From Haloplanus aerogenes (GTDB lineage: Archaea; Halobacteriota; Halobacteria; Halobacteriales; Haloferacaceae), in assembly GCF_003856835.1 (NCBI RefSeq), contig NZ_CP034145.1, forward strand, positions 1,364,001-1,428,000: a stretch of DNA of 64,000 bases. Reading direction: 5' to 3'. Below the pieces are notes generated by a model. It worked only from the letters and a program-made list of their open reading frames with translations, had not been told where the DNA came from and ran no database searches. Each line of letters starts with the position of its first letter. Positions within the stretch are counted from its first letter, which is position 1. The translations under genes and the position numbers were made by a program. Shown here in pieces: positions 1-64,000 of the stretch.

Positions 1-294
<294 letters not shown>

Positions 295-303
295 GCGGAC
301 GGC

Positions 304-432
304 TCAGCGGTCGAGCACGCGGTTTCTCTTTCGTTCCTGCCACACCGCCAGCAGTTCGTACAGGAAGATGGCGCCGACGAGCGCGAGCGATCCCCAGACC
401 AGCACGGCGAATCCGAGCGCGGAGAGGGTCAT
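304..432 (-). CDS. Small single-span membrane protein, symporter partner
   Basis: This 42-residue ORF starts with ATG inside the stop of the upstream symporter gene (ATGA overlap), so the two are almost certainly co-translated. It reads MTLSALGFAVLVWGSLALVG and continues into AIFLYELLAVWQERKRNRVLDR: one transmembrane segment, then a short positively charged cytoplasmic tail. Many SSS-family symporters have a small hydrophobic partner encoded next to them, and that is the likely role. No catalytic motif is present. The assignment rests on size, topology and coupling; the exact family is not certain. Confidence 0.7.
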   Translation of the reverse strand: MTLSALGFAVLVWGSLALVGAIFLYELLAVWQERKRNRVLDR

Positions 433-1952
433 CGACGCTCACCTCCGCCGCCGCTCCCGTCGGCCATCGCGTCGGCATCGCTGCCGCCCTCGTCGAGACG
501 ACGCACGTCCCGGCCGAGACGGTCCAGATCGTACCGCCGGTTACCGAGTCGCGCGGTCACGACGGCCAGCCCCGTCGAAACGGCGGCGGCGCCGAGGAAG
601 GAGACGAAGTAGGAGGCGGCGGGCAGCGCCGAGAGCGGGAGGACGCCCCGCGCTGGCGGGAAAAAGGCGAGGCCGACGACGAGGCCCGCGGCGCTCGCGA
701 CGAGGACGCCCCCGGACCACGCCCGCTGCGAGTAGAGGCCGTACAGGAGGGGAATGAACGTCGCCGCGGCCAGCAGGTCTGCCAGCAGGAACAGGGTGAG
801 CACGGAGTAGCCTTGCGCGCCGACGACGGTGGCGGCGGCGGCGACGAGGACGGTCACCGCGCGCGCCGCGGCCGTGAGTCGGTCGTCGGAGAGGTCGGCC
901 ACGCGTGGCAGGTCGACGGTGACGACGCTCGCGATGGCGTTGAAGAGCGTGTCGGCGCTGGAGACGACGAGGAGGACGGCGAGGACGGCCACCGCGAGGA
1001 CGGCCGGATCGGGGAGTACGTCGGTCACGACGAGGAAGAAGGAGACGCTGGCGTCGGCGGGCGCCTCGACGAGGCCGAGGCCGACGGCGATGGGGCCGAA
1101 GATACCGGCGAGAAAGATCATTGGGACCACCGCGACGGCGGCGACGAGGAAGGAGCGCCGGAGCGTCTCCTCGTCGCTCGCGGCGTAGACGCGTTGCCAC
1201 CACGCCTGATTCAGCATCTCCGCGCCGACGATGGCGACGACGACGTACGCGCCGAACTCCAGGCCACTGGGGGACCCGACGGCGAGGAGGTTCGGGGCGT
1301 TGTCGACGACGGCGGCGTGGGCGGCGTTCGTCCCACCGAGTGCGAGGAGGGTGACGACGACGCTCACGATCAGGAGCGGGAGGATGAGCACCGTCTGGAC
1401 GGTGTCAGTGACGATGCTCGCGCGGAGGCCGCCGTAGCCGGTGTAGGCGAGGACGGTGACGCCGACGACAGTCGCCGTCTGCCACCCCGGCACGCCAGCG
1501 ATCAGCGAGAGCGCACTCGCGATGCCGGTGAACTCCGCCGCGAGGAAGACGAACATGTAGGCGACGCTCACGAGGAGGACGTAGGCGTACATCGCCGACC
1601 CGTAGCGGGCGTAGGCGTACTCCGTGAGGCTGTGTCCCTCGGGGAGCAGGTCGCGGATGCGCGGCCCGACGACGGCGAAGGCGGCGAGCGCGAGCGCCGA
1701 CCCCGCGGCGTAGCCAGCGACGGCAGTGATGCCGCCGAACGCCGCCCCCGCCTCCGCCGGGCTGAACAGGATCCACGCGCCCATGCTGGAGGCGACGATG
1801 GTCGCCGTCAGCGCCCCGCCACCCGTCGAGTTGCGGGCGGTGATGTAGTCCTCGACGGTTTCGATCCGTCCCCGTGCGTACCACGCGCCGAGCGCCGCGA
1901 ACGCGACGAGGACGACGCCGACGAGTCCGAGCAGTACCGCCGCCGTCACCAC
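429..1952 (-). CDS. Sodium:solute symporter (SSS family)
   Basis: A 507-residue integral membrane protein with about 13 hydrophobic segments, normal for the SSS family (PutP, PanF, ActP). Conserved features include GGGALTATIVASSMGAW near residue 45, PEGHSLTEYAYARYG near residue 105 and AEMLNQAWWQRVYAASDE near residue 245; the last resembles the WQR motif shared by SSS carriers. The tail after the last helix is acidic, then Gly-rich. The start chosen is a GTG preceded by the Shine-Dalgarno sequence GGAGGTGA. It likely couples Na+ entry to uptake of an organic solute. The neighbouring acetyl-CoA synthetase hints at acetate or another monocarboxylate, but the substrate cannot be read from sequence. 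Confidence 0.85.
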   Translation of the reverse strand: MVTAAVLLGLVGVVLVAFAALGAWYARGRIETVEDYITARNSTGGGALTATIVASSMGAWILFSPAEAGAAFGGITAVAGYAAGSALALAAFAVVGPRIRDLLPEGHSLTEYAYARYGSAMYAYVLLVSVAYMFVFLAAEFTGIASALSLIAGVPGWQTATVVGVTVLAYTGYGGLRASIVTDTVQTVLILPLLIVSVVVTLLALGGTNAAHAAVVDNAPNLLAVGSPSGLEFGAYVVVAIVGAEMLNQAWWQRVYAASDEETLRRSFLVAAVAVVPMIFLAGIFGPIAVGLGLVEAPADASVSFFLVVTDVLPDPAVLAVAVLAVLLVVSSADTLFNAIASVVTVDLPRVADLSDDRLTAAARAVTVLVAAAATVVGAQGYSVLTLFLLADLLAAATFIPLLYGLYSQRAWSGGVLVASAAGLVVGLAFFPPARGVLPLSALPAASYFVSFLGAAAVSTGLAVVTARLGNRRYDLDRLGRDVRRLDEGGSDADAMADGSGGGGERR

Positions 1953-2049
1953 GGCCGGTCACCTCCGAGTCGAGCGTGCATGTGCGTCGCTCCGCGGTGG
2001 ACGTTGTAATAGTTTGTGTTATAACCGGGTAATCACGAGCGTGGGCCGC

Positions 2050-2805
2050 TCAGAGGTAGCTGGCGTCCCAGCGGGTCGGCTTGCGGCGGTTCTCGCAGTC
2101 CTTGCAGACGACGCGGCCCATGGTGTCCATCGAGATGCCGAAGCCGTCGCAGTTGCCACAGAGGTAGCCGTATCGCTCGGTCCGGTCACGGTCGAGGTAG
2201 ACGGCGTAGAAGGGGCCGTTGGAGCCACGGACGCTCTCGTCGAGGGCGACGTACACCTGCCGGCCGTCGGGGAGGGTCGCGGCCTCGGTGAGCACCTGCC
2301 GCCCCCCGGCCTCGGGGAACTTGGAGTAGAGTTTCTCGACGAAGGGTTCGCCGCCGATTTCGACGGTGCGCTCGCCGATCGCCTCGAAGTTCTCGCGCTC
2401 GAAGAAGCCGGCACCGGCCTCGTTGGCTTCGAGGACGCGCCCCTCGATGCGCGAGACGCCGTGGTCCAACAGGCGACGTTCGAGCGCCGCAAGCAGGCCG
2501 TCACCGATCCCGCTGCCGCGGCTCTGCGGTTCGACGTGGAGCCAGTCGATCTCCCCGACCGTCTCGCGCCGCTCGACGACGTAGCTCTGGGCGAAGCCGA
2601 CGATACGGTCCTCGTCGATGGCGACGAGGAACTCGGTGTTCGGGTCGTCGAGGTCGTCGGTCAGCGTCTCCTCGTCGTACCACCGCTCGACGGCCTGTGC
2701 GATGATGTCGTCCTCCAGCGCGTGTCCGTACGACGCGGCGAGGGAGTCGTGGGCGACCGTTCGGATGCCCTCGATATCCGCCGCCGTTGCCTCGCGGATG
2801 TCCAT
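2050..2805 (-). CDS. GNAT N-acetyltransferase with C-terminal zinc-finger domain
   Basis: A 251-residue protein. Residues 1-155 form a GNAT acetyltransferase: the acetyl-CoA-binding loop is QSRGSGIGDGLLAALE (Q/RxxGxG/A), followed by RIEGRVLEANEAGAGFFERENF. Residues 165-251 form a second domain that begins with GGRQVLTEAATLPDGRQVYV and ends in a CxxC...CxxC knuckle (CGNC, CKDC), probably binding zinc. Acetyltransferases with this tail recur in haloarchaea (I believe DUF5816). The acyl acceptor is unknown. A TATA-like CCTTTAAGG lies about 28 bases ahead of the ATG, consistent with a leaderless mRNA. It is divergent from the HAD gene. Confidence 0.85.
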   Translation of the reverse strand: MDIREATAADIEGIRTVAHDSLAASYGHALEDDIIAQAVERWYDEETLTDDLDDPNTEFLVAIDEDRIVGFAQSYVVERRETVGEIDWLHVEPQSRGSGIGDGLLAALERRLLDHGVSRIEGRVLEANEAGAGFFERENFEAIGERTVEIGGEPFVEKLYSKFPEAGGRQVLTEAATLPDGRQVYVALDESVRGSNGPFYAVYLDRDRTERYGYLCGNCDGFGISMDTMGRVVCKDCENRRKPTRWDASYL

Positions 2806-2891
2806 GTGTGAGAGTGTGCGGTGCCGCTCCTTAAAGGGTCGCGGTGGAGGCGCGGGGAACGTACAAGGGCGTGACGCCCGTGGACTCTCGC

Positions 2892-3563
2892 ATGGCCGGA
2901 CTCTGTTTCGACATGTACGGGACGCTCTGTGACACGAGTAGCGTGCGGACGCGGCTCGGGGAGGAGCTGGGTGTTTCCGACTGCCTCGTCGCCGCCGTCG
3001 ACGAGACGTGGCGGCGCAAACAGCTCCAGTACTCCTACCAGAGCGCGCAGATGGACGCGTACGAACCGTTCTGGGAGATCACGAGCCACGCCCTCGACTA
3101 CGCACTCGCGCAGTACGATCTCGATCCGGACGACGACACACGGACCCGTCTCCTGCACGCCTACGACCATCTCGATCCCTTCCCCGGCGCGGTGGAAGCG
3201 CTCGACCGTCTCTCCGCTGCCGGGCACGATGTGGTCGTTCTCTCGAACGGGAATCCCGAGATGCTCGAACGCCTCGCGGACGATGCGGGGCTTTCACCTC
3301 ATCTCGATGATATTCTGAGTGCTCACGCGGTCCGGACGTTCAAACCCGACCCGGCCGTCTACGAACACGCGGCCGAGACGCTCGACCGTCCCCTTGGCGA
3401 CTGCCGCTTGATTTCCTCGAACGCGTGGGACGTGGCAGGGGCTGGCAACGCGGGAATGGCGACGACGTGGGTGAACCGCGCGCGCGACCCGCCGGAGGCT
3501 ATCGGCGCCCGCCCCGACCGCGAAGTCGACACCCTCCCGGCCGTCGCGGACGATTTATGTTAG
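2892..3563 (+). CDS. Haloacid dehalogenase type II-like HAD hydrolase
   Basis: 223 residues from the ATG at MAGLCFDMYGTLCD. HAD motif I is DMYGTL (nucleophile Asp), motif II is VVLSNGNPEML, the motif III lysine is in FKPDPAVYEHA, and motif IV lies in LISSNAWDVAGAGNAGM. The SSNAWD sequence and the DxYGTL form of motif I are typical of L-2-haloacid dehalogenases. The family hydrolyses 2-haloacids, but many members are phosphatases, so the substrate is open. An in-frame ATG 48 bases earlier exists; I reject it because the added residues lack family similarity and HAD proteins normally begin just ahead of motif I. Confidence 0.85.
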   Translation: MAGLCFDMYGTLCDTSSVRTRLGEELGVSDCLVAAVDETWRRKQLQYSYQSAQMDAYEPFWEITSHALDYALAQYDLDPDDDTRTRLLHAYDHLDPFPGAVEALDRLSAAGHDVVVLSNGNPEMLERLADDAGLSPHLDDILSAHAVRTFKPDPAVYEHAAETLDRPLGDCRLISSNAWDVAGAGNAGMATTWVNRARDPPEAIGARPDREVDTLPAVADDLC

Positions 3564-3617
3564 CGATAGTTCACTAGCGCCCATCGTCTTGCCCGAACGT
3601 TACCGTATGAACAGAAA

Positions 3618-3627
3618 CTATTATTAG
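3618..3627 (+). promoter_or_regulatory. TATA-like box for the ABC binding-protein gene
   Basis: CTATTATTAG is centred 27 bases ahead of the ATG of the substrate-binding protein, inside a locally AT-rich stretch. This is the spacing expected for a leaderless haloarchaeal transcript. Confidence 0.6.
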
Positions 3628-3649
3628 CATTCTGGCTACCCGTTTGTGC

Positions 3650-5020
3650 ATGGGTAGCAATGATGGCCTTATTGATCGGCGTGACGTGATTAAAGCAGCC
3701 GGCGCTGCCGGCACTGCTGGACTGGTCGGCCTCGCCGGCTGTTCCGGCGGTGGTGGTGGTGGCGGTGGCGGCGGTGGCGGCGAGTCGGAGTATCCCGAAC
3801 TCGGTAACTATCCCATCGAAGGTGACACGGCGACGCTCGGGTTCAACGTGCCGCAGTCCGGTCCGTACGCCTCCGAGGGGGAGGACGAACTCCGCGCGTA
3901 CGAACTCGCGGTCAAGCACCTGAACAACGGCGGTGGCTGGGTCGACTCCCAGTTCGACGACCTCTCCGGCGACGGCGTGCTCGACTACCAGATCGACTCG
4001 GTGAGCGGCGACACGGCGACCGACGCCGACACCGCGCGCCAGTCCGCCTCCCGGATGATCCAGCGGGACGACGTGATCATGGTGAGCGGCGGGTCGTCCT
4101 CCGCCGTCGCCATCGCGGTCCAGGAGCTGTGTCAGCGTGAGAAAACCCTGTTCATGGCCTGTCTGACTCACTCCAACGACACCACCGGCGCGAACTGCGT
4201 GCGCTACGGCTTCCGCGAGATGTTCAACGCCTACATGACGGGACAGGCACTCGCGCCGGTCGTGCGCGACGAGTACGGCGAGGACCTAGAGTTCTACCAG
4301 CTCTACGCCGATTACAGCTGGGGTCAGACCCAGCAGGAGTCGATGAACCAGTTCCTGACCGAGACGGCCGGCTGGGAACAGGTCGACTCCGTCGCGACGC
4401 CGCTCGGCACCAGCGACTACTCCTCCTACCTCTCGGAGGCGTCGAACTCCGGGGCCGACGTGCTCGTGCTCAACCACTACGGGCTCGACGGTGCAACCTC
4501 GGCCAGCCAGGCGGTCGACGCCGGCCTCGACGAGGGCATGGAGATTCTCGTCCCGCTGTACAATCGACCGATGGCCGAGGCCGCCGGCTCGGCCATCGAG
4601 GGCATCTTCGGCACCGTCGCCTGGGACTCCCAGATCGACAATACGCCCTCTCAGGAATTCCTGCAAGCGTTCCAGGACGAGTACGACCGCATCCCCTCCG
4701 GTCCGGCACAACTCGCCTACGCGCAGACGCTCCAGTATGCGGCGGCCGTCGAGCGCGCGGGCACGTTCTACCCGCCCGAAGTCATCCGACAGCTGGAAGG
4801 CTTCGAGTACGACAACATCGGGATGGGCGCGGAGACGATGCGCGCCTGCGACCACCAGGCCCAGCGCGACGTGCCCGTCGTTCGTGGGCTCCCCGAGTCC
4901 GAGCAGTCCGAGGGGCAGTACTTCGAGATCATCAACGTCACGAGCCGCGACGACCTCGGCTACGGCTGTGACGAAGGTCCGGCCGCCGAGTGTGAACTCG
5001 GCGAGTACGGCGACGAGTAA
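3650..5020 (+). CDS. ABC transporter substrate-binding lipoprotein (branched-chain amino acid/amide type)
   Basis: 456 residues from the ATG at MGSNDG. The N-terminus carries a twin-arginine motif (DRRDVIKAAG), a hydrophobic stretch and a lipobox LAGC, so the protein is exported folded by Tat and anchored by lipid at the cysteine. A run of about a dozen glycines then tethers the domain to the membrane. The mature part has the Peripla_BP_6/LivK fold: GFNVPQSGPYASEGEDELRAYELAVKHLNN, the SGGSSSAVAIAVQELCQ segment and FYQLYADYSWGQTQQESM. It captures solute for the permeases and ATPases encoded next. Branched-chain amino acids, amides or urea are family substrates; sequence does not decide which. 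Confidence 0.92.
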   Translation: MGSNDGLIDRRDVIKAAGAAGTAGLVGLAGCSGGGGGGGGGGGGESEYPELGNYPIEGDTATLGFNVPQSGPYASEGEDELRAYELAVKHLNNGGGWVDSQFDDLSGDGVLDYQIDSVSGDTATDADTARQSASRMIQRDDVIMVSGGSSSAVAIAVQELCQREKTLFMACLTHSNDTTGANCVRYGFREMFNAYMTGQALAPVVRDEYGEDLEFYQLYADYSWGQTQQESMNQFLTETAGWEQVDSVATPLGTSDYSSYLSEASNSGADVLVLNHYGLDGATSASQAVDAGLDEGMEILVPLYNRPMAEAAGSAIEGIFGTVAWDSQIDNTPSQEFLQAFQDEYDRIPSGPAQLAYAQTLQYAAAVERAGTFYPPEVIRQLEGFEYDNIGMGAETMRACDHQAQRDVPVVRGLPESEQSEGQYFEIINVTSRDDLGYGCDEGPAAECELGEYGDE

Positions 5021-5060
5021 CTGCGACTCGTTGGCGCGGCCCCGTTTCGCGCCGTAGCAC

Positions 5061-5070
5061 AAAATTATAG
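5061..5070 (+). promoter_or_regulatory. TATA-like box ahead of the permease genes
   Basis: AAAATTATAG sits between the binding-protein gene and the permeases, about 29 bases ahead of a short ORF at 5095. It suggests the permease/ATPase genes have their own promoter, which would allow different levels of binding protein and membrane complex. Confidence 0.5.
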
Positions 5071-5094
5071 TCACTAATGTTCAACTACACGGAT

Positions 5095-5160
5095 ATGACA
5101 CTATCGACCAGAGCACCTCGTCGATCCGCCGACCCGGACGACGGCGAGGTGAGACCATGA
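5095..5160 (+). CDS. Possible 21-residue leader peptide coupled to livH
   Basis: An ATG 29 bases after a TATA-like box opens a short frame reading MTLSTRAPRRSADPDDGEVR then Pro and stop. Its TGA overlaps the livH ATG (ATGA). The end of the mini-ORF contains the livH Shine-Dalgarno (GAGGTGAG). This arrangement could deliver ribosomes to livH by termination-reinitiation. The composition (acidic, Arg-rich) does not look like a structured protein. An in-frame ATG at 5077 exists, but it lies ahead of the predicted transcript start. Confidence 0.4.
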   Translation: MTLSTRAPRRSADPDDGEVRP

Positions 5161-6098
5161 GCTTCCACATCGAGGCGATCACCGTCCTCCTCAACGGCCT
5201 CCAGCAGGGCGCCATCTACGTCCTGCTCGCCGTGGGTCTGTCGATCATCCTCGGCACGCTGAAGTTCGTCAACTTCGCCCACGGCGCCCTGTACCTCATC
5301 GGCACCTACTCGGGGCTGCTGTTGGCGCTCGAAATCAACCTGACGAGCGGCCAACTCCAGGAGTGGGGGTACGGACAGCTCGGCCTCGGCCTCGGCTACA
5401 TTCCCGCGCTGATCATCGTCCCCTTCGTCGTCTTCGTCGTCGGGCTGGCGATGGAACGCTGGGTCGTCGAACCGTTCAAGGATCGCCCCGACACCGACCA
5501 GATCCTCGTCACGTTCGGACTGGCGATCATCGTACAGGAGCTCTTTCGGGCCTTCTTCGGGTCCAGCAGCCTCCCGTTCAGCCAGCCCGCTTGGGCACAG
5601 GGACCGCCGCAGGTCCCCTTCCTGACGGCGATCCCCATCTCCTCGTGGCGGTACTACGTCATCGGCATCACGGCCGTGCTGGTGCTCATCGTCTATCTCC
5701 TCGTGGAGTACACCGACTTCGGCCTGATCGTCCGTGCCGGCACTCGCGACCCGGAGATGGTCGAACTGCTCGGCATCCGACTGAGCCGGCCGTACATCGT
5801 CGTCTTCGGCATCGGGGCGGCGCTCGCCGGTGTCGCCGGCGTCGTCGGCGGTCCGCTCAACCCCGTCAACCCGACCATCGGCAACGAGATCCTCGTGCCC
5901 GCGTTCCTGACCGTCGTCATCGGCGGCGTGGGGTCGATCGCCGGCGCCGTCCTCGGCGGCGTCCTGTTCGGTCTCACCCAGGCCATCCTCGTGGCGACGT
6001 ACTCCGCGTGGGCACAGGTGGGACTCTACGCCATCGCCGCGGTCGTGCTGCTGGTGCGGCCACAGGGTCTCCTCGGTGAAGCGGAGGTGGCGCCATGA
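5157..6098 (+). CDS. livH: Branched-chain amino acid ABC permease, LivH type
   Basis: 313 residues with about eight hydrophobic helices. The N-terminal LLNGLQQGAIYVLLAVGLSI, then GTLKFVNFAHGALYLIGTY, is diagnostic for the LivH permease subunit. LGIRLSRPYIVVFGIGAALAGVAGVVGG and VVIGGVGSIAGAVLGG are the conserved loop and glycine-rich segments near the C-terminus. It forms the translocation path together with LivM. The stop overlaps the livM ATG (ATGA). Confidence 0.93.
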   Translation: MSFHIEAITVLLNGLQQGAIYVLLAVGLSIILGTLKFVNFAHGALYLIGTYSGLLLALEINLTSGQLQEWGYGQLGLGLGYIPALIIVPFVVFVVGLAMERWVVEPFKDRPDTDQILVTFGLAIIVQELFRAFFGSSSLPFSQPAWAQGPPQVPFLTAIPISSWRYYVIGITAVLVLIVYLLVEYTDFGLIVRAGTRDPEMVELLGIRLSRPYIVVFGIGAALAGVAGVVGGPLNPVNPTIGNEILVPAFLTVVIGGVGSIAGAVLGGVLFGLTQAILVATYSAWAQVGLYAIAAVVLLVRPQGLLGEAEVAP

Positions 6099-7201
6099 GC
6101 GACGAACCGGCAGCGGCCGGCGAGACGGACGCGGACGCCGGCAACTCCGTCGCCGATATGATCGGCGTCTGGGCACCCCGCGGAAACGAAGTGCGCGTAG
6201 TCGCCGGCACCGCGGTCGTCATCGCCCTGTTCCCCTTCGTCTTCTCGCGGATGCCCGTGGTGAGCGACCTGTTGCAGGGGTATCAGAGCCTCGCGACGCT
6301 CATCCTCATCTGGGGGATATTCGCCCTCGGGTTCGACCTCCTGCTCGGCTACACCGGACTGCTGTCGTTCGGTCACGCCGCGTTCTGGGGCGGCGCCGCC
6401 TACACGGCGGGCGTGTTCAGCCAGCAGGTGTCCGGCTCACCGGTCCTGATGGTGCTCGCCGGGACGGCGTTCGCCGTCCTGCTCGCGTGGGCACTCGGGT
6501 TCCTCTCGCTTCGCCGCGGCGGCATCTACTTCGCCATCCTCACGCTCGCGTTCGCGCAGATGCTGTTCTACATGTCCTCCTCGCCGCTGGCGTTCATCAC
6601 CGGCGGGGAGAACGGCTTCACTGGCGTCGAGACGGCCGAGTTGTTCGGTATGTTCGGGCTCGAATCCGAACTGCCGTCCGTGCTCGGACTGCTGCTCGGC
6701 ACGTGGCTGTACGCCTTCGTGGCTATCATCACGGTCCTGTGTGTCGCGCTCGCCTACCGCATCCTCCAGTCGCCGTACGGCATGGTGTTCCGGGCGATCC
6801 GTGAGAACGAACAGCGCGCGGAGTTCGTCGGCCTGAACGTCTGGCGCTACCGGCTGATGTCCTTTATCCTCTCCGGCCTCTTCGCCGGTATCGCCGGGAG
6901 TCTCTTCACGATCCACGGCTCCTACGTCCCGCTCGCGTCCTTCTACTGGACGACCAGCGGCGAGGTGGTCATCATGACCGTCCTCGGCGGGACGGGGTCG
7001 CTGTTCGGCCCCATGGTGGGCGCCGGCGTCTACCTCTACGTCGAGAACATCGTCAGCGGCGGGCACCCGTTCGACTTCATCGCCCCGTTCTGGCACCTGA
7101 TCCTCGGCCTCGTGTTCGTCGTCACCATCTGGGTGTTCCCCCGCGGAATCTGGGGGTTCGTTCGCGACGTGCGCGACATGGTCACGGGAGGTGAAGACTG
7201 A
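6095..7201 (+). CDS. livM: Branched-chain amino acid ABC permease, LivM type
   Basis: 368 residues. It has an acidic cytoplasmic N-terminal extension of about 45 residues, then LivM features: FALGFDLLLGYTGLLSFGHAAFWGGAAYTAG, RRGGIYFAILTLAFAQMLFY, GENGFTG and RAIRENEQRAEFVGLNVWRYRLMSF. The last is the cytoplasmic EAA-like loop that contacts the ATPases. An SD (GGAGGTGG) precedes the start, and the stop overlaps the first base of livG (TGATG). It is the second permease subunit of the importer. Confidence 0.93.
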   Translation: MSDEPAAAGETDADAGNSVADMIGVWAPRGNEVRVVAGTAVVIALFPFVFSRMPVVSDLLQGYQSLATLILIWGIFALGFDLLLGYTGLLSFGHAAFWGGAAYTAGVFSQQVSGSPVLMVLAGTAFAVLLAWALGFLSLRRGGIYFAILTLAFAQMLFYMSSSPLAFITGGENGFTGVETAELFGMFGLESELPSVLGLLLGTWLYAFVAIITVLCVALAYRILQSPYGMVFRAIRENEQRAEFVGLNVWRYRLMSFILSGLFAGIAGSLFTIHGSYVPLASFYWTTSGEVVIMTVLGGTGSLFGPMVGAGVYLYVENIVSGGHPFDFIAPFWHLILGLVFVVTIWVFPRGIWGFVRDVRDMVTGGED

Positions 7202-7959
7202 TGGCGCTGCTCGAAACGGAGAACCTCGTCAAGGAGTTCGGTGGTCTCGTCGCCACCGACGACGTGAACCTGACCGTCGAGGAGGACGAACGCGTCTCGA
7301 TCATCGGCCCGAACGGCGCCGGCAAATCGACGCTGATCAACCTCATCACGCGCCGACTCGACCCCACGTCGGGAGACATCCGATTCAAAGGCGAGTCCAT
7401 CGTCAACCGGAAACCCCACGAAGTCGTGCAGATGGGCGTCAGCAAGTCGTTCCAGACGGCGTCGATCTTCTCGAACCTCACGGTGCGCGAGAACGCCGAA
7501 ATTGCCGCACTCGCCGCCGAACACGGCTCGTTCGGGTTCAAATTCCTCGAACACCGGGACAGTCTCACCGACGTTCACGAGGTGGCGCGGGACACCCTCG
7601 ACGCCGTCGGTCTCCTGAGCCAGGCCGATCGCAAAGCCTCCGAACTCCCCTACGGCGACAAGCGCCGCCTCGAAATCGGCATCGCGCTGGCTGCCGAGCC
7701 CGATCTCCTCCTGATGGACGAACCCACGGCGGGGATGTCCCCCGAGGAGACCGAGGCGACGGTCGACCTCGTCGAGGAGGTCAAACAGGAACTCGGTCTC
7801 ACCTTCGTCCTCATCGAACACGACATGGAGATCGTCTTCAGCATCTCGGATCGCATCGTCGTCCTCAACCGCGGGCGAGTCATCGCCGAAGGGACACCGG
7901 ACGAGATCAGGGGCAATCCCGAAGTGCAGGAGGCGTATCTCGGAGGTGTCGACCTGTGA
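7201..7959 (+). CDS. livG: Branched-chain amino acid ABC ATPase, LivG type
   Basis: 252 residues. Walker A is GPNGAGKSTL, followed by a Q-loop in VSKSFQTASIF. The signature region SELPYGDKRRLEIGIALA is the degenerate form usual for LivG, and Walker B is LLLMDEPTAGMSPEE. The H-loop His is in FVLIEHDMEIVFSISDRIVVL. It hydrolyses ATP on the cytoplasmic face as a heterodimer with LivF. It starts on the last base of livM and overlaps the livF GTG. Confidence 0.94.
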   Translation: MALLETENLVKEFGGLVATDDVNLTVEEDERVSIIGPNGAGKSTLINLITRRLDPTSGDIRFKGESIVNRKPHEVVQMGVSKSFQTASIFSNLTVRENAEIAALAAEHGSFGFKFLEHRDSLTDVHEVARDTLDAVGLLSQADRKASELPYGDKRRLEIGIALAAEPDLLLMDEPTAGMSPEETEATVDLVEEVKQELGLTFVLIEHDMEIVFSISDRIVVLNRGRVIAEGTPDEIRGNPEVQEAYLGGVDL

Positions 7960-8699
7960 GCCTGCTCGAAGTCGACGCCATCGACGCGTACTACGGCGAG
8001 AGCCACATCCTGCGCGACCTCTCGCTCACCGTCGAGGAGGGCGAAATCTGTGCGCTGCTGGGACGTAACGGCGCGGGCAAGACGACGACGCTGCGCTCGA
8101 TTTCTGGCGCGAAACCGCCGGACGTGCGCGACGGCTCGGTACGGTTCAAGGGCGACGACATCACGTCGATGCCCGCGGACGACGTGGCGATGCAGGGCAT
8201 CTCGCTGGTGCCCGAGGAACGCCGCGTCTTCGCCAACCTCACCGTCGCGGAGAACCTCCGCATCGCGGAGGTGTCGCGCAACGCCTCGAACACGTGGCGA
8301 CGGCCGCTCACCGCGACCGGGCAGGCCATGTCGACCGAGCAGGTGTACGACGACTTCCCCCGCCTCCGCGAGCGCAAGACTCAGAAGGCCGGCACGCTCT
8401 CCGGCGGCGAACAGCAGATGCTCGCCATCGCCCGCGCGCTCAAACAGAGCACCGACCTCCTGCTCCTCGACGAACCGTACGAGGGCCTCGCCCCCAAGAT
8501 CGTCGAGGACGTGGAGGCAGCCGTCGAGCGCATCAGCGATCAGGGTGTGACGATCCTGCTGGTCGAACAGAACGCCGCGGCCGCGATCAAGATCGCCGAC
8601 CGCGCGTACGTCGTCGACCAGGGCGAAATCGTCTTCGACGGCACCGCCGACGAACTCCGCGAGGACGAAGAGACCCGCGAGCGCTATCTCGGTGTCTGA
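7956..8699 (+). CDS. livF: Branched-chain amino acid ABC ATPase, LivF type
   Basis: 247 residues from a GTG start overlapping the livG stop (GTGA), with SD-like GGAGGTG upstream. Walker A is GRNGAGKTTTLRSI, the signature is TLSGGEQQMLAIARAL, and Walker B is LLLLDEPYEGLAPKIVEDV. It ends in ILLVEQNAAAAIKIADRAYVVDQGEIV. The EGLAP and EQN sequences are typical of LivF. It completes the importer; the next gene starts two bases after its stop. Confidence 0.94.
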   Translation: MSLLEVDAIDAYYGESHILRDLSLTVEEGEICALLGRNGAGKTTTLRSISGAKPPDVRDGSVRFKGDDITSMPADDVAMQGISLVPEERRVFANLTVAENLRIAEVSRNASNTWRRPLTATGQAMSTEQVYDDFPRLRERKTQKAGTLSGGEQQMLAIARALKQSTDLLLLDEPYEGLAPKIVEDVEAAVERISDQGVTILLVEQNAAAAIKIADRAYVVDQGEIVFDGTADELREDEETRERYLGV

Positions 8700-8700
8700 G

Positions 8701-9471
8701 ATGTCCGGCCCATCGAACGCCGCGCTCGAAGCCGCGCTCGACTCGCTGATCGACACCGGCCTCGTCGACGAACGCGACGACGGAAGCCTCGTCACGACCG
8801 AGGAGTTCGAGGCGACCCGCCGCATCTATCGCGACACCTACGGATCGGCCGACGACGCCGCCTTCCGGCAGACGGTCGCCGACGTGTTCGGCGTCGACGA
8901 GGCGACGGCCGGCGAGCGGATCGACGCCGGGGCGATCACCCGCGAGGATCTGGTCGCCTACCTCTCGCTTCGGTCGGCGCTAGACAACGAGGCGTCGGAG
9001 ACGCCTCGGGAAACCGGCGAAGCCGGTGACAGCGAGGAGCTACGCTCCTCGGGCAGTCGGTCGGAGACCGACGACGACGACGACGTCGACGACGAGCGAC
9101 TGGCGACGATGGCGTCGCTCGTTGCGGAGATTTCGCCCGGATCGCCGGTGCCCGAACGGGTCGAGGAACTCGACGACGAGTCGTGGCGCGCTTTCCTCGA
9201 CGACCACCCGGACGCCGTCGTGACGGTGTGGCGCCACGACTGCGCACCCTGTGAAGCGTTGAAAGAAGACCTCGACGCGGTGTTGTCCGAACTCCCGGAC
9301 GGCGTCGCCGTCGCGGGCGTCGACGGCGAGTCGGTGCCGAACTTCCGACGCACGTTCGACGTCGACAGCGCGCCCGCAGTCTGTTGTTTCTGCGGGGGCG
9401 ACCTCGCAGACACGCTGACGGGTCGGCAGTCGACCGACACCTACGCGGACCGGTTCGCGGAGCTGTACTAG
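8701..9471 (+). CDS. Thioredoxin-like protein with N-terminal alpha-helical domain
   Basis: 256 residues, starting at the ATG directly after the livF stop, so probably in the same operon. Residues 1-95 form an unfamiliar domain (EEFEATRRIYRDTYGSADDAAFRQTVADVFGVDEATAGERI). Residues 96-140 are a low-complexity acidic linker encoded by a hairpin array. Residues 165-256 form a thioredoxin fold with VVTVWRHDCAPCEALKEDL, in which CAPC is the redox pair, followed by FDVDSAPAVCCFCGGDLAD with further cysteines. It lacks a signal peptide, so it acts in the cytoplasm. Its partner is unknown. Its stop overlaps the convergent uspA-like stop by the palindrome CTAG. Confidence 0.75.
   Translation: MSGPSNAALEAALDSLIDTGLVDERDDGSLVTTEEFEATRRIYRDTYGSADDAAFRQTVADVFGVDEATAGERIDAGAITREDLVAYLSLRSALDNEASETPRETGEAGDSEELRSSGSRSETDDDDDVDDERLATMASLVAEISPGSPVPERVEELDDESWRAFLDDHPDAVVTVWRHDCAPCEALKEDLDAVLSELPDGVAVAGVDGESVPNFRRTFDVDSAPAVCCFCGGDLADTLTGRQSTDTYADRFAELY
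8988..9072. repeat. Four consecutive hairpins with 3-base loops inside a coding region
   Basis: Within 85 bases there are four inverted repeats back to back: arms 8988-8996/9000-9008 (CGAGGCGTC, loop GGA), 9013-9018/9022-9027 (ACCGGC, loop GAA), 9033-9040/9044-9051 (CGAGGAGC, loop TAC) and 9056-9062/9066-9072 (GTCGGTC, loop GGA). All arms pair perfectly. The array keeps the reading frame of the thioredoxin-like gene and encodes its polar linker. It looks like an in-frame palindromic insertion. Confidence 0.8.
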
Positions 9472-9866
9472 TCGTCGGTGTCGCCCGCGACCATCACCGG
9501 TCGCTTGGCGTTCAGAATCACCGTCTGTGTGACGCTCCCGAACAGCGCCTTGCCCGTCGGCGACCGCTTTCGCCCGGAGACGACGATGAGATCAGCGCCC
9601 ATTTCCTCGGCCGCGTCGAGGATCTGATCGGCGGGGTCGCCGCTCGATTCGGTCACCTCGACGTCGACACCCCGGTCTTCGAAGAAGTCGACGACGTCGC
9701 GGACGGACGCGATCTGTGACGCGGAGGCGCCGCTCGGATTGTCGGTGAAGCTGTGGAGCACCGTCACGCGTTTCTCGGCCGCGTCACCCGGCAGGTCGGC
9801 GACCGCTCGTGCACATGCCATCGCTCGCTCCTCGTTGTCGTCGACACCGATTACGACGTTGTACAT
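9468..9866 (-). CDS. Universal stress protein (UspA family)
   Basis: 132 residues, the usual size for a single Usp domain. It starts MYNVVIGVDDNEERAMACARAVADLPG and has ILDAAEEMGADLIVVSGRKRSPTGKALFGSVTQTVILNAKRPVMVA. The G-rich segment is a variant of the ATP-binding motif G2xG9xG(S/T) (SGRKRSPTGKALFGSVTQ). The protein is cytoplasmic; haloarchaea carry many paralogues and individual roles are mostly unknown. The gene faces the thioredoxin-like gene and shares its stop. Confidence 0.9.
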   Translation of the reverse strand: MYNVVIGVDDNEERAMACARAVADLPGDAAEKRVTVLHSFTDNPSGASASQIASVRDVVDFFEDRGVDVEVTESSGDPADQILDAAEEMGADLIVVSGRKRSPTGKALFGSVTQTVILNAKRPVMVAGDTDD

Positions 9867-9889
9867 ACAGCTCTCTCCGCCAGCCAGGG

Positions 9890-10195
9890 CTAAGTGTCTT
9901 TATCAACCTCCTCGAGCCCGCGGGAGACGTAGACGACGAGCGCCAGCGGAATCCCGAGGCCGACGGCGACGGTCACCACGCCGAACGTCGCGAAGCCGAG
10001 CGCCGTCGCCGGTAGGTCGATCAGGAAGAACAGCTCCGGCCCTTCGCCCTCGAAGATGTACTCGCCGAGGACGAGGCCGAGAACACCAGCGATACCCACG
10101 ATGATGGCGTAGAGGAGCACCATCAGTCGCCGGCCATCCCACCGTGTCGCAGTCACAGCCGATGGTAGGGGTGCGGACTGATTAGGGTTTGCCAT
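9890..10195 (-). CDS. Two-span membrane protein of the oxidase neighbourhood
   Basis: 101 residues from the ATG at MANPNQSAPLPSAVTATRWDG. Two hydrophobic segments follow (MVLLYAIIVGIAGVLGLVLG and ATFGVVTVAVGLGIPLALVV), then a charged tail (SRGLEEVDKDT). There is no signal peptide or cofactor motif. Similar small proteins sit beside cytochrome oxidase genes in haloarchaea, so a role in oxidase assembly or stability is an inference from position only. An upstream in-frame ATG would add 15 residues and overlap the divergent 27-residue ORF, so I prefer the shorter form. Confidence 0.6.
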   Translation of the reverse strand: MANPNQSAPLPSAVTATRWDGRRLMVLLYAIIVGIAGVLGLVLGEYIFEGEGPELFFLIDLPATALGFATFGVVTVAVGLGIPLALVVYVSRGLEEVDKDT

Positions 10196-10238
10196 CCGGA
10201 CCGATGGGCCTTTGACGACGCCGCCCGTCGGCTCACAC

Positions 10239-10322
10239 ATGACAAATCAGGATATCCTCGGGATCATCCTCGGGAGCGTCGCGCTCCTGATGTTCGTCAC
10301 TGGGATTCTGCTGGCGACCTGA
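10239..10322 (+). CDS. 27-residue single-span membrane protein
   Basis: An ATG opens a frame of 27 residues, MTNQDILGIILGSVALLMFV followed by TGILLAT and stop. It is almost entirely one transmembrane helix. It lies between the small membrane protein gene and coxA, divergent from the former and convergent with the latter. Tiny single-helix subunits are common in cytochrome oxidases, so it could be an unannotated subunit or assembly factor. Its size makes chance occurrence possible; a hydrophobic frame with a clean start and stop in such GC-rich DNA argues for a real gene. Confidence 0.5.
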   Translation: MTNQDILGIILGSVALLMFVTGILLAT

Positions 10323-10333
10323 CGCGACGCGAG

Positions 10334-10340
10334 AAAAAAA
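10334..10340 (-). terminator. T-run terminator of the oxidase subunit I gene
   Basis: Seven A residues on the plus strand give a T7 run 19-25 bases downstream of the coxA stop on the minus strand. Archaeal termination typically uses such runs. Confidence 0.5.
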
Positions 10341-10358
10341 CGAGTCGAACCCGACCGC

Positions 10359-12116
10359 TTATTCGTCGATCGGCTCGCCGCCGTCCGTGGCGACGTCTTC
10401 CTCACCGCCGTCCGCGAGTGCCGTCTCGCGCTGGTGTTCGAACCACTGCCACTCGTTGGTGTACATGCCGTCCTCGCGGAGGTTCCACGGGTCGCCGTCC
10501 TGCACTTTCGGACCCTCGAGCCACGAGACGACGAAGTTGTACGTCCAGATGAGGCCGCCGATAAACATCAGCACGGCGCCGAGCGTGGCGAGCTGGTGGA
10601 AGGTCGCGAACTGGGGCAGGTAGGTGGCGTACCGCCGGGGCATGCCGCCGTAGCCGAGGACGAGCATCGCGATGAACGTGATGTTCGAACCGATCATCCA
10701 GAGCCAGAAGTGGGCCTTGCCGAGACTACGCTGGTACATCCGGCCGGTGAACATCGGGAACCAGTAGTAGAGCCCGGCGAAGCCGGCGAAGGCGATGGCG
10801 CCCATGACGACGTAGTGGAAGTGCCCGACGACGTAGTAGGTGTCGTGAAGCACGAGGTCGACGGGGATGGAGGCGTTGAAGACGCCGGTGACGCCGCCAA
10901 TGATGAAGTTAGAGACGAAGCCGATACAGAAGAGCATCGGCGTCGTCAGGCGGAGTTTCCCGTTCCACATCGTCGTGATCCAGTTGAACGTCTTCACGGC
11001 CGAGGGGATGGCGATCGCGAGCGACACCGCCATGAACGACGCGCGCAGGCGCGGGTCCATGCCGGTGGCGAACATGTGGTGGGCCCAGACGCCGAACGAG
11101 AGCACGCCGATGGCGAGCGTGGAGTAGACGACGAACTTGAACCCGAACAGCTGTCGCCCCGAGAACCGCGGGATGACGTAGCTGACGATGCCCATCGGCG
11201 GCAACACGAGGATGTACACTTCGGGGTGGCCGAAGAACCAGAACAGGTGTTGCCAGAGCATCGTCCCGCCTGCTTCGATGGCGAAGAAGGTCGTCCCGAG
11301 GTTGCGGTCGAGCAGGAGCATGATGAGCGCGCTTCCCAGCAGCGGGAACGCGAAGAGGATCAGTCCCGACTGCGTGAGGATGGTCCACGAGAAGATGTCG
11401 AGGTTGGCCCACGTCACTTCCTCCGCGCGCTCGGTGAGGATGGTCGCGATGAAGTTGATCGACCCCATCGTCGCCGAGACGCCGGTGAGGTGGAGCCCGA
11501 GGATCATGAGGTCGACGCCGGCGTTGCCCTGACTGCCGCCGCCGACGCCCGCCGAGAGCGGCGTGTAGAGCGTCCAGGCGGTCTGGGCCGGGACCACGTC
11601 ACCGAGCGGGAAGAAGCCCGCCCAGATGAGGAGCGCGCCCGGCGGAAGCAGCCAGAACGCAATGGCGTTGATCCGTGGGAACGCCATGTCGTCCGCGCCG
11701 ATCAGGAGCGGAACGAGGTAGTTCGCGAACGCCGCGATGATGGGCGTCCCGAACAGGAACAGCATGGTGATCCCGTGACTCGTCAATAGGGAGTTGTAAA
11801 ACGAGTTCGAGATCAGCGTCATGCCGGGATCGATCAACTCGATCCGCATGATCATGATCATCAGGCCGCCGACGACGAAGGCGATGACGCCGTAGGCGCC
11901 GTACAGCATGCCGATGTCCTTGTGGTCCACTGTCGTCAGCCAGCGGCTGATGCCGGCTGGCTTCTCCTCCGAAACGTACCCCGACTCGCCGGCCGCACCG
12001 CCACTGCCGAGTGGGGTGTACGACCGCCAGTCTTCGATCCGCGCGAGCCACGCGGCGATGATCACGAGGAAGAGCCCCATGAGCACCGTCAACGCTAACT
12101 GTCCGGTGATCTGCAT
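10359..12116 (-). CDS. coxA: Cytochrome c oxidase subunit I (heme-copper oxidase, A-type)
   Basis: 585 residues with 12 core helices plus an extra N-terminal helix before WLTTVDHKDIGMLYG. Metal ligands: the low-spin heme His is in SHGITMLFLFGTP; CuB/active-site His are in WFFGHPEVYILVLPPMG and AHHMFATGMD; the second heme pair is in YYVVGHFHYVVMGA. The Glu of GHPEVY, the D-channel region (NYLVPLLIGADDMAFPR) and the K-channel Lys in AIPSAVKTFNW mark it as A-type. It reduces O2 to water and pumps protons in the cell membrane. Subunits II and III are not in this window. A TATA-like element precedes the ATG. Confidence 0.96.
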   Translation of the reverse strand: MQITGQLALTVLMGLFLVIIAAWLARIEDWRSYTPLGSGGAAGESGYVSEEKPAGISRWLTTVDHKDIGMLYGAYGVIAFVVGGLMIMIMRIELIDPGMTLISNSFYNSLLTSHGITMLFLFGTPIIAAFANYLVPLLIGADDMAFPRINAIAFWLLPPGALLIWAGFFPLGDVVPAQTAWTLYTPLSAGVGGGSQGNAGVDLMILGLHLTGVSATMGSINFIATILTERAEEVTWANLDIFSWTILTQSGLILFAFPLLGSALIMLLLDRNLGTTFFAIEAGGTMLWQHLFWFFGHPEVYILVLPPMGIVSYVIPRFSGRQLFGFKFVVYSTLAIGVLSFGVWAHHMFATGMDPRLRASFMAVSLAIAIPSAVKTFNWITTMWNGKLRLTTPMLFCIGFVSNFIIGGVTGVFNASIPVDLVLHDTYYVVGHFHYVVMGAIAFAGFAGLYYWFPMFTGRMYQRSLGKAHFWLWMIGSNITFIAMLVLGYGGMPRRYATYLPQFATFHQLATLGAVLMFIGGLIWTYNFVVSWLEGPKVQDGDPWNLREDGMYTNEWQWFEHQRETALADGGEEDVATDGGEPIDE

Positions 12117-12140
12117 GGACGTTGCTCAGGAACCCAGGGT

Positions 12141-12150
12141 TAAGAAATAT
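12141..12150 (-). promoter_or_regulatory. TATA-like box of coxA
   Basis: On the minus strand ATATTTCTTA is centred about 29 bases ahead of the coxA ATG, in an otherwise GC-rich region. This fits a leaderless transcript. Confidence 0.5.
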
Positions 12151-12223
12151 TCGGGTGCGCGTCGGCCGATATCAGCTTGGACGCACGGCTCTCGGAGGCG
12201 GCATCACGCGCCGCCATTTCCGC

Positions 12224-12520
12224 TCACTCCTCGTGGTGTTCTTCGACCGGTTCGGCGTCGTCGATCGTCGCCCCACCCGGCATGTACACCGGCGCCGTCT
12301 TCTCGGCCGTCGAGATGGCCTTCCCCGACAGGTACGTCAGGAGCGCCAGCAGGACGAAGGGGGCGATCAACAGCGCATACTGGATGATACGCGACACCGA
12401 GTCGACGCCGAACGGGTTCCACACGGCGTATCCGACGATGAAGAAAAGGATGATGAACAGCGGAATGAAGTTCACCGTCAGATCGAGGAGGGTGTCCCGA
12501 TCGAACACTTTCGTCGCCAT
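12224..12520 (-). CDS. Two-span membrane protein linked to cytochrome oxidase
   Basis: 98 residues from the ATG at MATKVFDRDTLLDLTVNFIP. Two hydrophobic helices (LFIILFFIVGYAVW and YALLIAPFVLLALLTYLSG) are joined by a short loop, and the tail is acidic and His-containing (VEEHHEE). It lies just upstream of coxA in the same direction. Small proteins of this kind recur next to haloarchaeal oxidase genes (I think DUF6684, not certain). Likely an oxidase-associated subunit or assembly factor; there is no direct functional motif. Confidence 0.65.
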   Translation of the reverse strand: MATKVFDRDTLLDLTVNFIPLFIILFFIVGYAVWNPFGVDSVSRIIQYALLIAPFVLLALLTYLSGKAISTAEKTAPVYMPGGATIDDAEPVEEHHEE

Positions 12521-12567
12521 ATCCCACCCATAACACACCCCGGACAAATAGGTTTCTATCGGGGGAC

Positions 12568-12927
12568 TCAGATCGTCTCGCGTTTGGGCACGAGCAGTTC
12601 GCCGCCGATGCCCGCGGCCGCGAGGAGCGCCCCGGCGGTGATGATGGCGTAGCCCCGCGTGACCAGGTTCACGTCGGTGAACGCGAGGATGCCACCGGCG
12701 ACGAACAGGAGGCCAGCGAAGACGACAAGCGGCCGCCACACCGTCTTCGCGTAGCCGGCTTCCTTGAGCATCCCCGTCACGCTGCCACAGAACAGGAGCA
12801 ACCCGCCGACGGCGATCACGAACACGTCGAACAGGATACCGAGTTCCGCGATGGGAATGCCCAGCGCCACGAAGATAGGCCAGGGGCTCGCCATCCGATA
12901 CTGATCGCTCAGTCCCGTCTCATCCAT
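12568..12927 (-). CDS. Four-span membrane protein linked to cytochrome oxidase
   Basis: 119 residues: MDETGLSDQYRMASPWPIFV, then four hydrophobic stretches (IFVALGIPIAELGILF, VFVIAVGGLLLFCGSVTGML, LVVFAGLLFVAGGILAF and AIITAGALLAAAGIGGELL). It lies 47 bases upstream of the previous small gene, forming a run of minus-strand genes leading to coxA. It probably belongs to the haloarchaeal set of conserved oxidase neighbours (perhaps DUF7541). No redox ligands are evident. Confidence 0.65.
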   Translation of the reverse strand: MDETGLSDQYRMASPWPIFVALGIPIAELGILFDVFVIAVGGLLLFCGSVTGMLKEAGYAKTVWRPLVVFAGLLFVAGGILAFTDVNLVTRGYAIITAGALLAAAGIGGELLVPKRETI

Positions 12928-13008
12928 ACACGCCGTAGATACCGGACTGTAGAAAACGCTTCGACCGCCGTCGATAGGAACTGCTGTGTGTCAGTCCCGC
13001 AGATCCTC

Positions 13009-13212
13009 TCAGGCGACGTTGATCCCGTGGCGGGCGAGAAACTGACCGACTTCTTTGATTTCGACCGGACTGCCGACGATCCGACACGTCGTCTCCCCGG
13101 CCGAGAACACGGAGACCGCGAAGTCGGCTTCGAGGTCCTCCCGAATCCCCGTCAGCGACTCGCACGGCACGACGATCTGCGTGCTGTCTCGCAACCGCTC
13201 GGGACTCGGCAT
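13009..13212 (-). CDS. Small conserved haloarchaeal protein (VNG_1110C-like)
   Basis: 67 residues: MPSPERLRDSTQIVVPCESL, TGIREDLEADFAVSVFSAGE, TTCRIVGSPVEIKEVGQFLA, RHGINVA. The pattern of short alternating hydrophobic strands suggests a compact alpha/beta fold. I recognise it tentatively as the VNG_1110C family because of its sequence and its position next to the Drg GTPase, the arrangement I recall in Halobacterium. No function is established. Two cysteines are present but not as a metal motif. Confidence 0.65.
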   Translation of the reverse strand: MPSPERLRDSTQIVVPCESLTGIREDLEADFAVSVFSAGETTCRIVGSPVEIKEVGQFLARHGINVA

Positions 13213-13328
13213 CGCTACCTTACATGTTTCCGTACCCCGGTATAACCGTGTCGAACGTCTATCACTTGTGTGCGGCCGGCGACTCGGAAGGAACAGGTTT
13301 TTCGACGCCGACGGCCGAGGATCGGGTG

Positions 13329-14441
13329 ATGGGTCTGGAGGAGGAAATCGAGGACCTCCGCGAGGAGATTTCCAACACGCCGTACAACAAGTCGACCGAA
13401 CAGCACATCGGCCGGCTGAAGGCGAAGCTCGCGGAGAAAAAGGAGAAACTCGAGCGACAGGCCTCCTCGGGCGGCGGCCAGGGCTACGCCGTCGAGAAGA
13501 CTGGCGACGCCACCGTCGGCTTGGTCGGCTTCCCCAGCGTCGGCAAGTCGACCCTGCTCAACGCCCTCACGAACGCCGAAAGCGAGGTCGGCGCCTACGA
13601 GTTCACCACCCTCGACGTGAACCCGGGGATGCTCAAGTACAACGGCGCGAACATCCAGATGCTCGACGTGCCCGGCCTGATCGAGGGGGCGGCCGGCGGC
13701 CGCGGCGGCGGGCAGGAAGTCCTGTCGGTCGTCCGGACGACCGACCTCGTCGTCTTCATGCTCTCGGTCTTCGAGATTCAGCAGTACGACCGCCTCCGCG
13801 AGGAACTCTACGCCAACAAGGTACGGCTGGATACGTCGCCTCCCAACCTCTCCATCTCGAAGACGGGCAAGGGTGGTCTCCGTGTCACCACCACCGACGA
13901 CGTGGAGCTCGACGAGGGGACGATCAAGAGCGTCCTGCGCGAACACGGCTACGTCAACGCCGACGTGACCGTTCGCGGCGACTGCACCATCGACGAACTT
14001 ATCGACGGCATCCAGGACAACCGCGTCTACCTCCCCTCCATCGTCGCGGTCAACAAGGCCGACCTGATCGACAAGGACTACCTCCCGACGGTGAAAGAGA
14101 ACCTCCGCGACCACGGTCTCGATCCCGACGAGGTGGTGTTCATCAGCGCCGAGGAGGAACGCGGCCTCGACGCCCTCAAGGAGAAAATCTGGGACGCGCT
14201 CGGAATGATCCGCATCTACATGGACAAGCCGGGCCGCGGCGTCGACTACGAGGAACCGCTCGTCCTGCGCGAGGGGGAAAACACCGTCGACGACGCGCTC
14301 CGAAAGCTGGGCGGGACGCTCGACGAGCGCTTCCGTTTCGCGCGCGTCACCGGGCCGAGCGCGAAACACGACGAACAGCAGGTGGGCCGTGACCACGAAC
14401 TGCAAGACGAGGACGTGATGCGCGTCGTCGCGCGGCGATAG
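13329..14441 (+). CDS. drg: GTP-binding protein Drg (OBG-type GTPase)
   Basis: 370 residues from the ATG at MGLEEEIEDLREEISNTPYN. A charged N-terminal helix (residues 1-55) contains KSTEQHIGRLKAKLAEKKEKL, as in eukaryotic DRG proteins. G1 is GFPSVGKSTLLN, G3 is DVPGLIEGAAGGRGGGQE, G4 is NKAD and G5 lies in VFISAEEERG. The C-terminal TGS domain begins at IRIYMDKPGRGVDYEEPLVL. Known family members bind ribosomes and help translation. The next gene begins on the last base of its stop. Confidence 0.95.
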   Translation: MGLEEEIEDLREEISNTPYNKSTEQHIGRLKAKLAEKKEKLERQASSGGGQGYAVEKTGDATVGLVGFPSVGKSTLLNALTNAESEVGAYEFTTLDVNPGMLKYNGANIQMLDVPGLIEGAAGGRGGGQEVLSVVRTTDLVVFMLSVFEIQQYDRLREELYANKVRLDTSPPNLSISKTGKGGLRVTTTDDVELDEGTIKSVLREHGYVNADVTVRGDCTIDELIDGIQDNRVYLPSIVAVNKADLIDKDYLPTVKENLRDHGLDPDEVVFISAEEERGLDALKEKIWDALGMIRIYMDKPGRGVDYEEPLVLREGENTVDDALRKLGGTLDERFRFARVTGPSAKHDEQQVGRDHELQDEDVMRVVARR

Positions 14442-14869
14442 TGTCCCGTTCCCGGTCGTCGCTGCTCCCGCTTCTCGCACTTCTCGCGGTCCCGTGGTCC
14501 GTCCAGACGTTCGCTGGCACGCGTCCGCCCGGGTTCGTCTTCGCGTGGGGACTGCTCAACGTCGATCCCGTCTCGGTCACCTTCCTCTGGGATTTCCTCT
14601 TCCGGTACACGATGGGCCTGCCGGACTACATCCTCGCGTGGCCGCTGTCGGTCGCGTGTTACGGTGCCGCGCTCGCGAGCGCGTTCGCCGGGCACCTGCT
14701 CGATCGCGATGACCCGCGCGTGACGGCCGGCCTCCTCGCCGCTGCGGGCGTGGCGCAACTGTCGCTCGCCCGCGGCTTCTCGTTCCAACCCGGCCGGACC
14801 GCGTGGCCTCTGGGGACGCTCGCGTGCTGGCTCGTCGCGTGGTGGGTGTACCGCCAGCGCGGCGCGTAG
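14441..14869 (+). CDS. Four-span membrane protein (TIGR04206-like)
   Basis: 142 residues from a GTG whose first base is the last base of the drg stop, so translation is coupled. Four hydrophobic segments: LLPLLALLAVPWSVQTFAG, FLWDFLFRYTMG with YILAWPLSVACYGAALASAF, VTAGLLAAAGVAQLSLARGF and WPLGTLACWLVAWWVY. The pattern matches a haloarchaeal family I know as TIGR04206; function unknown. The tight overlap with drg appears positional rather than functional. Confidence 0.65.
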   Translation: MSRSRSSLLPLLALLAVPWSVQTFAGTRPPGFVFAWGLLNVDPVSVTFLWDFLFRYTMGLPDYILAWPLSVACYGAALASAFAGHLLDRDDPRVTAGLLAAAGVAQLSLARGFSFQPGRTAWPLGTLACWLVAWWVYRQRGA

Positions 14870-14890
14870 CCCCGAATCCCTCCGCAACTC

Positions 14891-14942
14891 CTTAGAATAA
14901 TAACATTAATTGTTTATTATGTCAAATAGCTAAGCGGAGGAG
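14891..14942 (+). promoter_or_regulatory. AT-rich promoter and strong SD of the Trp/Pro-rich gene
   Basis: The stretch 14891-14920 is unusually AT-rich for this genome, with overlapping TATA-like elements (GAATAATAAC, TTTATTATG). GGAGGAG at 14936-14942 lies 7 bases ahead of the ATG. The gene therefore has its own promoter and, unlike most neighbours, a good Shine-Dalgarno site. Confidence 0.55.
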
Positions 14943-14949
14943 ATACTGG

Positions 14950-15741
14950 ATGGGAGACGACATCGACGACCTGATCGAACAGTTGGGGGAACTCGATTCC
15001 GAGGAGCGCCGGGAGCTCTCGCGTCGGATGCAGGCCGACTGGGCTCGTCGCATCGGTGACGCGCAACGGGCGTATCTCGAGCGTCTCGAGGAGGAGAATC
15101 TGGTCGGTGGGGGTGGCTCGGTGTTCCAGCCAATCCCCGGCGAGGAAGAGGAGTGGATCGAGTACTGCCGCGAACATCCGAACGACCCGATGTGTCTGCT
15201 CGGTGCCCCGGCGGTGGGGGACCGGCTCTCGGATTTCCTCGACATCCGTGAGGAGTACATTTCACATCTGGAGGAGGAGGGACTGCTCGACATCGAGGCG
15301 GCGTCGCCGGGCGGCGGCTTCGAACCAGTCGCGCGCAGTCGGGGTGATCCGAGCCCACAGCCCAGTCTCGGTGGCGGTGGGTCGCCAGTGGGGCTCACCC
15401 CGCTACCCGACCCGTGGCCGTGGCCGCCCGAGTGGCCGCCGTGGCCGTGGCCTTGGCCGGGCCCCGGTCCACGACCGGGTCCGTGGCCGTACGCCGACAA
15501 CGGCGACCCGGTGCCGCTCCCGATGGACCGGATGCGCCGTGGGACTGCAATCGATCCACGGCGCTCCACGCCCGGAAGCGGGGCCGCCCTGTCACGGGAG
15601 GGACTCACGTTCCCGCCCGACACGTGGCCGGTACCGCCGTGGCCGTGGCCATGGCCGTGGCCCGGTCCGCGCCCCGATCCGTTCCCGTTCGGGGGCGACC
15701 CGATCCCGTTCCCGGCGAATCCAGGCCAGCGCCGCTGGTAA
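14950..15741 (+). CDS. Trp/Pro-rich repeat protein of unknown function
   Basis: 263 residues, no recognised family. Residues 1-120 are an acidic alpha-helical region (MGDDIDDLIEQLGELDSEER), with EEWIEYCREHPNDPMCLLGAP and two short similar helices ending in EEENLVGGGG and LEEEGLLDIEA. Residues 120-263 are low complexity, with two blocks of Trp-Pro dipeptides: around residues 153-180 (PWPWPPEWPPWPWPWPGP) and 222-241 (TWPVPPWPWPWPWPGPRP). About 13 tryptophans fall in the last 130 residues, which is exceptional given their cost. There is no signal peptide or membrane helix. The extended WP repeats could form a polyproline-like rod that binds partners by ring stacking; this is inference. Confidence 0.8.
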   Translation: MGDDIDDLIEQLGELDSEERRELSRRMQADWARRIGDAQRAYLERLEEENLVGGGGSVFQPIPGEEEEWIEYCREHPNDPMCLLGAPAVGDRLSDFLDIREEYISHLEEEGLLDIEAASPGGGFEPVARSRGDPSPQPSLGGGGSPVGLTPLPDPWPWPPEWPPWPWPWPGPGPRPGPWPYADNGDPVPLPMDRMRRGTAIDPRRSTPGSGAALSREGLTFPPDTWPVPPWPWPWPWPGPRPDPFPFGGDPIPFPANPGQRRW

Positions 15742-15856
15742 CGACCGCCAGAGCGTCCGACACGGCGCCGCGGAGTGGACCGTCGCCTCCCGGTTTCGGG
15801 GGCGACGGCCCTCTGCGAGCGGTACGCTTTTCGGCGTCCCTGCCGTCCCCCCGTTC

Positions 15857-16642
15857 ATGGACGGAATCCTCGATCACGTCATGATGCGAGTCGCGGACCT
15901 CGACGACTCACTGGAGTGGTATCAGTCGCACCTCGACTACGAGGAGAAGGACCGCTGGGAGGCGGACACGTTCACCATCGTCTACCTCGGTCCCGAGGAT
16001 ATGCACGAGGAGGGCGCGATGCTGGAACTCACGCACAACCACGACGGCGCCCCCGAGGAGATGGGCGACGCATGGGGGCACATCGCCGTCCGCGTCGAGG
16101 ACGTGTACGACGCCTACGAGGAACTGATGGACGAGGGCGTCGAGGACTACCGCGACCCCGACTCCTGTGGGGGAAGCTACGCGTTCGTCAAGGACCCCGA
16201 CGGTCACGAGGTGGAGATCGTCGAACGCGACCACGGCGCGCGCTGGAGCCTCGATCACACCATGATCCGCGTCGAGGACGCCGACGAGGCCCTCGGCTTC
16301 TGGACCCGGAAGTTCGAACACGCCCCGACGGGCCGATGGGAGGCCGACACCTTCTCGAACTACTTCACGAAGCCCCGAGACGCCGCACCCGAGGCGATGG
16401 CGGTCGAACTCACCTACAACTACGACGGCCGGACCTACACGATGGGCGACGCATGGGGCCACCTCTGTGTCCGCGTCGACGACCTCCACGACGACTGGGA
16501 GCAACTGATGGTCCGCGAAGCGGCGGACTACCGCGATCCCGCCTCCTGTGACGACATGTACGCGTTCACGACAGATCAGGACGGCCACGAGATCGAACTC
16601 ATCGAGCGCGAGGGTCTGGAACCGCCGCTGTTCCCCGAGTAA
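15857..16642 (+). CDS. Two-domain VOC (glyoxalase-fold) protein
   Basis: 261 residues built from two VOC modules of about 130 each. Module 1 is MDGILDHVMMRVADLDDSLE...HIAVRVEDVYDAYEELMDEGV...KDPDGHEVEIVE, and module 2 is WSLDHTMIRVEDADEALGFW...HLCVRVDDLHDDWEQL...TDQDGHEIELIE. Each module contributes conserved His and Glu positions (DHxMxRV, HExE at the end), the metal ligands of glyoxalase I. It may act as a lactoylglutathione-lyase-like enzyme or another metal-dependent VOC enzyme. Haloarchaea use gamma-glutamylcysteine rather than glutathione, so the real thiol substrate is unclear. The start is the ATG at MDGILDH. Confidence 0.88.
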   Translation: MDGILDHVMMRVADLDDSLEWYQSHLDYEEKDRWEADTFTIVYLGPEDMHEEGAMLELTHNHDGAPEEMGDAWGHIAVRVEDVYDAYEELMDEGVEDYRDPDSCGGSYAFVKDPDGHEVEIVERDHGARWSLDHTMIRVEDADEALGFWTRKFEHAPTGRWEADTFSNYFTKPRDAAPEAMAVELTYNYDGRTYTMGDAWGHLCVRVDDLHDDWEQLMVREAADYRDPASCDDMYAFTTDQDGHEIELIEREGLEPPLFPE

Positions 16643-17641
16643 TTACTCCGCGACGCGGACGACCTGTTTGCCGATGTTGTCACCCGAGAAGAGCCCGAGG
16701 AAGGCGTCGGGCGCGTTCTCCAGTCCCTCGACCACCGTCTCGCGGTGGTCGATGGCGCCGGACGCCACCCACCGTTCGAGTCGTTCACGCGCCACGTCAA
16801 AGCGCGGCGCGTAGTCCCTGACGAGCAACCCCTCCACCTTCGCCCGCGACGCGATGAGCAGGGGGAGCTTTCGGGGGCCGGTCGGGACCTCCTCGTCGTT
16901 GTAGTGGGCGATCTGGCCACAGACGGCGACGCGGGCGTCGAGGTTCAGTTTCGTGAACACCGCGTCCGTGATCGGGCCGCCGACGTTGTCGAAGTAGACG
17001 TCGACGCCCTCGGGGGCGGCGTCGTCGAGTGCCGCGCGGTAGTCGTCGGTCTGCTTGTAGTTGATCGCCGCGTCGAAGCCGAGGTCGTCGGTGAGCCACG
17101 ACGTCTTCTCCTCCGTCCCGGCGAAGCCGACGACACGGCAGCCGTTCAGTTTCGCGATCTGACCGACCGTCGAGCCGACGGCGCCCGCCGCCCCCGAGAC
17201 GACGACGGTGTCGCCCGGTTGCGGGTCGCCCACGTCGAGCAAGCCGAAGTAGGCCGTGCGCCCGGGCATCCCGAGGATACCGAGATACGCCGGGAGGTCG
17301 GCCACGTCCGGGTCCACGCGGGCCGCCTCGTCGGCGTCGAGGACGCTGTATTCGGCCCACGTCCCCCGACCGGTGACGAGGTCGCCCGCCGCGTACCCGT
17401 CGTGCTCGCTCTCGACGACTTCGCCGACGACGCCGCCTCGGAGCACGTCGCCCACGTCCCACGGGTCGGCGTACGACTCGCTGTCGCGCATCCGGCCTCG
17501 CATGTAGGGATCGACCGAGAGGTAGCGGACGCGCACGAGGAGTTCGCCGTGTCGTGGCGTCGGCCGTTCGGTCTCCCGCAGGTCGAAGCTATCCAGTGTT
17601 GGCTCTCCCTCGGGTCGCTCCGCGAAGTGCCACGCTCGCAT
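16643..17641 (-). CDS. NADP-dependent MDR oxidoreductase (prostaglandin/curcumin reductase type)
   Basis: 332 residues from the ATG at MRAWHFAERPEGEPTLDSFD. The sequence LLVRVRYLSVDPYMRGRM is the hallmark of the leukotriene B4 12-hydroxydehydrogenase/YncB branch of zinc-free MDR enzymes. The dinucleotide-binding part is TVVVSGAAGAVGSTVGQIAKLNGCRVVG, followed by AINYKQTDDYRAALDDAAPEGVDVYFDNVGGPITDAV. It probably reduces the C=C bond of an enone with NADPH in the cytoplasm. It ends one base after the VOC gene on the other strand. Confidence 0.9.
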   Translation of the reverse strand: MRAWHFAERPEGEPTLDSFDLRETERPTPRHGELLVRVRYLSVDPYMRGRMRDSESYADPWDVGDVLRGGVVGEVVESEHDGYAAGDLVTGRGTWAEYSVLDADEAARVDPDVADLPAYLGILGMPGRTAYFGLLDVGDPQPGDTVVVSGAAGAVGSTVGQIAKLNGCRVVGFAGTEEKTSWLTDDLGFDAAINYKQTDDYRAALDDAAPEGVDVYFDNVGGPITDAVFTKLNLDARVAVCGQIAHYNDEEVPTGPRKLPLLIASRAKVEGLLVRDYAPRFDVARERLERWVASGAIDHRETVVEGLENAPDAFLGLFSGDNIGKQVVRVAE

Positions 17642-17726
17642 ACCCGCCGTTCGGCGTCGGGACGTAGATGCCTTCCGACCGCGCGCCGGACCGGACGTTG
17701 AAATAGGACGACCGGGTAGGTGTAGT

Positions 17727-18278
17727 ATGACGAAATATTCGACCGGATCGGACCGAGGCGGCGGCGACGGCGACGCCTGCGAACTCTGCGGCCGCGAGAC
17801 GACGAACCTCGAACGCGCGAACGTCGCAGGCGCCAACCTCCTCGTCTGCTCGAACTGTGCGCCCCACGGCGACTCCGGGGGACGGGGCGGCGGATCGGGA
17901 CGTGGCGGCGGGTCGGGGTCCGGGTCCGGCGCCAGTTCCGGGTCGCGCGACGGCGACGAACCCAGCCGCAAGAAGCGCGCCGCGCAGAACACGGCCCGCA
18001 TCTACGACGCCGCCCAGAGCAACACGAAACGCTGGGAGGAGGAAGGAACGGATTACGAGGCAGACCGCCTTCCCTACCTCGTCTCGGGCTACGGCGAGCG
18101 TGTCGAGACGGCCCGGCAGGACGCGGGGCTGACGGTGGAAGAACTCGCGGCCGACCTCGACGCCGACGAGGACGACGTACTCGCCCTCGAACAGGGGCGG
18201 GCCACCCGCGCCGGCGTCGGGGGGTCGCTCGTCCGCGCCGTCGAGGAGCGACTCGGCATCGACCTCGTCGACGAGTAG
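17727..18278 (+). CDS. Archaeal multiprotein bridging factor 1 (zinc ribbon + HTH)
   Basis: 183 residues. The N-terminus has a zinc ribbon (CELCGRET...LLVCSNCAPHG). A Gly/Ser-rich spacer follows (residues 50-75). The C-terminal half contains a Cro/XRE helix-turn-helix: RVETARQDAGLTVEELAADLDADEDDVLALEQGRA. This order matches archaeal MBF1, which binds translating ribosomes and may act in transcription. The spacer is longer and more Gly-rich than in most homologues. Confidence 0.88.
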   Translation: MTKYSTGSDRGGGDGDACELCGRETTNLERANVAGANLLVCSNCAPHGDSGGRGGGSGRGGGSGSGSGASSGSRDGDEPSRKKRAAQNTARIYDAAQSNTKRWEEEGTDYEADRLPYLVSGYGERVETARQDAGLTVEELAADLDADEDDVLALEQGRATRAGVGGSLVRAVEERLGIDLVDE

Positions 18279-18314
18279 GGGAATTTTTACTCACCCCGCG
18301 TCCGACTGGGGGGT

Positions 18315-19502
18315 ATGCAGACGCTCGCCCCCGCCGAACCGGACGTACGGGAGTTCGAGGCGACCGTCGAGCGCGTCGACGGTGCCGACGTAGTGCTCGA
18401 CCACACTTACTTCTACGCCGAGAGCGGCGGCCAGCCAGCCGACAGAGGCACGCTCGCCGGGATTCCGGTGACGGACGTGCAGAAGCGGGGCGACACCGTC
18501 GTCCACACCGTCGCGGACGAGGTCGACCTCGCTCCCGGTGACGACGTGGTCGGCGTGATCGACGACGACTTCCGCACCTACTGCATGCGCGCGCACACCG
18601 CGAGCCACGTCCTCTACGGCGCCGGACGGCGCTTGCTGGACGACCTCGGCTACGGCGGGTTCGGTATCGACGCCGAGAAGGTCCGCGTCGACTTCGCCAC
18701 CGCGACCGACATCGACGACGCGGTCCTCGTGGAACTCGAACGCTTGGCCAACCGCGCCGTGTGGGACTCCCGGGCCGTCTCGTGGGAGCAGGTCCCCGTC
18801 GACGAGGCGCGGGCCCGCGACGACGTGGCCTTCAACACCAAGACCGAGGAGGGTGTGATGGCCGACGCCGACACGGTCCGCCTCGTCGACATCGAAGACT
18901 GGGACGTGGCGGCCTGTGGCGGCACGCACGTCTCGAACACCCGCGAAATCGGCCCCGTCGAGGTGCTGTCCCGCTCCAACCCCGGCGAAGGGCTGACCCG
19001 GGTCGAGTTCGCCGTCGGGCCACCGGCTATCGACCGCCGGGCGACCGTCCGGCAGGCCGCCCTCGACGCCGCGCGTGACCTCGGCACCAGTCTCGACGCC
19101 CTCGACGACGCCGTCGCGGAGCTGCGGGCCGAACGCGACGACCTCGAAGCAGAGGTGCGGTCGTACAAATCCGAGGTCCTCGGCGCGCGCCTCGCCGCCC
19201 TCCCGACGACCGAACGTGACGGCACCGTCTGGCGGATCGGCACCGTCGCGGACTTCGGCCCGAACGAGGTGGGTGAGGCGGCGCAGGACCGCGTCGGCGA
19301 CGACGCCGACGTGATCGCCGTCGTCGGCGAGGGGCCGGCGCCGCACGTGGTGATCGCGACGACTGGCGCCGTCGACGCCGGTGACCTCGTTGCCGATCTG
19401 ACCGACGAGTTCGGCGGCGGTGGGGGCGGTGGATCGACGTTCGCACAGGGTGGCGGTCTCGACGCCGACCCGGACGCCGTGGTCGCGTCGCTGCGGGACT
19501 AA
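18315..19502 (+). CDS. alaX: Alanyl-tRNA editing protein (AlaX, with DHHA1 domain)
   Basis: 395 residues. The editing-site zinc ligands are visible: HxxxH in AHTASHVLYGAGRRLL and CxxxH in AACGGTHVSNTREIGP. The N-terminal part (YFYAESGGQPADRGTLAGIPV) is the AlaRS-like beta barrel. A coiled-coil segment (LDALDDAVAELRAERDDLEAEVRSYKSEVL) leads to a C-terminal DHHA1/C-Ala domain ending in FGGGGGGGSTFAQGGGLDADPDAV. It hydrolyses Ser-tRNA(Ala) or Gly-tRNA(Ala) in trans. The length fits the long AlaX-L class. Its stop overlaps the convergent gene (CTAA). Confidence 0.92.
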   Translation: MQTLAPAEPDVREFEATVERVDGADVVLDHTYFYAESGGQPADRGTLAGIPVTDVQKRGDTVVHTVADEVDLAPGDDVVGVIDDDFRTYCMRAHTASHVLYGAGRRLLDDLGYGGFGIDAEKVRVDFATATDIDDAVLVELERLANRAVWDSRAVSWEQVPVDEARARDDVAFNTKTEEGVMADADTVRLVDIEDWDVAACGGTHVSNTREIGPVEVLSRSNPGEGLTRVEFAVGPPAIDRRATVRQAALDAARDLGTSLDALDDAVAELRAERDDLEAEVRSYKSEVLGARLAALPTTERDGTVWRIGTVADFGPNEVGEAAQDRVGDDADVIAVVGEGPAPHVVIATTGAVDAGDLVADLTDEFGGGGGGGSTFAQGGGLDADPDAVVASLRD

Positions 19503-20740
19503 TCCCTGCGACGGGCCGCGAGACCGCCGAGGACGAGGAGGGCGAGGACGACGAGTGGCGGCGCGAAGCCGGGACTGGTGCCGGCCGTCTCAGACGGTGT
19601 CGGCGTCGCGGACGGCGTCGCGGACGGCGTCTCGGTGAGCGTGTGTACGTCCGTCGGCGTCGCCGTCGCCCCGTCACCGGCGGCGATGGCTTCGACCGTC
19701 ACCTCGTTCGACCGCACACCGTCCTTGGTGACGTAGAGCGTGTGCGTCCCGGGTTCGCGGACCCGAACCGCGGCCTCGCCCTCGCCGTCGGTGGTGCCGA
19801 CGCGTTCGCCGTCGAGGTAGACCGTCGCGACCGTCGCGGGGTCGCCGTACGCGTCCGTCGCCCTGAGGAGGACTCGCTCGCCGGCCACGACGCGTTCGTT
19901 GGTGGATTCGAGCGTGACCGACCGCGTCCGCGAGAACTGGACCGAGACGCTCGTCGGTTCCTCGCCGACCTCCAGATCACGCTCGACAGTTCGGTAGCCG
20001 TCTTTCGTCACGCGCAGCGTCGGTTCGGTGTTGACGGGGAGGGTGGCGCTGAAGTTCCCGCCCACGTCCGTTCGCCCGCTCACCGTATCACCGAGTTCGA
20101 CGCCGGCGTTGGTGACGGGCCGCGGCGGATCGAAGTGCGAGTCGACGACCCTGACGGTGACCGAGATGGATCCGCGTCTCATCGCCACGCGGTTCGTGAT
20201 GTCGCCCTCGATTTCGAGGGGTTTCTGCCGGGTGTAGTAGCCGGGTTTGCTGATGGTGATGGAGTAGCGACCCGCCTGGAGGACGCCGGACTCGAACACG
20301 CCGTTCTGATTGGTCGTCCCGGTCACCACGTCGAGTCCTCCTCGTTCGATCAGCACTCTCGCGTCGGCCACGGAGCCGTCGTCGTCGCTGACTTCGAGAC
20401 GGACCGTACTCTTGCGGAACACGTCCACTTCGACCTCGCGTTCGGACGCCGAGGAGATGGTGTAGGGGCTGTTTCGGACGTACCGTGGGTGAGACACGCT
20501 GATCGTGACCTCGGCGCCCGCGGGCACGTCGACGAACGCCTTGCCGTTGCTGGCGGTCGTGGCCGTCGTCGATCCGTCCTCCCACTCCACGTCGAGTTCG
20601 GCGTTACTGATTGGGTTGTCCGCCTGATCGTGGACGGCGACGGTGACCGTGACCGTCTCGGACGACTGTGCGACGCTCGCGCCGGACGCGACCAGTGACA
20701 GAACGAGGACCACACACAGGGTGGTGACAATCCGTGTCAT
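19499..20740 (-). CDS. Secreted surface protein with carboxypeptidase-regulatory-like repeats and PGF-CTERM anchor
   Basis: 413 residues. The N-terminus is a Sec signal peptide (MTRIVTTLCVVLVLSLVASG, cleavage near SVAQS). Three to four beta-sandwich repeats follow, each about 85 residues, with features such as VAVHDQADNPISNAELDVEW, TGTTNQNGVFESGVLQAGRYSITISKPGY and GRTDVGGNFSATLPVN; these are CarboxypepD_reg/PEGA-like. A Thr/Pro/Ser-rich spacer (ETPSATPSATPTPSETAG) precedes SPGFAPPLVVLALLVLGGLA and RRRD: a PGF motif, one helix and a basic end, the signal for archaeosortase ArtA processing and lipid anchoring. It is probably part of the cell surface. The spacer is probably O-glycosylated. Confidence 0.85.
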   Translation of the reverse strand: MTRIVTTLCVVLVLSLVASGASVAQSSETVTVTVAVHDQADNPISNAELDVEWEDGSTTATTASNGKAFVDVPAGAEVTISVSHPRYVRNSPYTISSASEREVEVDVFRKSTVRLEVSDDDGSVADARVLIERGGLDVVTGTTNQNGVFESGVLQAGRYSITISKPGYYTRQKPLEIEGDITNRVAMRRGSISVTVRVVDSHFDPPRPVTNAGVELGDTVSGRTDVGGNFSATLPVNTEPTLRVTKDGYRTVERDLEVGEEPTSVSVQFSRTRSVTLESTNERVVAGERVLLRATDAYGDPATVATVYLDGERVGTTDGEGEAAVRVREPGTHTLYVTKDGVRSNEVTVEAIAAGDGATATPTDVHTLTETPSATPSATPTPSETAGTSPGFAPPLVVLALLVLGGLAARRRD

Positions 20741-20762
20741 GGTTCCATGTACGTCAGCGATC

Positions 20763-20770
20763 TGTAAAAT
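20763..20770 (-). promoter_or_regulatory. TATA-like box of the surface-protein gene
   Basis: ATTTTACA on the minus strand lies about 27 bases ahead of the ATG, consistent with a leaderless transcript. Confidence 0.45.
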
Positions 20771-20794
20771 ACTCGTGGGCGAGATCGCCTCGTC

Positions 20795-21469
20795 TCAGCC
20801 GGCGCCGCGCGGCGGGTCGCAGGGGTCGAAGTCGGTCTCCGTGTCCTCCTGTCCCCGGCCGTCGCAGACGATCCGGTCGATCTGCGCGTCGGCGTCGACC
20901 GGTTGCCCGTCGTTCAACACCGGCACCTTGTCGACCGGTTTGGCGGGATTCCCCACGACCGTCTCGCCCGGTTCGACGGGCCTGACGACGACGGCGGCGC
21001 CACCGACGGTCGCGCCGTCACCCACTTCGATGGGGCCGAGGATCGTCGCGTTCGCGCCGAGTAGTACGTCGTCGCCGATGGTGGGGTGACGTTTGCCGTC
21101 GACGGGTCGGCGGTTGCCGAGGGTGACGCCGTGATAGACGAGTACGTCGTCGCCGATTTCGGCCGTCGAGCCGACGACGACGCCGATGCCGTGATCGATG
21201 ACGACGCGGCGGCCGATTTCGGCGGCCGGGTGGATTTCGACGCCGGTGACGAGGCGAGCGACCTGCGAGAGCAGGCGTGCTGCCGTCTCGTGGCCGTTCG
21301 TCCAGCACAGGTGGGCGATGCGGTAGGTCCACAGGGCGTGCAGTCCGGGGTAACAGGTGAGGAGGACGAGCAGGCTCCCCGCTGCGGGGTCGCGTTCCCG
21401 GATCGCGGCGATGTCTTCGCTGACGCGGCGACGCGCGGCCGCCAGCAGTCGTCTACCGCGCGCGAACAT
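20795..21469 (-). CDS. cysE: Serine O-acetyltransferase
   Basis: 224 residues. An N-terminal helical region (RRVSEDIAAIRERDPAAGSLLVLLTCYPGLHALWTYRIAHLCW) precedes the left-handed beta helix of hexapeptide repeats. The catalytic region is GVEIHPAAEIGRRVVIDHGIGVVVG and DDVLVYHGVTLGNR, with the conserved DHG and HGVTLG sequences of CysE. It transfers acetyl from acetyl-CoA to serine, the first step of cysteine synthesis. No cysK is adjacent. The region after the hexapeptide repeats (residues 175-224) is acidic. Confidence 0.92.
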   Translation of the reverse strand: MFARGRRLLAAARRRVSEDIAAIRERDPAAGSLLVLLTCYPGLHALWTYRIAHLCWTNGHETAARLLSQVARLVTGVEIHPAAEIGRRVVIDHGIGVVVGSTAEIGDDVLVYHGVTLGNRRPVDGKRHPTIGDDVLLGANATILGPIEVGDGATVGGAAVVVRPVEPGETVVGNPAKPVDKVPVLNDGQPVDADAQIDRIVCDGRGQEDTETDFDPCDPPRGAG

Positions 21470-21756
21470 GGGATACAGATCGCCCGCGGTCGCTCGAAGC
21501 GACCGGCGGACGCGTTGCCACGTGGGCCGAGGTCCGGGCGGACGATTCCGTCGGTCGGCGGGATGGGAGACAACAGCACCTCGCGCGCGACAGCGTGCGC
21601 TCGAAGGCTATCCGGCCGCCTGAGTGACCGACGGTCGTCGGCATGGAGAGACGTATCTCGTACGCCAGTAAAAACGTTCTGTCGAACGGTCGACGGCGCG
21701 CACGACCGATGCTCCGGACCGAAGCCCCCATTATCCGTGCGACCCTACCGGCGAGC

Positions 21757-22308
21757 GTGAGCATCGAATCCGCCGACTACGGCGCCGTCGTGTACGACCT
21801 CGACGGCACGCTCGTCCGGTTGGTCGTCGACTGGGACGCCGCCGCCAGCGACGCGACGGCCGCGTTCGCCGAGGCGGGTGTCGACGTGGCCGACGCGGAC
21901 CTCTGGTCGCTGTTCGAGACGGCCCCGGAACACGGGCTAGCCGAGGATCTGGAGTCGATCCTCGCGGCACACGAACGTCGCGGGGCGGAGCAGGCGATCC
22001 GCCTCCCCCACGCCGACCGCGTCCCCGAGTGGAGCGTCCCCGTCGGCGTCTGCTCGCTCAACGCGGAGGCGGCCTGTCGCCGGGCGCTGGAGCGCCACGA
22101 TCTGCTCGACCACGTCGAGACCGTCGTCGGTCGGGACTCGGTGGCGACGCACAAACCCGACCCCGAACCTCTCCTGACGGCGATCGACCGTCTCGGAGCC
22201 GACCCGTCGTCGGCGCTATTCGTCGGTGACACCGAACGCGACCGCCTGACGGCCGAACGCGCGGGCGTCGCCTTCGAATACGTCGACGACGGCCCGGCCG
22301 ACGGGTAG
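21757..22308 (+). CDS. HAD-family phosphatase-like hydrolase
   Basis: 183 residues from a GTG at VSIESADYGAVVYDLDGTL. Motif I is DLDGTL, motif II is VGVCSLNAEAACRRAL (Ser), the motif III Lys is in THKPDPEPLL and motif IV is VGDTERDRLTAERAG. The small cap (residues 30-80) fits the phosphoglycolate phosphatase-like group. Motif II has SLN in place of the usual SN, which is common in haloarchaeal members. Substrate unknown. An ATG 48 bases earlier is possible; I prefer GTG because the extra residues are not family-like. Confidence 0.8.
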   Translation: MSIESADYGAVVYDLDGTLVRLVVDWDAAASDATAAFAEAGVDVADADLWSLFETAPEHGLAEDLESILAAHERRGAEQAIRLPHADRVPEWSVPVGVCSLNAEAACRRALERHDLLDHVETVVGRDSVATHKPDPEPLLTAIDRLGADPSSALFVGDTERDRLTAERAGVAFEYVDDGPADG

Positions 22309-22350
22309 CGACCGTGTGACGGCGTCGCTCGGCGCCACCGACCCACGTCC

Positions 22351-22357
22351 TTTTTAT
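22351..22357 (+). promoter_or_regulatory. TATA-like box upstream of the RNase J leader
   Basis: TTTTTAT at 22351-22357 is the only AT-rich element ahead of RNase J. A start about 25-27 bases later would put the transcript 5' end near 22380, where a structured segment begins. Confidence 0.45.
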
Positions 22358-22380
22358 CACCTGGGTGTGTAGACGGTTGT

Positions 22381-22506
22381 ACCAGCGACCCGCGGGCAAA
22401 TGCGGCGCGCGCCGCATGCGGGGACCAGCGACCGACGTGCTGTAAGACGCCGGGGCCGGTGGCCCCCAGACGGGATTTGCGTGAGCACCCCTGCCACAGT
22501 TGTGGC
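22381..22506 (+). ncRNA. Structured leader or small RNA candidate upstream of RNase J
   Basis: Between a TATA-like box and the RNase J start lie several strong pairing elements: the direct repeat ACCAGCGACC at 22381 and 22424; a perfect 18-base palindrome ATGCGGCGCGCGCCGCAT at 22400-22417 inside a longer CCCGC/GCGGG stem; GGGGCC-GGT-GGCCCC at 22452-22466; and GCCAC/GTGGC at 22493-22506. There is no ORF. It may be a 5' leader of about 150 bases or a separate small RNA. It does not match tRNA, RNase P RNA or 7S RNA by the signatures I know. Confidence 0.45.
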
Positions 22507-22527
22507 GTTTCAATGCTCGGACCAACC

Positions 22528-23880
22528 ATGGAAATCGAAATCGCAACCATTGGCGGCTACGAGGAAGTCGGACGGCAGATGACTGCCGTCCGCGCCGGTA
22601 ACGACGTCGTCATCTTCGACATGGGTCTGAACCTCTCGCAGGTTCTGATCCACGACAACGTCGAAACCGAACAGATGCACAGTCTCGACCTGATCGACAT
22701 GGGCGCCATCCCCGACGACCGGGTGATGAGCGACCTCGAAGGGGACGTACAGGCGATCGTTCCCACGCACGGTCACCTCGACCACATCGGCGCCATCTCG
22801 AAACTGGCCCACCGCTACGACGCCCCTGTCGTCGCGACGCCCTTTACCATCGAACTGGTGAAACAGCAGGTGCAGGGCGAAGACAAGTTCAACGTCGGCA
22901 ACGACCTCGTGAAGATGGACGCCGGCGAGACCATGTCCATCGGCGACTCGGGCAAGGTCGACCTCGAATTCGTCAACGTCACGCACTCGATCATCGACGC
23001 GATCAACCCCGTCCTCCACACGCCGGAGGGCGCGGTCGTCTACGGCCTCGACAAGCGGATGGACCACACGCCGGTCATCGGCGACCCCATCGACATGGAC
23101 CGCTTCCGCGAAATCGCTCGCGAGGGGGAGGGCGTCCTATGTTACATTGAGGACTGCACCAACGCGGGACGGAAGGGCCGCACGCCCAGCGAGTCCGTCG
23201 CGCGCAAACACCTCCGCGACGTGATGTACTCCGTCGAGGACTACGACGGCGGCATCGTCGCCACCACGTTCAGTTCGCACATCGCCCGCGTGACGAGCCT
23301 CGTCGAGTTCGCGAAGGACATCGGCCGTCAGCCCGTCCTTCTCGGTCGCTCGATGGAGAAGTACTCGGGCACCGCCGAACGCCTGGACTTCGTCGACTTC
23401 CCCGACGATCTGGGGATGTACGGTCACCGCAAGTCCGTCGACCGCACGTTCAAGCGGATCATGAAGGAGGGCAAGGAGAACTTCCTGCCCATCGTCACGG
23501 GTCACCAGGGCGAACCGCGCGCGATGCTGACGCGGATGGGTCGCGGCGAGACGCCGTACGAACTGGAAAACGGCGACAAGGTGCTGTTCTCGGCCCGCGT
23601 GATTCCGGAGCCGACGAACGAGGGCCAGCGCTACCAGTCCGAGCGCCTGCTTCGGATGCAGGGCGCTCGTATCTACGACGACATCCACGTCTCCGGCCAC
23701 CTGCGCGAGGAAGGCCACTACGAGATGCTGGACGCGTTACAGCCGCAGCACGTCATCCCGGCTCACCAGGACCTCAAAGGGTTCGCGCCCTACGTCGACC
23801 TGTGTGAGAGTCAGGGCTACGCGCTGGGCCGTGACCTGCACGTCACGCGCAACGGCAACATGATTCAACTGGTGGAATGA
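22528..23880 (+). CDS. rnj: Archaeal ribonuclease J (beta-CASP MBL nuclease)
   Basis: 450 residues from the ATG at [20 protein letters not shown]. Metallo-beta-lactamase motifs: [10 protein letters not shown] (HxHxDH), a His in [15 protein letters not shown], and Asp/Glu in [12 protein letters not shown]. The beta-CASP region includes [22 protein letters not shown] and the terminal motifs [18 protein letters not shown] and [11 protein letters not shown]. The enzyme is a 5'-to-3' exonuclease in RNA decay. A second ATG 15 bases upstream (MLGPTMEIE) is possible. It overlaps the next gene by ATGA; RNase J with a prenyl synthase is a conserved archaeal pair. Confidence 0.94.
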
Positions 23881-24923
23881 CGCCCGATTCGACGGAAGAG
23901 CAGGTGCTCGCGGCGGTTCGCGAGCGCCGCGAGCGGGTCAACGCGGCCATCGACGAGGATCTCCCCCTCAAAGAGCCAGAACGGTTGTGGGAAGCTTCGC
24001 GCTACCTGCTGAAGGCTGGCGGCAAGCGCCTCCGCCCGACCGTCTCCCTGCTCGCGGCGGAGGCCGTCGCCGACGTGCCGCCGCTCTCCGTCGACTACCG
24101 AACCTTCCCCGCCCTCGATGGCGGCGAGGTGGACGTGATGGCCGGGGCGCTCAGCCTCGAAGTCATCCAGTCGTTCACCCTCATCCACGACGACATCATG
24201 GACGACGACGCGCTCCGCCGGGGTGTCCCGGCCGTCCACAAGGCGTACGACGTGGACACCGCCATCCTCGCGGGCGACACGCTCTACTCGACCGCCTTCG
24301 AGATCATGGCGGATACGGGTGCTGCCCCCGAGAACGGCTTGGAGGCGATGCGGATGCTCGCCGAGACCTGTACCCGAATCTGTGAGGGGCAGGCACTCGA
24401 CGTGGAATTCGAGGGCCGGACCGAAGTCTTGCCCGAGGAGTATCTGGAGATGGTGGAGTCGAAGACGGCCGTCCTCTACGGCGATGCGGCCGCAACGCCC
24501 GCCGTCCTCCTCGGCGCCGACGACGCGGTGGTCGACGCGCTCTACTCCTACGGCATCAACTCCGGATCGGCGTTCCAGATTCAGGACGACGTGCTCGATC
24601 TGACCGTCCCCTCGGAGCAACTCGGCAAGCAGCGCGGGTCGGACCTCGTCGAGAACAAGGAGACGCTCATCACGCTCCACGCCCGCCAGCAGGGCGTCGA
24701 CGTGGACGGACTGGTCGACGCCGACTCCGCCGAGGAGTTGACCGACGCGGAAGTCGAAGCGGCAGTCGAGACCCTGAACGAGGCGGGGAGCATCGAGTAC
24801 GCCCGCGAGAAGGCCCGCTCCCTCGTCGACCAGAGTAAGGCGGACCTCGGGGTTCTCCCGGACAACGAGGCCCGGTCACTGCTGGAAGCCATCGCGGAGT
24901 ACCTCATCTCCCGGGGCTACTAG
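23877..24923 (+). CDS. idsA: Isoprenyl diphosphate synthase (geranylgeranyl/farnesylgeranyl type)
   Basis: 348 residues. The first Asp-rich motif is [19 protein letters not shown] (DDxxD), the second is [11 protein letters not shown] (DDxxD), and GGKRLRP near residue 50 contributes to substrate binding. It condenses IPP with allylic diphosphates to build the C20 (or C25) chains of archaeal ether lipids and carotenoids. The residue 5 positions before the first DDxxD is Phe in [11 protein letters not shown]; bulky residues there limit product length, but whether C20 or C25 dominates is not settled by sequence. The start overlaps the RNase J stop. Confidence 0.93.
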
Positions 24924-25038
24924 CCGACCGGTACCCCCGTCGCGACTTGCAGCGGAATCGAGTGCCGAACAGCTGCAAATTACTGCTGGCAAATTTGTCA
25001 TCTAGTTTATCATCTTCGAAGAACAATACTGTGTGGCA

Positions 25039-25563
25039 ATGTCACACAGATCGAACTGGAGTCGACGGGAGACGCTCAGGACGGGGGCAATCGTCTCGGG
25101 TGGACTGCTGTCCGGAGCGAGTGCAGCAGGTATCGCCGTAGCCAAAGAAAAGCGCAACTTCCGGACGCATCTCTCGGGTGACGAGGAGGTCGACGCCGTC
25201 GAGACGGATGCGCAAGGACAGGCCACGTTCCAACTCGACAAGGCCGGTGACGAACTCCGATACCGGCTGATCGTCGCAAATATCGACGACGTGTCCATGG
25301 CTCACATCCACAGCGCTCCTGCTGGATCGAACGGCCCGGCCGTCGCCTGGCTGTACCCGGAAGGTGGGTCGTCACCGGAGCTGATCCCCGGGCGATTCGA
25401 TGGGGTACTCGCCGAAGCGACACTCACGGCCGACGACCTCGTCGGACCACTGGATGGTGGAACGATGAACGACCTCGTCGCGCTCCTTCGAGCGGGCGGC
25501 GCGTACGTCAACGTGCACACCGAGGCGCACCCGGGTGGTGAAGTTCGCGGACAGATCCGCTAA
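25039..25563 (+). CDS. Tat-exported CHRD-domain protein
   Basis: 174 residues from the ATG at MSHRSNWSRRETLRTGAIVS. The SRRETLR twin-arginine motif and the hydrophobic stretch after it are a Tat signal. Residues 45-174 form a CHRD domain (FRTHLSGDEEVDAVETDAQGQATFQL...LIVANIDDVSMAHIHSAPAG...GGAYVNVHTEAHPGGEVRGQI), with the conserved AHIH and NVHT...GEIRGQ sequences. CHRD domains occur in extracellular proteins; their function in archaea is unknown. The upstream 115 bases are AT-rich with a TATA-like TTTATCA near 25007. Confidence 0.88.
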   Translation: MSHRSNWSRRETLRTGAIVSGGLLSGASAAGIAVAKEKRNFRTHLSGDEEVDAVETDAQGQATFQLDKAGDELRYRLIVANIDDVSMAHIHSAPAGSNGPAVAWLYPEGGSSPELIPGRFDGVLAEATLTADDLVGPLDGGTMNDLVALLRAGGAYVNVHTEAHPGGEVRGQIR

Positions 25564-25681
25564 ACACGCTCGCGCGCCGCTTTGACTGCGTTCGTACCGC
25601 GCCCCTGTCTCGACGTGGCTTCGTCGAATCACGTCAGCACCGGGTGTCGACGATGCGTCCTCGCCCGACACAGCCCGTGCG

Positions 25682-26635
25682 TTAGCCGACCACGACGTAC
25701 GCGACGGCGTAGGCCAGCCACGCGACCGTAATCGCGGAAAGTCCCGTCAGCGCGGCGGTGAGCCAGTCCGGCGGTTCGACGGTCGGGCCACGCGAACGGA
25801 TCAGCCGAACCTGCGGGAGGACACCCAGCAGGCCGACGCCGAGGACCGAGAACACGAACGGGTAGGAGAGATCGAGCGTCGGCGCCGGGATGAGGAGGAC
25901 GCTCGCGGCGTAGCCGGCACCGAGGCTGGCCCGTCGCGTCACGGCAGCGGTTGGACGCAGGCCGGTCGCGAGGCAGACGACGGCGACGGCGGCCCAGATC
26001 GTCGCCAGTTCGACCCCGAACGCGGCGAGCAGGTGGAGCGTCGGGTCGGCCGCGAGGGCGACCCGCTCGGTCACGAGCGCCGCGTCGAAGGGGTAGAGCA
26101 TCGCCGGCGGTTCCCCGGTGAACAGGTCGCCGAAGGGGTGGGTCGCGAGTCCGACGAGGGCGGCGACGAACACCCCGGTGGCCGTGAGATCGGTGTATCG
26201 GTCGACGACGGCGCCGACAGCGACGGCGCCGACGACGAACAGGAGCGTCACGAACGCGGCCAGCGCGCCGCCGACGGTGGCGATCAGCGCGACCAGCAGG
26301 GTGGCGACGAGGGCCGAGACCGCCCGGACGCGACGAGTGGCGGTCACGGCTTGGAGCGCGGCCAGCAGAGCCACCGGTAGCGCGAGGACGAGCGAATGGG
26401 TGACGGCGCGGTGGACGACGTTCCCGGTCGACCAGAACGCGCCTGCGAGCGCGAGCGCGTCGCTCCCGGAGGCCCCCGCGATGCCGACGAGCGCGTACAC
26501 CATGTCCACGTCGGGGAGGGCGGCGAAGGCGCCGGCGACGACGCCGATAGCGAGTGCGCGCTCGCTCGACCATCCGCTGGCGATGGCGACGCCGCCGACG
26601 ATGGCGAAGGCTAGTGCGGCGTGGCCGACGAACAT
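25682..26635 (-). CDS. YdjM-like membrane-bound metal-dependent hydrolase
   Basis: 317 residues with about eight hydrophobic segments. The N-terminus MFVGHAALAFAIVGGVAIAS, then the LPDVDMVYAL segment, HRAVTHSLVLALPVALLAAL and THPFGDLFTGEPPAML are the conserved His/Asp sites of the YdjM/DUF457 family, known as LexA-regulated, membrane-bound predicted metal-dependent hydrolases. The role is not established; in haloarchaea these are standalone genes. No operon partner is evident. Confidence 0.8.
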   Translation of the reverse strand: MFVGHAALAFAIVGGVAIASGWSSERALAIGVVAGAFAALPDVDMVYALVGIAGASGSDALALAGAFWSTGNVVHRAVTHSLVLALPVALLAALQAVTATRRVRAVSALVATLLVALIATVGGALAAFVTLLFVVGAVAVGAVVDRYTDLTATGVFVAALVGLATHPFGDLFTGEPPAMLYPFDAALVTERVALAADPTLHLLAAFGVELATIWAAVAVVCLATGLRPTAAVTRRASLGAGYAASVLLIPAPTLDLSYPFVFSVLGVGLLGVLPQVRLIRSRGPTVEPPDWLTAALTGLSAITVAWLAYAVAYVVVG

Positions 26636-26690
26636 GCCTTACATTCTCGGCCAGTGAGCATAAATTCCGCGGGCGGCGTGGGAACAGATG

Positions 26691-27272
26691 TCATGGTGTC
26701 GTCGTGACGGTCGACGAGCCCCGCGACGACTCGGTGTCGACCTTCGTCCACCGGGCTTCGATGTCGGCGTTCCCCCGGACGACGGTGTCTTCACCGACCG
26801 CGAACCGCGTCTTTCGGAGTTCGATGGACTCGACGACGCCCTCCATGTCGCCGACGCGGACGGTGTCGCCGGCCTCGAAGTCCGGGTCGCGGAGGAGGTA
26901 GACGCCGGCGACGGCGTCGGCGATCATGTCGCTCGTGGCGTAGGAGACGCCGAGAGCGACGAAGCCGGCGGCGGTGCCGAGCGACGCCGCGATGCCGTCC
27001 AGTCCGACGACGGAGAGCGTCGAGAGGCCGACGCCGAACCAGAGGAAGACGGCGACGACGGTGGTGAGAAACTGGCGATAGATGGGCGACTCCCCGACCA
27101 TCGTCCGCGCGAGGGCGCCTCTCAGGGTGGCGAGGACGAGTTTGACGAGGACGGCTGCCAGCAGGAAGAAGACGAGACCGGTGATGATCGTCGGCAGCGC
27201 GTCGGTGAGGCGGCCGACGAACTCGACGAGTGCCTGTCCGAGTACGTTCGACTGGAGTAGGGCGCCGCGCAT
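26691..27272 (-). CDS. Small-conductance mechanosensitive channel (MscS family)
   Basis: 193 residues. Two or three N-terminal helices lead to a pore-lining helix (LSTLSVVGLDGIAASLGTAAGFVALGVSYATSDMIADAVAGVYLL), then the MscS beta domain (FEAGDTVRVGDMEGVVESIELRKTRFAVGEDTVVRGNADIE). It lacks most of the cytoplasmic C-terminal alpha/beta domain of MscS, as small archaeal members do. It would release osmolytes on hypo-osmotic shock, important for a halophile. It is transcribed alone. Confidence 0.85.
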   Translation of the reverse strand: MRGALLQSNVLGQALVEFVGRLTDALPTIITGLVFFLLAAVLVKLVLATLRGALARTMVGESPIYRQFLTTVVAVFLWFGVGLSTLSVVGLDGIAASLGTAAGFVALGVSYATSDMIADAVAGVYLLRDPDFEAGDTVRVGDMEGVVESIELRKTRFAVGEDTVVRGNADIEARWTKVDTESSRGSSTVTTTP

Positions 27273-27311
27273 ACTGGGGATGGCGGCTGCCCGACACTAA
27301 AGGCTACGAGC

Positions 27312-27653
27312 CTACGCGACGGCGCCGACGGCGCGGTCGACGACTTCGTAGTCGTCGCCTTCGACGCCGATGACGGCCCACTCGTAGTCCGGATCGAGTC
27401 CCGCGAGTCGATCACGGAGGTCCCCTGCAACCTCCATCCACGTTACGAAGCAGCGAAGCCGATAGTCTGTCGTCCCGCCGTCGGCGAGAATCTCGGGGGG
27501 TGACGACGCGTCGTCGGCGTCGAGCGCGGTCACGTGGACGGTTCGCCACTTACGTTCGGCCCTGAGATCGACCCCGTCGCCGTCGACGGAGTATCCGAGG
27601 CGGCGGAAGATCTTTCGCGCCTCTTCGACAGGTGGCATGGTAACAGGGGCCAT
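27312..27653 (-). CDS. Small conserved haloarchaeal protein of unknown function
   Basis: 113 residues from the ATG at MAPVTMPPVEEARKIFRRLG. It has an N-terminal helix, then RKWRTVHVTALDADDA, TTDYRLRCFVTWMEVAGDLRDRLAGLDPDYEWAVIGVEGDDYEVVD. The protein is compact, acidic, without membrane segments, and resembles a haloarchaeal DUF family (possibly DUF7116). A second ATG 15 bases later is equally usable. A TATA-like TAACATTTAT at 27681-27690 on the minus strand places the transcript start next to the first ATG, which supports it. Confidence 0.65.
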   Translation of the reverse strand: MAPVTMPPVEEARKIFRRLGYSVDGDGVDLRAERKWRTVHVTALDADDASSPPEILADGGTTDYRLRCFVTWMEVAGDLRDRLAGLDPDYEWAVIGVEGDDYEVVDRAVGAVA

Positions 27654-27680
27654 GTGCTTCCCGTTACGACGGGTTGGATG

Positions 27681-27690
27681 ATAAATGTTA
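27681..27690 (-). promoter_or_regulatory. TATA-like box of the 113-residue protein gene
   Basis: TAACATTTAT on the minus strand is centred about 32 bases ahead of the ATG at 27653. This supports the longer start and a nearly leaderless transcript. Confidence 0.4.
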
Positions 27691-27759
27691 CCACGCCAAA
27701 GAGTCGGTCGTGAGCCGATAGCAATGCCGAATAGCCGGTTTCCGGGGCCGGGCTGGCGA

Positions 27760-29154
27760 TCAGGCGGTCGGCGAGATGTTCTGGTTCGAGCGGAACAGAT
27801 TGTCGGGATCCCATTCGCGTTTGAGATCGACCAGTCGGTCGTACCGGTCACCGTAAGCGTCGGGGATACGTTCGTCCTCGTCGTCGTCCATGTAGTTCAC
27901 GTAGACGCCATCGGCGGCGTACGGTTCCAGTGCCTCGTGGAACATCTTGGCCCACGCGATATGTTCGCCGTCGCGTGCCGGATCGGTCCACTTCGGCGCG
28001 ACGGTGAAGGCGAACGACCGGTCGCGGTGTGGAAAGGCGGTCGCGTCGGCGTCCGCCTCGGCGATGGCGCCCCCCATCCACTCGAAAAACACCGTGCTGT
28101 ACGGCGACGGTAGCGGATCGGTGTGGTCCATCACCGTCTCGACGAATCCGTCCGAAATTTCGTCGTAGAAGTTCGATTTCCAGTAGTTACGGTGGCCCTC
28201 GCAGTAGAGGTCGTCGGCCTGCTGTTGGTAGACCGTGTACGGGACCGGTTTGGTCAGGTCGGCGATGGGGTCGCCGAACTCGCGGAGCGGCCGGAACGCG
28301 TCTTTCCCGTCCGCGACATCGCCGGCGTAGAGTCCCCGAAACGCCAGCAACGTCTCCCCGTGGAACCGTTCCGGAAGCCCGTACTCCGGACTCCCCTGCA
28401 GGATCGCCGCGTAACAGCCGACTCCGTTCGGCGCGTTCGACATGAACTCGTCGTAGAACTGCAGGGTCTCGGGGATGGCCTCGTACGGATACAGCAGTCG
28501 AACGTTGAGTATCTCCGGCCCGACTTCGTGGAGGTCGAACTCGAACGAGGTGGCGACGCCGAAGTTGCCGCCGCCGCCGCGCATCCCCCAGAAGAGATCC
28601 GGATTCTCCTCCGGGCTGGCGTGGACGAGTTCTCCCTCGGCGGTGACGACGTCCATCGAGCGGAGATTGTCGTGTGCGAGGCCGAACTTCCGGGCGAGAT
28701 AGCCGAGTCCGCCACCGAGAGTGAGTCCGGCGACGCCAGTCGTCGTGACGATGCCGCCCGTCGTCGCGAGGCCGAACGCCTGGGTCTCGTGATCCACGTC
28801 GCCCCACGTTGCGCCGGCCCCGACCCGGGCAATTCGTGCCTCTGGATCGACGCGGACGCCGTCCATCGGCGAGAGATCGATCACCAGCCCGTCACAGAGC
28901 GCGTTCCCCGCCACGTTGTGTCCGCCACCTTTGACGGCCAGACGGAGATCACGGTCCTGCGCGAAGCTCACGGCGATACACACGTCGGCTGCGCCGGTAC
29001 AGCGCGCGACGAGCGACGGCTCCTCGTCGATCATCGCGTTCCACACGGTGCGCGCCTCGTCGTACCCCGCGTCTCCTGGTTGGAGCAGTTCGCCGCGCAG
29101 ACTGTCGTCGAACGATTCGACCGCCGAGTCGTCGGGTCGGCCTGATGAGTTCAT
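27760..29154 (-). CDS. FAD-linked oxidoreductase (BBE-like)
   Basis: 464 residues. The FAD-binding PCMH domain shows LAVKGGGHNVAGNALCDGLVIDLSPM (the His is the usual site of covalent 8-alpha flavin attachment), GATWGDVDHETQAFGLATTGGIVTTTGVAGLTLGGGLGYLARKFG and WGMRGGGGNFGV. The C-terminal BBE element is YGDRYDRLVDLKREWDPDNLFRSNQNI. The cysteine that makes a second covalent link in berberine-bridge enzymes is absent, so attachment is probably through His only. It may oxidise an alcohol or amine; the substrate is unknown. No Tat or Sec signal, so cytoplasmic. Confidence 0.9.
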   Translation of the reverse strand: MNSSGRPDDSAVESFDDSLRGELLQPGDAGYDEARTVWNAMIDEEPSLVARCTGAADVCIAVSFAQDRDLRLAVKGGGHNVAGNALCDGLVIDLSPMDGVRVDPEARIARVGAGATWGDVDHETQAFGLATTGGIVTTTGVAGLTLGGGLGYLARKFGLAHDNLRSMDVVTAEGELVHASPEENPDLFWGMRGGGGNFGVATSFEFDLHEVGPEILNVRLLYPYEAIPETLQFYDEFMSNAPNGVGCYAAILQGSPEYGLPERFHGETLLAFRGLYAGDVADGKDAFRPLREFGDPIADLTKPVPYTVYQQQADDLYCEGHRNYWKSNFYDEISDGFVETVMDHTDPLPSPYSTVFFEWMGGAIAEADADATAFPHRDRSFAFTVAPKWTDPARDGEHIAWAKMFHEALEPYAADGVYVNYMDDDEDERIPDAYGDRYDRLVDLKREWDPDNLFRSNQNISPTA

Positions 29155-29321
29155 GCTGTCTCCCCTAGCGCCCCCGAACGGCGTTACAGCGTGTCCCCCC
29201 GACGATTTCGGCGAGGAACGCGACGGTGTTTTTCGTCCCGTCGTGTGTTAAGTGTTGCCACAAAACAAGATATTCCGATCGCACACTCGGGACTTCGACG
29301 CACCCTGGCGTCTGCCGCCGG

Positions 29322-31271
29322 TTACGACGACGGGGTGCCCGACACTGCGGACGGACCACCGGCCGAGGTGTCCGTCTCGCTCACCTCGAACTTCGTCAGC
29401 AACGTCTGGAGCCGTTCGGCTCGTTCGCTGAGCGATTCGACGTTGGCGCTGATCTGCGACATGGAGGCTGCCTGCTCTTCCGCCGTCGCGGACGTGTCCT
29501 CGGTCTCGGTGGCGGTCGCCCGGCTGATGTCGGCCACCTCCTCCACCATCGACACTGCTTCCTCCGTGCTCGCGGCCTGATCGTCGGCCGTGTTGCTGAT
29601 CTCCTGGATGCCGCTGTCGGTCTCCTCGGCGTTGTCCGCGACCTGCGTGAACGCGTCGACGACCTCCTGGAACGCCTCCACCCCCTCCTGCATATCCTGC
29701 TTGGCGGCCTGGGCTTCGTCGACTGCCGTCTCCGTTTGGGACTGTGTCTCCTCGATGAGGTCCTCGATCTCGTTGGCCGAGCCCTGCGTCTCCTCGGCTA
29801 GCTGTTTCACTTCGTTCGCGACGACGGCGAATCCGTTTCCGTTCGTCCCGCCGTCGTCAGTGCCCGCGCGGGCGGCCTCGATGTTGGCGTTCAGCGCGAG
29901 CATGTTCGTCTGCTCCGCGATGTCGCTGATGAGTTCGATGATCTCGCCGATCTCTGCCATCCGTTCGTCGAGGACCTCGACGTTCTCGACGGTCGAGTCG
30001 ATGGCCGACTGCACGTCGCGGGCGTCGTCGATGGCGCCCTTGGCCGTCTCCTCGCCTTCCTCGGCGATTTCGGCCGTCTCGTGCGACCGCTGCGCGACCT
30101 CGTCGGCGGACGCGGCCACCTCCTCGACCGTCGCCGAGAGGTTCGTCATCTCGCCGGAGACGGTTTCGAGCATCTCCCGCTGCTCGTTGGCTCCGCTGGC
30201 GATCTCCTGGAGCGACTGGCTCACTTCCTCGCTCGCCTGCTCGGCCTCGCCGGCCCCCGCGGTCGCGTCCTCGCTCGCGGCTGCCACGTCCTGCGCGAAC
30301 GCCTGAATGTCCTGCATTGCCGACTCCGTCTCGTCCATCATCTCGTTGAATGCCTCGGCGATCCGCGCCATCGCCTCGCTCTCGCTCTCGGCGTCCAGTC
30401 GCACGGTGAGTTCGCCGTCGGCAGCCCGCGCCATCGCGGCGCTGTACGCGTCGGCCTTGGCTTCGAGGTGTTCGTTCATCTCCTCGACTTTCTTCTGTTT
30501 GGCCTCCGCTTCGGCTTTCGCCTCCTCGGCTTCGGCTTTCGCTCGTTCGATCTCCGCTTTCTTCTCCTCGAGGTTGGCGACCTCCTCGGTTTTCGCCTCG
30601 GCTTCCCTGAGCTGGCGTTCGGCCTCCTCCCGGGAGCGCTCGGTCGAGTACCAGTGTGCCATCAGCGCCATCGCGAGCGCGAGGACGAAGATGCCGTGGA
30701 TCAGCCCCCACACCCACGGGTTGTTGATCGCGGCGGTGTGGTTGTAGACGCGTTCGGGGTTGATCATCCCGAAGACGCCGTGGGTCAGGACGACGTAGCC
30801 GATGCCGAGGGCGAAGGGCACCCAGTCCTCGTAGACGGCGACGACGGCCATCGCGACGAAGAAGTGGAAGTGCGCCTCGATGAATCCGCCCGAGAAGTGG
30901 ACGAGGACGACCGAGGTCGACAGGAGGCCGACCGTCGCCAGCGCCGTCCGCACCCGTCGGGGAAGCTGAGGTGCCAGCGACGCGACTGCGAGTCCCGTCA
31001 CGATGCCGAGTTCCACCAGCACGGTCGTCAGCGGGATCGCCGGAATCGTCGCGCCAGTGACGACCGATTCGGTTCCCTCGTACATCCCGAGGCCGAACAG
31101 GAGTGGGACCTGCGCCAGCACGAGGATGAGGATGTTTCGGTGTCGGTTGCGCCACGTCTCCTCGGGAATCGAATGCCCATCGGGGATGTAGTGGATGAAC
31201 TCCCGGCACGTCTGCCGCCAGCCCCCCTCCCCGTGGAGCGCTGTCGTGGAGTCGCCCGTAATACTCGCCAT
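29322..31271 (-). CDS. Methyl-accepting transducer with six-helix sensor (HtrVIII-like)
   Basis: 649 residues. Residues 45-205 contain about six membrane helices, with [26 protein letters not shown]; the His-rich HFHFF segment is shared with a family of six-helix sensor domains and resembles the aerotaxis transducer HtrVIII of Halobacterium. A long Glu/Lys/Ala-rich coiled coil ([20 protein letters not shown]) and a HAMP-like region follow ([26 protein letters not shown]). The signalling tip is [28 protein letters not shown]...[16 protein letters not shown]. It would signal through CheA/CheW, encoded elsewhere. Oxygen sensing is an inference from the His-rich domain. Confidence 0.88.
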
Positions 31272-31356
31272 CTTACCCCCACCTCCACCAGTAAGGAGAA
31301 AAGGACTTCCACCCCGCTATCACGCGTGATACTCCTCGAACGCCGTTCAGGCGGGT

Positions 31357-31381
31357 GTGAGACGGGTTGGCGGCGTCTCAC
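31357..31381. repeat. Inverted repeat downstream of the IscA gene
   Basis: GTGAGACG at 31357-31364 is complementary to CGTCTCAC at 31374-31381, leaving a 9-base loop. It lies in the 199-base gap between the transducer start and the IscA gene end, where no gene is visible. It could be part of a terminator for the IscA gene or an operator ahead of the transducer. Confidence 0.35.
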
Positions 31382-31470
31382 GAACATGATCGTCCCGGTT
31401 CCGGGCGTTCCGAGGCCAGAGTCGTCGGGGACTGGCCGCCGGTTCTCGCCGCTGAAAACGATATCCGCGA

Positions 31471-31836
31471 TTACGTGCGGAATGACTCGCCGCAGCCACA
31501 CTCGGAGACGACGTTCGGGTTCTCGACGTGGAACCCTTCGGCCTGCAGGCCCGATTCGTAATCGAGGACCGACCCACCGATGTAGTCGGCACTCGCGGGG
31601 TCGACGAACACGCGCAGGTCGTGGCGTTCGATCACCGTGTCGTCCTCTTCGGGTTCATCGTCGAACCGCATTCCGTACGAGAGGCCGGCACAGCCACCCT
31701 GCTGGACGAACAGGCGGAGGCCGCCAACGTCCGAGTCCATCCCCTCCCGGTCCATCAGCGCGAGGGCCTCGGAGGCGGCCTCGGGCGTGACCTCTACCAT
31801 CCGGTTGCTCGACCCCTCGGCGCTTTCGGTACTCAT
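31471..31836 (-). CDS. Iron-sulfur cluster carrier (IscA/ErpA/HesB)
   Basis: 121 residues, the normal size. The three cluster-binding cysteines are in QQGGCAGLSYGMRFDD and the C-terminal SECGCGESF. VEVTPEAASEALALMDREG begins the fold, and VDPASADYIGGSVLDYESGLQAEGFHVENPN is typical of the family. It holds and transfers Fe-S clusters to apoproteins in the cytoplasm. The first 12 residues are a short Ser/Glu-rich extension. Confidence 0.93.
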   Translation of the reverse strand: MSTESAEGSSNRMVEVTPEAASEALALMDREGMDSDVGGLRLFVQQGGCAGLSYGMRFDDEPEEDDTVIERHDLRVFVDPASADYIGGSVLDYESGLQAEGFHVENPNVVSECGCGESFRT

Positions 31837-31894
31837 AGGCGTGGATACACCTCGAAGCCTGTTAACCCTGACGGGGCGATGTAATCACTCGTCG

Positions 31895-32587
31895 TTACGA
31901 ATGCGGTATCGGCGCGTCCGCGCGCACGACGCCGACAGCTCGCCGGAGACTGGCACCGAGGCCGTAGCCGACGAGCCCCGCTGTCACGCCGCCGACGACC
32001 GCCACGCCGACCGCGAACGCCGTCGCGTCGGGGAGCGAGACGACCCGGGGACCGAAGCCTCTGTCGACGACGGTGCCGTAGCGCGTCATCGCGACGCCGA
32101 ACAGGGGGCCGGCGACCAGCACGACGGTCGGGAGTAGCCCCGCGTTCGCGGCGGCGCTCGCGGCGGCCAGTCCGACGAGCAGGACGCCTCCGACGAAGAC
32201 GACTGTCCGAGGGTCGGTCCCGGTCCACGTCTCGACCAGCCAGCGTTCGAGCGGGGGATAGCCCGTCGTCGACGCGATCACGCCGGCCGTCAGGGTGGCC
32301 AACAGAGGTGCGAGCGCGACGAGCACGACGGAGACGCTGAGGCGACGGCCGAGCAGTAGCGTCTTCAGTGGCCCGCGCACGAGTCGTGCGGCCGGGCCGC
32401 GAACGAGCCGTGCCAGTGGCTCACCGATGACGACCACGACCCACCCGACGGTGGCCACGATCCAACGTCGGGAACGCTGGACGCTGGACGTGAGAAACTG
32501 CCGGAGGCGTCGGAACGCTGATCGGAGCCAGCGAAGGGACGATTTCGAACTACGCAGCGCGGCCGGAACGGGGTTGGAGGGACGCAT
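31895..32587 (-). CDS. Multi-span membrane protein of unknown function
   Basis: 230 residues. The first 45 residues are strongly basic (RSSKSSLRWLRSAFRRLRQF), unusual in this acidic proteome. There is a near-duplicate LARLVRGPAARLVRGP at about residue 58, then about four hydrophobic segments (VVLVALAPLLATLTAGVIAS, VVFVGGVLLVGLAAASAAAN, VVLVAGPLFGVAM, TAFAVGVAVVGGVTAGLVGYGLG). I do not recognise a family. Composition and codon use (GC-rich third positions) support a real gene. The N-terminal basic region may face the cytoplasm and bind lipid head groups or nucleic acid. Confidence 0.6.
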   Translation of the reverse strand: MRPSNPVPAALRSSKSSLRWLRSAFRRLRQFLTSSVQRSRRWIVATVGWVVVVIGEPLARLVRGPAARLVRGPLKTLLLGRRLSVSVVLVALAPLLATLTAGVIASTTGYPPLERWLVETWTGTDPRTVVFVGGVLLVGLAAASAAANAGLLPTVVLVAGPLFGVAMTRYGTVVDRGFGPRVVSLPDATAFAVGVAVVGGVTAGLVGYGLGASLRRAVGVVRADAPIPHS

Positions 32588-32663
32588 GGGCGGACGCCAG
32601 TCCGATTCGCCCCGGTAGGTTGTCAGATTTGCGGTCTACACTACCGACTCACACCCGACGGTG

Positions 32664-33932
32664 TTACTCGAACCGCCGGCGGACGCTCTCGGCGTGGCCG
32701 GTCAGCCCCTCCGCCTCCGCGAGCGTCGTGATCGTCCCCGACAGGTCGTCGAGTGCGTTGCGGTCGAGGCGCTGGACGGTCGTCGACCGGAGGAACGTCT
32801 CGACGGAGAGGCCGCCGAAGCGCCGGGCGCCGCCGCCGGTCGGCAGGACGTGGTTCGTTCCGGAGGCGTAGTCGCCGGCGGCGACGGGCGTGTAGGGACC
32901 GAGGAAGACGCTCCCGGCGCTGTCGATGCGGTCCAGCAACGCCTCGTCGTCGTCCGCCTGAATCGACAGGTGTTCCGCGGCGTACTCCTCGGCGAACAGA
33001 ACCGCCTCGGACATCGACCGCGCGAGGAAGACGCCGCTGGCGTCGTTTGCAAGCGCCGCTTCGACCGTCTCCCGTCGGTCACACTCGGGGAGGCGGTCGT
33101 CGAGTTCGTCCGCGACGGCCGCGGCGAGGTCCGCATCGGCCGTCACCGCCACGACCGAGGCGTGATCGTCGTGTTCGGCCTGCGCGAGGAGTTCGGCGGC
33201 GACGTAGGTCGGATCGGCCGTCCCGTCGGCGAGGACGAGTACCTCGCTCGGGCCGGCGAGGAAGTCGATCTCCACGTCGCCGCGCACCTCGGCCTTGGCG
33301 GCCGTGACCCAGCGGTTGCCCGGCCCGACCACTTTCTCCACCGCCGTGACGGTCTCCGTCCCGTAGGCCATGGCCGCGACGGCCTGCGCGCCGCCGACGC
33401 TGTAGACGGCGTCGGCGCCCGCCTCGTGGATGGCCGCGAGCGTCGCCGGATTCAGCTCCTCGGCCGGCGGCGTCGCCACGACGACGTGTTCGACGCCCGC
33501 CACCTTCGCCGGGATGATGCCCATCAGCGCGCTGGAGGGGTAGGCCGCCGCCCCGCCGGGGACGTAGACGCCGACGCGGGAGAGCGGACGGAACCGGCGG
33601 CCGAGTTCGCGGCCGCCGAAGTCGTCGCGCCAGTCCTCGGGCACCTGTCGCTCGTGGAACTCGCGGATGTTGTCGGCGGCGGTCCGAATGGCCGCCAGGA
33701 GGTCGTCGTCGACTTCCTCGTGGGCGCGTTCGGCGGCGTCGGTCACGTCCAGATTGCCGACCTCGACGCCGTCGAACTCGCGGGAAAAGTCCCGCACTGC
33801 CACGTCGCCCTCGTCGCGGACGCGGTCGACGATGTCGCGTACGTCCTCGCGAACCGCCTCGACGCCCGCGTCGCGCTCGAACAGCGCCTGCCGATCCGCA
33901 GGCCCGAGCGCCTCGATGTCGCGTACTTCCAT
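32664..33932 (-). CDS. hisD: Histidinol dehydrogenase
   Basis: 422 residues, full length. Motifs: VYVPGGAAAYPSSALMGIIPAKVAGV, then VVATPP; the zinc/NAD region is VVGPGNRWVTAAKAEVRGDVEIDFLAGPSEVLVLADG; the active-site Glu/His are in LLAQAEHDDHASVVAVT and YAAEHLSIQ; near the end are GDYASGTNHVLPTGG and VETFLRSTTVQRL. It catalyses the last two oxidations of histidine synthesis (histidinol to histidine, 2 NAD+). It stands alone here, as often in haloarchaea where his genes are scattered. Confidence 0.96.
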   Translation of the reverse strand: MEVRDIEALGPADRQALFERDAGVEAVREDVRDIVDRVRDEGDVAVRDFSREFDGVEVGNLDVTDAAERAHEEVDDDLLAAIRTAADNIREFHERQVPEDWRDDFGGRELGRRFRPLSRVGVYVPGGAAAYPSSALMGIIPAKVAGVEHVVVATPPAEELNPATLAAIHEAGADAVYSVGGAQAVAAMAYGTETVTAVEKVVGPGNRWVTAAKAEVRGDVEIDFLAGPSEVLVLADGTADPTYVAAELLAQAEHDDHASVVAVTADADLAAAVADELDDRLPECDRRETVEAALANDASGVFLARSMSEAVLFAEEYAAEHLSIQADDDEALLDRIDSAGSVFLGPYTPVAAGDYASGTNHVLPTGGGARRFGGLSVETFLRSTTVQRLDRNALDDLSGTITTLAEAEGLTGHAESVRRRFE

Positions 33933-34007
33933 ACCGACGCGTAGCGCGGGCGGGCGAAAAGGGGTTCCGATCCGACCGTCGGACCAGCCACGAGCGGCGG
34001 TGTCGTA

Positions 34008-34256
34008 CTATTCGGGCCGGTTGTAGCCGTGACCGACGACGAACGCCACGGCGTTCAGACCGATCAGCCCCGCGAAGGCGACGCGGTGGGTCGTGACCGC
34101 TCCCGCCGCCAGCAGGGGGAGGTACGTGAAGGGCAACAGCGTCGCCACCCAGAAGGCGACGAAACGGACGGGACGGGCGGCGAGTTCGGCGAGCGTCTGG
34201 AGGGCCGGAAGCGATTCGGTCGCGGCGTGCGTGAGGGACGTGGATCGGACGGACAT
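34008..34256 (-). CDS. Small two-span membrane protein
   Basis: 82 residues from MSVRSTSLTHAATESLPALQ, with FVAFWVATLLPFTYLPLLAAGAV and VAFAGLIGLNAVAFVVGHGYN as hydrophobic helices. An upstream ATG at 34280 would add eight residues, but the TATA-like CCTATATGA on the minus strand (34293-34301) predicts a transcript start downstream of that codon, which favours 34256. I do not recognise a function; it resembles the many short haloarchaeal membrane proteins without assigned role. Confidence 0.6.
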   Translation of the reverse strand: MSVRSTSLTHAATESLPALQTLAELAARPVRFVAFWVATLLPFTYLPLLAAGAVTTHRVAFAGLIGLNAVAFVVGHGYNRPE

Positions 34257-34556
34257 GGTGACTGGCTCCACTCTATCCATGTCCCTGTTCCATCATATAG
34301 GGGGCAAATCGTTGGCCTGTCTTCACCTCGTTTCGTTCGGTTAACAGCCCCCCACTCGGATCGTTCAGCTCGTTTTAAAACGATGCGAGAGCGTTCGAAA
34401 GAGTTTATAGAGGGACGAGAAGATGCAATCGGCCATTTCGTCACCGCCGATCATCACTCCGCCGTGCGTAACCGGAAACAGTCACATCGGCGGCGAACCG
34501 TTAATTGTATCAGTTTCTCGATAATTGTTTACGGGCCGAGTGGGTAGGGCACTTCG
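34257..34556. other. Divergent intergenic region
   Basis: 300 bases between two divergent genes. TATA-like CCTATATGA at 34293-34301 (minus strand) and GATAATTGTTTAC near 34520 (plus strand) are probable promoters for the flanking genes. A 54-codon open frame starts at 34383, but its composition does not look like a haloarchaeal protein. Nothing else was seen. Confidence 0.4.
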
Positions 34557-35666
34557 ATGCGCTTCGCCGGATGGACGGAGTCGCGGTTCGACGTGGCGTG
34601 GGGGGAGGTGACGGGCGCGGTGGGTGACACCGTGACCGTCCTGCCAATCGTCGTCGCCGTCGCGGCCCTCACCGACCTCTCGCTCGGCCGACTTCTCCTC
34701 GGCTTCGCCGTCTTTCAGGTCGTCTGGGGGCTCTGGTACGGCCACCCCATGTCCGTCGAGCCGATGAAGGCACTCGCGGCGCTGGTCATCGCCGGCGGCC
34801 TCTCGACCGGCGAGTACGTCGCCGCCGGGTTGCTCGCGGGCGGTACCCTCCTCGTCGTCGGTCGGGCCGGGATGCTGGGACGGCTCGCGCCCTACGTCGG
34901 CGAACCCGTCGTGCGCGGCATCCAGCTCGGCGTCGCCCTGATCCTCCTCCGGACCGGCGTCACGACCGGACTGGAGACGCCGTCGCTCGCCGCCCTCGCC
35001 GTCGTCGTCGCCCTCGGCGCTATCGTCACGGGCTACCGCGAAGTGGCGGCGCTCGCCGTCCTCGCGCTCGGCGCCGCCGTCGCGCTCGGCGCCGCCGGGC
35101 CGATCACTCCCCGGTTACCGGCGCCGACACTCCTCGATCCGGCCACGCTCTCGTTCTCCCGCGACGCCGCCGGCGCGACGCTCGGCCAACTCGCCATGAC
35201 CGTCGGCAACGCCGCCGTCGCCACCTCGCTGCTCGTGGAGGAGTACTTCGACGCCGAGGCGTCGCCCGACGACCTCTCGACCAGTATGGGCGCGATGAAC
35301 CTGCTGGCCGTCCCGCTCGGCGCGATGCCCATGTGCCACGGGAGCGGCGGCGTCGCCGGCAAGTACGCCTTCGGCGCCCGGACCGCCACCTCGAATCTCG
35401 TCCTCGGCGGTCTCTATCTCCTCCTCGCCGTCGTCGCCGTCGACGCCGTCGCCGCGTTCCCGATGGCCGTCCTCGGCGTCGTCCTCGTCCTCGTCGCCGT
35501 CGAACTCGGCTGCTCCGGCGTCGACACGCCGGACCCCCTGCTCACGGGCGTCGTCGGCATCGTCGCTCTCCTCGTCAACGTCGGCGTCGCCTTCGGCGTC
35601 GGCATCGTCGGCTACTACGTCCTCGCGAGGGTACGGGAGGGCGATAGCGAGGCCGAGAACGACTAG
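34557..35666 (+). CDS. Molybdate/sulfate transporter of the MOT1 type
   Basis: 369 residues with about 10 hydrophobic helices. WGEVTGAVGDTVTVLPIVVA and FQVVWGLWYGHPMSVEPMKALAALV match the two signature segments of plant and algal MOT1 (GDxGTxxP and YGxPMxVQPMK). AMPMCHGSGGVAGKYAFGARTATSNL matches the PMCHG...GART sequence of the family. Likely imports molybdate (or sulfate); molybdate would suit the molybdenum hydroxylase genes at the other end of the window, though that link is only an inference. Its stop overlaps the ggt stop on the other strand. Confidence 0.88.
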   Translation: MRFAGWTESRFDVAWGEVTGAVGDTVTVLPIVVAVAALTDLSLGRLLLGFAVFQVVWGLWYGHPMSVEPMKALAALVIAGGLSTGEYVAAGLLAGGTLLVVGRAGMLGRLAPYVGEPVVRGIQLGVALILLRTGVTTGLETPSLAALAVVVALGAIVTGYREVAALAVLALGAAVALGAAGPITPRLPAPTLLDPATLSFSRDAAGATLGQLAMTVGNAAVATSLLVEEYFDAEASPDDLSTSMGAMNLLAVPLGAMPMCHGSGGVAGKYAFGARTATSNLVLGGLYLLLAVVAVDAVAAFPMAVLGVVLVLVAVELGCSGVDTPDPLLTGVVGIVALLVNVGVAFGVGIVGYYVLARVREGDSEAEND

Positions 35667-37285
35667 AAGCCCGCCGCCGTCCCGTCTTTCCGCGGTTCCG
35701 TCGCCCCCGACATGACGTCCCCGTTTAGTCGGGTGATCTGCCCGCCGCCGAACGCCGACGGCGGCTGGATCACCACGTCGTGCCCGCGCCGCGCGAGTTT
35801 CGGCAGGACACCGTCGGGGAAGCGGTCTTCGACGGCCAGCGACCCGTCCGCACGGTAGCGCCAGCGCGGCGCGTCCATCGCCGCCTGCAGCGGCATGCCG
35901 TAGTCGAGGACGTTGGCGAGCACCTGCAGGTGCCCCTGTGGTTGCATGTACCCACCCATGACGCCGAACGCCGCCCAGTCGTCGTCATCGAGCCGCAGGA
36001 GCCCCGGAATCAGCGTGTGGAAGGGGCGCTTCCCCGGTTCGAGGCGGTTGGGGTGGTCCGGATCGAGCGAGAACGAACTCCCACGGTTCTGGAGCGTGAT
36101 ACCCGTCTCTGGGACCACCACGCCGCTCCCGAAGTGACCGAAGATGGAGTTGATGAAGGAGACGACGTTCCCCTCGTCGTCGGCGACGGTCAGGAGGACG
36201 GTGTCGCTGTCCTCGGGCGGCGTGCCCGGCCCGCCGATGGAGACGGCGCCAGTCCGTTCGCTCACTGTCGCGGCGCGCTCGGCGGCGTAGGCCTTCGACC
36301 CCAGCGCCGGTACGTCCTCGAACTCGGGGTCGGTGATGTAGTGGTGGCCGTCGTGGAAGGCGCGTTTCAGCGACTCGGCGAAGTAGTGGACGCGCTCGGC
36401 AGAGTCGTAGTCGTAGCCACCGGCGTCGACTTCCTCCGCGATGTTCAGCGCCTCTAGCGCGATCAACCCCTGGTTGTTCGGCGGGAGTTCGTACACCTCC
36501 GCCCCGCGGTAGGTGGTCGAGACGGGGTCGACGTACTCCGGTTCGAAGTCGGCGAGGTCGTCGGTCGCGAGCAAGCCACCCCGGTCCTGCACCGCCTCGG
36601 CGATGTGATCCGCCAGCGGCCCCTCGTAGAACGCGCCGGCGCCCTCCGTCGCGATAGTCGAGAGCGTCCCGCCGAGGTCGGGGAGGGTCATCACGTCGCC
36701 GGGTTCGGGCACCCGGCCGTCGAGCAGGTACTCCTCGCGGGCGTCCGCGGTCGTGAACAGCGCCTCCGCGACGGTCCACATGTCGGCGATCACTTCGCTG
36801 ACCGGGAATCCCTCCGTCGCGTACTCGATGGCGGGGTCGAGCGCCGCCGCCAGCGATCGGTTGCCGTAGTCGTCGAGCAGGCGGTCCCAGCCGCGGACGG
36901 TGCCGGGCACCGTCACCGCGAGGGGGCCAGCGTCGGGCATCGTCGCCGCCGCGGGGTCGCCGCCAGAGCGCTCCGCCACGCGTTCGCGCATCGTCGACAG
37001 CGTCGCGTCGGCGGGCGCGCCGCCACAACTGCGGAACGCGCCCACCTCGCCGTCCGCGGTGCGGTAGAGGGCGAAGGCGTCGCCGCCGATGCCGGTACTC
37101 ATCGGTTCGACGACGTTCAGGGCGGCCGCCGTCGTCACCGCCGCGTCGAAGGCGTTGCCGCCCTCGCGCAGCGCCGCCACCCCCGCCTGTGCGGCGAGTG
37201 GCTGGCTCGTCGCCACCATCCCGTTTCGTGCGTAGGCTGTCGACCGGCGCGAGTCGAACCGGTCGAGGTCCGGATTCGGGTCCAT
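35663..37285 (-). CDS. ggt: Gamma-glutamyltransferase
   Basis: 540 residues from the ATG at MDPNPDLDRFDSRRSTAYAR. The autoprocessing site is visible: in the sequence PPEDSDTVLLTVADDEGNVVSF the catalytic Thr is that of DTVLLTV, and GSGVVVPETGITLQNRGSSFS is the gamma-glutamyl-binding region. The N-terminal RNGMVATSQPLAAQAGVAALREGGNAFDAAV is typical. It hydrolyses or transfers gamma-glutamyl groups. Haloarchaea contain gamma-glutamylcysteine, a natural substrate. No signal peptide is visible, in contrast to periplasmic bacterial enzymes, so a cytoplasmic site is probable. Confidence 0.93.
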   Translation of the reverse strand: MDPNPDLDRFDSRRSTAYARNGMVATSQPLAAQAGVAALREGGNAFDAAVTTAAALNVVEPMSTGIGGDAFALYRTADGEVGAFRSCGGAPADATLSTMRERVAERSGGDPAAATMPDAGPLAVTVPGTVRGWDRLLDDYGNRSLAAALDPAIEYATEGFPVSEVIADMWTVAEALFTTADAREEYLLDGRVPEPGDVMTLPDLGGTLSTIATEGAGAFYEGPLADHIAEAVQDRGGLLATDDLADFEPEYVDPVSTTYRGAEVYELPPNNQGLIALEALNIAEEVDAGGYDYDSAERVHYFAESLKRAFHDGHHYITDPEFEDVPALGSKAYAAERAATVSERTGAVSIGGPGTPPEDSDTVLLTVADDEGNVVSFINSIFGHFGSGVVVPETGITLQNRGSSFSLDPDHPNRLEPGKRPFHTLIPGLLRLDDDDWAAFGVMGGYMQPQGHLQVLANVLDYGMPLQAAMDAPRWRYRADGSLAVEDRFPDGVLPKLARRGHDVVIQPPSAFGGGQITRLNGDVMSGATEPRKDGTAAGF

Positions 37286-37413
37286 GTCCCACACGACTCG
37301 GCAACTACACAAAGTCGTTGGGTATCAGGCCATTCTGACTGTGCGTACAGGAATAAATATCTAAAGTGCTCGTACATACATTCTCAAATTCGAGAAATAA
37401 CGAAAAATAATTC

Positions 37414-37515
37414 TTAAATGCGGTGGATGACTGCGGATTTGGCCTTGTTGATCCCCTCAGGTTTATTGAAGACTACTCGGCGACGTGTTCCATCATCTGC
37501 AACGAGTAGCGGGTT
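37414..37515 (-). pseudogene. 3' fragment of a broken coding sequence
   Basis: On the minus strand the frame between a TAG at 37516 and a TAA at 37414 reads NPLLVADDGTRRRVVFNKPE then GINKAKSAVIHRI. It has no start codon and looks like the end of a protein. It sits next to the IS605-like relic, and the same frame is open for a long way on the other side, so a gene disrupted by insertion and decay is possible. I do not recognise the parent protein. Confidence 0.3.
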
Positions 37516-37540
37516 CTACTGGTGATTACACAGTTTCGAG

Positions 37541-37800
37541 GCGAAGGCCCACGACTTTAGTCGTGGGATGAAGCCGACAGCCGGCGAAACGTTGATTTCC
37601 TCGGCGTTCGTTGGTTGTGGTGCCGAGTCCGGGGTAAGGATACGCACCCTTCGCGGGGGTAGATGAAGCCCGCTATCCCGGTCGGGGGCCGTACTGGCAC
37701 GGCCCACAACCCCACCGTCGACGAGTGGGGAACCTCCAGCCGTGGACTGCCCGGCCTGTGGTCGGGAACCCCACAGCTTTAGCCGTGGGAGGATGTCAGC
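37541..37800. mobile_element. IS200/IS605-type end pair without transposase (PATE-like relic)
   Basis: Two nearly identical hairpins lie 200 bases apart: CCCACGACTTTAGTCGTGGG at 37548-37567 and CCCACAGCTTTAGCCGTGGG at 37770-37789 (one mismatch). The second is followed by AGGATGTCA, which I recall from right ends of haloarchaeal tnpB (IS1341-like) elements. Between them are more stems: GGGCCGT/ACGGCCC at 37686-37705 and CCCCAC/GTGGGG at 37710-37730. No TnpA or TnpB ORF is present. This resembles a palindrome-associated non-autonomous element or a leftover guide-RNA (omega RNA) end. Confidence 0.6.
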
Positions 37801-37999
37801 CCCCTTGGACTGCTGGATCCAGTTTCGTTCGTCATGACCCGCGGGACGCTCCATGGAATCCGAACGCGAGCTGATCGTCTCGCAAGTCAGTAACCCAGTC
37901 AGCGCGTCTGGGTTAGAGTCGTCGATGGAAGTGGCTTCGTCGGTGATGGTCTCGGGGATTCTCGCGGAGACACGGCGCGTATCGGTCGTTCGAAAGCCG

Positions 38000-38428
38000 T
38001 CATTGACCGGAAAGCTCGTCTCTCCCTCGAAGGATACGGGTTCGCAGGTGAGGTAGATAGTGGATCAGATTCGTCGTGGTCAGAATTCCAACGAGGTTGC
38101 CGTCATCGACGACGGGGAGCCGTCGAATCGAGTGGTCTTTCATCAGTGTGGCTGCGGTGTAGATGGATTCCGTACTGGGGATAGTGATCACCGGCGTGGT
38201 CATGAACGAATTCACCGAGACAACGGTGATATCGGCGTCAGTGGCAACCTGATGCATGATATCCGATTCGGTAACGATTCCGACGAGGTCGCCCGTCTCG
38301 GAATCGACGACGAGCGCTGAACCGATGTCGTCCTCTGCAAACAGCCTTGCAACCGTGCTCGCAGTCGTCTCCCGGGTAATAGTTTGGACGGAGTCTGCCA
38401 TCACGTCTGCGACCGACTGATCAATCAT
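38000..38428 (-). CDS. Two-CBS-domain protein
   Basis: 142 residues containing two CBS motifs and little else: VADVMADSVQTITRETTASTVARLFAEDDIGSALVVD then GDLVGIVTESDIMHQV, and SFMTTPVITIPSTESIYTAATLMKDHSIRRLPVVDDGNLVGILTTTNLIHYL. CBS pairs bind adenine nucleotides and regulate partner proteins. The last 15 residues are basic. It stands alone; the partner is unknown. Its codon use has more A/T third positions than its neighbours, which, with the nearby element relic, hints at later acquisition. Confidence 0.88.
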   Translation of the reverse strand: MIDQSVADVMADSVQTITRETTASTVARLFAEDDIGSALVVDSETGDLVGIVTESDIMHQVATDADITVVSVNSFMTTPVITIPSTESIYTAATLMKDHSIRRLPVVDDGNLVGILTTTNLIHYLPHLRTRILRGRDELSGQ

Positions 38429-38616
38429 ACAACTATTTGGGTACCGAGAGGGTTAACGCCACCGAGGTCGGAGGCACACTCTCTCGTCATCGACGTGAAC
38501 GGACGTCCTGTGTCCTGACGGGGCCGTCTCACAGAGACGTGGTGAAGAGCGGGCGCCTATTCAGCACCTCCACTGTCGTCTGTGGTGATCGTTGACTGTC
38601 TGGCACTCTACCCAAC

Positions 38617-38626
38617 CCTTATTCGG
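38617..38626 (+). promoter_or_regulatory. TATA-like box of the small zinc-ribbon gene
   Basis: CCTTATTCGG is centred about 27 bases ahead of the ATG at 38648. It supports transcription of this very short gene as a leaderless mRNA. Confidence 0.5.
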
Positions 38627-38647
38627 TTTCCTCACCTCCGTTGAACG

Positions 38648-38812
38648 ATGAGTCTATTCGAGGAAGCCGGCAAGAAGTTCGAGGAAGCGAAACGGACGTT
38701 CGTAGACGGAAAGGAGGCCGAGTACGTCTGCCGCTCCTGTGAGAAGCCAGTGTCTGAAAACTACGAGTACTGTCCCCACTGCGGGGAAGAGACGGTCGAA
38801 CCCGTAGCGTGA
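38648..38812 (+). CDS. 54-residue zinc-ribbon protein
   Basis: The ORF reads MSLFEEAGKKFEEAKRTFVD, GKEAEYVCRSCEKPVSENYE, YCPHCGEETVEPVA. An amphipathic charged helix precedes two CxxC pairs (CRSC, CPHC), which together can bind one zinc ion. The protein is acidic, haloarchaeal in composition, and has a TATA-like box at the right distance. Short zinc-finger proteins of this type are numerous in haloarchaea and some affect swarming, biofilm or stress responses; the specific role here is unknown. The start codon is the only one that keeps the helix. Confidence 0.75.
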   Translation: MSLFEEAGKKFEEAKRTFVDGKEAEYVCRSCEKPVSENYEYCPHCGEETVEPVA

Positions 38813-39055
38813 CCTTCTCGTCAGGAACTGCCCGCTGGTTGGATGTCGATCGGTTCGTGCATCCTTTTACCGGCTCTGTGGGCTCGTAATGGTCGGAGTG
38901 ACCAGCCGAATTTCGCTGACTACATTCTCTGTATGCCGCACGCGACTCCTAGCCACTGTTGCGGGTTTCAACGGAGCCACGGAGTTCGATCAATTGGGAC
39001 ACGTTGTCGGTCGAGACGCGTCTCACCGTCGGAAGCGTGCGAAAATGCGGGCCGA

Positions 39056-39340
39056 TCAGTCGATGTGGCCTTCGCGTCGGAGCTGGTCGGCGTCCTGTCC
39101 CGAGTAGCGCCACTCGATGTTCGCCTTCTCGTCCTGCCAGGACCAGGGTTCGACGAGGACCACGTCGCCCTCGTTGATCCAGGTTCGGTACTTCATGCGG
39201 CCGGGGATGCGGCCCATTCGCTCCTCGCCGTCCTCGCATCGGACGCGGACGTGGTTCCCGCCGTTGTGCTGTGTTACCACCGCGAACAGTTCGTCGTCGT
39301 CGGGCATCCGGAGGTTCCGGCGCCCGGTTTCTTCGCTCAT
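39056..39340 (-). CDS. eif1a: Translation initiation factor aIF1A
   Basis: 94 residues, full length. The OB fold is recognisable: [69 protein letters not shown]. The [13 protein letters not shown] and [10 protein letters not shown] segments are signature sequences of eIF1A/aIF1A. It binds the A site of the small subunit during start-codon selection. The gene stands alone and is divergent from the zinc-type dehydrogenase gene. The region 38813-39055 between it and the zinc-ribbon gene shows no gene. Confidence 0.96.
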
Positions 39341-39456
39341 ACCCGTACTAGGCGGTCCGCACAGATAAGTAATCGGAGACGCCCGTTAGCGCGTGGCACG
39401 GCGGTCGCGTGGTTCTGCCCCACAATCTTTCCTTCTTCGGAGCGAACGGACGGCCG

Positions 39457-40473
39457 ATGCGTGCTGCAGCTTTCACCGACCTGACCGGACCGGACGGCGT
39501 GAACCTCGTCGAGCGACCGACACCCGAGCCCGGCCCGGGCGAGGCCCTAATCGACGTCGAGGCGTGCTCTATCAACCACCACGACCTCTGGATTCTGAAC
39601 GGGGCGTCGGCAATGATCGATCCGACCGACCTGCCCTTCGTCACGGGTCTCGACGTCGCGGGCGTCGTGCGCGACGTTGGCGACGGTGTCACCGGCGTCG
39701 CTCCCGGCGACCGTGTCGTCCTCTGCCCGAACGAGACGTGTGGGTCCTGTCGCTTCTGCCGCGAGGGTCCGGAGAACCTCTGTGAATCTTACTCGCTGTA
39801 CCACGGCGGTCTCGCGGAGCAAGCCTGCGTCGAGGCCGACCGGCTGATCCCCCTGCCCGAGAACGTGGACGCGACGACCGCGGCGGCGCTCCCGACCGCC
39901 TATCTGACCGCCTACCACATGCTCCGGCGCGCCGAGGTCGAACCCGGTGACCTCGTCTTCGTCCCCGGCGCGACCGGCGGCGTCGGCGTCGCCACGATTC
40001 AGCTCGCCGACCTCCGCGGCGTCCGCACGGTCGGCACCTCGTCCTCGGCGTCGAAACTCGACGCCGTTTCCGACCTCGGGGCCGACCACACCGTCCAGGG
40101 GACCGATCCCGACCACCTCCGCGAGGCCGTCTCGGACATCGGGACACCCGACGCCGTCATCAACCACCTCGGCGGTGTCTACACTGGCCTCGGTCTCGAC
40201 CTGATGCGCCGCGGCGGACGGATGGTGATCTGTGGGCGGACCGCCGGACCGACCTCCGAAATCGACATCGCCGACCTGTTCCGGGGGCACAAGCGCGTCA
40301 TCGGGAGCACGATGGGGACCCAGACGGATCTGGAGCGACTGGTCGAACTCGTCGCCGCCGGCGACCTCGACCCGCAGATCGACCGCACCTTCCCACTCGA
40401 CGAGACGAGAGCGGCGTTCGAGGCGATGGTGGACCGCGACGCCATCGGCAAACTCGTCGTGACGATGGACTAG
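39457..40473 (+). CDS. Zinc-type alcohol dehydrogenase family (MDR) protein
   Basis: 338 residues from the ATG at MRAAAFTDLTGPDGVNLVER. The catalytic zinc site uses DVEACSINHHDLW (with HHD), and the structural zinc site has four cysteines in CPNETCGSCRFCREGPENLCES. The Rossmann motif is VFVPGATGGVGVATIQLADL. It probably oxidises or reduces an alcohol or quinone with NAD(P). The GHKRVIGSTMGTQTDL segment near residue 280 is common in this subgroup. Its stop overlaps the convergent channel gene stop at CTAG. Confidence 0.9.
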   Translation: MRAAAFTDLTGPDGVNLVERPTPEPGPGEALIDVEACSINHHDLWILNGASAMIDPTDLPFVTGLDVAGVVRDVGDGVTGVAPGDRVVLCPNETCGSCRFCREGPENLCESYSLYHGGLAEQACVEADRLIPLPENVDATTAAALPTAYLTAYHMLRRAEVEPGDLVFVPGATGGVGVATIQLADLRGVRTVGTSSSASKLDAVSDLGADHTVQGTDPDHLREAVSDIGTPDAVINHLGGVYTGLGLDLMRRGGRMVICGRTAGPTSEIDIADLFRGHKRVIGSTMGTQTDLERLVELVAAGDLDPQIDRTFPLDETRAAFEAMVDRDAIGKLVVTMD

Positions 40474-42116
40474 TCGCTCCCGGAGCCCATCATCTCGGTG
40501 AACCGGTTCGTCCCCTCGTCGGTGCCGGCGACGATGAGTTCGTCGCCCTCCCGGATGCGGAACTCGGCGCCGAGATCCGTGATGACCTCGCCGTCGCGGT
40601 CGACGCCGACGACCGTACAGCCGGTTCGCGCCCGCACGTTCGCTTCCCCGAGCGTCCACCCGACGAGCCCCGGCGCGTGGGTGCGAACTACATCGACCTG
40701 CTTGTCCAGCGAGATGACCTCCTCGTCTTCCAGAATCGACGAGGCGAGCATCCGTCCGCTGACCGTCGCGAGCGAGAGGACGTAGTCCGCGCCTGCGCGG
40801 TACATCTTCTGGACGTTCTCCGTCTCCTCCGCTCGTGCGATCAGTTCGATGGAGGGGTTCAGATCCCGGATCACGAGGATGGCGAACTCGGTGAGCGTGT
40901 CGTCTGGGATGGCGAGGATGGCCGTCCGAGCGTCCTCGATACCCGTCCGCGCGAGCGCGTCGGGGTCGGTCGCGTCACCGACCACGTCGACGCCTGGCTC
41001 CTCCACCAGATCCATGACGACGTTCGAGACGCCCGCCGTCGAGAGCGCGTTGGTGACGGTCGTGCCCACCTCGCCGTGGCCGACGACGACGGTGCGTCCG
41101 CGGCGAAACCGGCGCACGTCGGACGTGGTCATCTCCTTGAGCCGTTCGAGTTGTGCCTCGTGGCCCGTGACCAGCAGGACGGTTCCGTTGTCCAGCGTCG
41201 CGTCCGGTGACGGCGGGCTCTCGAAGTCGCCGCGGAACCACGCGCCGATGATGTTCACGCCGGCGCGTTCGCGGATGCCGCTCTCCGCGATAGTCCGCCC
41301 CACGAGGTCGCTCCCCCGCTGGATCGGCAGTTCGGCAACCTCGAAGTCCTCACCGATTTCGATGGCTTCGCCCAACTCCGCCGAGATGCCCGTCGTCACC
41401 TTCGAGGCGAGGCCTTCTCCGAGGAGCGACCGCGGCGAGAGCACGTCGTCGGTGCCGGCGAGCCAGTGGTAGCGCTCGCGTTCGGGGTCGTCGACGACGC
41501 TCACCGTCCGCACGTCCTCCGCGACTTCCTTCGCGGTGAGGACGATGCTCGTGTTGACGGGGTCGGAGTCGTCGGCGACGAGACACCGCGCTTCGGGGAG
41601 CCGGGCCGCTTCCATCCCGTCGACCGATTCGGGATCGGCGTGGATCACGGTGTATCCGTCCTCGTAGAGGTCTTTCGCCCGTTCGCGGTCCGGTTCGAGG
41701 ATCAGGTGCTCGACGCCCCAGGAGTCGAGTTCCTCGACGAGCGTCTCGCCCCGCGGCGTCAGCGTACAGATGACGACGTGATTCTCCATGTCCTCGCTCG
41801 CCGTCGTCGGCACCGTCGTCGAGATGGCCTGTTCGAAAAGCGGGAAGACGAGCACTGGCAGCGCGAGGAAGATGAGGACGACGCCCGTCAGATCCATCAC
41901 GATGACGAGGACGTTCATCTCGGCGCTCGTCCACGGCGCGTCGGATCCGAAGCCGGTGGTCGTGAACGTCTCGACGACGACCTGGAGCGCGTGGAGGTAA
42001 CTGATGGCCTCGCCCTCGAAGGCGCTCATCCCGGTGTCGTAGACGGCGGCGTAGCCGAACATCACCCCGGTGAGGACGACGACGTACTGCAGGGTCCGGC
42101 GCTGCCAGGTGTCCAT
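40470..42116 (-). CDS. Potassium channel with two RCK (TrkA) modules
   Basis: 548 residues. The N-terminal two-helix pore has the filter VETFTTTGFGSDAPW, which deviates from canonical GYGD (here GFGSD). Two RCK modules follow, each with TrkA-N and TrkA-C. The Rossmann signals are HVVICTLTPRGETLVEELDSW in the first (GxGxxG-like) and VVVGHGEVGTTVTNALSTAG in the second. TrkA-C domains include LPIQRGSDLVGRTIAESGIRERAGVNIIG and GWTLGEANVRARTGCTVVGVDRDG. The protein controls K+ flux, central to salt-in osmoadaptation, and probably responds to NAD(H) or nucleotides. Confidence 0.9.
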   Translation of the reverse strand: MDTWQRRTLQYVVVLTGVMFGYAAVYDTGMSAFEGEAISYLHALQVVVETFTTTGFGSDAPWTSAEMNVLVIVMDLTGVVLIFLALPVLVFPLFEQAISTTVPTTASEDMENHVVICTLTPRGETLVEELDSWGVEHLILEPDRERAKDLYEDGYTVIHADPESVDGMEAARLPEARCLVADDSDPVNTSIVLTAKEVAEDVRTVSVVDDPERERYHWLAGTDDVLSPRSLLGEGLASKVTTGISAELGEAIEIGEDFEVAELPIQRGSDLVGRTIAESGIRERAGVNIIGAWFRGDFESPPSPDATLDNGTVLLVTGHEAQLERLKEMTTSDVRRFRRGRTVVVGHGEVGTTVTNALSTAGVSNVVMDLVEEPGVDVVGDATDPDALARTGIEDARTAILAIPDDTLTEFAILVIRDLNPSIELIARAEETENVQKMYRAGADYVLSLATVSGRMLASSILEDEEVISLDKQVDVVRTHAPGLVGWTLGEANVRARTGCTVVGVDRDGEVITDLGAEFRIREGDELIVAGTDEGTNRFTEMMGSGSD

Positions 42117-42177
42117 AGCCCATAGGGAGTATCCCGCAAGGTCAGCGTTTCGGACGCAGGCTGCCAGCGACAGCCGT

Positions 42178-43494
42178 CTACTCCGTGCGATCCGTGGCGG
42201 AATACCCCGTCCGCTCCGCGGCCGCCGAGCCGTTACTGACGCGCCGCCAGAGGACTAGCACGACAGCTGCCCCCGCGAAGATCAGCCCGCTGGCGAGGCC
42301 GAACGCTTGGACGTACCCCGCCGCCGCGAGCCCTCCGCCGACGATGCTCCCGGCCCCGCTCGCAAACGTCGAGAGCGCGCTGTAGACGCCGAGCGCCTCT
42401 CCGCGGACGATGGGCGGCGCGAGTTGCGTGACGAGCGTGGCCGCCGAGACGGCGATCACCGCCCACGTCACTCCGATGACGACGAACAGCGGCAGCGTCG
42501 TTACGAGGACGCCACCCAGCAGCACGACGGTTGGGAGCGCCACCCCGCGGACGGCGAGACTCCCCGCGTGGACCAGCGTCACCTCGTAGCGCTCGACGAG
42601 CGTCCCCGCGGCGCCGAAGAAGACGGCCGCGCCGACGTTGAGTGCGAGATAGAGGCCGAAGACGGCGTCGTCGCCGAAGCCAGCGCTTCCGAGGTATGCA
42701 GGCAGGGGGGCGAAGAAGGCGCCGAACCCCGCGAACGCGAGGGTGACGGCGGCGAAATACAGCGCGAGCGTGGGCGTGAACCGGCGAGCGAACCGTCGCG
42801 GGTGGAGGCCGCGCGGGTCCATCCGAGCCGGCGTAAAGGGGAAGCCCGCCCCACGGACGCCGAACCGGGCGGCTCCGCGGAGCGCTCGCCGGAGCCGTCG
42901 TGGGGCTGGCCCCGTCCCTGCACCCGGATCGGCCGGGAGCGTCCGGACCGCGACGAGGCCGCCGACGCCTGCGCTGGTGGCACAGACCAGACAGACCGCC
43001 CGTTGCAGAGCGAGTGCGTCCAGCCCCAGCAGTCGCTCGCCGCCGACGATGACGAGGAAGCCGACCAGTAGCCCGAGCGCCCACCCCACGCCCTGCCACT
43101 CGTTGAGGCGAGCGATCCGGTCGCTCCAGTCGGCTTCCGGCGCGCCGACGACGGTGAGGAGGGTGAGGACGGGCGTGGCCGCGGCGAACGCGAACCAGAT
43201 GGCGGCGTTGGCGGCGATCACGACCGGGATGGCGTCGACCGCCGCGACGACCGCGAGACCCGCGGCGACGACGCCGATGGCGCCGAGGACGTACCCCCGT
43301 CGGTGGCCGGTTCGGTCGGCGAGGCGACCGACGACGAGCGCACCCGGCGCGCCTGCGGCGGCCGCGGCCGCCGCGAGGATGCCGAGTGTGATCGGTCCCC
43401 CGCCGAGTTCGACGGCGTACAGCGGGACGATCAGCGACGCGCCGCCGAGGCCGATCGACGCGAGTCCCCAGCCGTAGAGCCATCGGTCGGACAC
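42178..43494 (-). CDS. Major facilitator superfamily transporter
   Basis: 438 residues from a GTG at VSDRWLYGWGLASIGLGGAS. About 12 hydrophobic helices; the loop 2-3 motif is GALVVGRLADRTGHRRGYVLGA, the classical MFS motif A (G-x3-D-R-x-G-x-R-R). A central loop (PADPGAGTGPAPRRLRRAL) separates the two halves. It probably exports or imports a small molecule; nothing in the sequence indicates which. It is divergent from the Na/Ca exchanger gene. The GTG is chosen because the residues before it are basic and not family-like. Confidence 0.85.
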   Translation of the reverse strand: MSDRWLYGWGLASIGLGGASLIVPLYAVELGGGPITLGILAAAAAAAGAPGALVVGRLADRTGHRRGYVLGAIGVVAAGLAVVAAVDAIPVVIAANAAIWFAFAAATPVLTLLTVVGAPEADWSDRIARLNEWQGVGWALGLLVGFLVIVGGERLLGLDALALQRAVCLVCATSAGVGGLVAVRTLPADPGAGTGPAPRRLRRALRGAARFGVRGAGFPFTPARMDPRGLHPRRFARRFTPTLALYFAAVTLAFAGFGAFFAPLPAYLGSAGFGDDAVFGLYLALNVGAAVFFGAAGTLVERYEVTLVHAGSLAVRGVALPTVVLLGGVLVTTLPLFVVIGVTWAVIAVSAATLVTQLAPPIVRGEALGVYSALSTFASGAGSIVGGGLAAAGYVQAFGLASGLIFAGAAVVLVLWRRVSNGSAAAERTGYSATDRTE

Positions 43495-43580
43495 GGTCGA
43501 TCCGTCCCGCGCCCGGTACTTATCCTTTGGCGGCCGTCGGAAGGGACAACCCTTTGCTACCGTGTGCCGATGCACCGGCC

Positions 43581-44594
43581 GTGCTCGGATACGGCCTCCT
43601 CGTCCCGATCGTCCTCGCTCTCGTCTCGACGGCGGTCATCTGGGTCGGAAGCGAGCGACTCGAACGCTCCGCGGCCCGCCTCAGTGGGCACTACGGCCTC
43701 CCGGCCGCCGTCCACGGCGCCGTCGTCGTGGCCGTCGGCTCCAGTTTCCCGGAGCTCAGCTCCGTCGTCATCAGCACCCTGGTCCACGGCGAGTTCTCGC
43801 TCGGTGTCGGCGCCATCGTCGGCAGCGCCATCTTCAACCTGCTCGTCATCCCCGCCGTCTCGGCGCTCGTCAGCGAGGAACTCGAAGCCACGCGCGACAT
43901 CGTCCACAAGGACGCCCAGTTCTACATCATCAGCGTCCTCGTCCTCTTTCTGACCTTCGCGCTCGGGGCGACGTACGTCCCCGGCGGCACCAACGAGGCG
44001 GCGATCCTCACGCCGACGCTCGCCGTCCTGCCCCTCGTCACCTACGGCGTCTACGTCTTCCTCCAGTATCAGGATACGCGCGACCACACGGCCCGCCGGC
44101 CGACGGACGTGAACCCGCGCCGCGAGTGGGTGCTCCTCGCCGTCGCGTTGCTCGTCATCGCCGTCGGTGTCGAGGGCATCGTTAGCGCCGCACTCGACTT
44201 CGGCGCCGCCTTCGGAACCCCGCCGTTCCTCTGGGGGCTGACCGTCATCGCGGCGGCGACGAGTCTGCCGGACACGTTCGTCAGCGTCCGTGCCGCCGCG
44301 GACGACGAGGACGTGACCAGCCTCACCAACGTCCTCGGGAGCAACACGTTCAACCTCCTCGTCGCCATCCCCATCGGCGTCCTCCTCGCCGGGTCGGCCA
44401 CCGTGAACTTCCTCGTCGCCATCCCCCTCATGGGCTTTCTCGCCTTCGCCACCATCGTCTTCGTCGTCGTCACGCGGACGCACCTCGAACTCACGAACCC
44501 CGAGGCCTACGCCCTCCTCGGCCTGTACGCGTGCTTTCTGGGGTGGATGATCCTCGAAACGGTGGGGATCCTCGACACCGTGCAGGGTATCTGA
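43581..44594 (+). CDS. Sodium/calcium exchanger family membrane protein
   Basis: 337 residues from a GTG at VLGYGLLVPIVLALVSTAVI. The two alpha-repeat motifs are VVVAVGSSFPELSSVVISTLVHGEFSLGVGAIVGSAIFNLL and VIAAATSLPDTFVSVRAAADDEDVTSLTNVLGSNTFNLL, each with the cation-site sequence (G/A)(S/T)S(F/L)P(E/D). About ten helices in two inverted halves. It exchanges Na+ or H+ for Ca2+ or another cation across the membrane. The loop between the halves is short, unlike mammalian NCX. Confidence 0.9.
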   Translation: MLGYGLLVPIVLALVSTAVIWVGSERLERSAARLSGHYGLPAAVHGAVVVAVGSSFPELSSVVISTLVHGEFSLGVGAIVGSAIFNLLVIPAVSALVSEELEATRDIVHKDAQFYIISVLVLFLTFALGATYVPGGTNEAAILTPTLAVLPLVTYGVYVFLQYQDTRDHTARRPTDVNPRREWVLLAVALLVIAVGVEGIVSAALDFGAAFGTPPFLWGLTVIAAATSLPDTFVSVRAAADDEDVTSLTNVLGSNTFNLLVAIPIGVLLAGSATVNFLVAIPLMGFLAFATIVFVVVTRTHLELTNPEAYALLGLYACFLGWMILETVGILDTVQGI

Positions 44595-44653
44595 GGGGGG
44601 ACCCCGTTCGTGCCGTCCTGTCGCTTTTGCCCTTCCCTACCCACATCACGACC

Positions 44654-44887
44654 ATGACGCCAAGCCTGCGCACGTCCGTCACCGACGCGATTCGAAACGC
44701 CATCCCGTTTCTCGTTATCACCGGTCTCTGGATCGTGATCATGCTCGCCGTCTACGGCGTCTTCCTCGTCACGAAACCCGACGGCATCACCTACAGCCCC
44801 TGGGTCCACGCGTCCGTCTTCGCCGTGCCCGGCGTCGGCTTTCTGGGGCACGTCCTCCAGCAAGCCCTCGCCGGCGGCCGGGCGTGA
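44654..44887 (+). CDS. Small two-span membrane protein
   Basis: 77 residues: MTPSLRTSVTDAIRNAIPFL, VITGLWIVIMLAVYGVFLV, TKPDGITYSPWVHASVFAVP, GVGFLGHVLQQALAGGRA. One clear and one weaker membrane segment. It follows the exchanger gene by 59 bases in the same direction and could be an accessory subunit or an unrelated small protein. Family not recognised. Confidence 0.6.
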   Translation: MTPSLRTSVTDAIRNAIPFLVITGLWIVIMLAVYGVFLVTKPDGITYSPWVHASVFAVPGVGFLGHVLQQALAGGRA

Positions 44888-44978
44888 GCGTCGGCGTCCG
44901 ACCCCGTAGCGGCGCCGTCGTAACCCGGTAACACTCACGTCAGCACCTATTCAAGTCCCTCCGGCGCGTACACCCGCT

Positions 44979-45968
44979 ATGACCGATCCGACGCCCACAC
45001 CGGGCATCCACCACGTCACGTGTATCGCCGGCGACCCCCAGCGGAACATGGATTTCTGGGTCGGGACGCTCGGCCTCCGACTCGTCAAGCGCTCGATCAA
45101 CCAGGACGATCCCGGTACCTACCACTTCTTCTTCGCGGACGCGGCGGGGACGCCCGGGACGAGCATGACCTTCTTCCCGTGGACCGACCTCCCGCAGGGG
45201 AAGGTCGGGAGCGGACAGGTCTCCCGGACCGCCTTCCGCGTCCCCGAGGGGAGTCTGGACTACTGGGAGGGCCGATTCGACGAGTACGGCGTCTCGTACG
45301 GCGACCGCGTCGAGCGATTCGGCGAGACGGTCCTCCCTTTCACCGACCCGGACAACCTGCCGGTCGAACTCGTCGAAGTCGAGATCCCGGACGACGATCC
45401 CACCGTCCCGTGGACCGAGTTCGTCCCCGCGGAGTACGCCATCCGCGGCTTCCACTCGGTGACGCTCTGGCTCGCGGACCCGGAGCCGACGATGGAACTG
45501 CTTCGGACGATGGGACTGGAGGAGACCGGCACCGAGCAGGCACAGGGCGACACGCCCGGCGACGAGCGCACGCGATTCGCCGCTACCGGTCCCGTCGGCC
45601 AGTACGTCGACGTGCTCCCGACCATCGAGGGCGGGCGGCAGGGCCACGGGACGGTCCACCACGTCGCCTTCCAGACGCCGACCGACGAGGATCAGTCGTC
45701 GATGCGGTCGGCCGTCCGGTCTCGTGGATTGAACCCGACCCAACAGATCGACCGCCACTGGTTCCGCTCGGTCTACTTCCGGGAACACGGCGGCGTCCTC
45801 TTCGAACTCGCGACGAACGGGCCGGGCTACGACAGCGACGAACCGCTCGACGACCTCGGCGGTCGACTCGTCCTCCCCGGGCGCTTCGAGGATCGGCGCG
45901 AGGAGATCGAGGCCGGACTGCCGGACGTGACGATTCCGCGAGCGGAGACGGCCGAAGTCGACGACTGA
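44979..45968 (+). CDS. Ring-cleaving dioxygenase (VOC superfamily)
   Basis: 329 residues with four VOC modules in two pairs. GIHHVTCIAGDPQRNMDFWVGTLGLRLVKRSINQDDPGTYHFFF is the first, with metal ligand His in IHHVT. Further ligands appear in GHGTVHHVAFQTPTDEDQ and GVLFELATNGPGY. This is the pattern of MhqO/CatE-like enzymes that open hydroquinone or catechol rings using Fe or Mn. It may detoxify quinones or halogenated phenols. The C-terminal GRLVLPGRFEDRREEIEAGLP matches family ends. The DNA after the stop continues to look coding in the same frame (see findings). Confidence 0.9.
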   Translation: MTDPTPTPGIHHVTCIAGDPQRNMDFWVGTLGLRLVKRSINQDDPGTYHFFFADAAGTPGTSMTFFPWTDLPQGKVGSGQVSRTAFRVPEGSLDYWEGRFDEYGVSYGDRVERFGETVLPFTDPDNLPVELVEVEIPDDDPTVPWTEFVPAEYAIRGFHSVTLWLADPEPTMELLRTMGLEETGTEQAQGDTPGDERTRFAATGPVGQYVDVLPTIEGGRQGHGTVHHVAFQTPTDEDQSSMRSAVRSRGLNPTQQIDRHWFRSVYFREHGGVLFELATNGPGYDSDEPLDDLGGRLVLPGRFEDRREEIEAGLPDVTIPRAETAEVDD

Positions 45969-46189
45969 TCGGACGAAGAGGTCAGCGCGTGGTTCGTCCT
46001 CGCGTTCGACTACTACGTCTCCGTCCACGATCCGGACGACACGTCCCACGTCCGTTTCCTCGACCGCCTCGTTCTCCCGAGACGGCTGTTCGCTCGTTCG
46101 TGCCGTCGAGACGATTCACCGTCCGTGGGAGCGACCAACAGTTAGATGTCTAACAAGAACGTACGTCCCGACCGTCGAGGCAGATAGGC

Positions 46190-46612
46190 ATGACTGACCG
46201 AGAGACTACGATCCGAATCGCCGAACAGATGGACGAATTCTGGAACGAGCGGAATCTCGCCCTCGCCGAGGAGTTCATCGCCGAGGAGTTCGTCGGCCAC
46301 ATGATCGGTGACGACGACTTGCACGGCCGGGACGAGTACACGGCGTGGGCCGAGGGCGTCGCCGCGATGTTTCCCGACTTCGAACTCGAGTTCGAACCGA
46401 TGTTCGTCGAAGACGAACTACTCTGTGGGCAGTGGACCCTCACCGGGACTCACGAGGGACTGCTCCCCGATTTAGGGATCGAACCGACCGGCAAGGAGGT
46501 CGAGTTCTCCGGCCTCTTCATCGACCGGCTAGCGGACGGGCGCGTCGTCGAGATGTGGCACCAGATCGACTATCTCACGCTCATGCAACAACTGGGAGCG
46601 ATATCCGAGTGA
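46190..46612 (+). CDS. SnoaL-like polyketide cyclase/ester cyclase family protein
   Basis: 140 residues with the cone fold of the SnoaL/NTF2-like group: QMDEFWNERNLALAEEFIAEEFVGHMIGDDDLHGRDEYTAW, AAMFPDFELEFEPMFVEDELLCGQWTLTGTHEGLL and RLADGRVVEMWHQIDYLTLMQQLG. The WTLTGTHEG and VVEMWHQID segments are conserved in ester cyclases. Function in archaea is unknown; the fold often binds hydrophobic small molecules. It stands between the dioxygenase and flavoprotein genes but has its own spacing, so joint regulation is unproven. Confidence 0.85.
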   Translation: MTDRETTIRIAEQMDEFWNERNLALAEEFIAEEFVGHMIGDDDLHGRDEYTAWAEGVAAMFPDFELEFEPMFVEDELLCGQWTLTGTHEGLLPDLGIEPTGKEVEFSGLFIDRLADGRVVEMWHQIDYLTLMQQLGAISE

Positions 46613-47004
46613 GGCCCGTCCCGCGTGCGGGTCCGTCTGTGGACCCGACGCTCGGTACCGTACGGTTCATCGAACGCGCCGCTGGCGTGTGTAAAATCGA
46701 AGTGTCGCCCGGAACACTAACGTCCGGCCTCATCCCTGGCGGCGTGCCGAGTTGGCCGGCTAACCCTCGTGCCGGGCGAGTGGCGTGACGTGCCACCACT
46801 CCGTATCACGTGCCCGGGTTCTCCGCGCGGTCATCGCGCCCTGACGGGCGTGCTCGGGCGGGGACTAGAGGCACGCGACCGAGCGTACGGGTCGCGGAGG
46901 TTAACGCCTTGCGGAGGGCGACGGCGTGGCGTCAACTCGTCGACCCCTCACCGACCGGGAAAGTTAATTATAGTAGCGAACCTCTCTGTCAGTTGCTACA
47001 ATTA
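46613..47004. other. Intergenic region ahead of the flavoprotein gene
   Basis: 392 bases with no convincing gene. Open frames run through it but have biased composition and no family resemblance. A TATA-like TTAATTATAG at 46964-46973 is the probable promoter of the next gene, giving a very short 5' leader. No tRNA motif or repeat was found. Confidence 0.45.
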
Positions 47005-48213
47005 ATGAGTGACGAACGACGCCGTGCGGCAATACTCGGCGGATCCGTCTCCGGCTTGGCCATGGCCGAGGGGTTACGGGAACTCTCGGCGTTCGACGAG
47101 ATCGTCGTGTTCGAACGGCAGGAGTACAGCGACAAACGCGTCGACTGTGGGGAAGCGATCAACGACTCGACGCTCATCCCCCTCGAAAAGACGCCGGAAA
47201 ACGGATTCGTCAACGACGTTCGGGGGTTCGACCTCCGCATCTACGAGGGCACTGACCGCCCTCAGTCGGCCGACCCCATCGCAACGTCGAAACTCCGATG
47301 CGACCCGGGCTACATCTGTGAACGGGATCGGGTCGAACGCCGGTGGGCCGAACGACTCCGCGAGGTGGGCGTCGAATTTCGGACGGGACGATCCGTCTCC
47401 ATCGCCGAGTACGAAGACATCGTCGACGCGTACGAGTACGTGTTCGACGCGACCGGGCAGCCGGCGCTGACGCTCAAAGCCCGTGACCGAACGACGGACT
47501 ACACGGGGGATATGGTGGCGTTGAACGCGACGGTCGACGGCGACTTCGCGGACTACGCCGACTGGCCACGCATCTTCTTCGAGGGGTACGTCGGCTACGC
47601 GTGGTCGTTCCCGAAATCGGCCACCCGAGCGAACGTCGGGATCGGATGGGCGGGGGAGCAGCGGCCGGACGACTACCTCGAAGCCCTGGCCGAGGCCGCC
47701 GAGCGATGTGGATTCCCCGTGCCCGACCGGAGTCAGGTCAACGTCTACACCATCCCACGAGGACCGAGTCTCTCTCCCGAGAACGTGTATTTCCCCGACG
47801 ACAACGTGTTCCTGATCGGTGATGCCGCCGGCATCGCCAACCGGTATCAGGGTGAAGGTATCTGTCAGGGGATTCGCTCGGCCTACCTCCTCAGGGACCT
47901 CCTCGAGGAGGGTGCCGAAGCGACGTATCCCGAGCGACTCTACGAACTGATGCGCTCGGAGTACCGGCTGGCACATCTCATGCGGGGCGCCTGGGTGGAG
48001 CACGAGGACCCGTACCTGCTCGGCGCCGTCGCGGAGGCGCTGGAGGGGTTGACCATCGACGAGATTACGCGGCGTCCGTCCGCCGTCGTCACCCGTCTGG
48101 CGCGCCAGCCGTCGACCCTGCTCAAACTGGGACTCAACCCCGGAATACTTCGTCGTGTCTACGACGCCTATCGTGATTCTTGGGAGTACGACGCTCCACG
48201 GAACAATGCCTGA
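47005..48213 (+). CDS. Geranylgeranyl-reductase-type flavoprotein
   Basis: 402 residues. The N-terminal FAD site is AAILGGSVSGLAMAEGL, a variant of GxGxxG with GGSVSG. The ribityl-binding site is VFLIGDAAGIANRYQGEGICQGIRSAYLL. DCGEAINDSTLIP and YAWSFPKSATRANVGIGW match the geranylgeranyl reductase/halogenase family. Such enzymes reduce isoprenoid double bonds of lipids or oxidise aromatic substrates. The last eight bases overlap the start of a membrane-protein gene, so co-translation is likely. It is distinct from the second flavoprotein at 50.5 kb. Confidence 0.85.
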   Translation: MSDERRRAAILGGSVSGLAMAEGLRELSAFDEIVVFERQEYSDKRVDCGEAINDSTLIPLEKTPENGFVNDVRGFDLRIYEGTDRPQSADPIATSKLRCDPGYICERDRVERRWAERLREVGVEFRTGRSVSIAEYEDIVDAYEYVFDATGQPALTLKARDRTTDYTGDMVALNATVDGDFADYADWPRIFFEGYVGYAWSFPKSATRANVGIGWAGEQRPDDYLEALAEAAERCGFPVPDRSQVNVYTIPRGPSLSPENVYFPDDNVFLIGDAAGIANRYQGEGICQGIRSAYLLRDLLEEGAEATYPERLYELMRSEYRLAHLMRGAWVEHEDPYLLGAVAEALEGLTIDEITRRPSAVVTRLARQPSTLLKLGLNPGILRRVYDAYRDSWEYDAPRNNA

Positions 48214-49267
48214 GGGCGACGCCGACACGTTCGACTTCGACACGCACTGGATCAGCGCCCACTGCGAGAGCGGCATCTTCGGCATCGACAACCCGGTTCT
48301 GACCGGCGTCATCAAGTTCGGCCTCGTCTGGGATCTCACTTCGCTGGCGTACGTCGTCACGCAGTGGCAACACCTCACGCTCCCGTTTCTGTTCGCGTCC
48401 GCGCTCGTCCTGTTGTGGGTCAACTTCGCGCCAGCGCTGATCTGGTACTACGACGAGCGAGTGATGCCGCGGTTCTTCGATCAGTTTCGCGACCTCTGTT
48501 CGGATCCCGAACAGGTAACCGACGTGGCGGCAGAGGCCAACCGATTTTTCGCCAAACCACGGGTTCTCGTCTCCATCTTCTGGGCTATCGGCATCCTGCT
48601 CGTGGCGTGGGCCGGGACGCCCTTGCTGCGTCAGCGCGGGATGGCCGGTGACGGGCAACTCTTCCTCTGGCTCACCTACGGCTACGCGATATATCTCGGC
48701 GGGATACTCGCCGGTCCTGGATTCGTCGGCCCGATCACGACGATCCGAACCGTCCGACGGCTCGTCGAACTGGATTTCGATATTCAGCCGCTCCACCCAG
48801 ACCGGCTCGGGGGTCTGAGCACCGTCGGCTACTACGCGATTCGGACGACGTTGCTCTTCTCGTCGGCGTCGCTGTTCCTCCCACTCGCCTTCCGACTGGC
48901 CGCTGGCACCGGTCGTGGTGCGGTGATCCTGTCCGTCGTTCTGGTGTATCTCTTGACGATCGTCGCGAGTTTCGCCTATCCGACGTTCAAAGTCAATCGG
49001 AAGGCGGCGTCGTTACGCGACGAGATCCTTGAAAACCTCCAGCAACGGACGTTTGCACTACGTGCCCAGATCGAGGCCGACTCCGACGACGAACTCGCGG
49101 ATCTCAACCGGCAGATGGAACTCCAGCGCATCCGCTCCACGTACGAGGATTACGACAACGTCCAGTTGTATCCGATGCAGATCGACATCCTCCTCCGACT
49201 CGCGGGGTCGGTGCTCTTGCCGCTCGTCTTTCTCTTTCTCGAAATCTGGGTTAGCGATCTCTTCTGA
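48206..49267 (+). CDS. Uncharacterised multi-span membrane protein, paralogue 1
   Basis: 353 residues with about six membrane segments. It shares with the next gene the stretches HWIS...SGIFGI, KFGLVWDL, LIWYYDERVMPRFF, LHPDRLGGLSTVGYYAIRTTLLF, YPTFKVNRKA and LYPMQIDILLRLAGS. The region between the last two helices is a charged coiled coil (LENLQQRTFALRAQIEADSDDELADLNRQMELQ). No cofactor or enzyme motif is visible. Start at the ATG inside the flavoprotein stop (8-base overlap). Function unknown; a lipid-related role is suggested only by its partners. Confidence 0.8.
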   Translation: MPEGDADTFDFDTHWISAHCESGIFGIDNPVLTGVIKFGLVWDLTSLAYVVTQWQHLTLPFLFASALVLLWVNFAPALIWYYDERVMPRFFDQFRDLCSDPEQVTDVAAEANRFFAKPRVLVSIFWAIGILLVAWAGTPLLRQRGMAGDGQLFLWLTYGYAIYLGGILAGPGFVGPITTIRTVRRLVELDFDIQPLHPDRLGGLSTVGYYAIRTTLLFSSASLFLPLAFRLAAGTGRGAVILSVVLVYLLTIVASFAYPTFKVNRKAASLRDEILENLQQRTFALRAQIEADSDDELADLNRQMELQRIRSTYEDYDNVQLYPMQIDILLRLAGSVLLPLVFLFLEIWVSDLF

Positions 49268-49429
49268 CGGGGCGCTACCCTCAGCCGGAGCACCCCGTCT
49301 GTCCGAGCAATAATTTTGTACGGGAGTGTCTCAATCATACCCGTAACGTATGTCGGAGCACCTCGTCGGCTGGCGCAGTGTTGAGACGGTCGGCAGAGAG
49401 ATCACGGGGACTCACGGGAGCACGTTCTG

Positions 49430-50491
49430 ATGTCGGTCGAAGCGGCCTCATCCGAGTACGACTACGGCTCCCACTGGATCAGCGAGCAGCTCAACAGCGG
49501 GGTGTTCGGCATCGAGAATCCGATTCTCGTGAGCGTCGTGAAATTCGGGCTCGTGTGGGACCTCTTGGCAGCCGCGTACACCGTCCTGCGGTGGTCCACG
49601 ATGTCGACACCGTTCCTGATCGCTTCGGCGCTCGGATTACTGTGGGTGAACCTCGGCCCGTTCCTGATCTGGTACTACGACGAGCGTGTCCTGCCGCGGT
49701 TTTTTTCGCGCGCTCACGAACTGCTCCCCTCGGAGTCGGAGCGTGACCACCTCGCGAAAAAGTACACGACGTTCTTCAGCGAGCATCGACTCTCGGTGTC
49801 GCTGTTCTGGACACTCGCCACGGTGCTCATCGTCTACGCGAGCAGGGACGTCCTGCAAGCGCAGGGGATGGTGGGATCGGCCCGTGTGTTCCTTTGGACG
49901 ACGTACTTGTATGCCCTCTACATCGGGAGCGTCCTCGGACACGGCTTCATGGGGCCCGTGACGACGATTCTGCTGGTCCGCGAACTCTCCGAGCTCGATC
50001 TTACGATCGATCCCTTACACCCGGACAATCTCGGCGGGCTGAGCAACGTCGGTTACTGCGCGATCCGGACGACGCTCCTGTTCTCCACGGGATCGCTGTT
50101 TCTTCCACTGCTCTTTCGGTTCGTCTCCCGGGGGGCGTCGTCGGTCGTCATCTTCGGCTTCACCGGCGTGTACATTCTGACGATCCTCGCGTCATTCGTC
50201 TATCCGACGGTCAAGGTGAACCGGCGGGCGCAGGAACTCCGCGACCGGAAACTCGAAGAACTCCGTCAGGAGTACGCCGAGGTCCGCGCGGAGATGGGCG
50301 ACCCCGGGAGCGGCGAGTTGGGGGAACTGAACCGACGGCTGGAGCTCCAGCGCGTCCAGAACGCCTTCGATAAGTTCAACAGCGTCCGCCTCTACCCGAT
50401 GCAGATCGATATTCTCACTCGGCTCGCTGGCTCTCTCGTTTTGCCTCTTCTCTTTCTCCTGCTCGAATTCTACCTCCCCGAACTGCTGTAA
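49430..50491 (+). CDS. Uncharacterised multi-span membrane protein, paralogue 2
   Basis: 353 residues, the same length as the preceding gene and clearly related along its whole length (SGVFGIENPILVSVVKFGLVWDL, LIWYYDERVLPRFF, PLHPDNLGGLSNVGYCAIRTTLLF, YPTVKVNRRAQELRD, LYPMQIDILTRLAGS). It also ends in a long coiled coil followed by a hydrophobic helix. It follows paralogue 1 by 162 bases without obvious terminator, so both may be one operon. The tandem pair probably arose by duplication, and both copies kept every shared motif, suggesting joint function, possibly a heteromer. Confidence 0.8.
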   Translation: MSVEAASSEYDYGSHWISEQLNSGVFGIENPILVSVVKFGLVWDLLAAAYTVLRWSTMSTPFLIASALGLLWVNLGPFLIWYYDERVLPRFFSRAHELLPSESERDHLAKKYTTFFSEHRLSVSLFWTLATVLIVYASRDVLQAQGMVGSARVFLWTTYLYALYIGSVLGHGFMGPVTTILLVRELSELDLTIDPLHPDNLGGLSNVGYCAIRTTLLFSTGSLFLPLLFRFVSRGASSVVIFGFTGVYILTILASFVYPTVKVNRRAQELRDRKLEELRQEYAEVRAEMGDPGSGELGELNRRLELQRVQNAFDKFNSVRLYPMQIDILTRLAGSLVLPLLFLLLEFYLPELL

Positions 50492-50494
50492 CGC

Positions 50495-51868
50495 TCAGTA
50501 GACGTACTCGTCCTCTCGAACGCTCGCGTAGCCCTTCTTCCGGAGCTTCCGCTTCTGCCACCGGTAACTGACGAGGAGTTTGATCGCGTCCCACCCGGCG
50601 GCGAACGTCCGCGTGAGCAGTTCGTCCCCCGACTCGTCGGCGAGCATCTTCCGCGCGGTGCGGAAGATCCGATCCCAGTCCGCAGGCTGGTAGTCCCGCG
50701 CCATGTCGGCCATCGTCACGTTCCGCAGAATCTCGTCGCCGATGGCCTCCTTCCACGCGTCGTTGTACCCCGAGAGGTCGCCACTGCCGGCGAGGTCACC
50801 TGCGATCCGTCCGGTACGGACGGCCACGTGGTCGCCGCCCTCGTGGAACGCCGAGGTGGTGCCCATCGCGCCGCCGACGACGGCAATGTCCGCCCCGACC
50901 GGCGAGTCGACGGGACGGGTCGAGGAGATGGGGTAGGTTTCGGTCCCTTTCGACTTGCCCCGGTCCTCGACGAGGGGGAAGTCGCCGGGCACGTCGTACT
51001 CGTCGCCGTACTCGTGTTCGAGGAGGCGCCGGAGGTACTCGCTCCCGCTCGGGATCGACTCGTCCTCTGGGCGGAGGAGGGCGTACGCGTCGCGGTCGGC
51101 CACGGCGTCGATGTCGAGGCCGATGGGCATCGTCAGGCCGATGCGAGCCACGTCGTCGTCGTTCGGGAAGATCCACGGGTAGGCGGTGTGGCCGGGGATG
51201 TACCCCCACCAGAACGTGATCGAGCCCCGGAGTTCTTCCGCCACCGCGGGCGGGAGTCGCCGATGTTCCTGATACGCGATGTGGTTGGCCGTCGTCGTCC
51301 CGAGACGGTCGGTGACGGGGAAGGGGAGGAAGCGGTCGAGGACGCGGTTGGTGACGGTGCGCTGTGGGCCGTCTGCGAGAATCAGATAGTCCGCGCCGAC
51401 GGCGTCGCCGCTGGCGAGGCGGAGTGTGTGACGCGGGTCGCCGTCGAGGTCCGTCTCCACGTCCTTGACGCTCACGCCGACGCGGTAGTCGGCGCCGGCG
51501 TTTTCGGCGCGCTCGCGGAGCCAGTCGTCGAAGCGCGCCCGGTGGAAGGTGTAGCCGAAGGTGTCGTACGACGATTCGATGCCGGTACTGCGGAGGACGC
51601 AGCGTTCGCTCGGCCCGACGAACGTCGCGCGGTCGAGTTCCGACAACACGATGCCGTCGGGGAATTCGTCGGGGTGGATACCCATGATGTCGACCCAGTA
51701 GTCGAGGATGCCGGCCGCGTCGGTCGAGTCGGGGCCGAGGCCCTCGCGGTCCGCCCGGGGGACGCCCTTCTCGAAGACGAGCGCGGACGCACCGGCGTCG
51801 GCGGCCGCGTGGGCCGCCGACGCGCCGGCTGGCCCGCCGCCGACGACGGCCACGTCCACGTGTTCCAT
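50495..51868 (-). CDS. Geranylgeranyl reductase family protein (digeranylgeranylglycerophospholipid reductase-like)
   Basis: 457 residues. The FAD site is VDVAVVGGGPAGASAAHAAADAGASALVFEK, a good GxGxxG. The second FAD contact is ADIAVVGGAMGTTSAFHEGGDHVAVRTGRIAG, a variant of the usual GDAAG motif. ITFWWGYIPGHTAYPWIFPNDDDVARIGLTM is a typical GGR-family segment. In archaea such enzymes hydrogenate geranylgeranyl chains of membrane lipids. The GGAMG replacement of GDAAG is atypical. It ends four bases from the membrane paralogue 2 stop, on the opposite strand. Confidence 0.8.
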   Translation of the reverse strand: MEHVDVAVVGGGPAGASAAHAAADAGASALVFEKGVPRADREGLGPDSTDAAGILDYWVDIMGIHPDEFPDGIVLSELDRATFVGPSERCVLRSTGIESSYDTFGYTFHRARFDDWLRERAENAGADYRVGVSVKDVETDLDGDPRHTLRLASGDAVGADYLILADGPQRTVTNRVLDRFLPFPVTDRLGTTTANHIAYQEHRRLPPAVAEELRGSITFWWGYIPGHTAYPWIFPNDDDVARIGLTMPIGLDIDAVADRDAYALLRPEDESIPSGSEYLRRLLEHEYGDEYDVPGDFPLVEDRGKSKGTETYPISSTRPVDSPVGADIAVVGGAMGTTSAFHEGGDHVAVRTGRIAGDLAGSGDLSGYNDAWKEAIGDEILRNVTMADMARDYQPADWDRIFRTARKMLADESGDELLTRTFAAGWDAIKLLVSYRWQKRKLRKKGYASVREDEYVY

Positions 51869-51968
51869 ATCCTATCTCCGAACGGGTGGGGCTATTAATG
51901 GCCCGGAACGAGTCGGAGGGTTCGCCGTCCTCGTAGCCTCTTTAACGCAGGCGGCTGCAACCCCACCC

Positions 51969-52925
51969 ATGACCGAGCCGGATATCCTCGTCTTGCGACA
52001 GAAAGTCCACGGAATGTCCCCGTCGTCGTACGGGGCGAAACTCCGCGACCGCCTCCCCGATCACGAGGTGGCCGTCGCCACCACCCCCGACGAGGAGCGT
52101 GACCTGATCCAGCGCGCCCGCGTCGCGACGGGCATCCACTTCGACACGTCGTGGCTGGACCACGCCGAGAATCTCGACCTGTTCGCCTGCGCCTACGCGG
52201 GGACGGGCCATCTCGACATCGACGCCCTCGCGGACGCTGGCGTCGCCGTCACCAACGCCGCCGGCGTCCACGGCCCCAACATCTCCGAGTACGTGATCGG
52301 TGCCCTCGTCGCCCACGAGCGCCAGTTCCGGCGGGCGCGGGAACAACAGGAGCGCAACCACTGGCAGGCGTACCCCGTCCGCGAACTCTACGACAGCACC
52401 GCCGCCGTCGTCGGCCTCGGTGCCATCGGGGAGGCGCTCGTCGAGCGACTGGACGCCTTCGGCGTCGACACCATCGGCGTCCGGTACACGCCCGAGAAGG
52501 GCGGCCCGACCGACGAGGTGGTCGGCTTCGATTCGATCCACAGCGCCCTCGCCCGCGCGGACTACGTGATCCTCGCGTGCCCGCTGACGGACACCACGCG
52601 TGGCCTGATCGACGCCGATGCCCTCGCGTCGATGCGCACCGACGCCCTCCTCGTCAACGTCGCCCGCGGCCCCATCGTCGACACCGACGACCTCGTGACC
52701 GCGCTTCGCGACGACGACATCCGCGCCGCGACGCTGGACGTGACCGATCCCGAACCCCTCCCCGCGGATCACCCGCTCTGGTCGTTCGAGAACGTCCAGA
52801 TCACGCCCCACAACGCCGGCAACACGCCGAAATACTACGACCGCCTCGCGGACATCCTCGCGACGAACCTCCGGCGGATCGAGGAGACCGGCGAGACGGC
52901 GGGGCTGGAGAATCAGGTGGTGTAA
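51969..52925 (+). CDS. D-2-hydroxyacid dehydrogenase
   Basis: 318 residues. NAD-binding motif AVVGLGAIGEALVERLDAFG (GxGxxG). Catalytic residues: Arg in LLVNVARGPIVDTDDLVTAL, Glu in ATLDVTDPEPLPADHP and His in VQITPHNAGNTPKYYDRL. The N-terminal domain ends in GVAVTNAAGVHGPNISEYVIGALVAHERQF. It reduces 2-ketoacids to D-2-hydroxyacids, or the reverse. Haloarchaeal enzymes of this type include the well-studied one from Haloferax. Substrate not determined. Confidence 0.92.
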   Translation: MTEPDILVLRQKVHGMSPSSYGAKLRDRLPDHEVAVATTPDEERDLIQRARVATGIHFDTSWLDHAENLDLFACAYAGTGHLDIDALADAGVAVTNAAGVHGPNISEYVIGALVAHERQFRRAREQQERNHWQAYPVRELYDSTAAVVGLGAIGEALVERLDAFGVDTIGVRYTPEKGGPTDEVVGFDSIHSALARADYVILACPLTDTTRGLIDADALASMRTDALLVNVARGPIVDTDDLVTALRDDDIRAATLDVTDPEPLPADHPLWSFENVQITPHNAGNTPKYYDRLADILATNLRRIEETGETAGLENQVV

Positions 52926-52929
52926 CTCG

Positions 52930-53652
52930 TTACCGATCCGGTGGCGCGACCTCGTTCCGCAACGTCCCGACGCCCTCGTACCAGATTTCCACGGTGTCGC
53001 CGGGTTCGATCAGGCCGGGGTTCGCGGGACTGCCGAACGCGATCACGTCGCCGGGGCGGAAGGTGAACCGCTCGGAGAGGAAGGAGACGATGTGGTAGGG
53101 GTCGAACAGCATCAGTTCGGTGTTGGCCTCCTGTCGACGCTCGCCGCTCACGTCGGTGTACATGTCGATGCCGTGGGGATCGAGGTCCGTCTCGATCCAC
53201 GGGCCGAGCGGGCCGGAGCCGTCGAAGGCCTTGCGCGCCGTCCGCCCGGGCTGATCGAGGGCGTCCACGTCGTTCATGATGGTGTAGCCACGGATCACGT
53301 CGGGCACCTCGTCTTCCTCCAGGTCGTGACACCGCTCGTCGATCACGGCACAGAGTTCGCCCGCGTACGTCACCTCGTCGGAGAAGGTTGGGTAGGGAAT
53401 CGGCTCCTCGTGGGCGACGATGGAGGCCGGGGGTTTGATGAAGAAGGCCGGCTGGTCCGGCACGTCGTACTCCATCTGGTCGAGCGTCTCGGCGAAGTTC
53501 CGGCCGACACAGTAGAGCGCCGACGGCTCACACGGGGGTGCGAGGTGGCCGTCCTCACCGACGACGAACTGTCCGGCGTCCGTTTCGACGACGCCGTCAC
53601 GGTACTCGCCGGCGTGAATCTCACCGTCGACCGCGATGCGTGCGCGTTTCAT
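52930..53652 (-). CDS. Fumarylacetoacetase-family hydrolase
   Basis: 240 residues from the ATG at MKRARIAVDGEIHAGEYRDG. Metal ligands of the FAH fold: SALYCVGRNFAETLDQ, PAFFIKPPASIVAHEEPI, SDEVTYAGELCAVIDERC (Glu), YTIMNDVDALDQPGRTARKAFDGSGPLGPWI and PGDVIAFGSPANPGLIEPGDTVEIWYEGVG. It cleaves or decarboxylates acylpyruvate-like or dienoate compounds, often in aromatic degradation. A functional link with the ring-cleaving dioxygenase is possible but they are 7 kb apart. The upstream extension to 53856 is rejected because it is basic and not conserved. Confidence 0.9.
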   Translation of the reverse strand: MKRARIAVDGEIHAGEYRDGVVETDAGQFVVGEDGHLAPPCEPSALYCVGRNFAETLDQMEYDVPDQPAFFIKPPASIVAHEEPIPYPTFSDEVTYAGELCAVIDERCHDLEEDEVPDVIRGYTIMNDVDALDQPGRTARKAFDGSGPLGPWIETDLDPHGIDMYTDVSGERRQEANTELMLFDPYHIVSFLSERFTFRPGDVIAFGSPANPGLIEPGDTVEIWYEGVGTLRNEVAPPDR

Positions 53653-53804
53653 ACCCCTCCGTCCCGTCCGACCGACTAACCGCTTGTGGATTCGCCGTCC
53701 GTTCGCGAAACGCTCTTGTATGTTGAGTGATAACATATGACGTACCCCTACCCGTGGCCCCCGATCCACGCCTGTTTTTACCCGCCGGCCGGAACTGACG
53801 CGTA

Positions 53805-55517
53805 ATGGACTCCGAACTGCGCGAACGTGTCGAGCGAGCGGCGCGGCGACACGCACTCCTCAACGCGGTGAAGTACGACAGCGACGCGGACGTGGGCGCC
53901 GTTATGGGCCCGCTGATGGGCGAGAACCCCGACTTTCGCCCCCATGCCGACGAGATTCCCGGCGTCATCGGCGGCATCGTCGCGGAGGTGAACGACCTCT
54001 CGGCCGACGAGCGACGGGCACAACTCGAAGAACTCGCGCCCGAGGAACTCGAAGAACTGGAGGCCGAGGACGAGGCGGACGAACACCCCCTTCCCGACCT
54101 GCCGAACGTCGACGACGGCGTCGTCATGCGCGCCGCACCGAACCCGAACGGCCCGTGGCACCTCGGCCACGCGCGGATGCCGGCGGTGATCGGGACGTAC
54201 AAGGAGCGGTACGACGGCCGCTTCATCTGCCGGTTCGACGACACCGATCCCGACACCAAGCGCCCGGACCTCGACGCCTACGACGCCATCCTCAACGCCA
54301 TCGAGTATCTCGGCTTCGACCCCGACGAGGTGCTTCGGGCGAGCGACCGCCTCGAAACCTACTACGACCACGCCCGCGAGTTGATCGACCGCGGCGGCGC
54401 CTACACCTGTTCCTGTCCGCAGGCCGAGTTCTCCGACCTGAAGAACGCGGGCGAACCCTGCCCGCACCGCGACAAGGACGCCGAGACGACCCGGGAGGAG
54501 TTCGAGGCCATGATCGACGGCGATTACTCCGCCGGCGAGATGGTGCTCCGCGTCCGCACCGACATCACGCACAAGAACCCCGCGCTGCGGGACTGGGTGG
54601 CCTTCCGGATGATCGACCGCCCCCATCCGCGGCCCGAGGCGGCGGACTACCGATGCTGGCCCATGCTCGACTTCCAGTCTGGCGTCGACGACCACCTCAC
54701 GGGCGTCACTCACATCATCCGCGGCATCGACCTGCAGGACTCCGCGAAGCGTCAGCGCTTCGTCTACGACTACTTCGACTGGGAGTACCCCGAAGTCGTC
54801 CACTGGGGTCACGTCCAGGTCGACGAGTACGACGTGAAACTCTCCACGTCGACGATCAAGGAACTGATCGACGACGGCGTTCTCGACGGCTGGGACGACC
54901 CGCGGGCACCCACCATCGCCAGCCTGAAGCGCCGGGGTATCCGCGGCGAGGCCATCGTCGACGCCATGATCGAACTTGGCACCTCCACGAGCAACGTCGA
55001 ACTGTCGATGAGCGCCGTCTACGCCAACAACCGCGATCTGGTCGACGACGGAGCGGACCGGTACTTCTTCGTTCGCGACGGTGTGGAGAAGGACCTCGAT
55101 GGCGGCCCCGACGCCGGCCACCCGCCGGTCCACCCCGAACACGAGGATCGGGGTCGGCGCGACGTGCCCGCTGGCGGCGCCGTCCTCGTCGAACCCGCGG
55201 ACGTACCGGACGAGGACGCGCGGGTGTGGCTGAAAGGGTTCGGCTGCGTTCGACACACCGCTGACGGCTCCTTCGAGTACGTCGGCGACGACATCACCGC
55301 CGTCCGCGAGGAGGGCGTGCCGGTGATCCACTGGGCGCCCGCAGACGACAACGTTTCCGTCCGCCTGCGGACGATGGACGACGACGTGACGGGCGTCGCG
55401 GAGCCCGGATTCGCGGACACGGCCGTCGACGACGTGGTGCAGTTCGAACGGGTCGGGTTCGCGCGGGTCGATGCACACGGCGACGACGAGTCGGTGGCGT
55501 ACTTCGCACACGAGTAA
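53805..55517 (+). CDS. gltX: Glutamyl-tRNA synthetase (archaeal, non-discriminating type)
   Basis: 570 residues. HIGH-type motif is AAPNPNGPWHLGHARMPAVI; the KMSKS-like motif is VKLSTSTIKELIDDG; other class I signatures are FICRFDDTDPDTKRP and YTCSCPQAEFSDLK. The residues 1-100 form an N-terminal helical domain typical of archaeal GluRS. It charges tRNA-Glu and usually also tRNA-Gln in archaea, the latter corrected by GatDE. It is 40 bases from the next gene, likely not co-transcribed (that gene has its own TATA element). Confidence 0.96.
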   Translation: MDSELRERVERAARRHALLNAVKYDSDADVGAVMGPLMGENPDFRPHADEIPGVIGGIVAEVNDLSADERRAQLEELAPEELEELEAEDEADEHPLPDLPNVDDGVVMRAAPNPNGPWHLGHARMPAVIGTYKERYDGRFICRFDDTDPDTKRPDLDAYDAILNAIEYLGFDPDEVLRASDRLETYYDHARELIDRGGAYTCSCPQAEFSDLKNAGEPCPHRDKDAETTREEFEAMIDGDYSAGEMVLRVRTDITHKNPALRDWVAFRMIDRPHPRPEAADYRCWPMLDFQSGVDDHLTGVTHIIRGIDLQDSAKRQRFVYDYFDWEYPEVVHWGHVQVDEYDVKLSTSTIKELIDDGVLDGWDDPRAPTIASLKRRGIRGEAIVDAMIELGTSTSNVELSMSAVYANNRDLVDDGADRYFFVRDGVEKDLDGGPDAGHPPVHPEHEDRGRRDVPAGGAVLVEPADVPDEDARVWLKGFGCVRHTADGSFEYVGDDITAVREEGVPVIHWAPADDNVSVRLRTMDDDVTGVAEPGFADTAVDDVVQFERVGFARVDAHGDDESVAYFAHE

Positions 55518-55527
55518 CCGGCCGAAC

Positions 55528-55536
55528 GTTTATTCT
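55528..55536 (+). promoter_or_regulatory. TATA-like box of the aminotransferase gene
   Basis: GTTTATTCT is centred about 26 bases ahead of the ATG at 55558, supporting independent leaderless transcription. Confidence 0.5.
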
Positions 55537-55557
55537 CCGTCTCGCTAACGGGTGGAT

Positions 55558-56877
55558 ATGGCCGATCCAGCCCACGACCTCGTCTCCGAGTCGATTCCCC
55601 ACTGGTACGGCGGCGACAGCGACGACGTCCTCTCGCTCGTCGACGGCGACGGCGTCGTCGTCACCGACGACGAGGGTAACGAGTACCTCGACTTCAACGC
55701 TCAGCTCTACTGTGTCAACGCCGGCCACGGCGACGAGCGGATCGTCGAGGCCATCCGCGAGCAGGCTTCCCGGATCGCCTACGTCTCCGCCTCGAAGCAC
55801 AACGACACGCGGACGGAACTCGCCAGCCGTCTCGCCGAGATCACGCCGGGCGAGTTGAACGACGTGTTCTTCTCTGTCTCGGGGAGCGAGGCCAACGAGG
55901 CGGCCGTCCAGTTCGCCCGCGAGTACACCGGCGCCCGGAAGGTGCTGACGCGGTATCGCTCCTATCACGGCGCCACCTACGGCGCGGGGTCGTTGACTGG
56001 CGATCCCGAGACGCGTAACGCGGTGGAGCGCTACGCCGCCATGACGGGTGCCGCGAAGTTCCTCCCACCGGTCGCCCATCGCTCCCCCTTCGACGCCGAC
56101 TCCCCCGAGGACCTCGCGAGACAGGCCGCCGATCATCTGGCGTACGTGATCCAGCAGGAGGGACCGGACTCCATCGCGGCCGTCCTGATGGAGCCAGTCG
56201 GCGGGACGAGCGGCGCGTATCCGGCGCCAGCGGATTACTGGCAACGGGTGCGCGACATCTGCGACGAGTACGACATCCTCCTGATCGCGGACGAGGTCAT
56301 CACCGGCTTCGGCCGGTGTGGCGAGTGGTTCGGCATCCAGACCGAGGACGTGGTGCCCGACCTGCTCACGTTCGCGAAGGGGATCACGAGCGCGTACGTC
56401 CCGCTCGCGGGCGTGGCCGTCCACCCCGACATCGCCGCCCACCTCCGCGAGTCGGGTATCGACGTTGGCCAGACGTTCGCCGGGCACCCGCTCGCCTGCG
56501 CCGCTGGGGTAGCCGCCCTCGACGCCTACGAAGACGGCCTGATCGAGAACGCCCGGGCACGGAGCGACCATCTCGAAGCCCGCCTGCGCGAACTCGAGGC
56601 TCACGACGCCGTCGGCGACGTGCGCGGTCGGGGCCTGCTCTGGGCGGTGGAGTTCACCGATCCCGAGACGGGAGAGCCGTTCCTCCACCCGTGGGTCGAC
56701 GACGGTGACAACCCCGTGCGTGACGTGATCGGCGAGACTCAGGAGCGGGGCGTCCTCGTCGGCGGCGGCCGGCCGAAGACCCAGATCATTCTCTCCCCGC
56801 CCCTGCCCGTCACGGACGCGGAGATCGACCGGGCGGTCGACGCCATCGATTCGGCGATTGCGTCGGTGTTCGAGTAA
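55558..56877 (+). CDS. Class III PLP-dependent aminotransferase
   Basis: 439 residues from the ATG at MADPAHDLVSESIPHWYGGD. PLP-binding features: FFSVSGSEANEAAVQFAREY, RYRSYHGATYGAGSLTGDP, ILLIADEVITGFGRCGEWFGIQ and the Schiff-base Lys in LLTFAKGITSAYVPLAGVAV. The C-terminal VGDVRGRGLLWAVEF is typical of omega-aminotransferases. It moves amino groups between an omega- or beta-amino compound and a ketoacid. The amine donor is not deducible from context; its neighbours are gltX and the cox cluster. Confidence 0.92.
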   Translation: MADPAHDLVSESIPHWYGGDSDDVLSLVDGDGVVVTDDEGNEYLDFNAQLYCVNAGHGDERIVEAIREQASRIAYVSASKHNDTRTELASRLAEITPGELNDVFFSVSGSEANEAAVQFAREYTGARKVLTRYRSYHGATYGAGSLTGDPETRNAVERYAAMTGAAKFLPPVAHRSPFDADSPEDLARQAADHLAYVIQQEGPDSIAAVLMEPVGGTSGAYPAPADYWQRVRDICDEYDILLIADEVITGFGRCGEWFGIQTEDVVPDLLTFAKGITSAYVPLAGVAVHPDIAAHLRESGIDVGQTFAGHPLACAAGVAALDAYEDGLIENARARSDHLEARLRELEAHDAVGDVRGRGLLWAVEFTDPETGEPFLHPWVDDGDNPVRDVIGETQERGVLVGGGRPKTQIILSPPLPVTDAEIDRAVDAIDSAIASVFE

Positions 56878-57173
56878 CTTCTACCCGTGTGTGACGCGTA
56901 CCTGCGATGCGTCTTCGCCGACCGGAGTTTCGGCCCGATTAACGCAGAGCGCGACCGGTCGCTCCGTATTACCGCCCCCTCGACGACGAGCAGTTCGACG
57001 CCGTCGACACCGCCGACTGACCTCGTCCTCGTCGTGACTCGCGGTGGCGACTCCGCGACGGGGGCCACATCTGCGGCGAACGTTTTTCATGCTAGCCCAC
57101 GACAGGAACACGGAGTTGTGTGATAATGAGTACCGAACGAGGGGCGCACGCGAAAATAGAGGTGCGATGACCG
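56878..57173. other. Intergenic region ahead of the cox cluster
   Basis: 296 bases. Frames open on both strands have composition unlike real proteins. A 14-codon ATG frame at 57126-57170 (MSTERGAHAKIEVR) ends three bases before the coxG ATG and could be a leader peptide; the SD-like GAGGTG is inside it. No repeat or RNA gene was seen. Confidence 0.4.
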
Positions 57174-57773
57174 ATGGAGTTCGACGGAACGTTCACCATT
57201 GAGGACGTATCGGCCGAGGAGGTCTGGCTCTCCCTCTCCGATCCGCACATGATAAAACGGTCGCTGCCCGGCTGTCAGTTCCTGACCCGAGTCGAAGATC
57301 CGGACGAGGTGGACTTCGAGGCGTTGCGCGAGGCGGACACAGACGAAGACCCGCCACTCTTGCCCGACGCGGACCCCGACGTAGTGAAAGCGCGGGGCTT
57401 CGAAACGGGCCAGCACTACGCGGCGCTGATGGAGATTAGCGTCGGCTCGGTCAACCCGAGCTTCCGGACGACCGTTACCATCGACGAGTGGGACTTTCCC
57501 GCGGGCGGTGCCTCGGGCCAGGGCGAAGCGAGCGGCAGTTCCTTCGAGATGAACTCCCGAATGTCCATTACGGAACACGACGACGGGGTCGACATCGAGT
57601 GGGGCGCAGAGGCGGATATCTTCGGTCGAATCGCCAAGATGGGCCAGCGGGTCATCAATCCTGTCGCGAACCGCGTCGTCAACCGCTTTTTCGGCAACAT
57701 GGAGGAACAGCTCACGGCGGTTGCGGACGAGGACTCCGACGGGCTCCGTGACCGTATTCGAGGGATGTTCTGA
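57174..57773 (+). CDS. coxG: CoxG-like SRPBCC protein
   Basis: 199 residues of the carbon monoxide dehydrogenase subunit G family: MEFDGTFTIEDVSAEEVWLS, LSDPHMIKRSLPGCQFLTRV, then SVNPSFRTTVTIDEWDFPAG and DGVDIEWGAEADIFGRIAKMGQRVINPVANRVVNRFFGNMEE. In bacterial CODH, CoxG helps bring the enzyme to the membrane by binding menaquinone or lipid. Compared with bacterial CoxG it has an extra acidic insert (EDPDEVDFEALREADTDED). It opens a plus-strand gene run with coxD, coxE and coxF. Confidence 0.88.
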   Translation: MEFDGTFTIEDVSAEEVWLSLSDPHMIKRSLPGCQFLTRVEDPDEVDFEALREADTDEDPPLLPDADPDVVKARGFETGQHYAALMEISVGSVNPSFRTTVTIDEWDFPAGGASGQGEASGSSFEMNSRMSITEHDDGVDIEWGAEADIFGRIAKMGQRVINPVANRVVNRFFGNMEEQLTAVADEDSDGLRDRIRGMF

Positions 57774-57896
57774 ACGATCCGATTCCCCGACTGAGCGGTC
57801 GCAGGCGGAGATAGCCCGACTCGATAACTTCGTTCGGCGGCGGAGAGTGGTAGTTCGTACCATGAATTTATCCCGACTGCACACCTGCACTCTCCT

Positions 57897-58823
57897 GTGA
57901 GCGAGAACCCCTTCGCCGACACGACGGAGTCGGATCTCTTGGCGGCGTTCGACGCGACGGACTACGTCGCGGGGGACGACATCGTGACCACGGTACTCCT
58001 GGCGCTTCGACTCGGCCGACCGCTCCTGATCGAGGGCGAGCCCGGTGCAGGCAAGACCGAACTGGCGAAGGCACTGGCCGAAGGGTTCGACACCGACCTC
58101 GTTCGTCTCCAGTGTTACGAAGGGCTGACCGCCGAGAACGCACTCTACGAGTGGAACTACACGAAGCAGTTGCTCGCCGTTCAGGCCGACGAGCACGGTG
58201 TTTCGGGCGACGACTCCGTGTTCACCGAGGAGTACCTCCTCGAGCGGCCGCTGGTACGGGCGCTGTCGGACGACCACGACCGACCGCCGGTGTTGCTCAT
58301 CGACGAAATCGACCGAGCCGACGAGGAGTTCGAGGCGCTCTTGCTCGAGGTGCTGTCGGACTTTCAGGTGTCGATTCCCGAACTCGGAACCGTCAGTACC
58401 GATCGACCCCCGGTCGTGGTCATCACGTCCAACCGAACCCGCGGACTGAGTGACGCCCTGAAACGCCGGTGTCTGTACCTGCACGTCGAGCCGCCGTCGT
58501 TCGAGAAGGAACGGAACATCGTCGAGCGGAAAGTCCCCGAACTGGATGGGGCTGTCGCCGCGGAACTCTGTGGGGTGACCCAACGGCTCCGCGAGGAACC
58601 CTTCAGGAAGCATCCGGGCGTCGCGGAGACGCTCGACTGGGCGCGCGCAGTGGCCGAACTCCGGGCCGTCGACGACGACGACTCGCTGACGCCACGGGAA
58701 ATAGAACACACTCTCGGCTGCCTGCTCAAGGAAGTCGAGGACATCGAACGGGTCGACGGGACACTGCTCGAAGCCCTCGTCGAATCCGCTCGTTCGGCCC
58801 GTATCGAGGCGGGGACGGGGTGA
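57897..58823 (+). CDS. coxD: MoxR-type AAA+ ATPase (CoxD-like)
   Basis: 308 residues from a GTG at VSENPFADTTESDLLAAFDA. Walker A is EGEPGAGKTELAKALAEG; Walker B is PPVLLIDEIDRADEEFEALLLEVLSDFQVSIPEL; sensor 1 is in VVVITSNRTRGLSDALKRRCLYLHVEPP, with the arginine finger RRC. CoxD-type ATPases act with the VWA protein CoxE to insert or mature the active site Cu/S or sulfido group of molybdenum hydroxylases. It lies 123 bases after coxG and six bases ahead of coxE. Confidence 0.92.
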   Translation: MSENPFADTTESDLLAAFDATDYVAGDDIVTTVLLALRLGRPLLIEGEPGAGKTELAKALAEGFDTDLVRLQCYEGLTAENALYEWNYTKQLLAVQADEHGVSGDDSVFTEEYLLERPLVRALSDDHDRPPVLLIDEIDRADEEFEALLLEVLSDFQVSIPELGTVSTDRPPVVVITSNRTRGLSDALKRRCLYLHVEPPSFEKERNIVERKVPELDGAVAAELCGVTQRLREEPFRKHPGVAETLDWARAVAELRAVDDDDSLTPREIEHTLGCLLKEVEDIERVDGTLLEALVESARSARIEAGTG

Positions 58824-58828
58824 GACGA

Positions 58829-60157
58829 ATGCCCGACGGAGACGGTGGCCGTGTCCCGGACGTCGCTGGCATTCGCGACGACGTGCGCTCGGAGCTGATC
58901 ACCTTCGTCAGATCGCTTCGACACGCCGGGGTGGACGTACCGGCGAGTGCGGCCATCGTCGCGACTCGGGCACTCGTGGAAGTTGGGTTCGACGACGAGA
59001 AGCGTGCACGGGCAGCGCTCAGAGCGGCACTCGTGAGTCGGCCGGAGGATATCGACCGATTCGACCGGGCGTTTGGGGAGTTCTGGGATCGGCTGACTGC
59101 GCACCTGTCGCTCGCCGAGACCGGCGGGTCGGAACGCGGAGCGGACGACGGCGACACGCCGGGTGGCCACCTCGCGTCCGTCGGCGACGCAGAACTGCCC
59201 GAACTGGACGGCGCCGACCCGGAGCGGGACGACGACACGTTCGACTCGACACACGATCGGACGGGCGGCGTCGGCATCGTTGGCGACGCCGAGGCCGCCG
59301 AGAACGAGAAGGAAGCGGTGGTGACGGCGACGTACAGTCCCGCCGGACAGCCGAAACGGGTCTCGGTCACCCTCTCGCCATCCACCGACGACGAGGAGTT
59401 GATGCGTGCAGTCGGGCGACTCTCGCGGGCCGTCGCGACCGAACGAGGGCGGCAGTGGCGGCCCACCACGACGGGGGAGCGAGCGGACGTGAGACGCTCG
59501 TTGCGAAAGAGCATCTCGACCGGCGGTGCCATCCTCTCCGTGCCCGAACAGCGCCGGGCGCGAACGGCGAGCAGAGTGCTCGTCATCGCGGACGTGAGCC
59601 GGTCGGTTCTCGACGTCGTCGACCGCTCCTTCCTCTTGCGGTGGCTCCGGGCCCTCCGGGCTCGGACACGCAACTGTCGGGTGTTCCTCTTCGACACCGA
59701 CATCAAAGAGGTGACGAGCGCGTTCGATGCCGGGTCGACGCGCGTCGCCGTCGACGCACTCCGGGATGCCGAGACGGCGTGGGGTGGCGGCACTCGAATC
59801 GGTCACGCCGTCACGACGGTTCGGGACGAGTACGCCGATGCCGTCGACAGGCGGACGACTGTTCTTATTATGAGCGACGGTCTAGATATGGGGGACGTAT
59901 CGGAACTCGAATCCGGAATGGCCTGGCTCTCGCGTCGGGCCGCGACGGTGCTGTGGCTGAATCCGCTGGCCGCCGCCCCGGACTACGAACCGGCCGCCGC
60001 CGGAATCTCCACTGCGCTGCCGTTCGTCGACGGCCTGTTCGCGTTCACCGGGCCGGACGACATCACGGAGATAGCCCGTCAGCTCACTCGATACGGCCGT
60101 GGAGGAGCGATCGGCTACGAACACGATCCCCGACGGGGGAGCCGAATACAATCATGA
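58829..60157 (+). CDS. coxE: VWA-domain protein (CoxE-like)
   Basis: 442 residues. The N-terminal part is helical and acidic (RSELITFVRSLRHAGVDVPASAAIVATRALVEVGFDDEKRARAALRAALVSRPEDIDRFDRAFGEFW). Residues 255-425 form the von Willebrand A domain with the MIDAS-like sequence VLVIADVSRSVLDVV in place of DxSxS, and VLIMSDGLDMGDV. It is the expected partner of the MoxR ATPase. A DVSRS MIDAS is complete, so metal binding is plausible. The start is the ATG at MPDGDGGRVPDVAGIRDDVR, six bases after the coxD stop. Confidence 0.88.
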   Translation: MPDGDGGRVPDVAGIRDDVRSELITFVRSLRHAGVDVPASAAIVATRALVEVGFDDEKRARAALRAALVSRPEDIDRFDRAFGEFWDRLTAHLSLAETGGSERGADDGDTPGGHLASVGDAELPELDGADPERDDDTFDSTHDRTGGVGIVGDAEAAENEKEAVVTATYSPAGQPKRVSVTLSPSTDDEELMRAVGRLSRAVATERGRQWRPTTTGERADVRRSLRKSISTGGAILSVPEQRRARTASRVLVIADVSRSVLDVVDRSFLLRWLRALRARTRNCRVFLFDTDIKEVTSAFDAGSTRVAVDALRDAETAWGGGTRIGHAVTTVRDEYADAVDRRTTVLIMSDGLDMGDVSELESGMAWLSRRAATVLWLNPLAAAPDYEPAAAGISTALPFVDGLFAFTGPDDITEIARQLTRYGRGGAIGYEHDPRRGSRIQS

Positions 60158-60185
60158 TAACTCACACATCACGGGGACGATACGC

Positions 60186-61325
60186 ATGACTGCAGGCGAC
60201 TGGAGCGTACCGGAAACGGAAGTACTGGACGCGGTCGGCGACGCCATCGACGACCACCACGCGGTGTTGGCGACGGTCGTCGATGTCGTCGGCAACGCGT
60301 ACCGGCGCCCGGGGGCGAAGATGGTCGTCGCCGACGAGGGTGACGGCATCGGGTCCATCACCGCCGGCTGCCTCGAAGACGAGGTGCTCGCGATTGCCGA
60401 GGATGTCGTCGCGGAGGGACGCCCACACGTCGAACAGTTCGACCTCACCGGCGACGACGACGTGTGGGGACTCGGCGTCGGCTGTAACGGCGTCATCGAC
60501 ATCTTGCTCGAACCGCTCGACGACAGCTACCGTCCCGTCGTCGACGCCTACGAGCGTGGTGAGGACATCATCGTCCTGACGGTGATCGAATCCGGCGCCT
60601 CGGACGCTCGGCGCGGCGACCGGGCGTACGCCACGCGGGCGGACGGGTCGCTGTCGTTCGACGCCTCGGGCTGGCCGGACTGGCTGATCGATGCACTCGA
60701 AGACCCGGCCACGGAACTGCTCGCGGCCGAAACGTCGGACTCCCTCGAATTCGAGCACGACGGCGAGCGAGTCGAGGTGTTCGTCGACGCCGTGACGGCG
60801 CCACCGGAGCTAGTGATCTTCGGCTCCGGTCACGACGTCGCACCCGTCGCGGACCTCGGTTCACGCGTCGACTTCCGCGTGACGGTGGCGAGTTTCCGTG
60901 GCGCAGCCGCTACCAGCGACCGCTTTCCGGACGCCGACAGGGTCGTCTCGACCTCACCGGCCACCATCCGGGAGACGCTCGACTTTGACGAGAACACGTA
61001 TGCGGTCGTGATGACACACAACTTCGTCGACGATCACATCGCTCTCGAGGAGCTACTCGAGACTCCCGTCCCGTACATCGGTCTCCTCGGCCCTCGCGAG
61101 CGATTCGAGGAGATCCGCGACGAACTCAGGGATGGGGGGGTGGAACTGAGCGAGGAGGATCTGGACCGCATCTTCACGCCCGCAGGACTCGATCTGGGCG
61201 GCGGGACGCCGTTTCACATCGCGCAGTCTGTCGTCGCCGAGGTCACGGCGATCCGATTCGGTCGCGAGCCGACTCATCTCACGGAACGCGAGGGCCACAT
61301 CCACGAGCGCCCGTCGCTGGAGTGA
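60186..61325 (+). CDS. XdhC/CoxF maturation factor
   Basis: 379 residues from the ATG at MTAGDWSVPETEVLDAVGDA. Domain 1 is the XdhC_CoxI part (AVLATVVDVVGNAYRRPGAKMVV, GSITAGCLEDEVLAIAEDVV, WGLGVGCNGVIDILLEPL, with conserved cysteines GC). Domain 2 is a Rossmann-like XdhC_C (ELVIFGSGHDVAPVADLGSRV, AVVMTHNFVDDHIALEELL, YIGLLGPRERFEEI). XdhC-type proteins bind molybdenum cofactor and help sulfurate it before insertion. The arrangement suggests it serves the CoxL enzyme encoded opposite. Confidence 0.9.
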   Translation: MTAGDWSVPETEVLDAVGDAIDDHHAVLATVVDVVGNAYRRPGAKMVVADEGDGIGSITAGCLEDEVLAIAEDVVAEGRPHVEQFDLTGDDDVWGLGVGCNGVIDILLEPLDDSYRPVVDAYERGEDIIVLTVIESGASDARRGDRAYATRADGSLSFDASGWPDWLIDALEDPATELLAAETSDSLEFEHDGERVEVFVDAVTAPPELVIFGSGHDVAPVADLGSRVDFRVTVASFRGAAATSDRFPDADRVVSTSPATIRETLDFDENTYAVVMTHNFVDDHIALEELLETPVPYIGLLGPRERFEEIRDELRDGGVELSEEDLDRIFTPAGLDLGGGTPFHIAQSVVAEVTAIRFGREPTHLTEREGHIHERPSLE

Positions 61326-61359
61326 CGGGGTCCTCGACTGCGCGTGGCGCGCCGTCGGC

Positions 61360-61365
61360 AAAAAA
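61360..61365 (-). terminator. T-run terminator downstream of the coxM-like gene
   Basis: Six A residues on the plus strand form T6 on the minus strand, about 33 bases after the coxM stop, in the gap between two convergent operons. Archaeal termination at T-runs is usual. Confidence 0.45.
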
Positions 61366-61397
61366 TCCGCAGGTCCGACGCTGGATCGATCCCGAGC

Positions 61398-62270
61398 CTA
61401 CGGGGCCGTGCCGCTGCGGTCGGTAACTCCGGTGACTGCTTGCTCCGTGTACACTTCGAGGAGCGTCGAGCGGTACTCCGCCGACGCCTGATTGTCGTCC
61501 ATCAGTTCGAACGCCTCGATTTCGTCGGTCGCGTGAGCCGCCGCTGCCGAGATATCGTCCTCGTCGAGGGTGGTTCCCACGAGTTCCTCCTCGACGACGG
61601 GGAGTCTCATGGCGTGGTCGACCGCGCCTGTCGCAGCGACCCGCGCGGAGTCGACGACGCCGTCGTCGAACTCGATGACGACGGCCACGCCGACCATCGC
61701 GTAGCCCGAGGACGGGCTGGGCTTTTTGACGTACGTGCCGATGTCGTGTGTCGGCACCTCGACGGCCGTGAGGAGTTCGCCGTCGTCGAGGGCGGTCCCG
61801 TACAGGCCGGTGAAAAAGTCGTCCGCGGAGATGGTTCGATGGCCGTCTGGCCCCGCCGCGTGCAGGGTCGCGTCCGCGGCGAGTACCGCCGCCGGCAGGT
61901 CGGACGCCGGATCGGCGTGGGCGAGATTGCCCCCCACGGTTCCGCGATTGCGCACCTGCACGTCTCCGATGGCCTCGGCGGCCTGAGTGACGGCCGGCAT
62001 CGCGTCGTGGAGCGTGTCGTCGCCGGCGACCGTGCTGTAGCTGGTGAGCGCCCCGATTTCGACGACTCCGTCGCCCCGATCCACGCCGTGCAGGTCGTCG
62101 ATACCCCCGATGTCGATCACGACGTCCGGGCTCGCGAGCCCGGATTTCATCGTCGGGAGGAGACTGTGTCCCCCCGCCAGTATCTCGGTCTGTCCCTCCT
62201 GTTCCGCGAGGAGGGTGATCGCCTCTTCGACGCTCTCTGCACGCCTGTATTCGAATTCGGACGGGAACAT
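61398..62270 (-). CDS. coxM: Molybdenum hydroxylase medium (FAD) subunit, CoxM-like
   Basis: 290 residues from the ATG at MFPSEFEYRRAESVEEAITL. FAD-binding motifs of the PCMH fold: TEILAGGHSLLPTMKSGLASP (AGGHS) and QVRNRGTVGGNLAHADPASDLPAAVLAADA (TxGGN). The C-terminal part is a CO_deh_flav_C domain (SGYAMVGVAVVIEF and ATGAVDHAMRL). It carries electrons from the [2Fe-2S] subunit to quinone or another acceptor. Its ATG overlaps the coxL stop (ATGA); the small Fe-S subunit gene is not in this window. Confidence 0.92.
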   Translation of the reverse strand: MFPSEFEYRRAESVEEAITLLAEQEGQTEILAGGHSLLPTMKSGLASPDVVIDIGGIDDLHGVDRGDGVVEIGALTSYSTVAGDDTLHDAMPAVTQAAEAIGDVQVRNRGTVGGNLAHADPASDLPAAVLAADATLHAAGPDGHRTISADDFFTGLYGTALDDGELLTAVEVPTHDIGTYVKKPSPSSGYAMVGVAVVIEFDDGVVDSARVAATGAVDHAMRLPVVEEELVGTTLDEDDISAAAAHATDEIEAFELMDDNQASAEYRSTLLEVYTEQAVTGVTDRSGTAP

Positions 62271-64000
62271 CAGTCCGCACCTCCGGGCTCCGCCGTCGCG
62301 TTCTGGATCGCCTGCCACACCGTCTCGTCGGTCAACGGCATGTCGATGTGGTCGATGCCGAACGGTTGGAGTGCGTCGGTGACCGCGTTCACGACGGCCG
62401 GCGGGGCCGCAATCGTCCCCGCCTCACCGATCCCCTTCGCCCCGAGGGGGTTGTGCGGACTCGGCGTCACCGTGTGATCGGTCTCGTACTCCGGCACCTG
62501 CAACGCCTTGGGGAGCGTGTAGTCCTGCATGGACCCGGTGAGGAGCGTGCCGTTCTCGTCGTACTCGACGCCCTCGAAGAGCCCCTGTCCGAGGCCCTGT
62601 GCGATGGCGCCGTGTACCTGCCCCTCGACGATCTTCGGGTTGATCTGGTTGCCACAGTCGTCGACTGCGATATATCGCTCGAGGTCGATCTCGCCGGTGT
62701 CCGGATCGACTTCGACGACGACGATGTGGGTGCCGAAGGGGAACACTAGGTTCTCGGGGTCGTAGAAGTTCGTGGCCTCCAGCCCGGGCGACGTACCGTC
62801 GGGGAGGTCGTGTGCCAGATACGCCTCGCGGGCGACCTCCTTGATGGTCATAGATCGCTCCGGTGCACCGGCGACCTGGAATTCGCCGTCCTCGAACTCC
62901 AGGTCTTCCTCGCTCACCTCCAGGTGATGTGCCGCAATCGTCCCCGCCTTCTCGACGACCTCTCGGGACGCCTCGACGATTGCACTGCCGCCGACGGAGA
63001 CGCTCCGAGAGCCGTAGGTGCCCATCCCCATGGGCACTTCATCGGTGTCGCCTTCGATCACCTCGATGTCGTCGTAGTCGACGCCGAGTTCGTCGGCGAC
63101 GATCTGGGCGTACGTCGTCTCGTGGCCCTGACCGTGGCCGGACGTGCCACAGTAGACCGTCACCGCTCCCGACGGGTGGAATCTGACGACGCCGTTCTCG
63201 TAGAGCCCCAGCTGGCCACCGATCTGACCGATGATCTCCGAGGGACCGTAGCCACAGGATTCGTTGTAACACGAGATCCCGATCCCGAGATATCGCCCCT
63301 CTTCGCGGAGATCGGCCTGCTTCTCGCGCAGCGCCTCGAGGTCGGCCATCTCGAGGGCCCGATCCAGCGTCTTGTCGTAATCGCCGGAGTCGTAGACGAG
63401 TCCCGTCGCCGTCTCGTGCGGGAAGTCGTCACGGGGGACGAAGTTCTTGCGACGGAACTCCGTCGGTTCCATGTCCAGTTCCCTGGCGGCGAGCGTTGCC
63501 AGCCGTTCGATGACGTACGACGCTTCGGGTCGGCCGGCGCCACGGTACGGCTCGGTCGGCGTCGCGTTCGTGAACACCTCCTTCACCTCGCAGTAGACGT
63601 TCTCGACGTCGTACTGGCCGGGGAGCATCAGCGCGTATCCGTGGGCTGGCATCAGCGGTCCCCACGTGGAGAGATACCCTCCGAGGTCACCGTACGTCTC
63701 GACCCGGAGCGCCTGGATCGAGCCGTCCTCGTCGACCGCTATCTCGGCAGTGGTCTCTTGCCCACGCCCGTGGCCGGTCGACACGTACGCTTCGGTTCGC
63801 GTCGCCTGCCACTTCACGGGGCGCTCCAACTGTAGCGAACACCAGGCGGTGAGCGTCTCGTCCGGGTGTGCCGAGTCCTTGCTCCCGAAGCCACCCCCGA
63901 CCTCCGGCGCGATGACGCGCATCTTCTGCTCCGGGAAGTCGAGCATGTCGGCCATGAACCGACGGTGGAGGTGGGGGCACTGCGTCCCCATGTGAACCAC
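62270..64000 (-). CDS. coxL: Molybdopterin-binding large subunit, CoxL-like form II (partial)
   Basis: The frame runs off the window end; the visible part is the last 576 residues. Molybdopterin features: VIAPEVGGGFGSKDSAHPDE, ATPTEPYRGAGRPEASYVIERL, GTSGHGQGHETTYAQIVADELG and GTYGSRSVSVGGSAIVEAS. The active-site loop reads PYRGAGR, which is the form II signature (AYRGAGR), not AYxCSFR of proven CO dehydrogenases; the copper-ligand cysteine is therefore missing. It likely oxidises an aldehyde or N-heterocycle rather than CO. The Glu near the C-terminus in LGAKGIGEAGTIAAPPAV matches the catalytic Glu of the xanthine oxidase family. Confidence 0.92.
   Translation of the reverse strand: MVHMGTQCPHLHRRFMADMLDFPEQKMRVIAPEVGGGFGSKDSAHPDETLTAWCSLQLERPVKWQATRTEAYVSTGHGRGQETTAEIAVDEDGSIQALRVETYGDLGGYLSTWGPLMPAHGYALMLPGQYDVENVYCEVKEVFTNATPTEPYRGAGRPEASYVIERLATLAARELDMEPTEFRRKNFVPRDDFPHETATGLVYDSGDYDKTLDRALEMADLEALREKQADLREEGRYLGIGISCYNESCGYGPSEIIGQIGGQLGLYENGVVRFHPSGAVTVYCGTSGHGQGHETTYAQIVADELGVDYDDIEVIEGDTDEVPMGMGTYGSRSVSVGGSAIVEASREVVEKAGTIAAHHLEVSEEDLEFEDGEFQVAGAPERSMTIKEVAREAYLAHDLPDGTSPGLEATNFYDPENLVFPFGTHIVVVEVDPDTGEIDLERYIAVDDCGNQINPKIVEGQVHGAIAQGLGQGLFEGVEYDENGTLLTGSMQDYTLPKALQVPEYETDHTVTPSPHNPLGAKGIGEAGTIAAPPAVVNAVTDALQPFGIDHIDMPLTDETVWQAIQNATAEPGGAD

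Follow-up and report, generated by a model that had tools for sequence, protein, structure and literature searches.

The window, the whole 64,000-nt stretch of DNA that was analysed, carries on its forward strand a gene of 771 bp (8701..9471, +) that starts at ATG 8701 or GTG 8692 and stops at 9469-9471. The C-terminal part of its product is a thioredoxin domain (Pfam Thioredoxin, residues 154-247, E 1.2e-8). For the N-terminal part a Pfam search gave no significant match. Within this thioredoxin-like gene lies an inserted segment (8983..9075, +) of two tandem 45-bp units, i.e., 90 bp or 30 codons, the edges of which can be placed only to within a few bases, as GAC repeats flank it. Each unit is built from two hairpins, A and B, with 3-nt loops. 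In unit 1, hairpin A (8988..9008, +; CGAGGCGTC-gga-GACGCCTCG) has a stem of 9 bp with arms at 8988-8996 and 9000-9008, and this stem is found again in unrelated genes; hairpin B (9013..9027, +; ACCGGC-gaa-GCCGGT), preceded by the linker ggaa, has a stem of 6 bp with arms at 9013-9018 and 9022-9027. The linker GACAG (9028..9032, +), which is recurrent across the family, joins this unit to unit 2. There, hairpin A (9033..9051, +; CGAGGAGC-tac-GCTCCTCG) has a stem of 8 bp with arms at 9033-9040 and 9044-9051, and hairpin B (9056..9072, +; GTCGGTC-gga-GACCGAC) has a stem of 7 bp with arms at 9056-9062 and 9066-9072, the linker ggca before it and GAC codons after it. These are exactly the four perfect in-frame inverted repeats (9, 6, 8 and 7 bp with 3-nt loops, at 8988-9072) that an earlier note on this DNA had pointed out.

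The array was compared with 3000 synonymous recodings of the host gene, in which we counted hairpins with a 3-nt loop and arms of at least 6 bp in a 110-nt stretch. The recodings had a mean of 0.17 and a maximum of 2 such hairpins per stretch and none reached the 4 of the real gene, which rules out a chance origin of the array. In the rest of the window every 110-nt stretch holds at most 1. Outside arrays, hairpins with 3-nt loops are in no excess over other loop sizes, the loop-size distribution being flat, and a genome-wide habit of making such hairpins is thereby ruled out; since 3-nt loops are not in excess there, the array is a distinct feature. Folding of the mRNA, which the earlier note had proposed, predicts a stable structure (array z-score -3.4 as RNA and -4.3 as DNA). 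No known structured RNA family was recognised: Rfam covariance models gave no match at E ≤ 0.1 in the seven loci tested, including that of the window (L001).

In the window array, a 45-bp (15-codon) repeat that is dispersed in haloarchaea stands twice in tandem. Searched by BLAST, the segment had matches at 18 further places in its own genome (3.5 Mb, two contigs), the best with an E of 1e-13, and the copies inspected there consisted of 3-nt-loop hairpins or a degraded form of such. A covariance model gave 66 matches at E ≤ 0.01 in the same genome; the match in the window (9028-9077, 72.8 bits, E 1.9e-18) covers unit 2. These own-genome counts rest on model searches together with individually extracted stretches. 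Matches to the model were present in 35 of 40 related genomes, those of the same genus having 9-71 each. When 295 genomes were drawn from the phylum, 43 had a match at E ≤ 1e-6 and all 43 were haloarchaea, i.e., of the same order; genomes from outside the order in this draw had none. When 84,980 species were scanned with an exact DNA pattern, 22 places were hit, which by record title are all haloarchaeal except for one titled only as Euryarchaeota, the genera being Haloplanus, Halorubrum, Halobellus, Halohasta, Halolamina, Halomicrobium, Halapricum, Halorientalis, Halorussus, Natrinema and others. Carriage by viruses is rejected, as an exact pattern scan of IMG/VR gave 0 matches and phage records likewise gave none; among plasmids there was one hit, from Halocatena salina. 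BLAST, covariance model and pattern scan have thus each found other copies, many in all, in the DNA-level search of haloarchaeal genomes that had been suggested with the original observation.

The unit runs from the linker GACAG through hairpin A and the linker GGCA to hairpin B, which together make 45 bp. Hairpin A has the outer stem CGAGG (or CGTGG or CGTCG) and hairpin B the outer stem RYCGG; in both, the inner stem is variable and the loop has 3 nt and varies in sequence. GGCA, TGGCA, GACAG, AGCA and GACA are the common linkers across the family. Stems of 9 bp in A tend to occur together with 6-bp stems in B, and 8-bp with 7-bp stems, so that the length of 45 bp is kept.

The two arms of a stem change in concert. 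A first alignment of 14 perfect units, which were selected for pairing, had 34 cells changed on both sides of a pair and 0 changed on one. In the 67 distinct units that the model matched in the own genome, the paired cells made up 96.9%, a percentage biased upward by the covariance model and alignment, which favour paired copies; slid controls were 29-49% paired. The same 67 units had 166 two-sided vs 8 one-sided changes. The near-lack of one-sided (G-U) states argues against slow compensatory RNA evolution and suggests that arms are copied or modules exchanged.

Perfect arms, minimal 3-nt loops and two-sided change would also fit palindromes that were made locally, each by replication fold-back or template switching writing the second arm, with codon bias and convergent Asp/Glu/Ser-rich linkers accounting for the likeness between loci. 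In the MerA-like gene of Halobellus (L213), hairpin B has grown symmetrically by 3 bp on each side and retained its 3-nt loop, as arm copying would have it, and parts of PMC8604942 and PMC8794818 document arm homogenisation by template switching in other organisms. However, 3-nt-loop hairpins should then be in excess outside arrays, which they are not, and unrelated genes and genera share the linkers GGCA and GACAG as well as entire modules of 19-21 bp; CGAGGAGCcacGCTCCTCG, for example, is identical in photolyase, PhzF-like, MutS and molybdo-oxidoreductase-like genes. Loop inversion, the hallmark of template switching between arms, was seen in 10 of 293 loop pairs, i.e., 3.4% vs 3.4% in shuffled pairs, and as a template-switch signature it is rejected. 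We consider purely local origin unlikely. Local template switching may keep the stems perfect, but it leaves their dispersal unexplained.

While the DNA palindrome persists, the encoded peptide varies freely (EEPRSS, EGRSPS, EASETPRE, VEHGST). This speaks against a selected protein motif, in which the peptide DSEEPRSSGSRPQAD would be kept as a useful halophilic linker and the palindrome would be a by-product, and so do the absence of the motif from most orthologues and the related hairpin arrays without a clear coding frame in Halorubrum. The use of one frame only, the acidic and hydrophilic character of the peptide and its tandem expansion after the histidine-kinase N-box are what such selection would give, but on balance we find a protein motif very unlikely as the origin of the repeat.

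Copies of the repeat are precisely present or absent at defined sites. Presence and absence were compared using one genome per species, and the thioredoxin-like gene was aligned with orthologues from 9 other Haloplanus genomes. Several of these lack the linker at the same place (e.g., G011, L149), one (G002) has two units with other stems and one (G003) has a small hairpin remnant. The earlier note had named, as the finding that would speak against its reading, the same linker in all orthologues with no conserved hairpins and no other genomic copies; this is not what the alignment and the genome searches gave. We think that in the thioredoxin-like protein the insert is a tolerated linker without further function.

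The conserved enzymes carrying copies are E1-alpha, MutS, photolyase, XTP pyrophosphatase and a MerA-like reductase. E1-alpha (Pfam E1_dh) has 12 extra residues in the window genome, and exactly those 12 residues are missing from the Bacillus E1-alpha of known structure (1w85). A second Haloplanus (G001) has a different, partly degraded insert of 15 residues at the same place, and 4 other Haloplanus orthologues are empty. XTP pyrophosphatase (Ham1) has a 45-bp insert in the window genome alone. The photolyase gene is filled in 2 Haloplanus genomes (G000 and G004) and empty in 10. A three-gene tree puts the two carriers, which have unlike B hairpins, into separate clades where their sisters are empty; because the carriers are not sisters and the inserts are not alike, at least two gains at one site are the simplest reading. 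MutS has an intact insert in G000 and a decaying one in G002, perhaps also in G006. In the MerA-like gene the element lies between GTC and GACGAC in three genera, with exact empty sites in 13 orthologues. It has 45 bp in Halorubrum sodomense (G120) and Natrinema zhouii (plasmid) and a 51-bp form in Halobellus captivus, and a longer, degraded insert is seen in G395. Between H. sodomense and N. zhouii the element differs in its loops alone, every base of its stems and linkers being the same; the flanks in this gene are 80% identical (third positions 62%). Judged from their sequences, the host ORFs appear intact, with core enzymes among the carriers. Part of the presence/absence pattern could be due to loss or gene transfer rather than new insertion.

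We also noted that the MutS loop after RNLHFAAER (L235-L245) is a length-variable hotspot in many Haloplanus, where low-complexity segments may be decayed elements.

The inserts have net lengths of 36, 45 and 51 bp, with varying edges. No constant target-site duplication was found at the defined sites, with a possible GAC at some of them. A MITE has terminal inverted repeats shared with an autonomous transposon and usually a target-site duplication. No mobilising enzyme or autonomous partner of the repeat was found.

The earlier note had also considered that the array might form an mRNA structure slowing ribosomes between domains. The predicted fold is indeed stable, but some insertions lie within a single domain of a conserved enzyme and others between domains, most orthologues lack them, related hairpins lie outside genes in Halorubrum, and stems change without the G-U intermediates expected under RNA selection. 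The proposal is thus unsupported, and we regard a function of this kind as extremely improbable.

Nearly all strong coding copies share one reading frame and one orientation. The expected frame (GAC AGC GAG ...) came first by codon score in 46 of 59 own-genome units and second in 5, the exceptions being mostly weak matches, noncoding places or shifted units within longer arrays. Stop-codon avoidance is ruled out as the cause, as the consensus unit is free of stop codons in each of its six frames; only the expected frame is acidic and hydrophobic-free. GAC or GAT directly follows hairpin B in 32 of 41 units. In the coding sequence of the window, GACGAC is in codon phase (phase 0) in 74% of cases only, which makes target phase alone insufficient to explain the single frame. 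We infer that the single frame results from entry at GAC codons together with purifying selection that removes inserts of basic or hydrophobic character.

In outline, paired hairpins whose outer stem and linker are constant resemble REP/BIME elements, and Y1-type enzymes are common in haloarchaea. The repeat might then be an element of this sort, mobilised through its hairpins by an IS200/IS605-type (Y1, RAYT-like) transposase. However, five genomes without a Y1 transposase (G004, G005, G011, G017 and G018) have 9-35 element matches, whereas G016 and G019 have 8 and 5 Y1 matches and zero elements. Because their distribution does not follow that of the element, Y1 transposases are excluded as a requirement. 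Moreover, the GTAG and CGTC tags that, in the part of PMC3733652 concerned, define the two big REP families are not among the common linkers. A REP/BIME-like origin is therefore highly improbable.

In-frame palindromic coding elements are already known as a kind, and coding palindromes are not new to archaea overall. The Rickettsia palindromic elements (RPE) and the Wolbachia palindromic elements are repeated palindromes, in frame in conserved genes at solvent-exposed parts of the proteins and also found outside genes (PMC3767692, PMC2229807). The haloarchaeal repeat has the properties by which RPE-type elements are recognised: it is dispersed in many copies, palindromic, and in frame in conserved genes with empty orthologues. 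The likeness to the insertions of Rickettsia that the earlier note had seen is borne out by the many copies, the empty orthologue sites and the hairpins that are kept while their sequence changes. As an analogy of behaviour, which extends to in-frame repeated palindromes, copies outside genes and a mobiliser that is unknown in both, the comparison is apt, but the architecture differs. RPE are described as 105-146 bp (about 100-150 bp) with a long stem-loop structure (PMC2229807), whereas the haloarchaeal unit, set apart here by description, has 45 bp and two short 3-nt-loop hairpins and is GC-rich, often tandem, and made of modular covarying stems.

Other coding palindromes were compared in the same way. 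Those that Suyama et al. (2005) reported from Methanocaldococcus jannaschii, as PMC2996958 and PMC2229807 cite them, are likewise archaeal palindromes fused in frame into protein genes; our pattern scan met the haloarchaeal unit in haloarchaea only. PARCEL (palindromic amphipathic repeat coding elements) are also tandem palindromic coding repeats that spread within and between genomes, but they are 25-residue amphipathic repeats of membrane proteins with imperfect dyads, and their authors saw none in archaea (PMC2996958). The PATEs and SMR of Haloquadratum walsbyi, as portrayed in the relevant parts of PMC3119063, are transposase-free haloarchaeal repeats without target duplications, the mobiliser of SMR being unknown. 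In those same parts SMR-A is given as ~110 bp with terminal inverted repeats and other mobile elements as its targets, PATEs are derived from IS605-type ends, and neither is described as an in-frame gene insert. Nematomorph mitochondria have perfect inverted repeats inside functional coding sequence too, but there both arms encode conserved residues (PMC6649704), whereas the haloarchaeal repeat is dispersed and adds a loop. The two-hairpin modular build, the order-wide spread and the concerted arm change set the haloarchaeal family apart. The statement that such elements are not described for haloarchaea held in a search of open-access papers, which gave no report of them; subscription papers lay outside its scope.

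We consider it likely that the array consists of tandem copies of a dispersed, non-autonomous haloarchaeal palindromic repeat that spreads in a hairpin-dependent manner, is filtered by selection, expands and decays. Specifically, we infer that the repeat is mobile at present, depends on DNA hairpins and targets GAC. Its spread would be a copy process that needs hairpins folded in single-stranded DNA, with Asp (GAC) codons favoured as entry points. Copies would survive where a polar, acidic, hydrophobic-free loop of 15 residues falls at a tolerant site of the protein. Established units would duplicate in tandem and old units decay, giving variable linkers, and template switching at the sites could keep the arms identical. 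It is possible, although doubtful, that the repeat stands for a new class of mobile repeat with transposase-free, hairpin-templated spread, a process that copies the constant outer stem and the linkers, rewrites the inner stem pairwise round the minimal 3-nt loop and, by entry at GAC, makes insertion largely codon-phased. If so, the element would be a generator of new acidic protein loops across haloarchaea.

Coding palindromes, reported mainly in intracellular Rickettsiales and one methanogen, are now found in a free-living archaeal order. Most haloarchaeal species examined carry elements, some of them dozens, with defined empty and filled sites in well-studied enzymes. Two questions become testable with these, namely by what means such elements move and whether proteins really gain new segments from them. 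The concerted arm change, nearly without wobble intermediates, also records in natural genomes a process at the DNA level by which hairpins stay perfect.

Related hairpins also occur outside genes. Halorubrum has repeats several hundred bases long, assembled from hairpins with the same A-type and B-type stems and linkers, in stretches where no coding frame is clear (L175-L179, L183-L188, L190 and L191), and no Rfam family was found in those tested. At L176, L177, L184, L186, L190 and L191 (Halorubrum G120 and G256) these are ~400-700 bp repeats with many 3-nt-loop hairpins and the same linkers, with conserved strings such as AAAGCCCCAG and CCCCTTTGAGTCCC at their borders. The short coding units may derive from these repeats. 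Two Halorubrum loci (L190 296-318 and L177 467-516) have AT-richer stems of ~10 bp, GCCAGAAATC and ATCAGAACGC, with the same 3-nt loop; because these hairpins retain it, the loop size is kept even where the stem is fully unlike the family. In Haloplanus a few copies look noncoding, one such unit (L067 1400-1560) lying shortly 3′ of a tRNA-like 3′ end (GGGTTCGAATCCCTGTCGGAGCA).

In histidine-kinase-like genes, arrays are repeatedly found directly at the N-box (RNSVEHGST), at loci L016, L021, L022, L037, L039, L044, L046, L084, L085, L173, L174, L181, L189 and L193. The N-box could be either a hotspot or the place where the A module arose. The native N-box DNA seems to form the first arm of hairpin A in these arrays, and their tandem units repeat SVEHGST.
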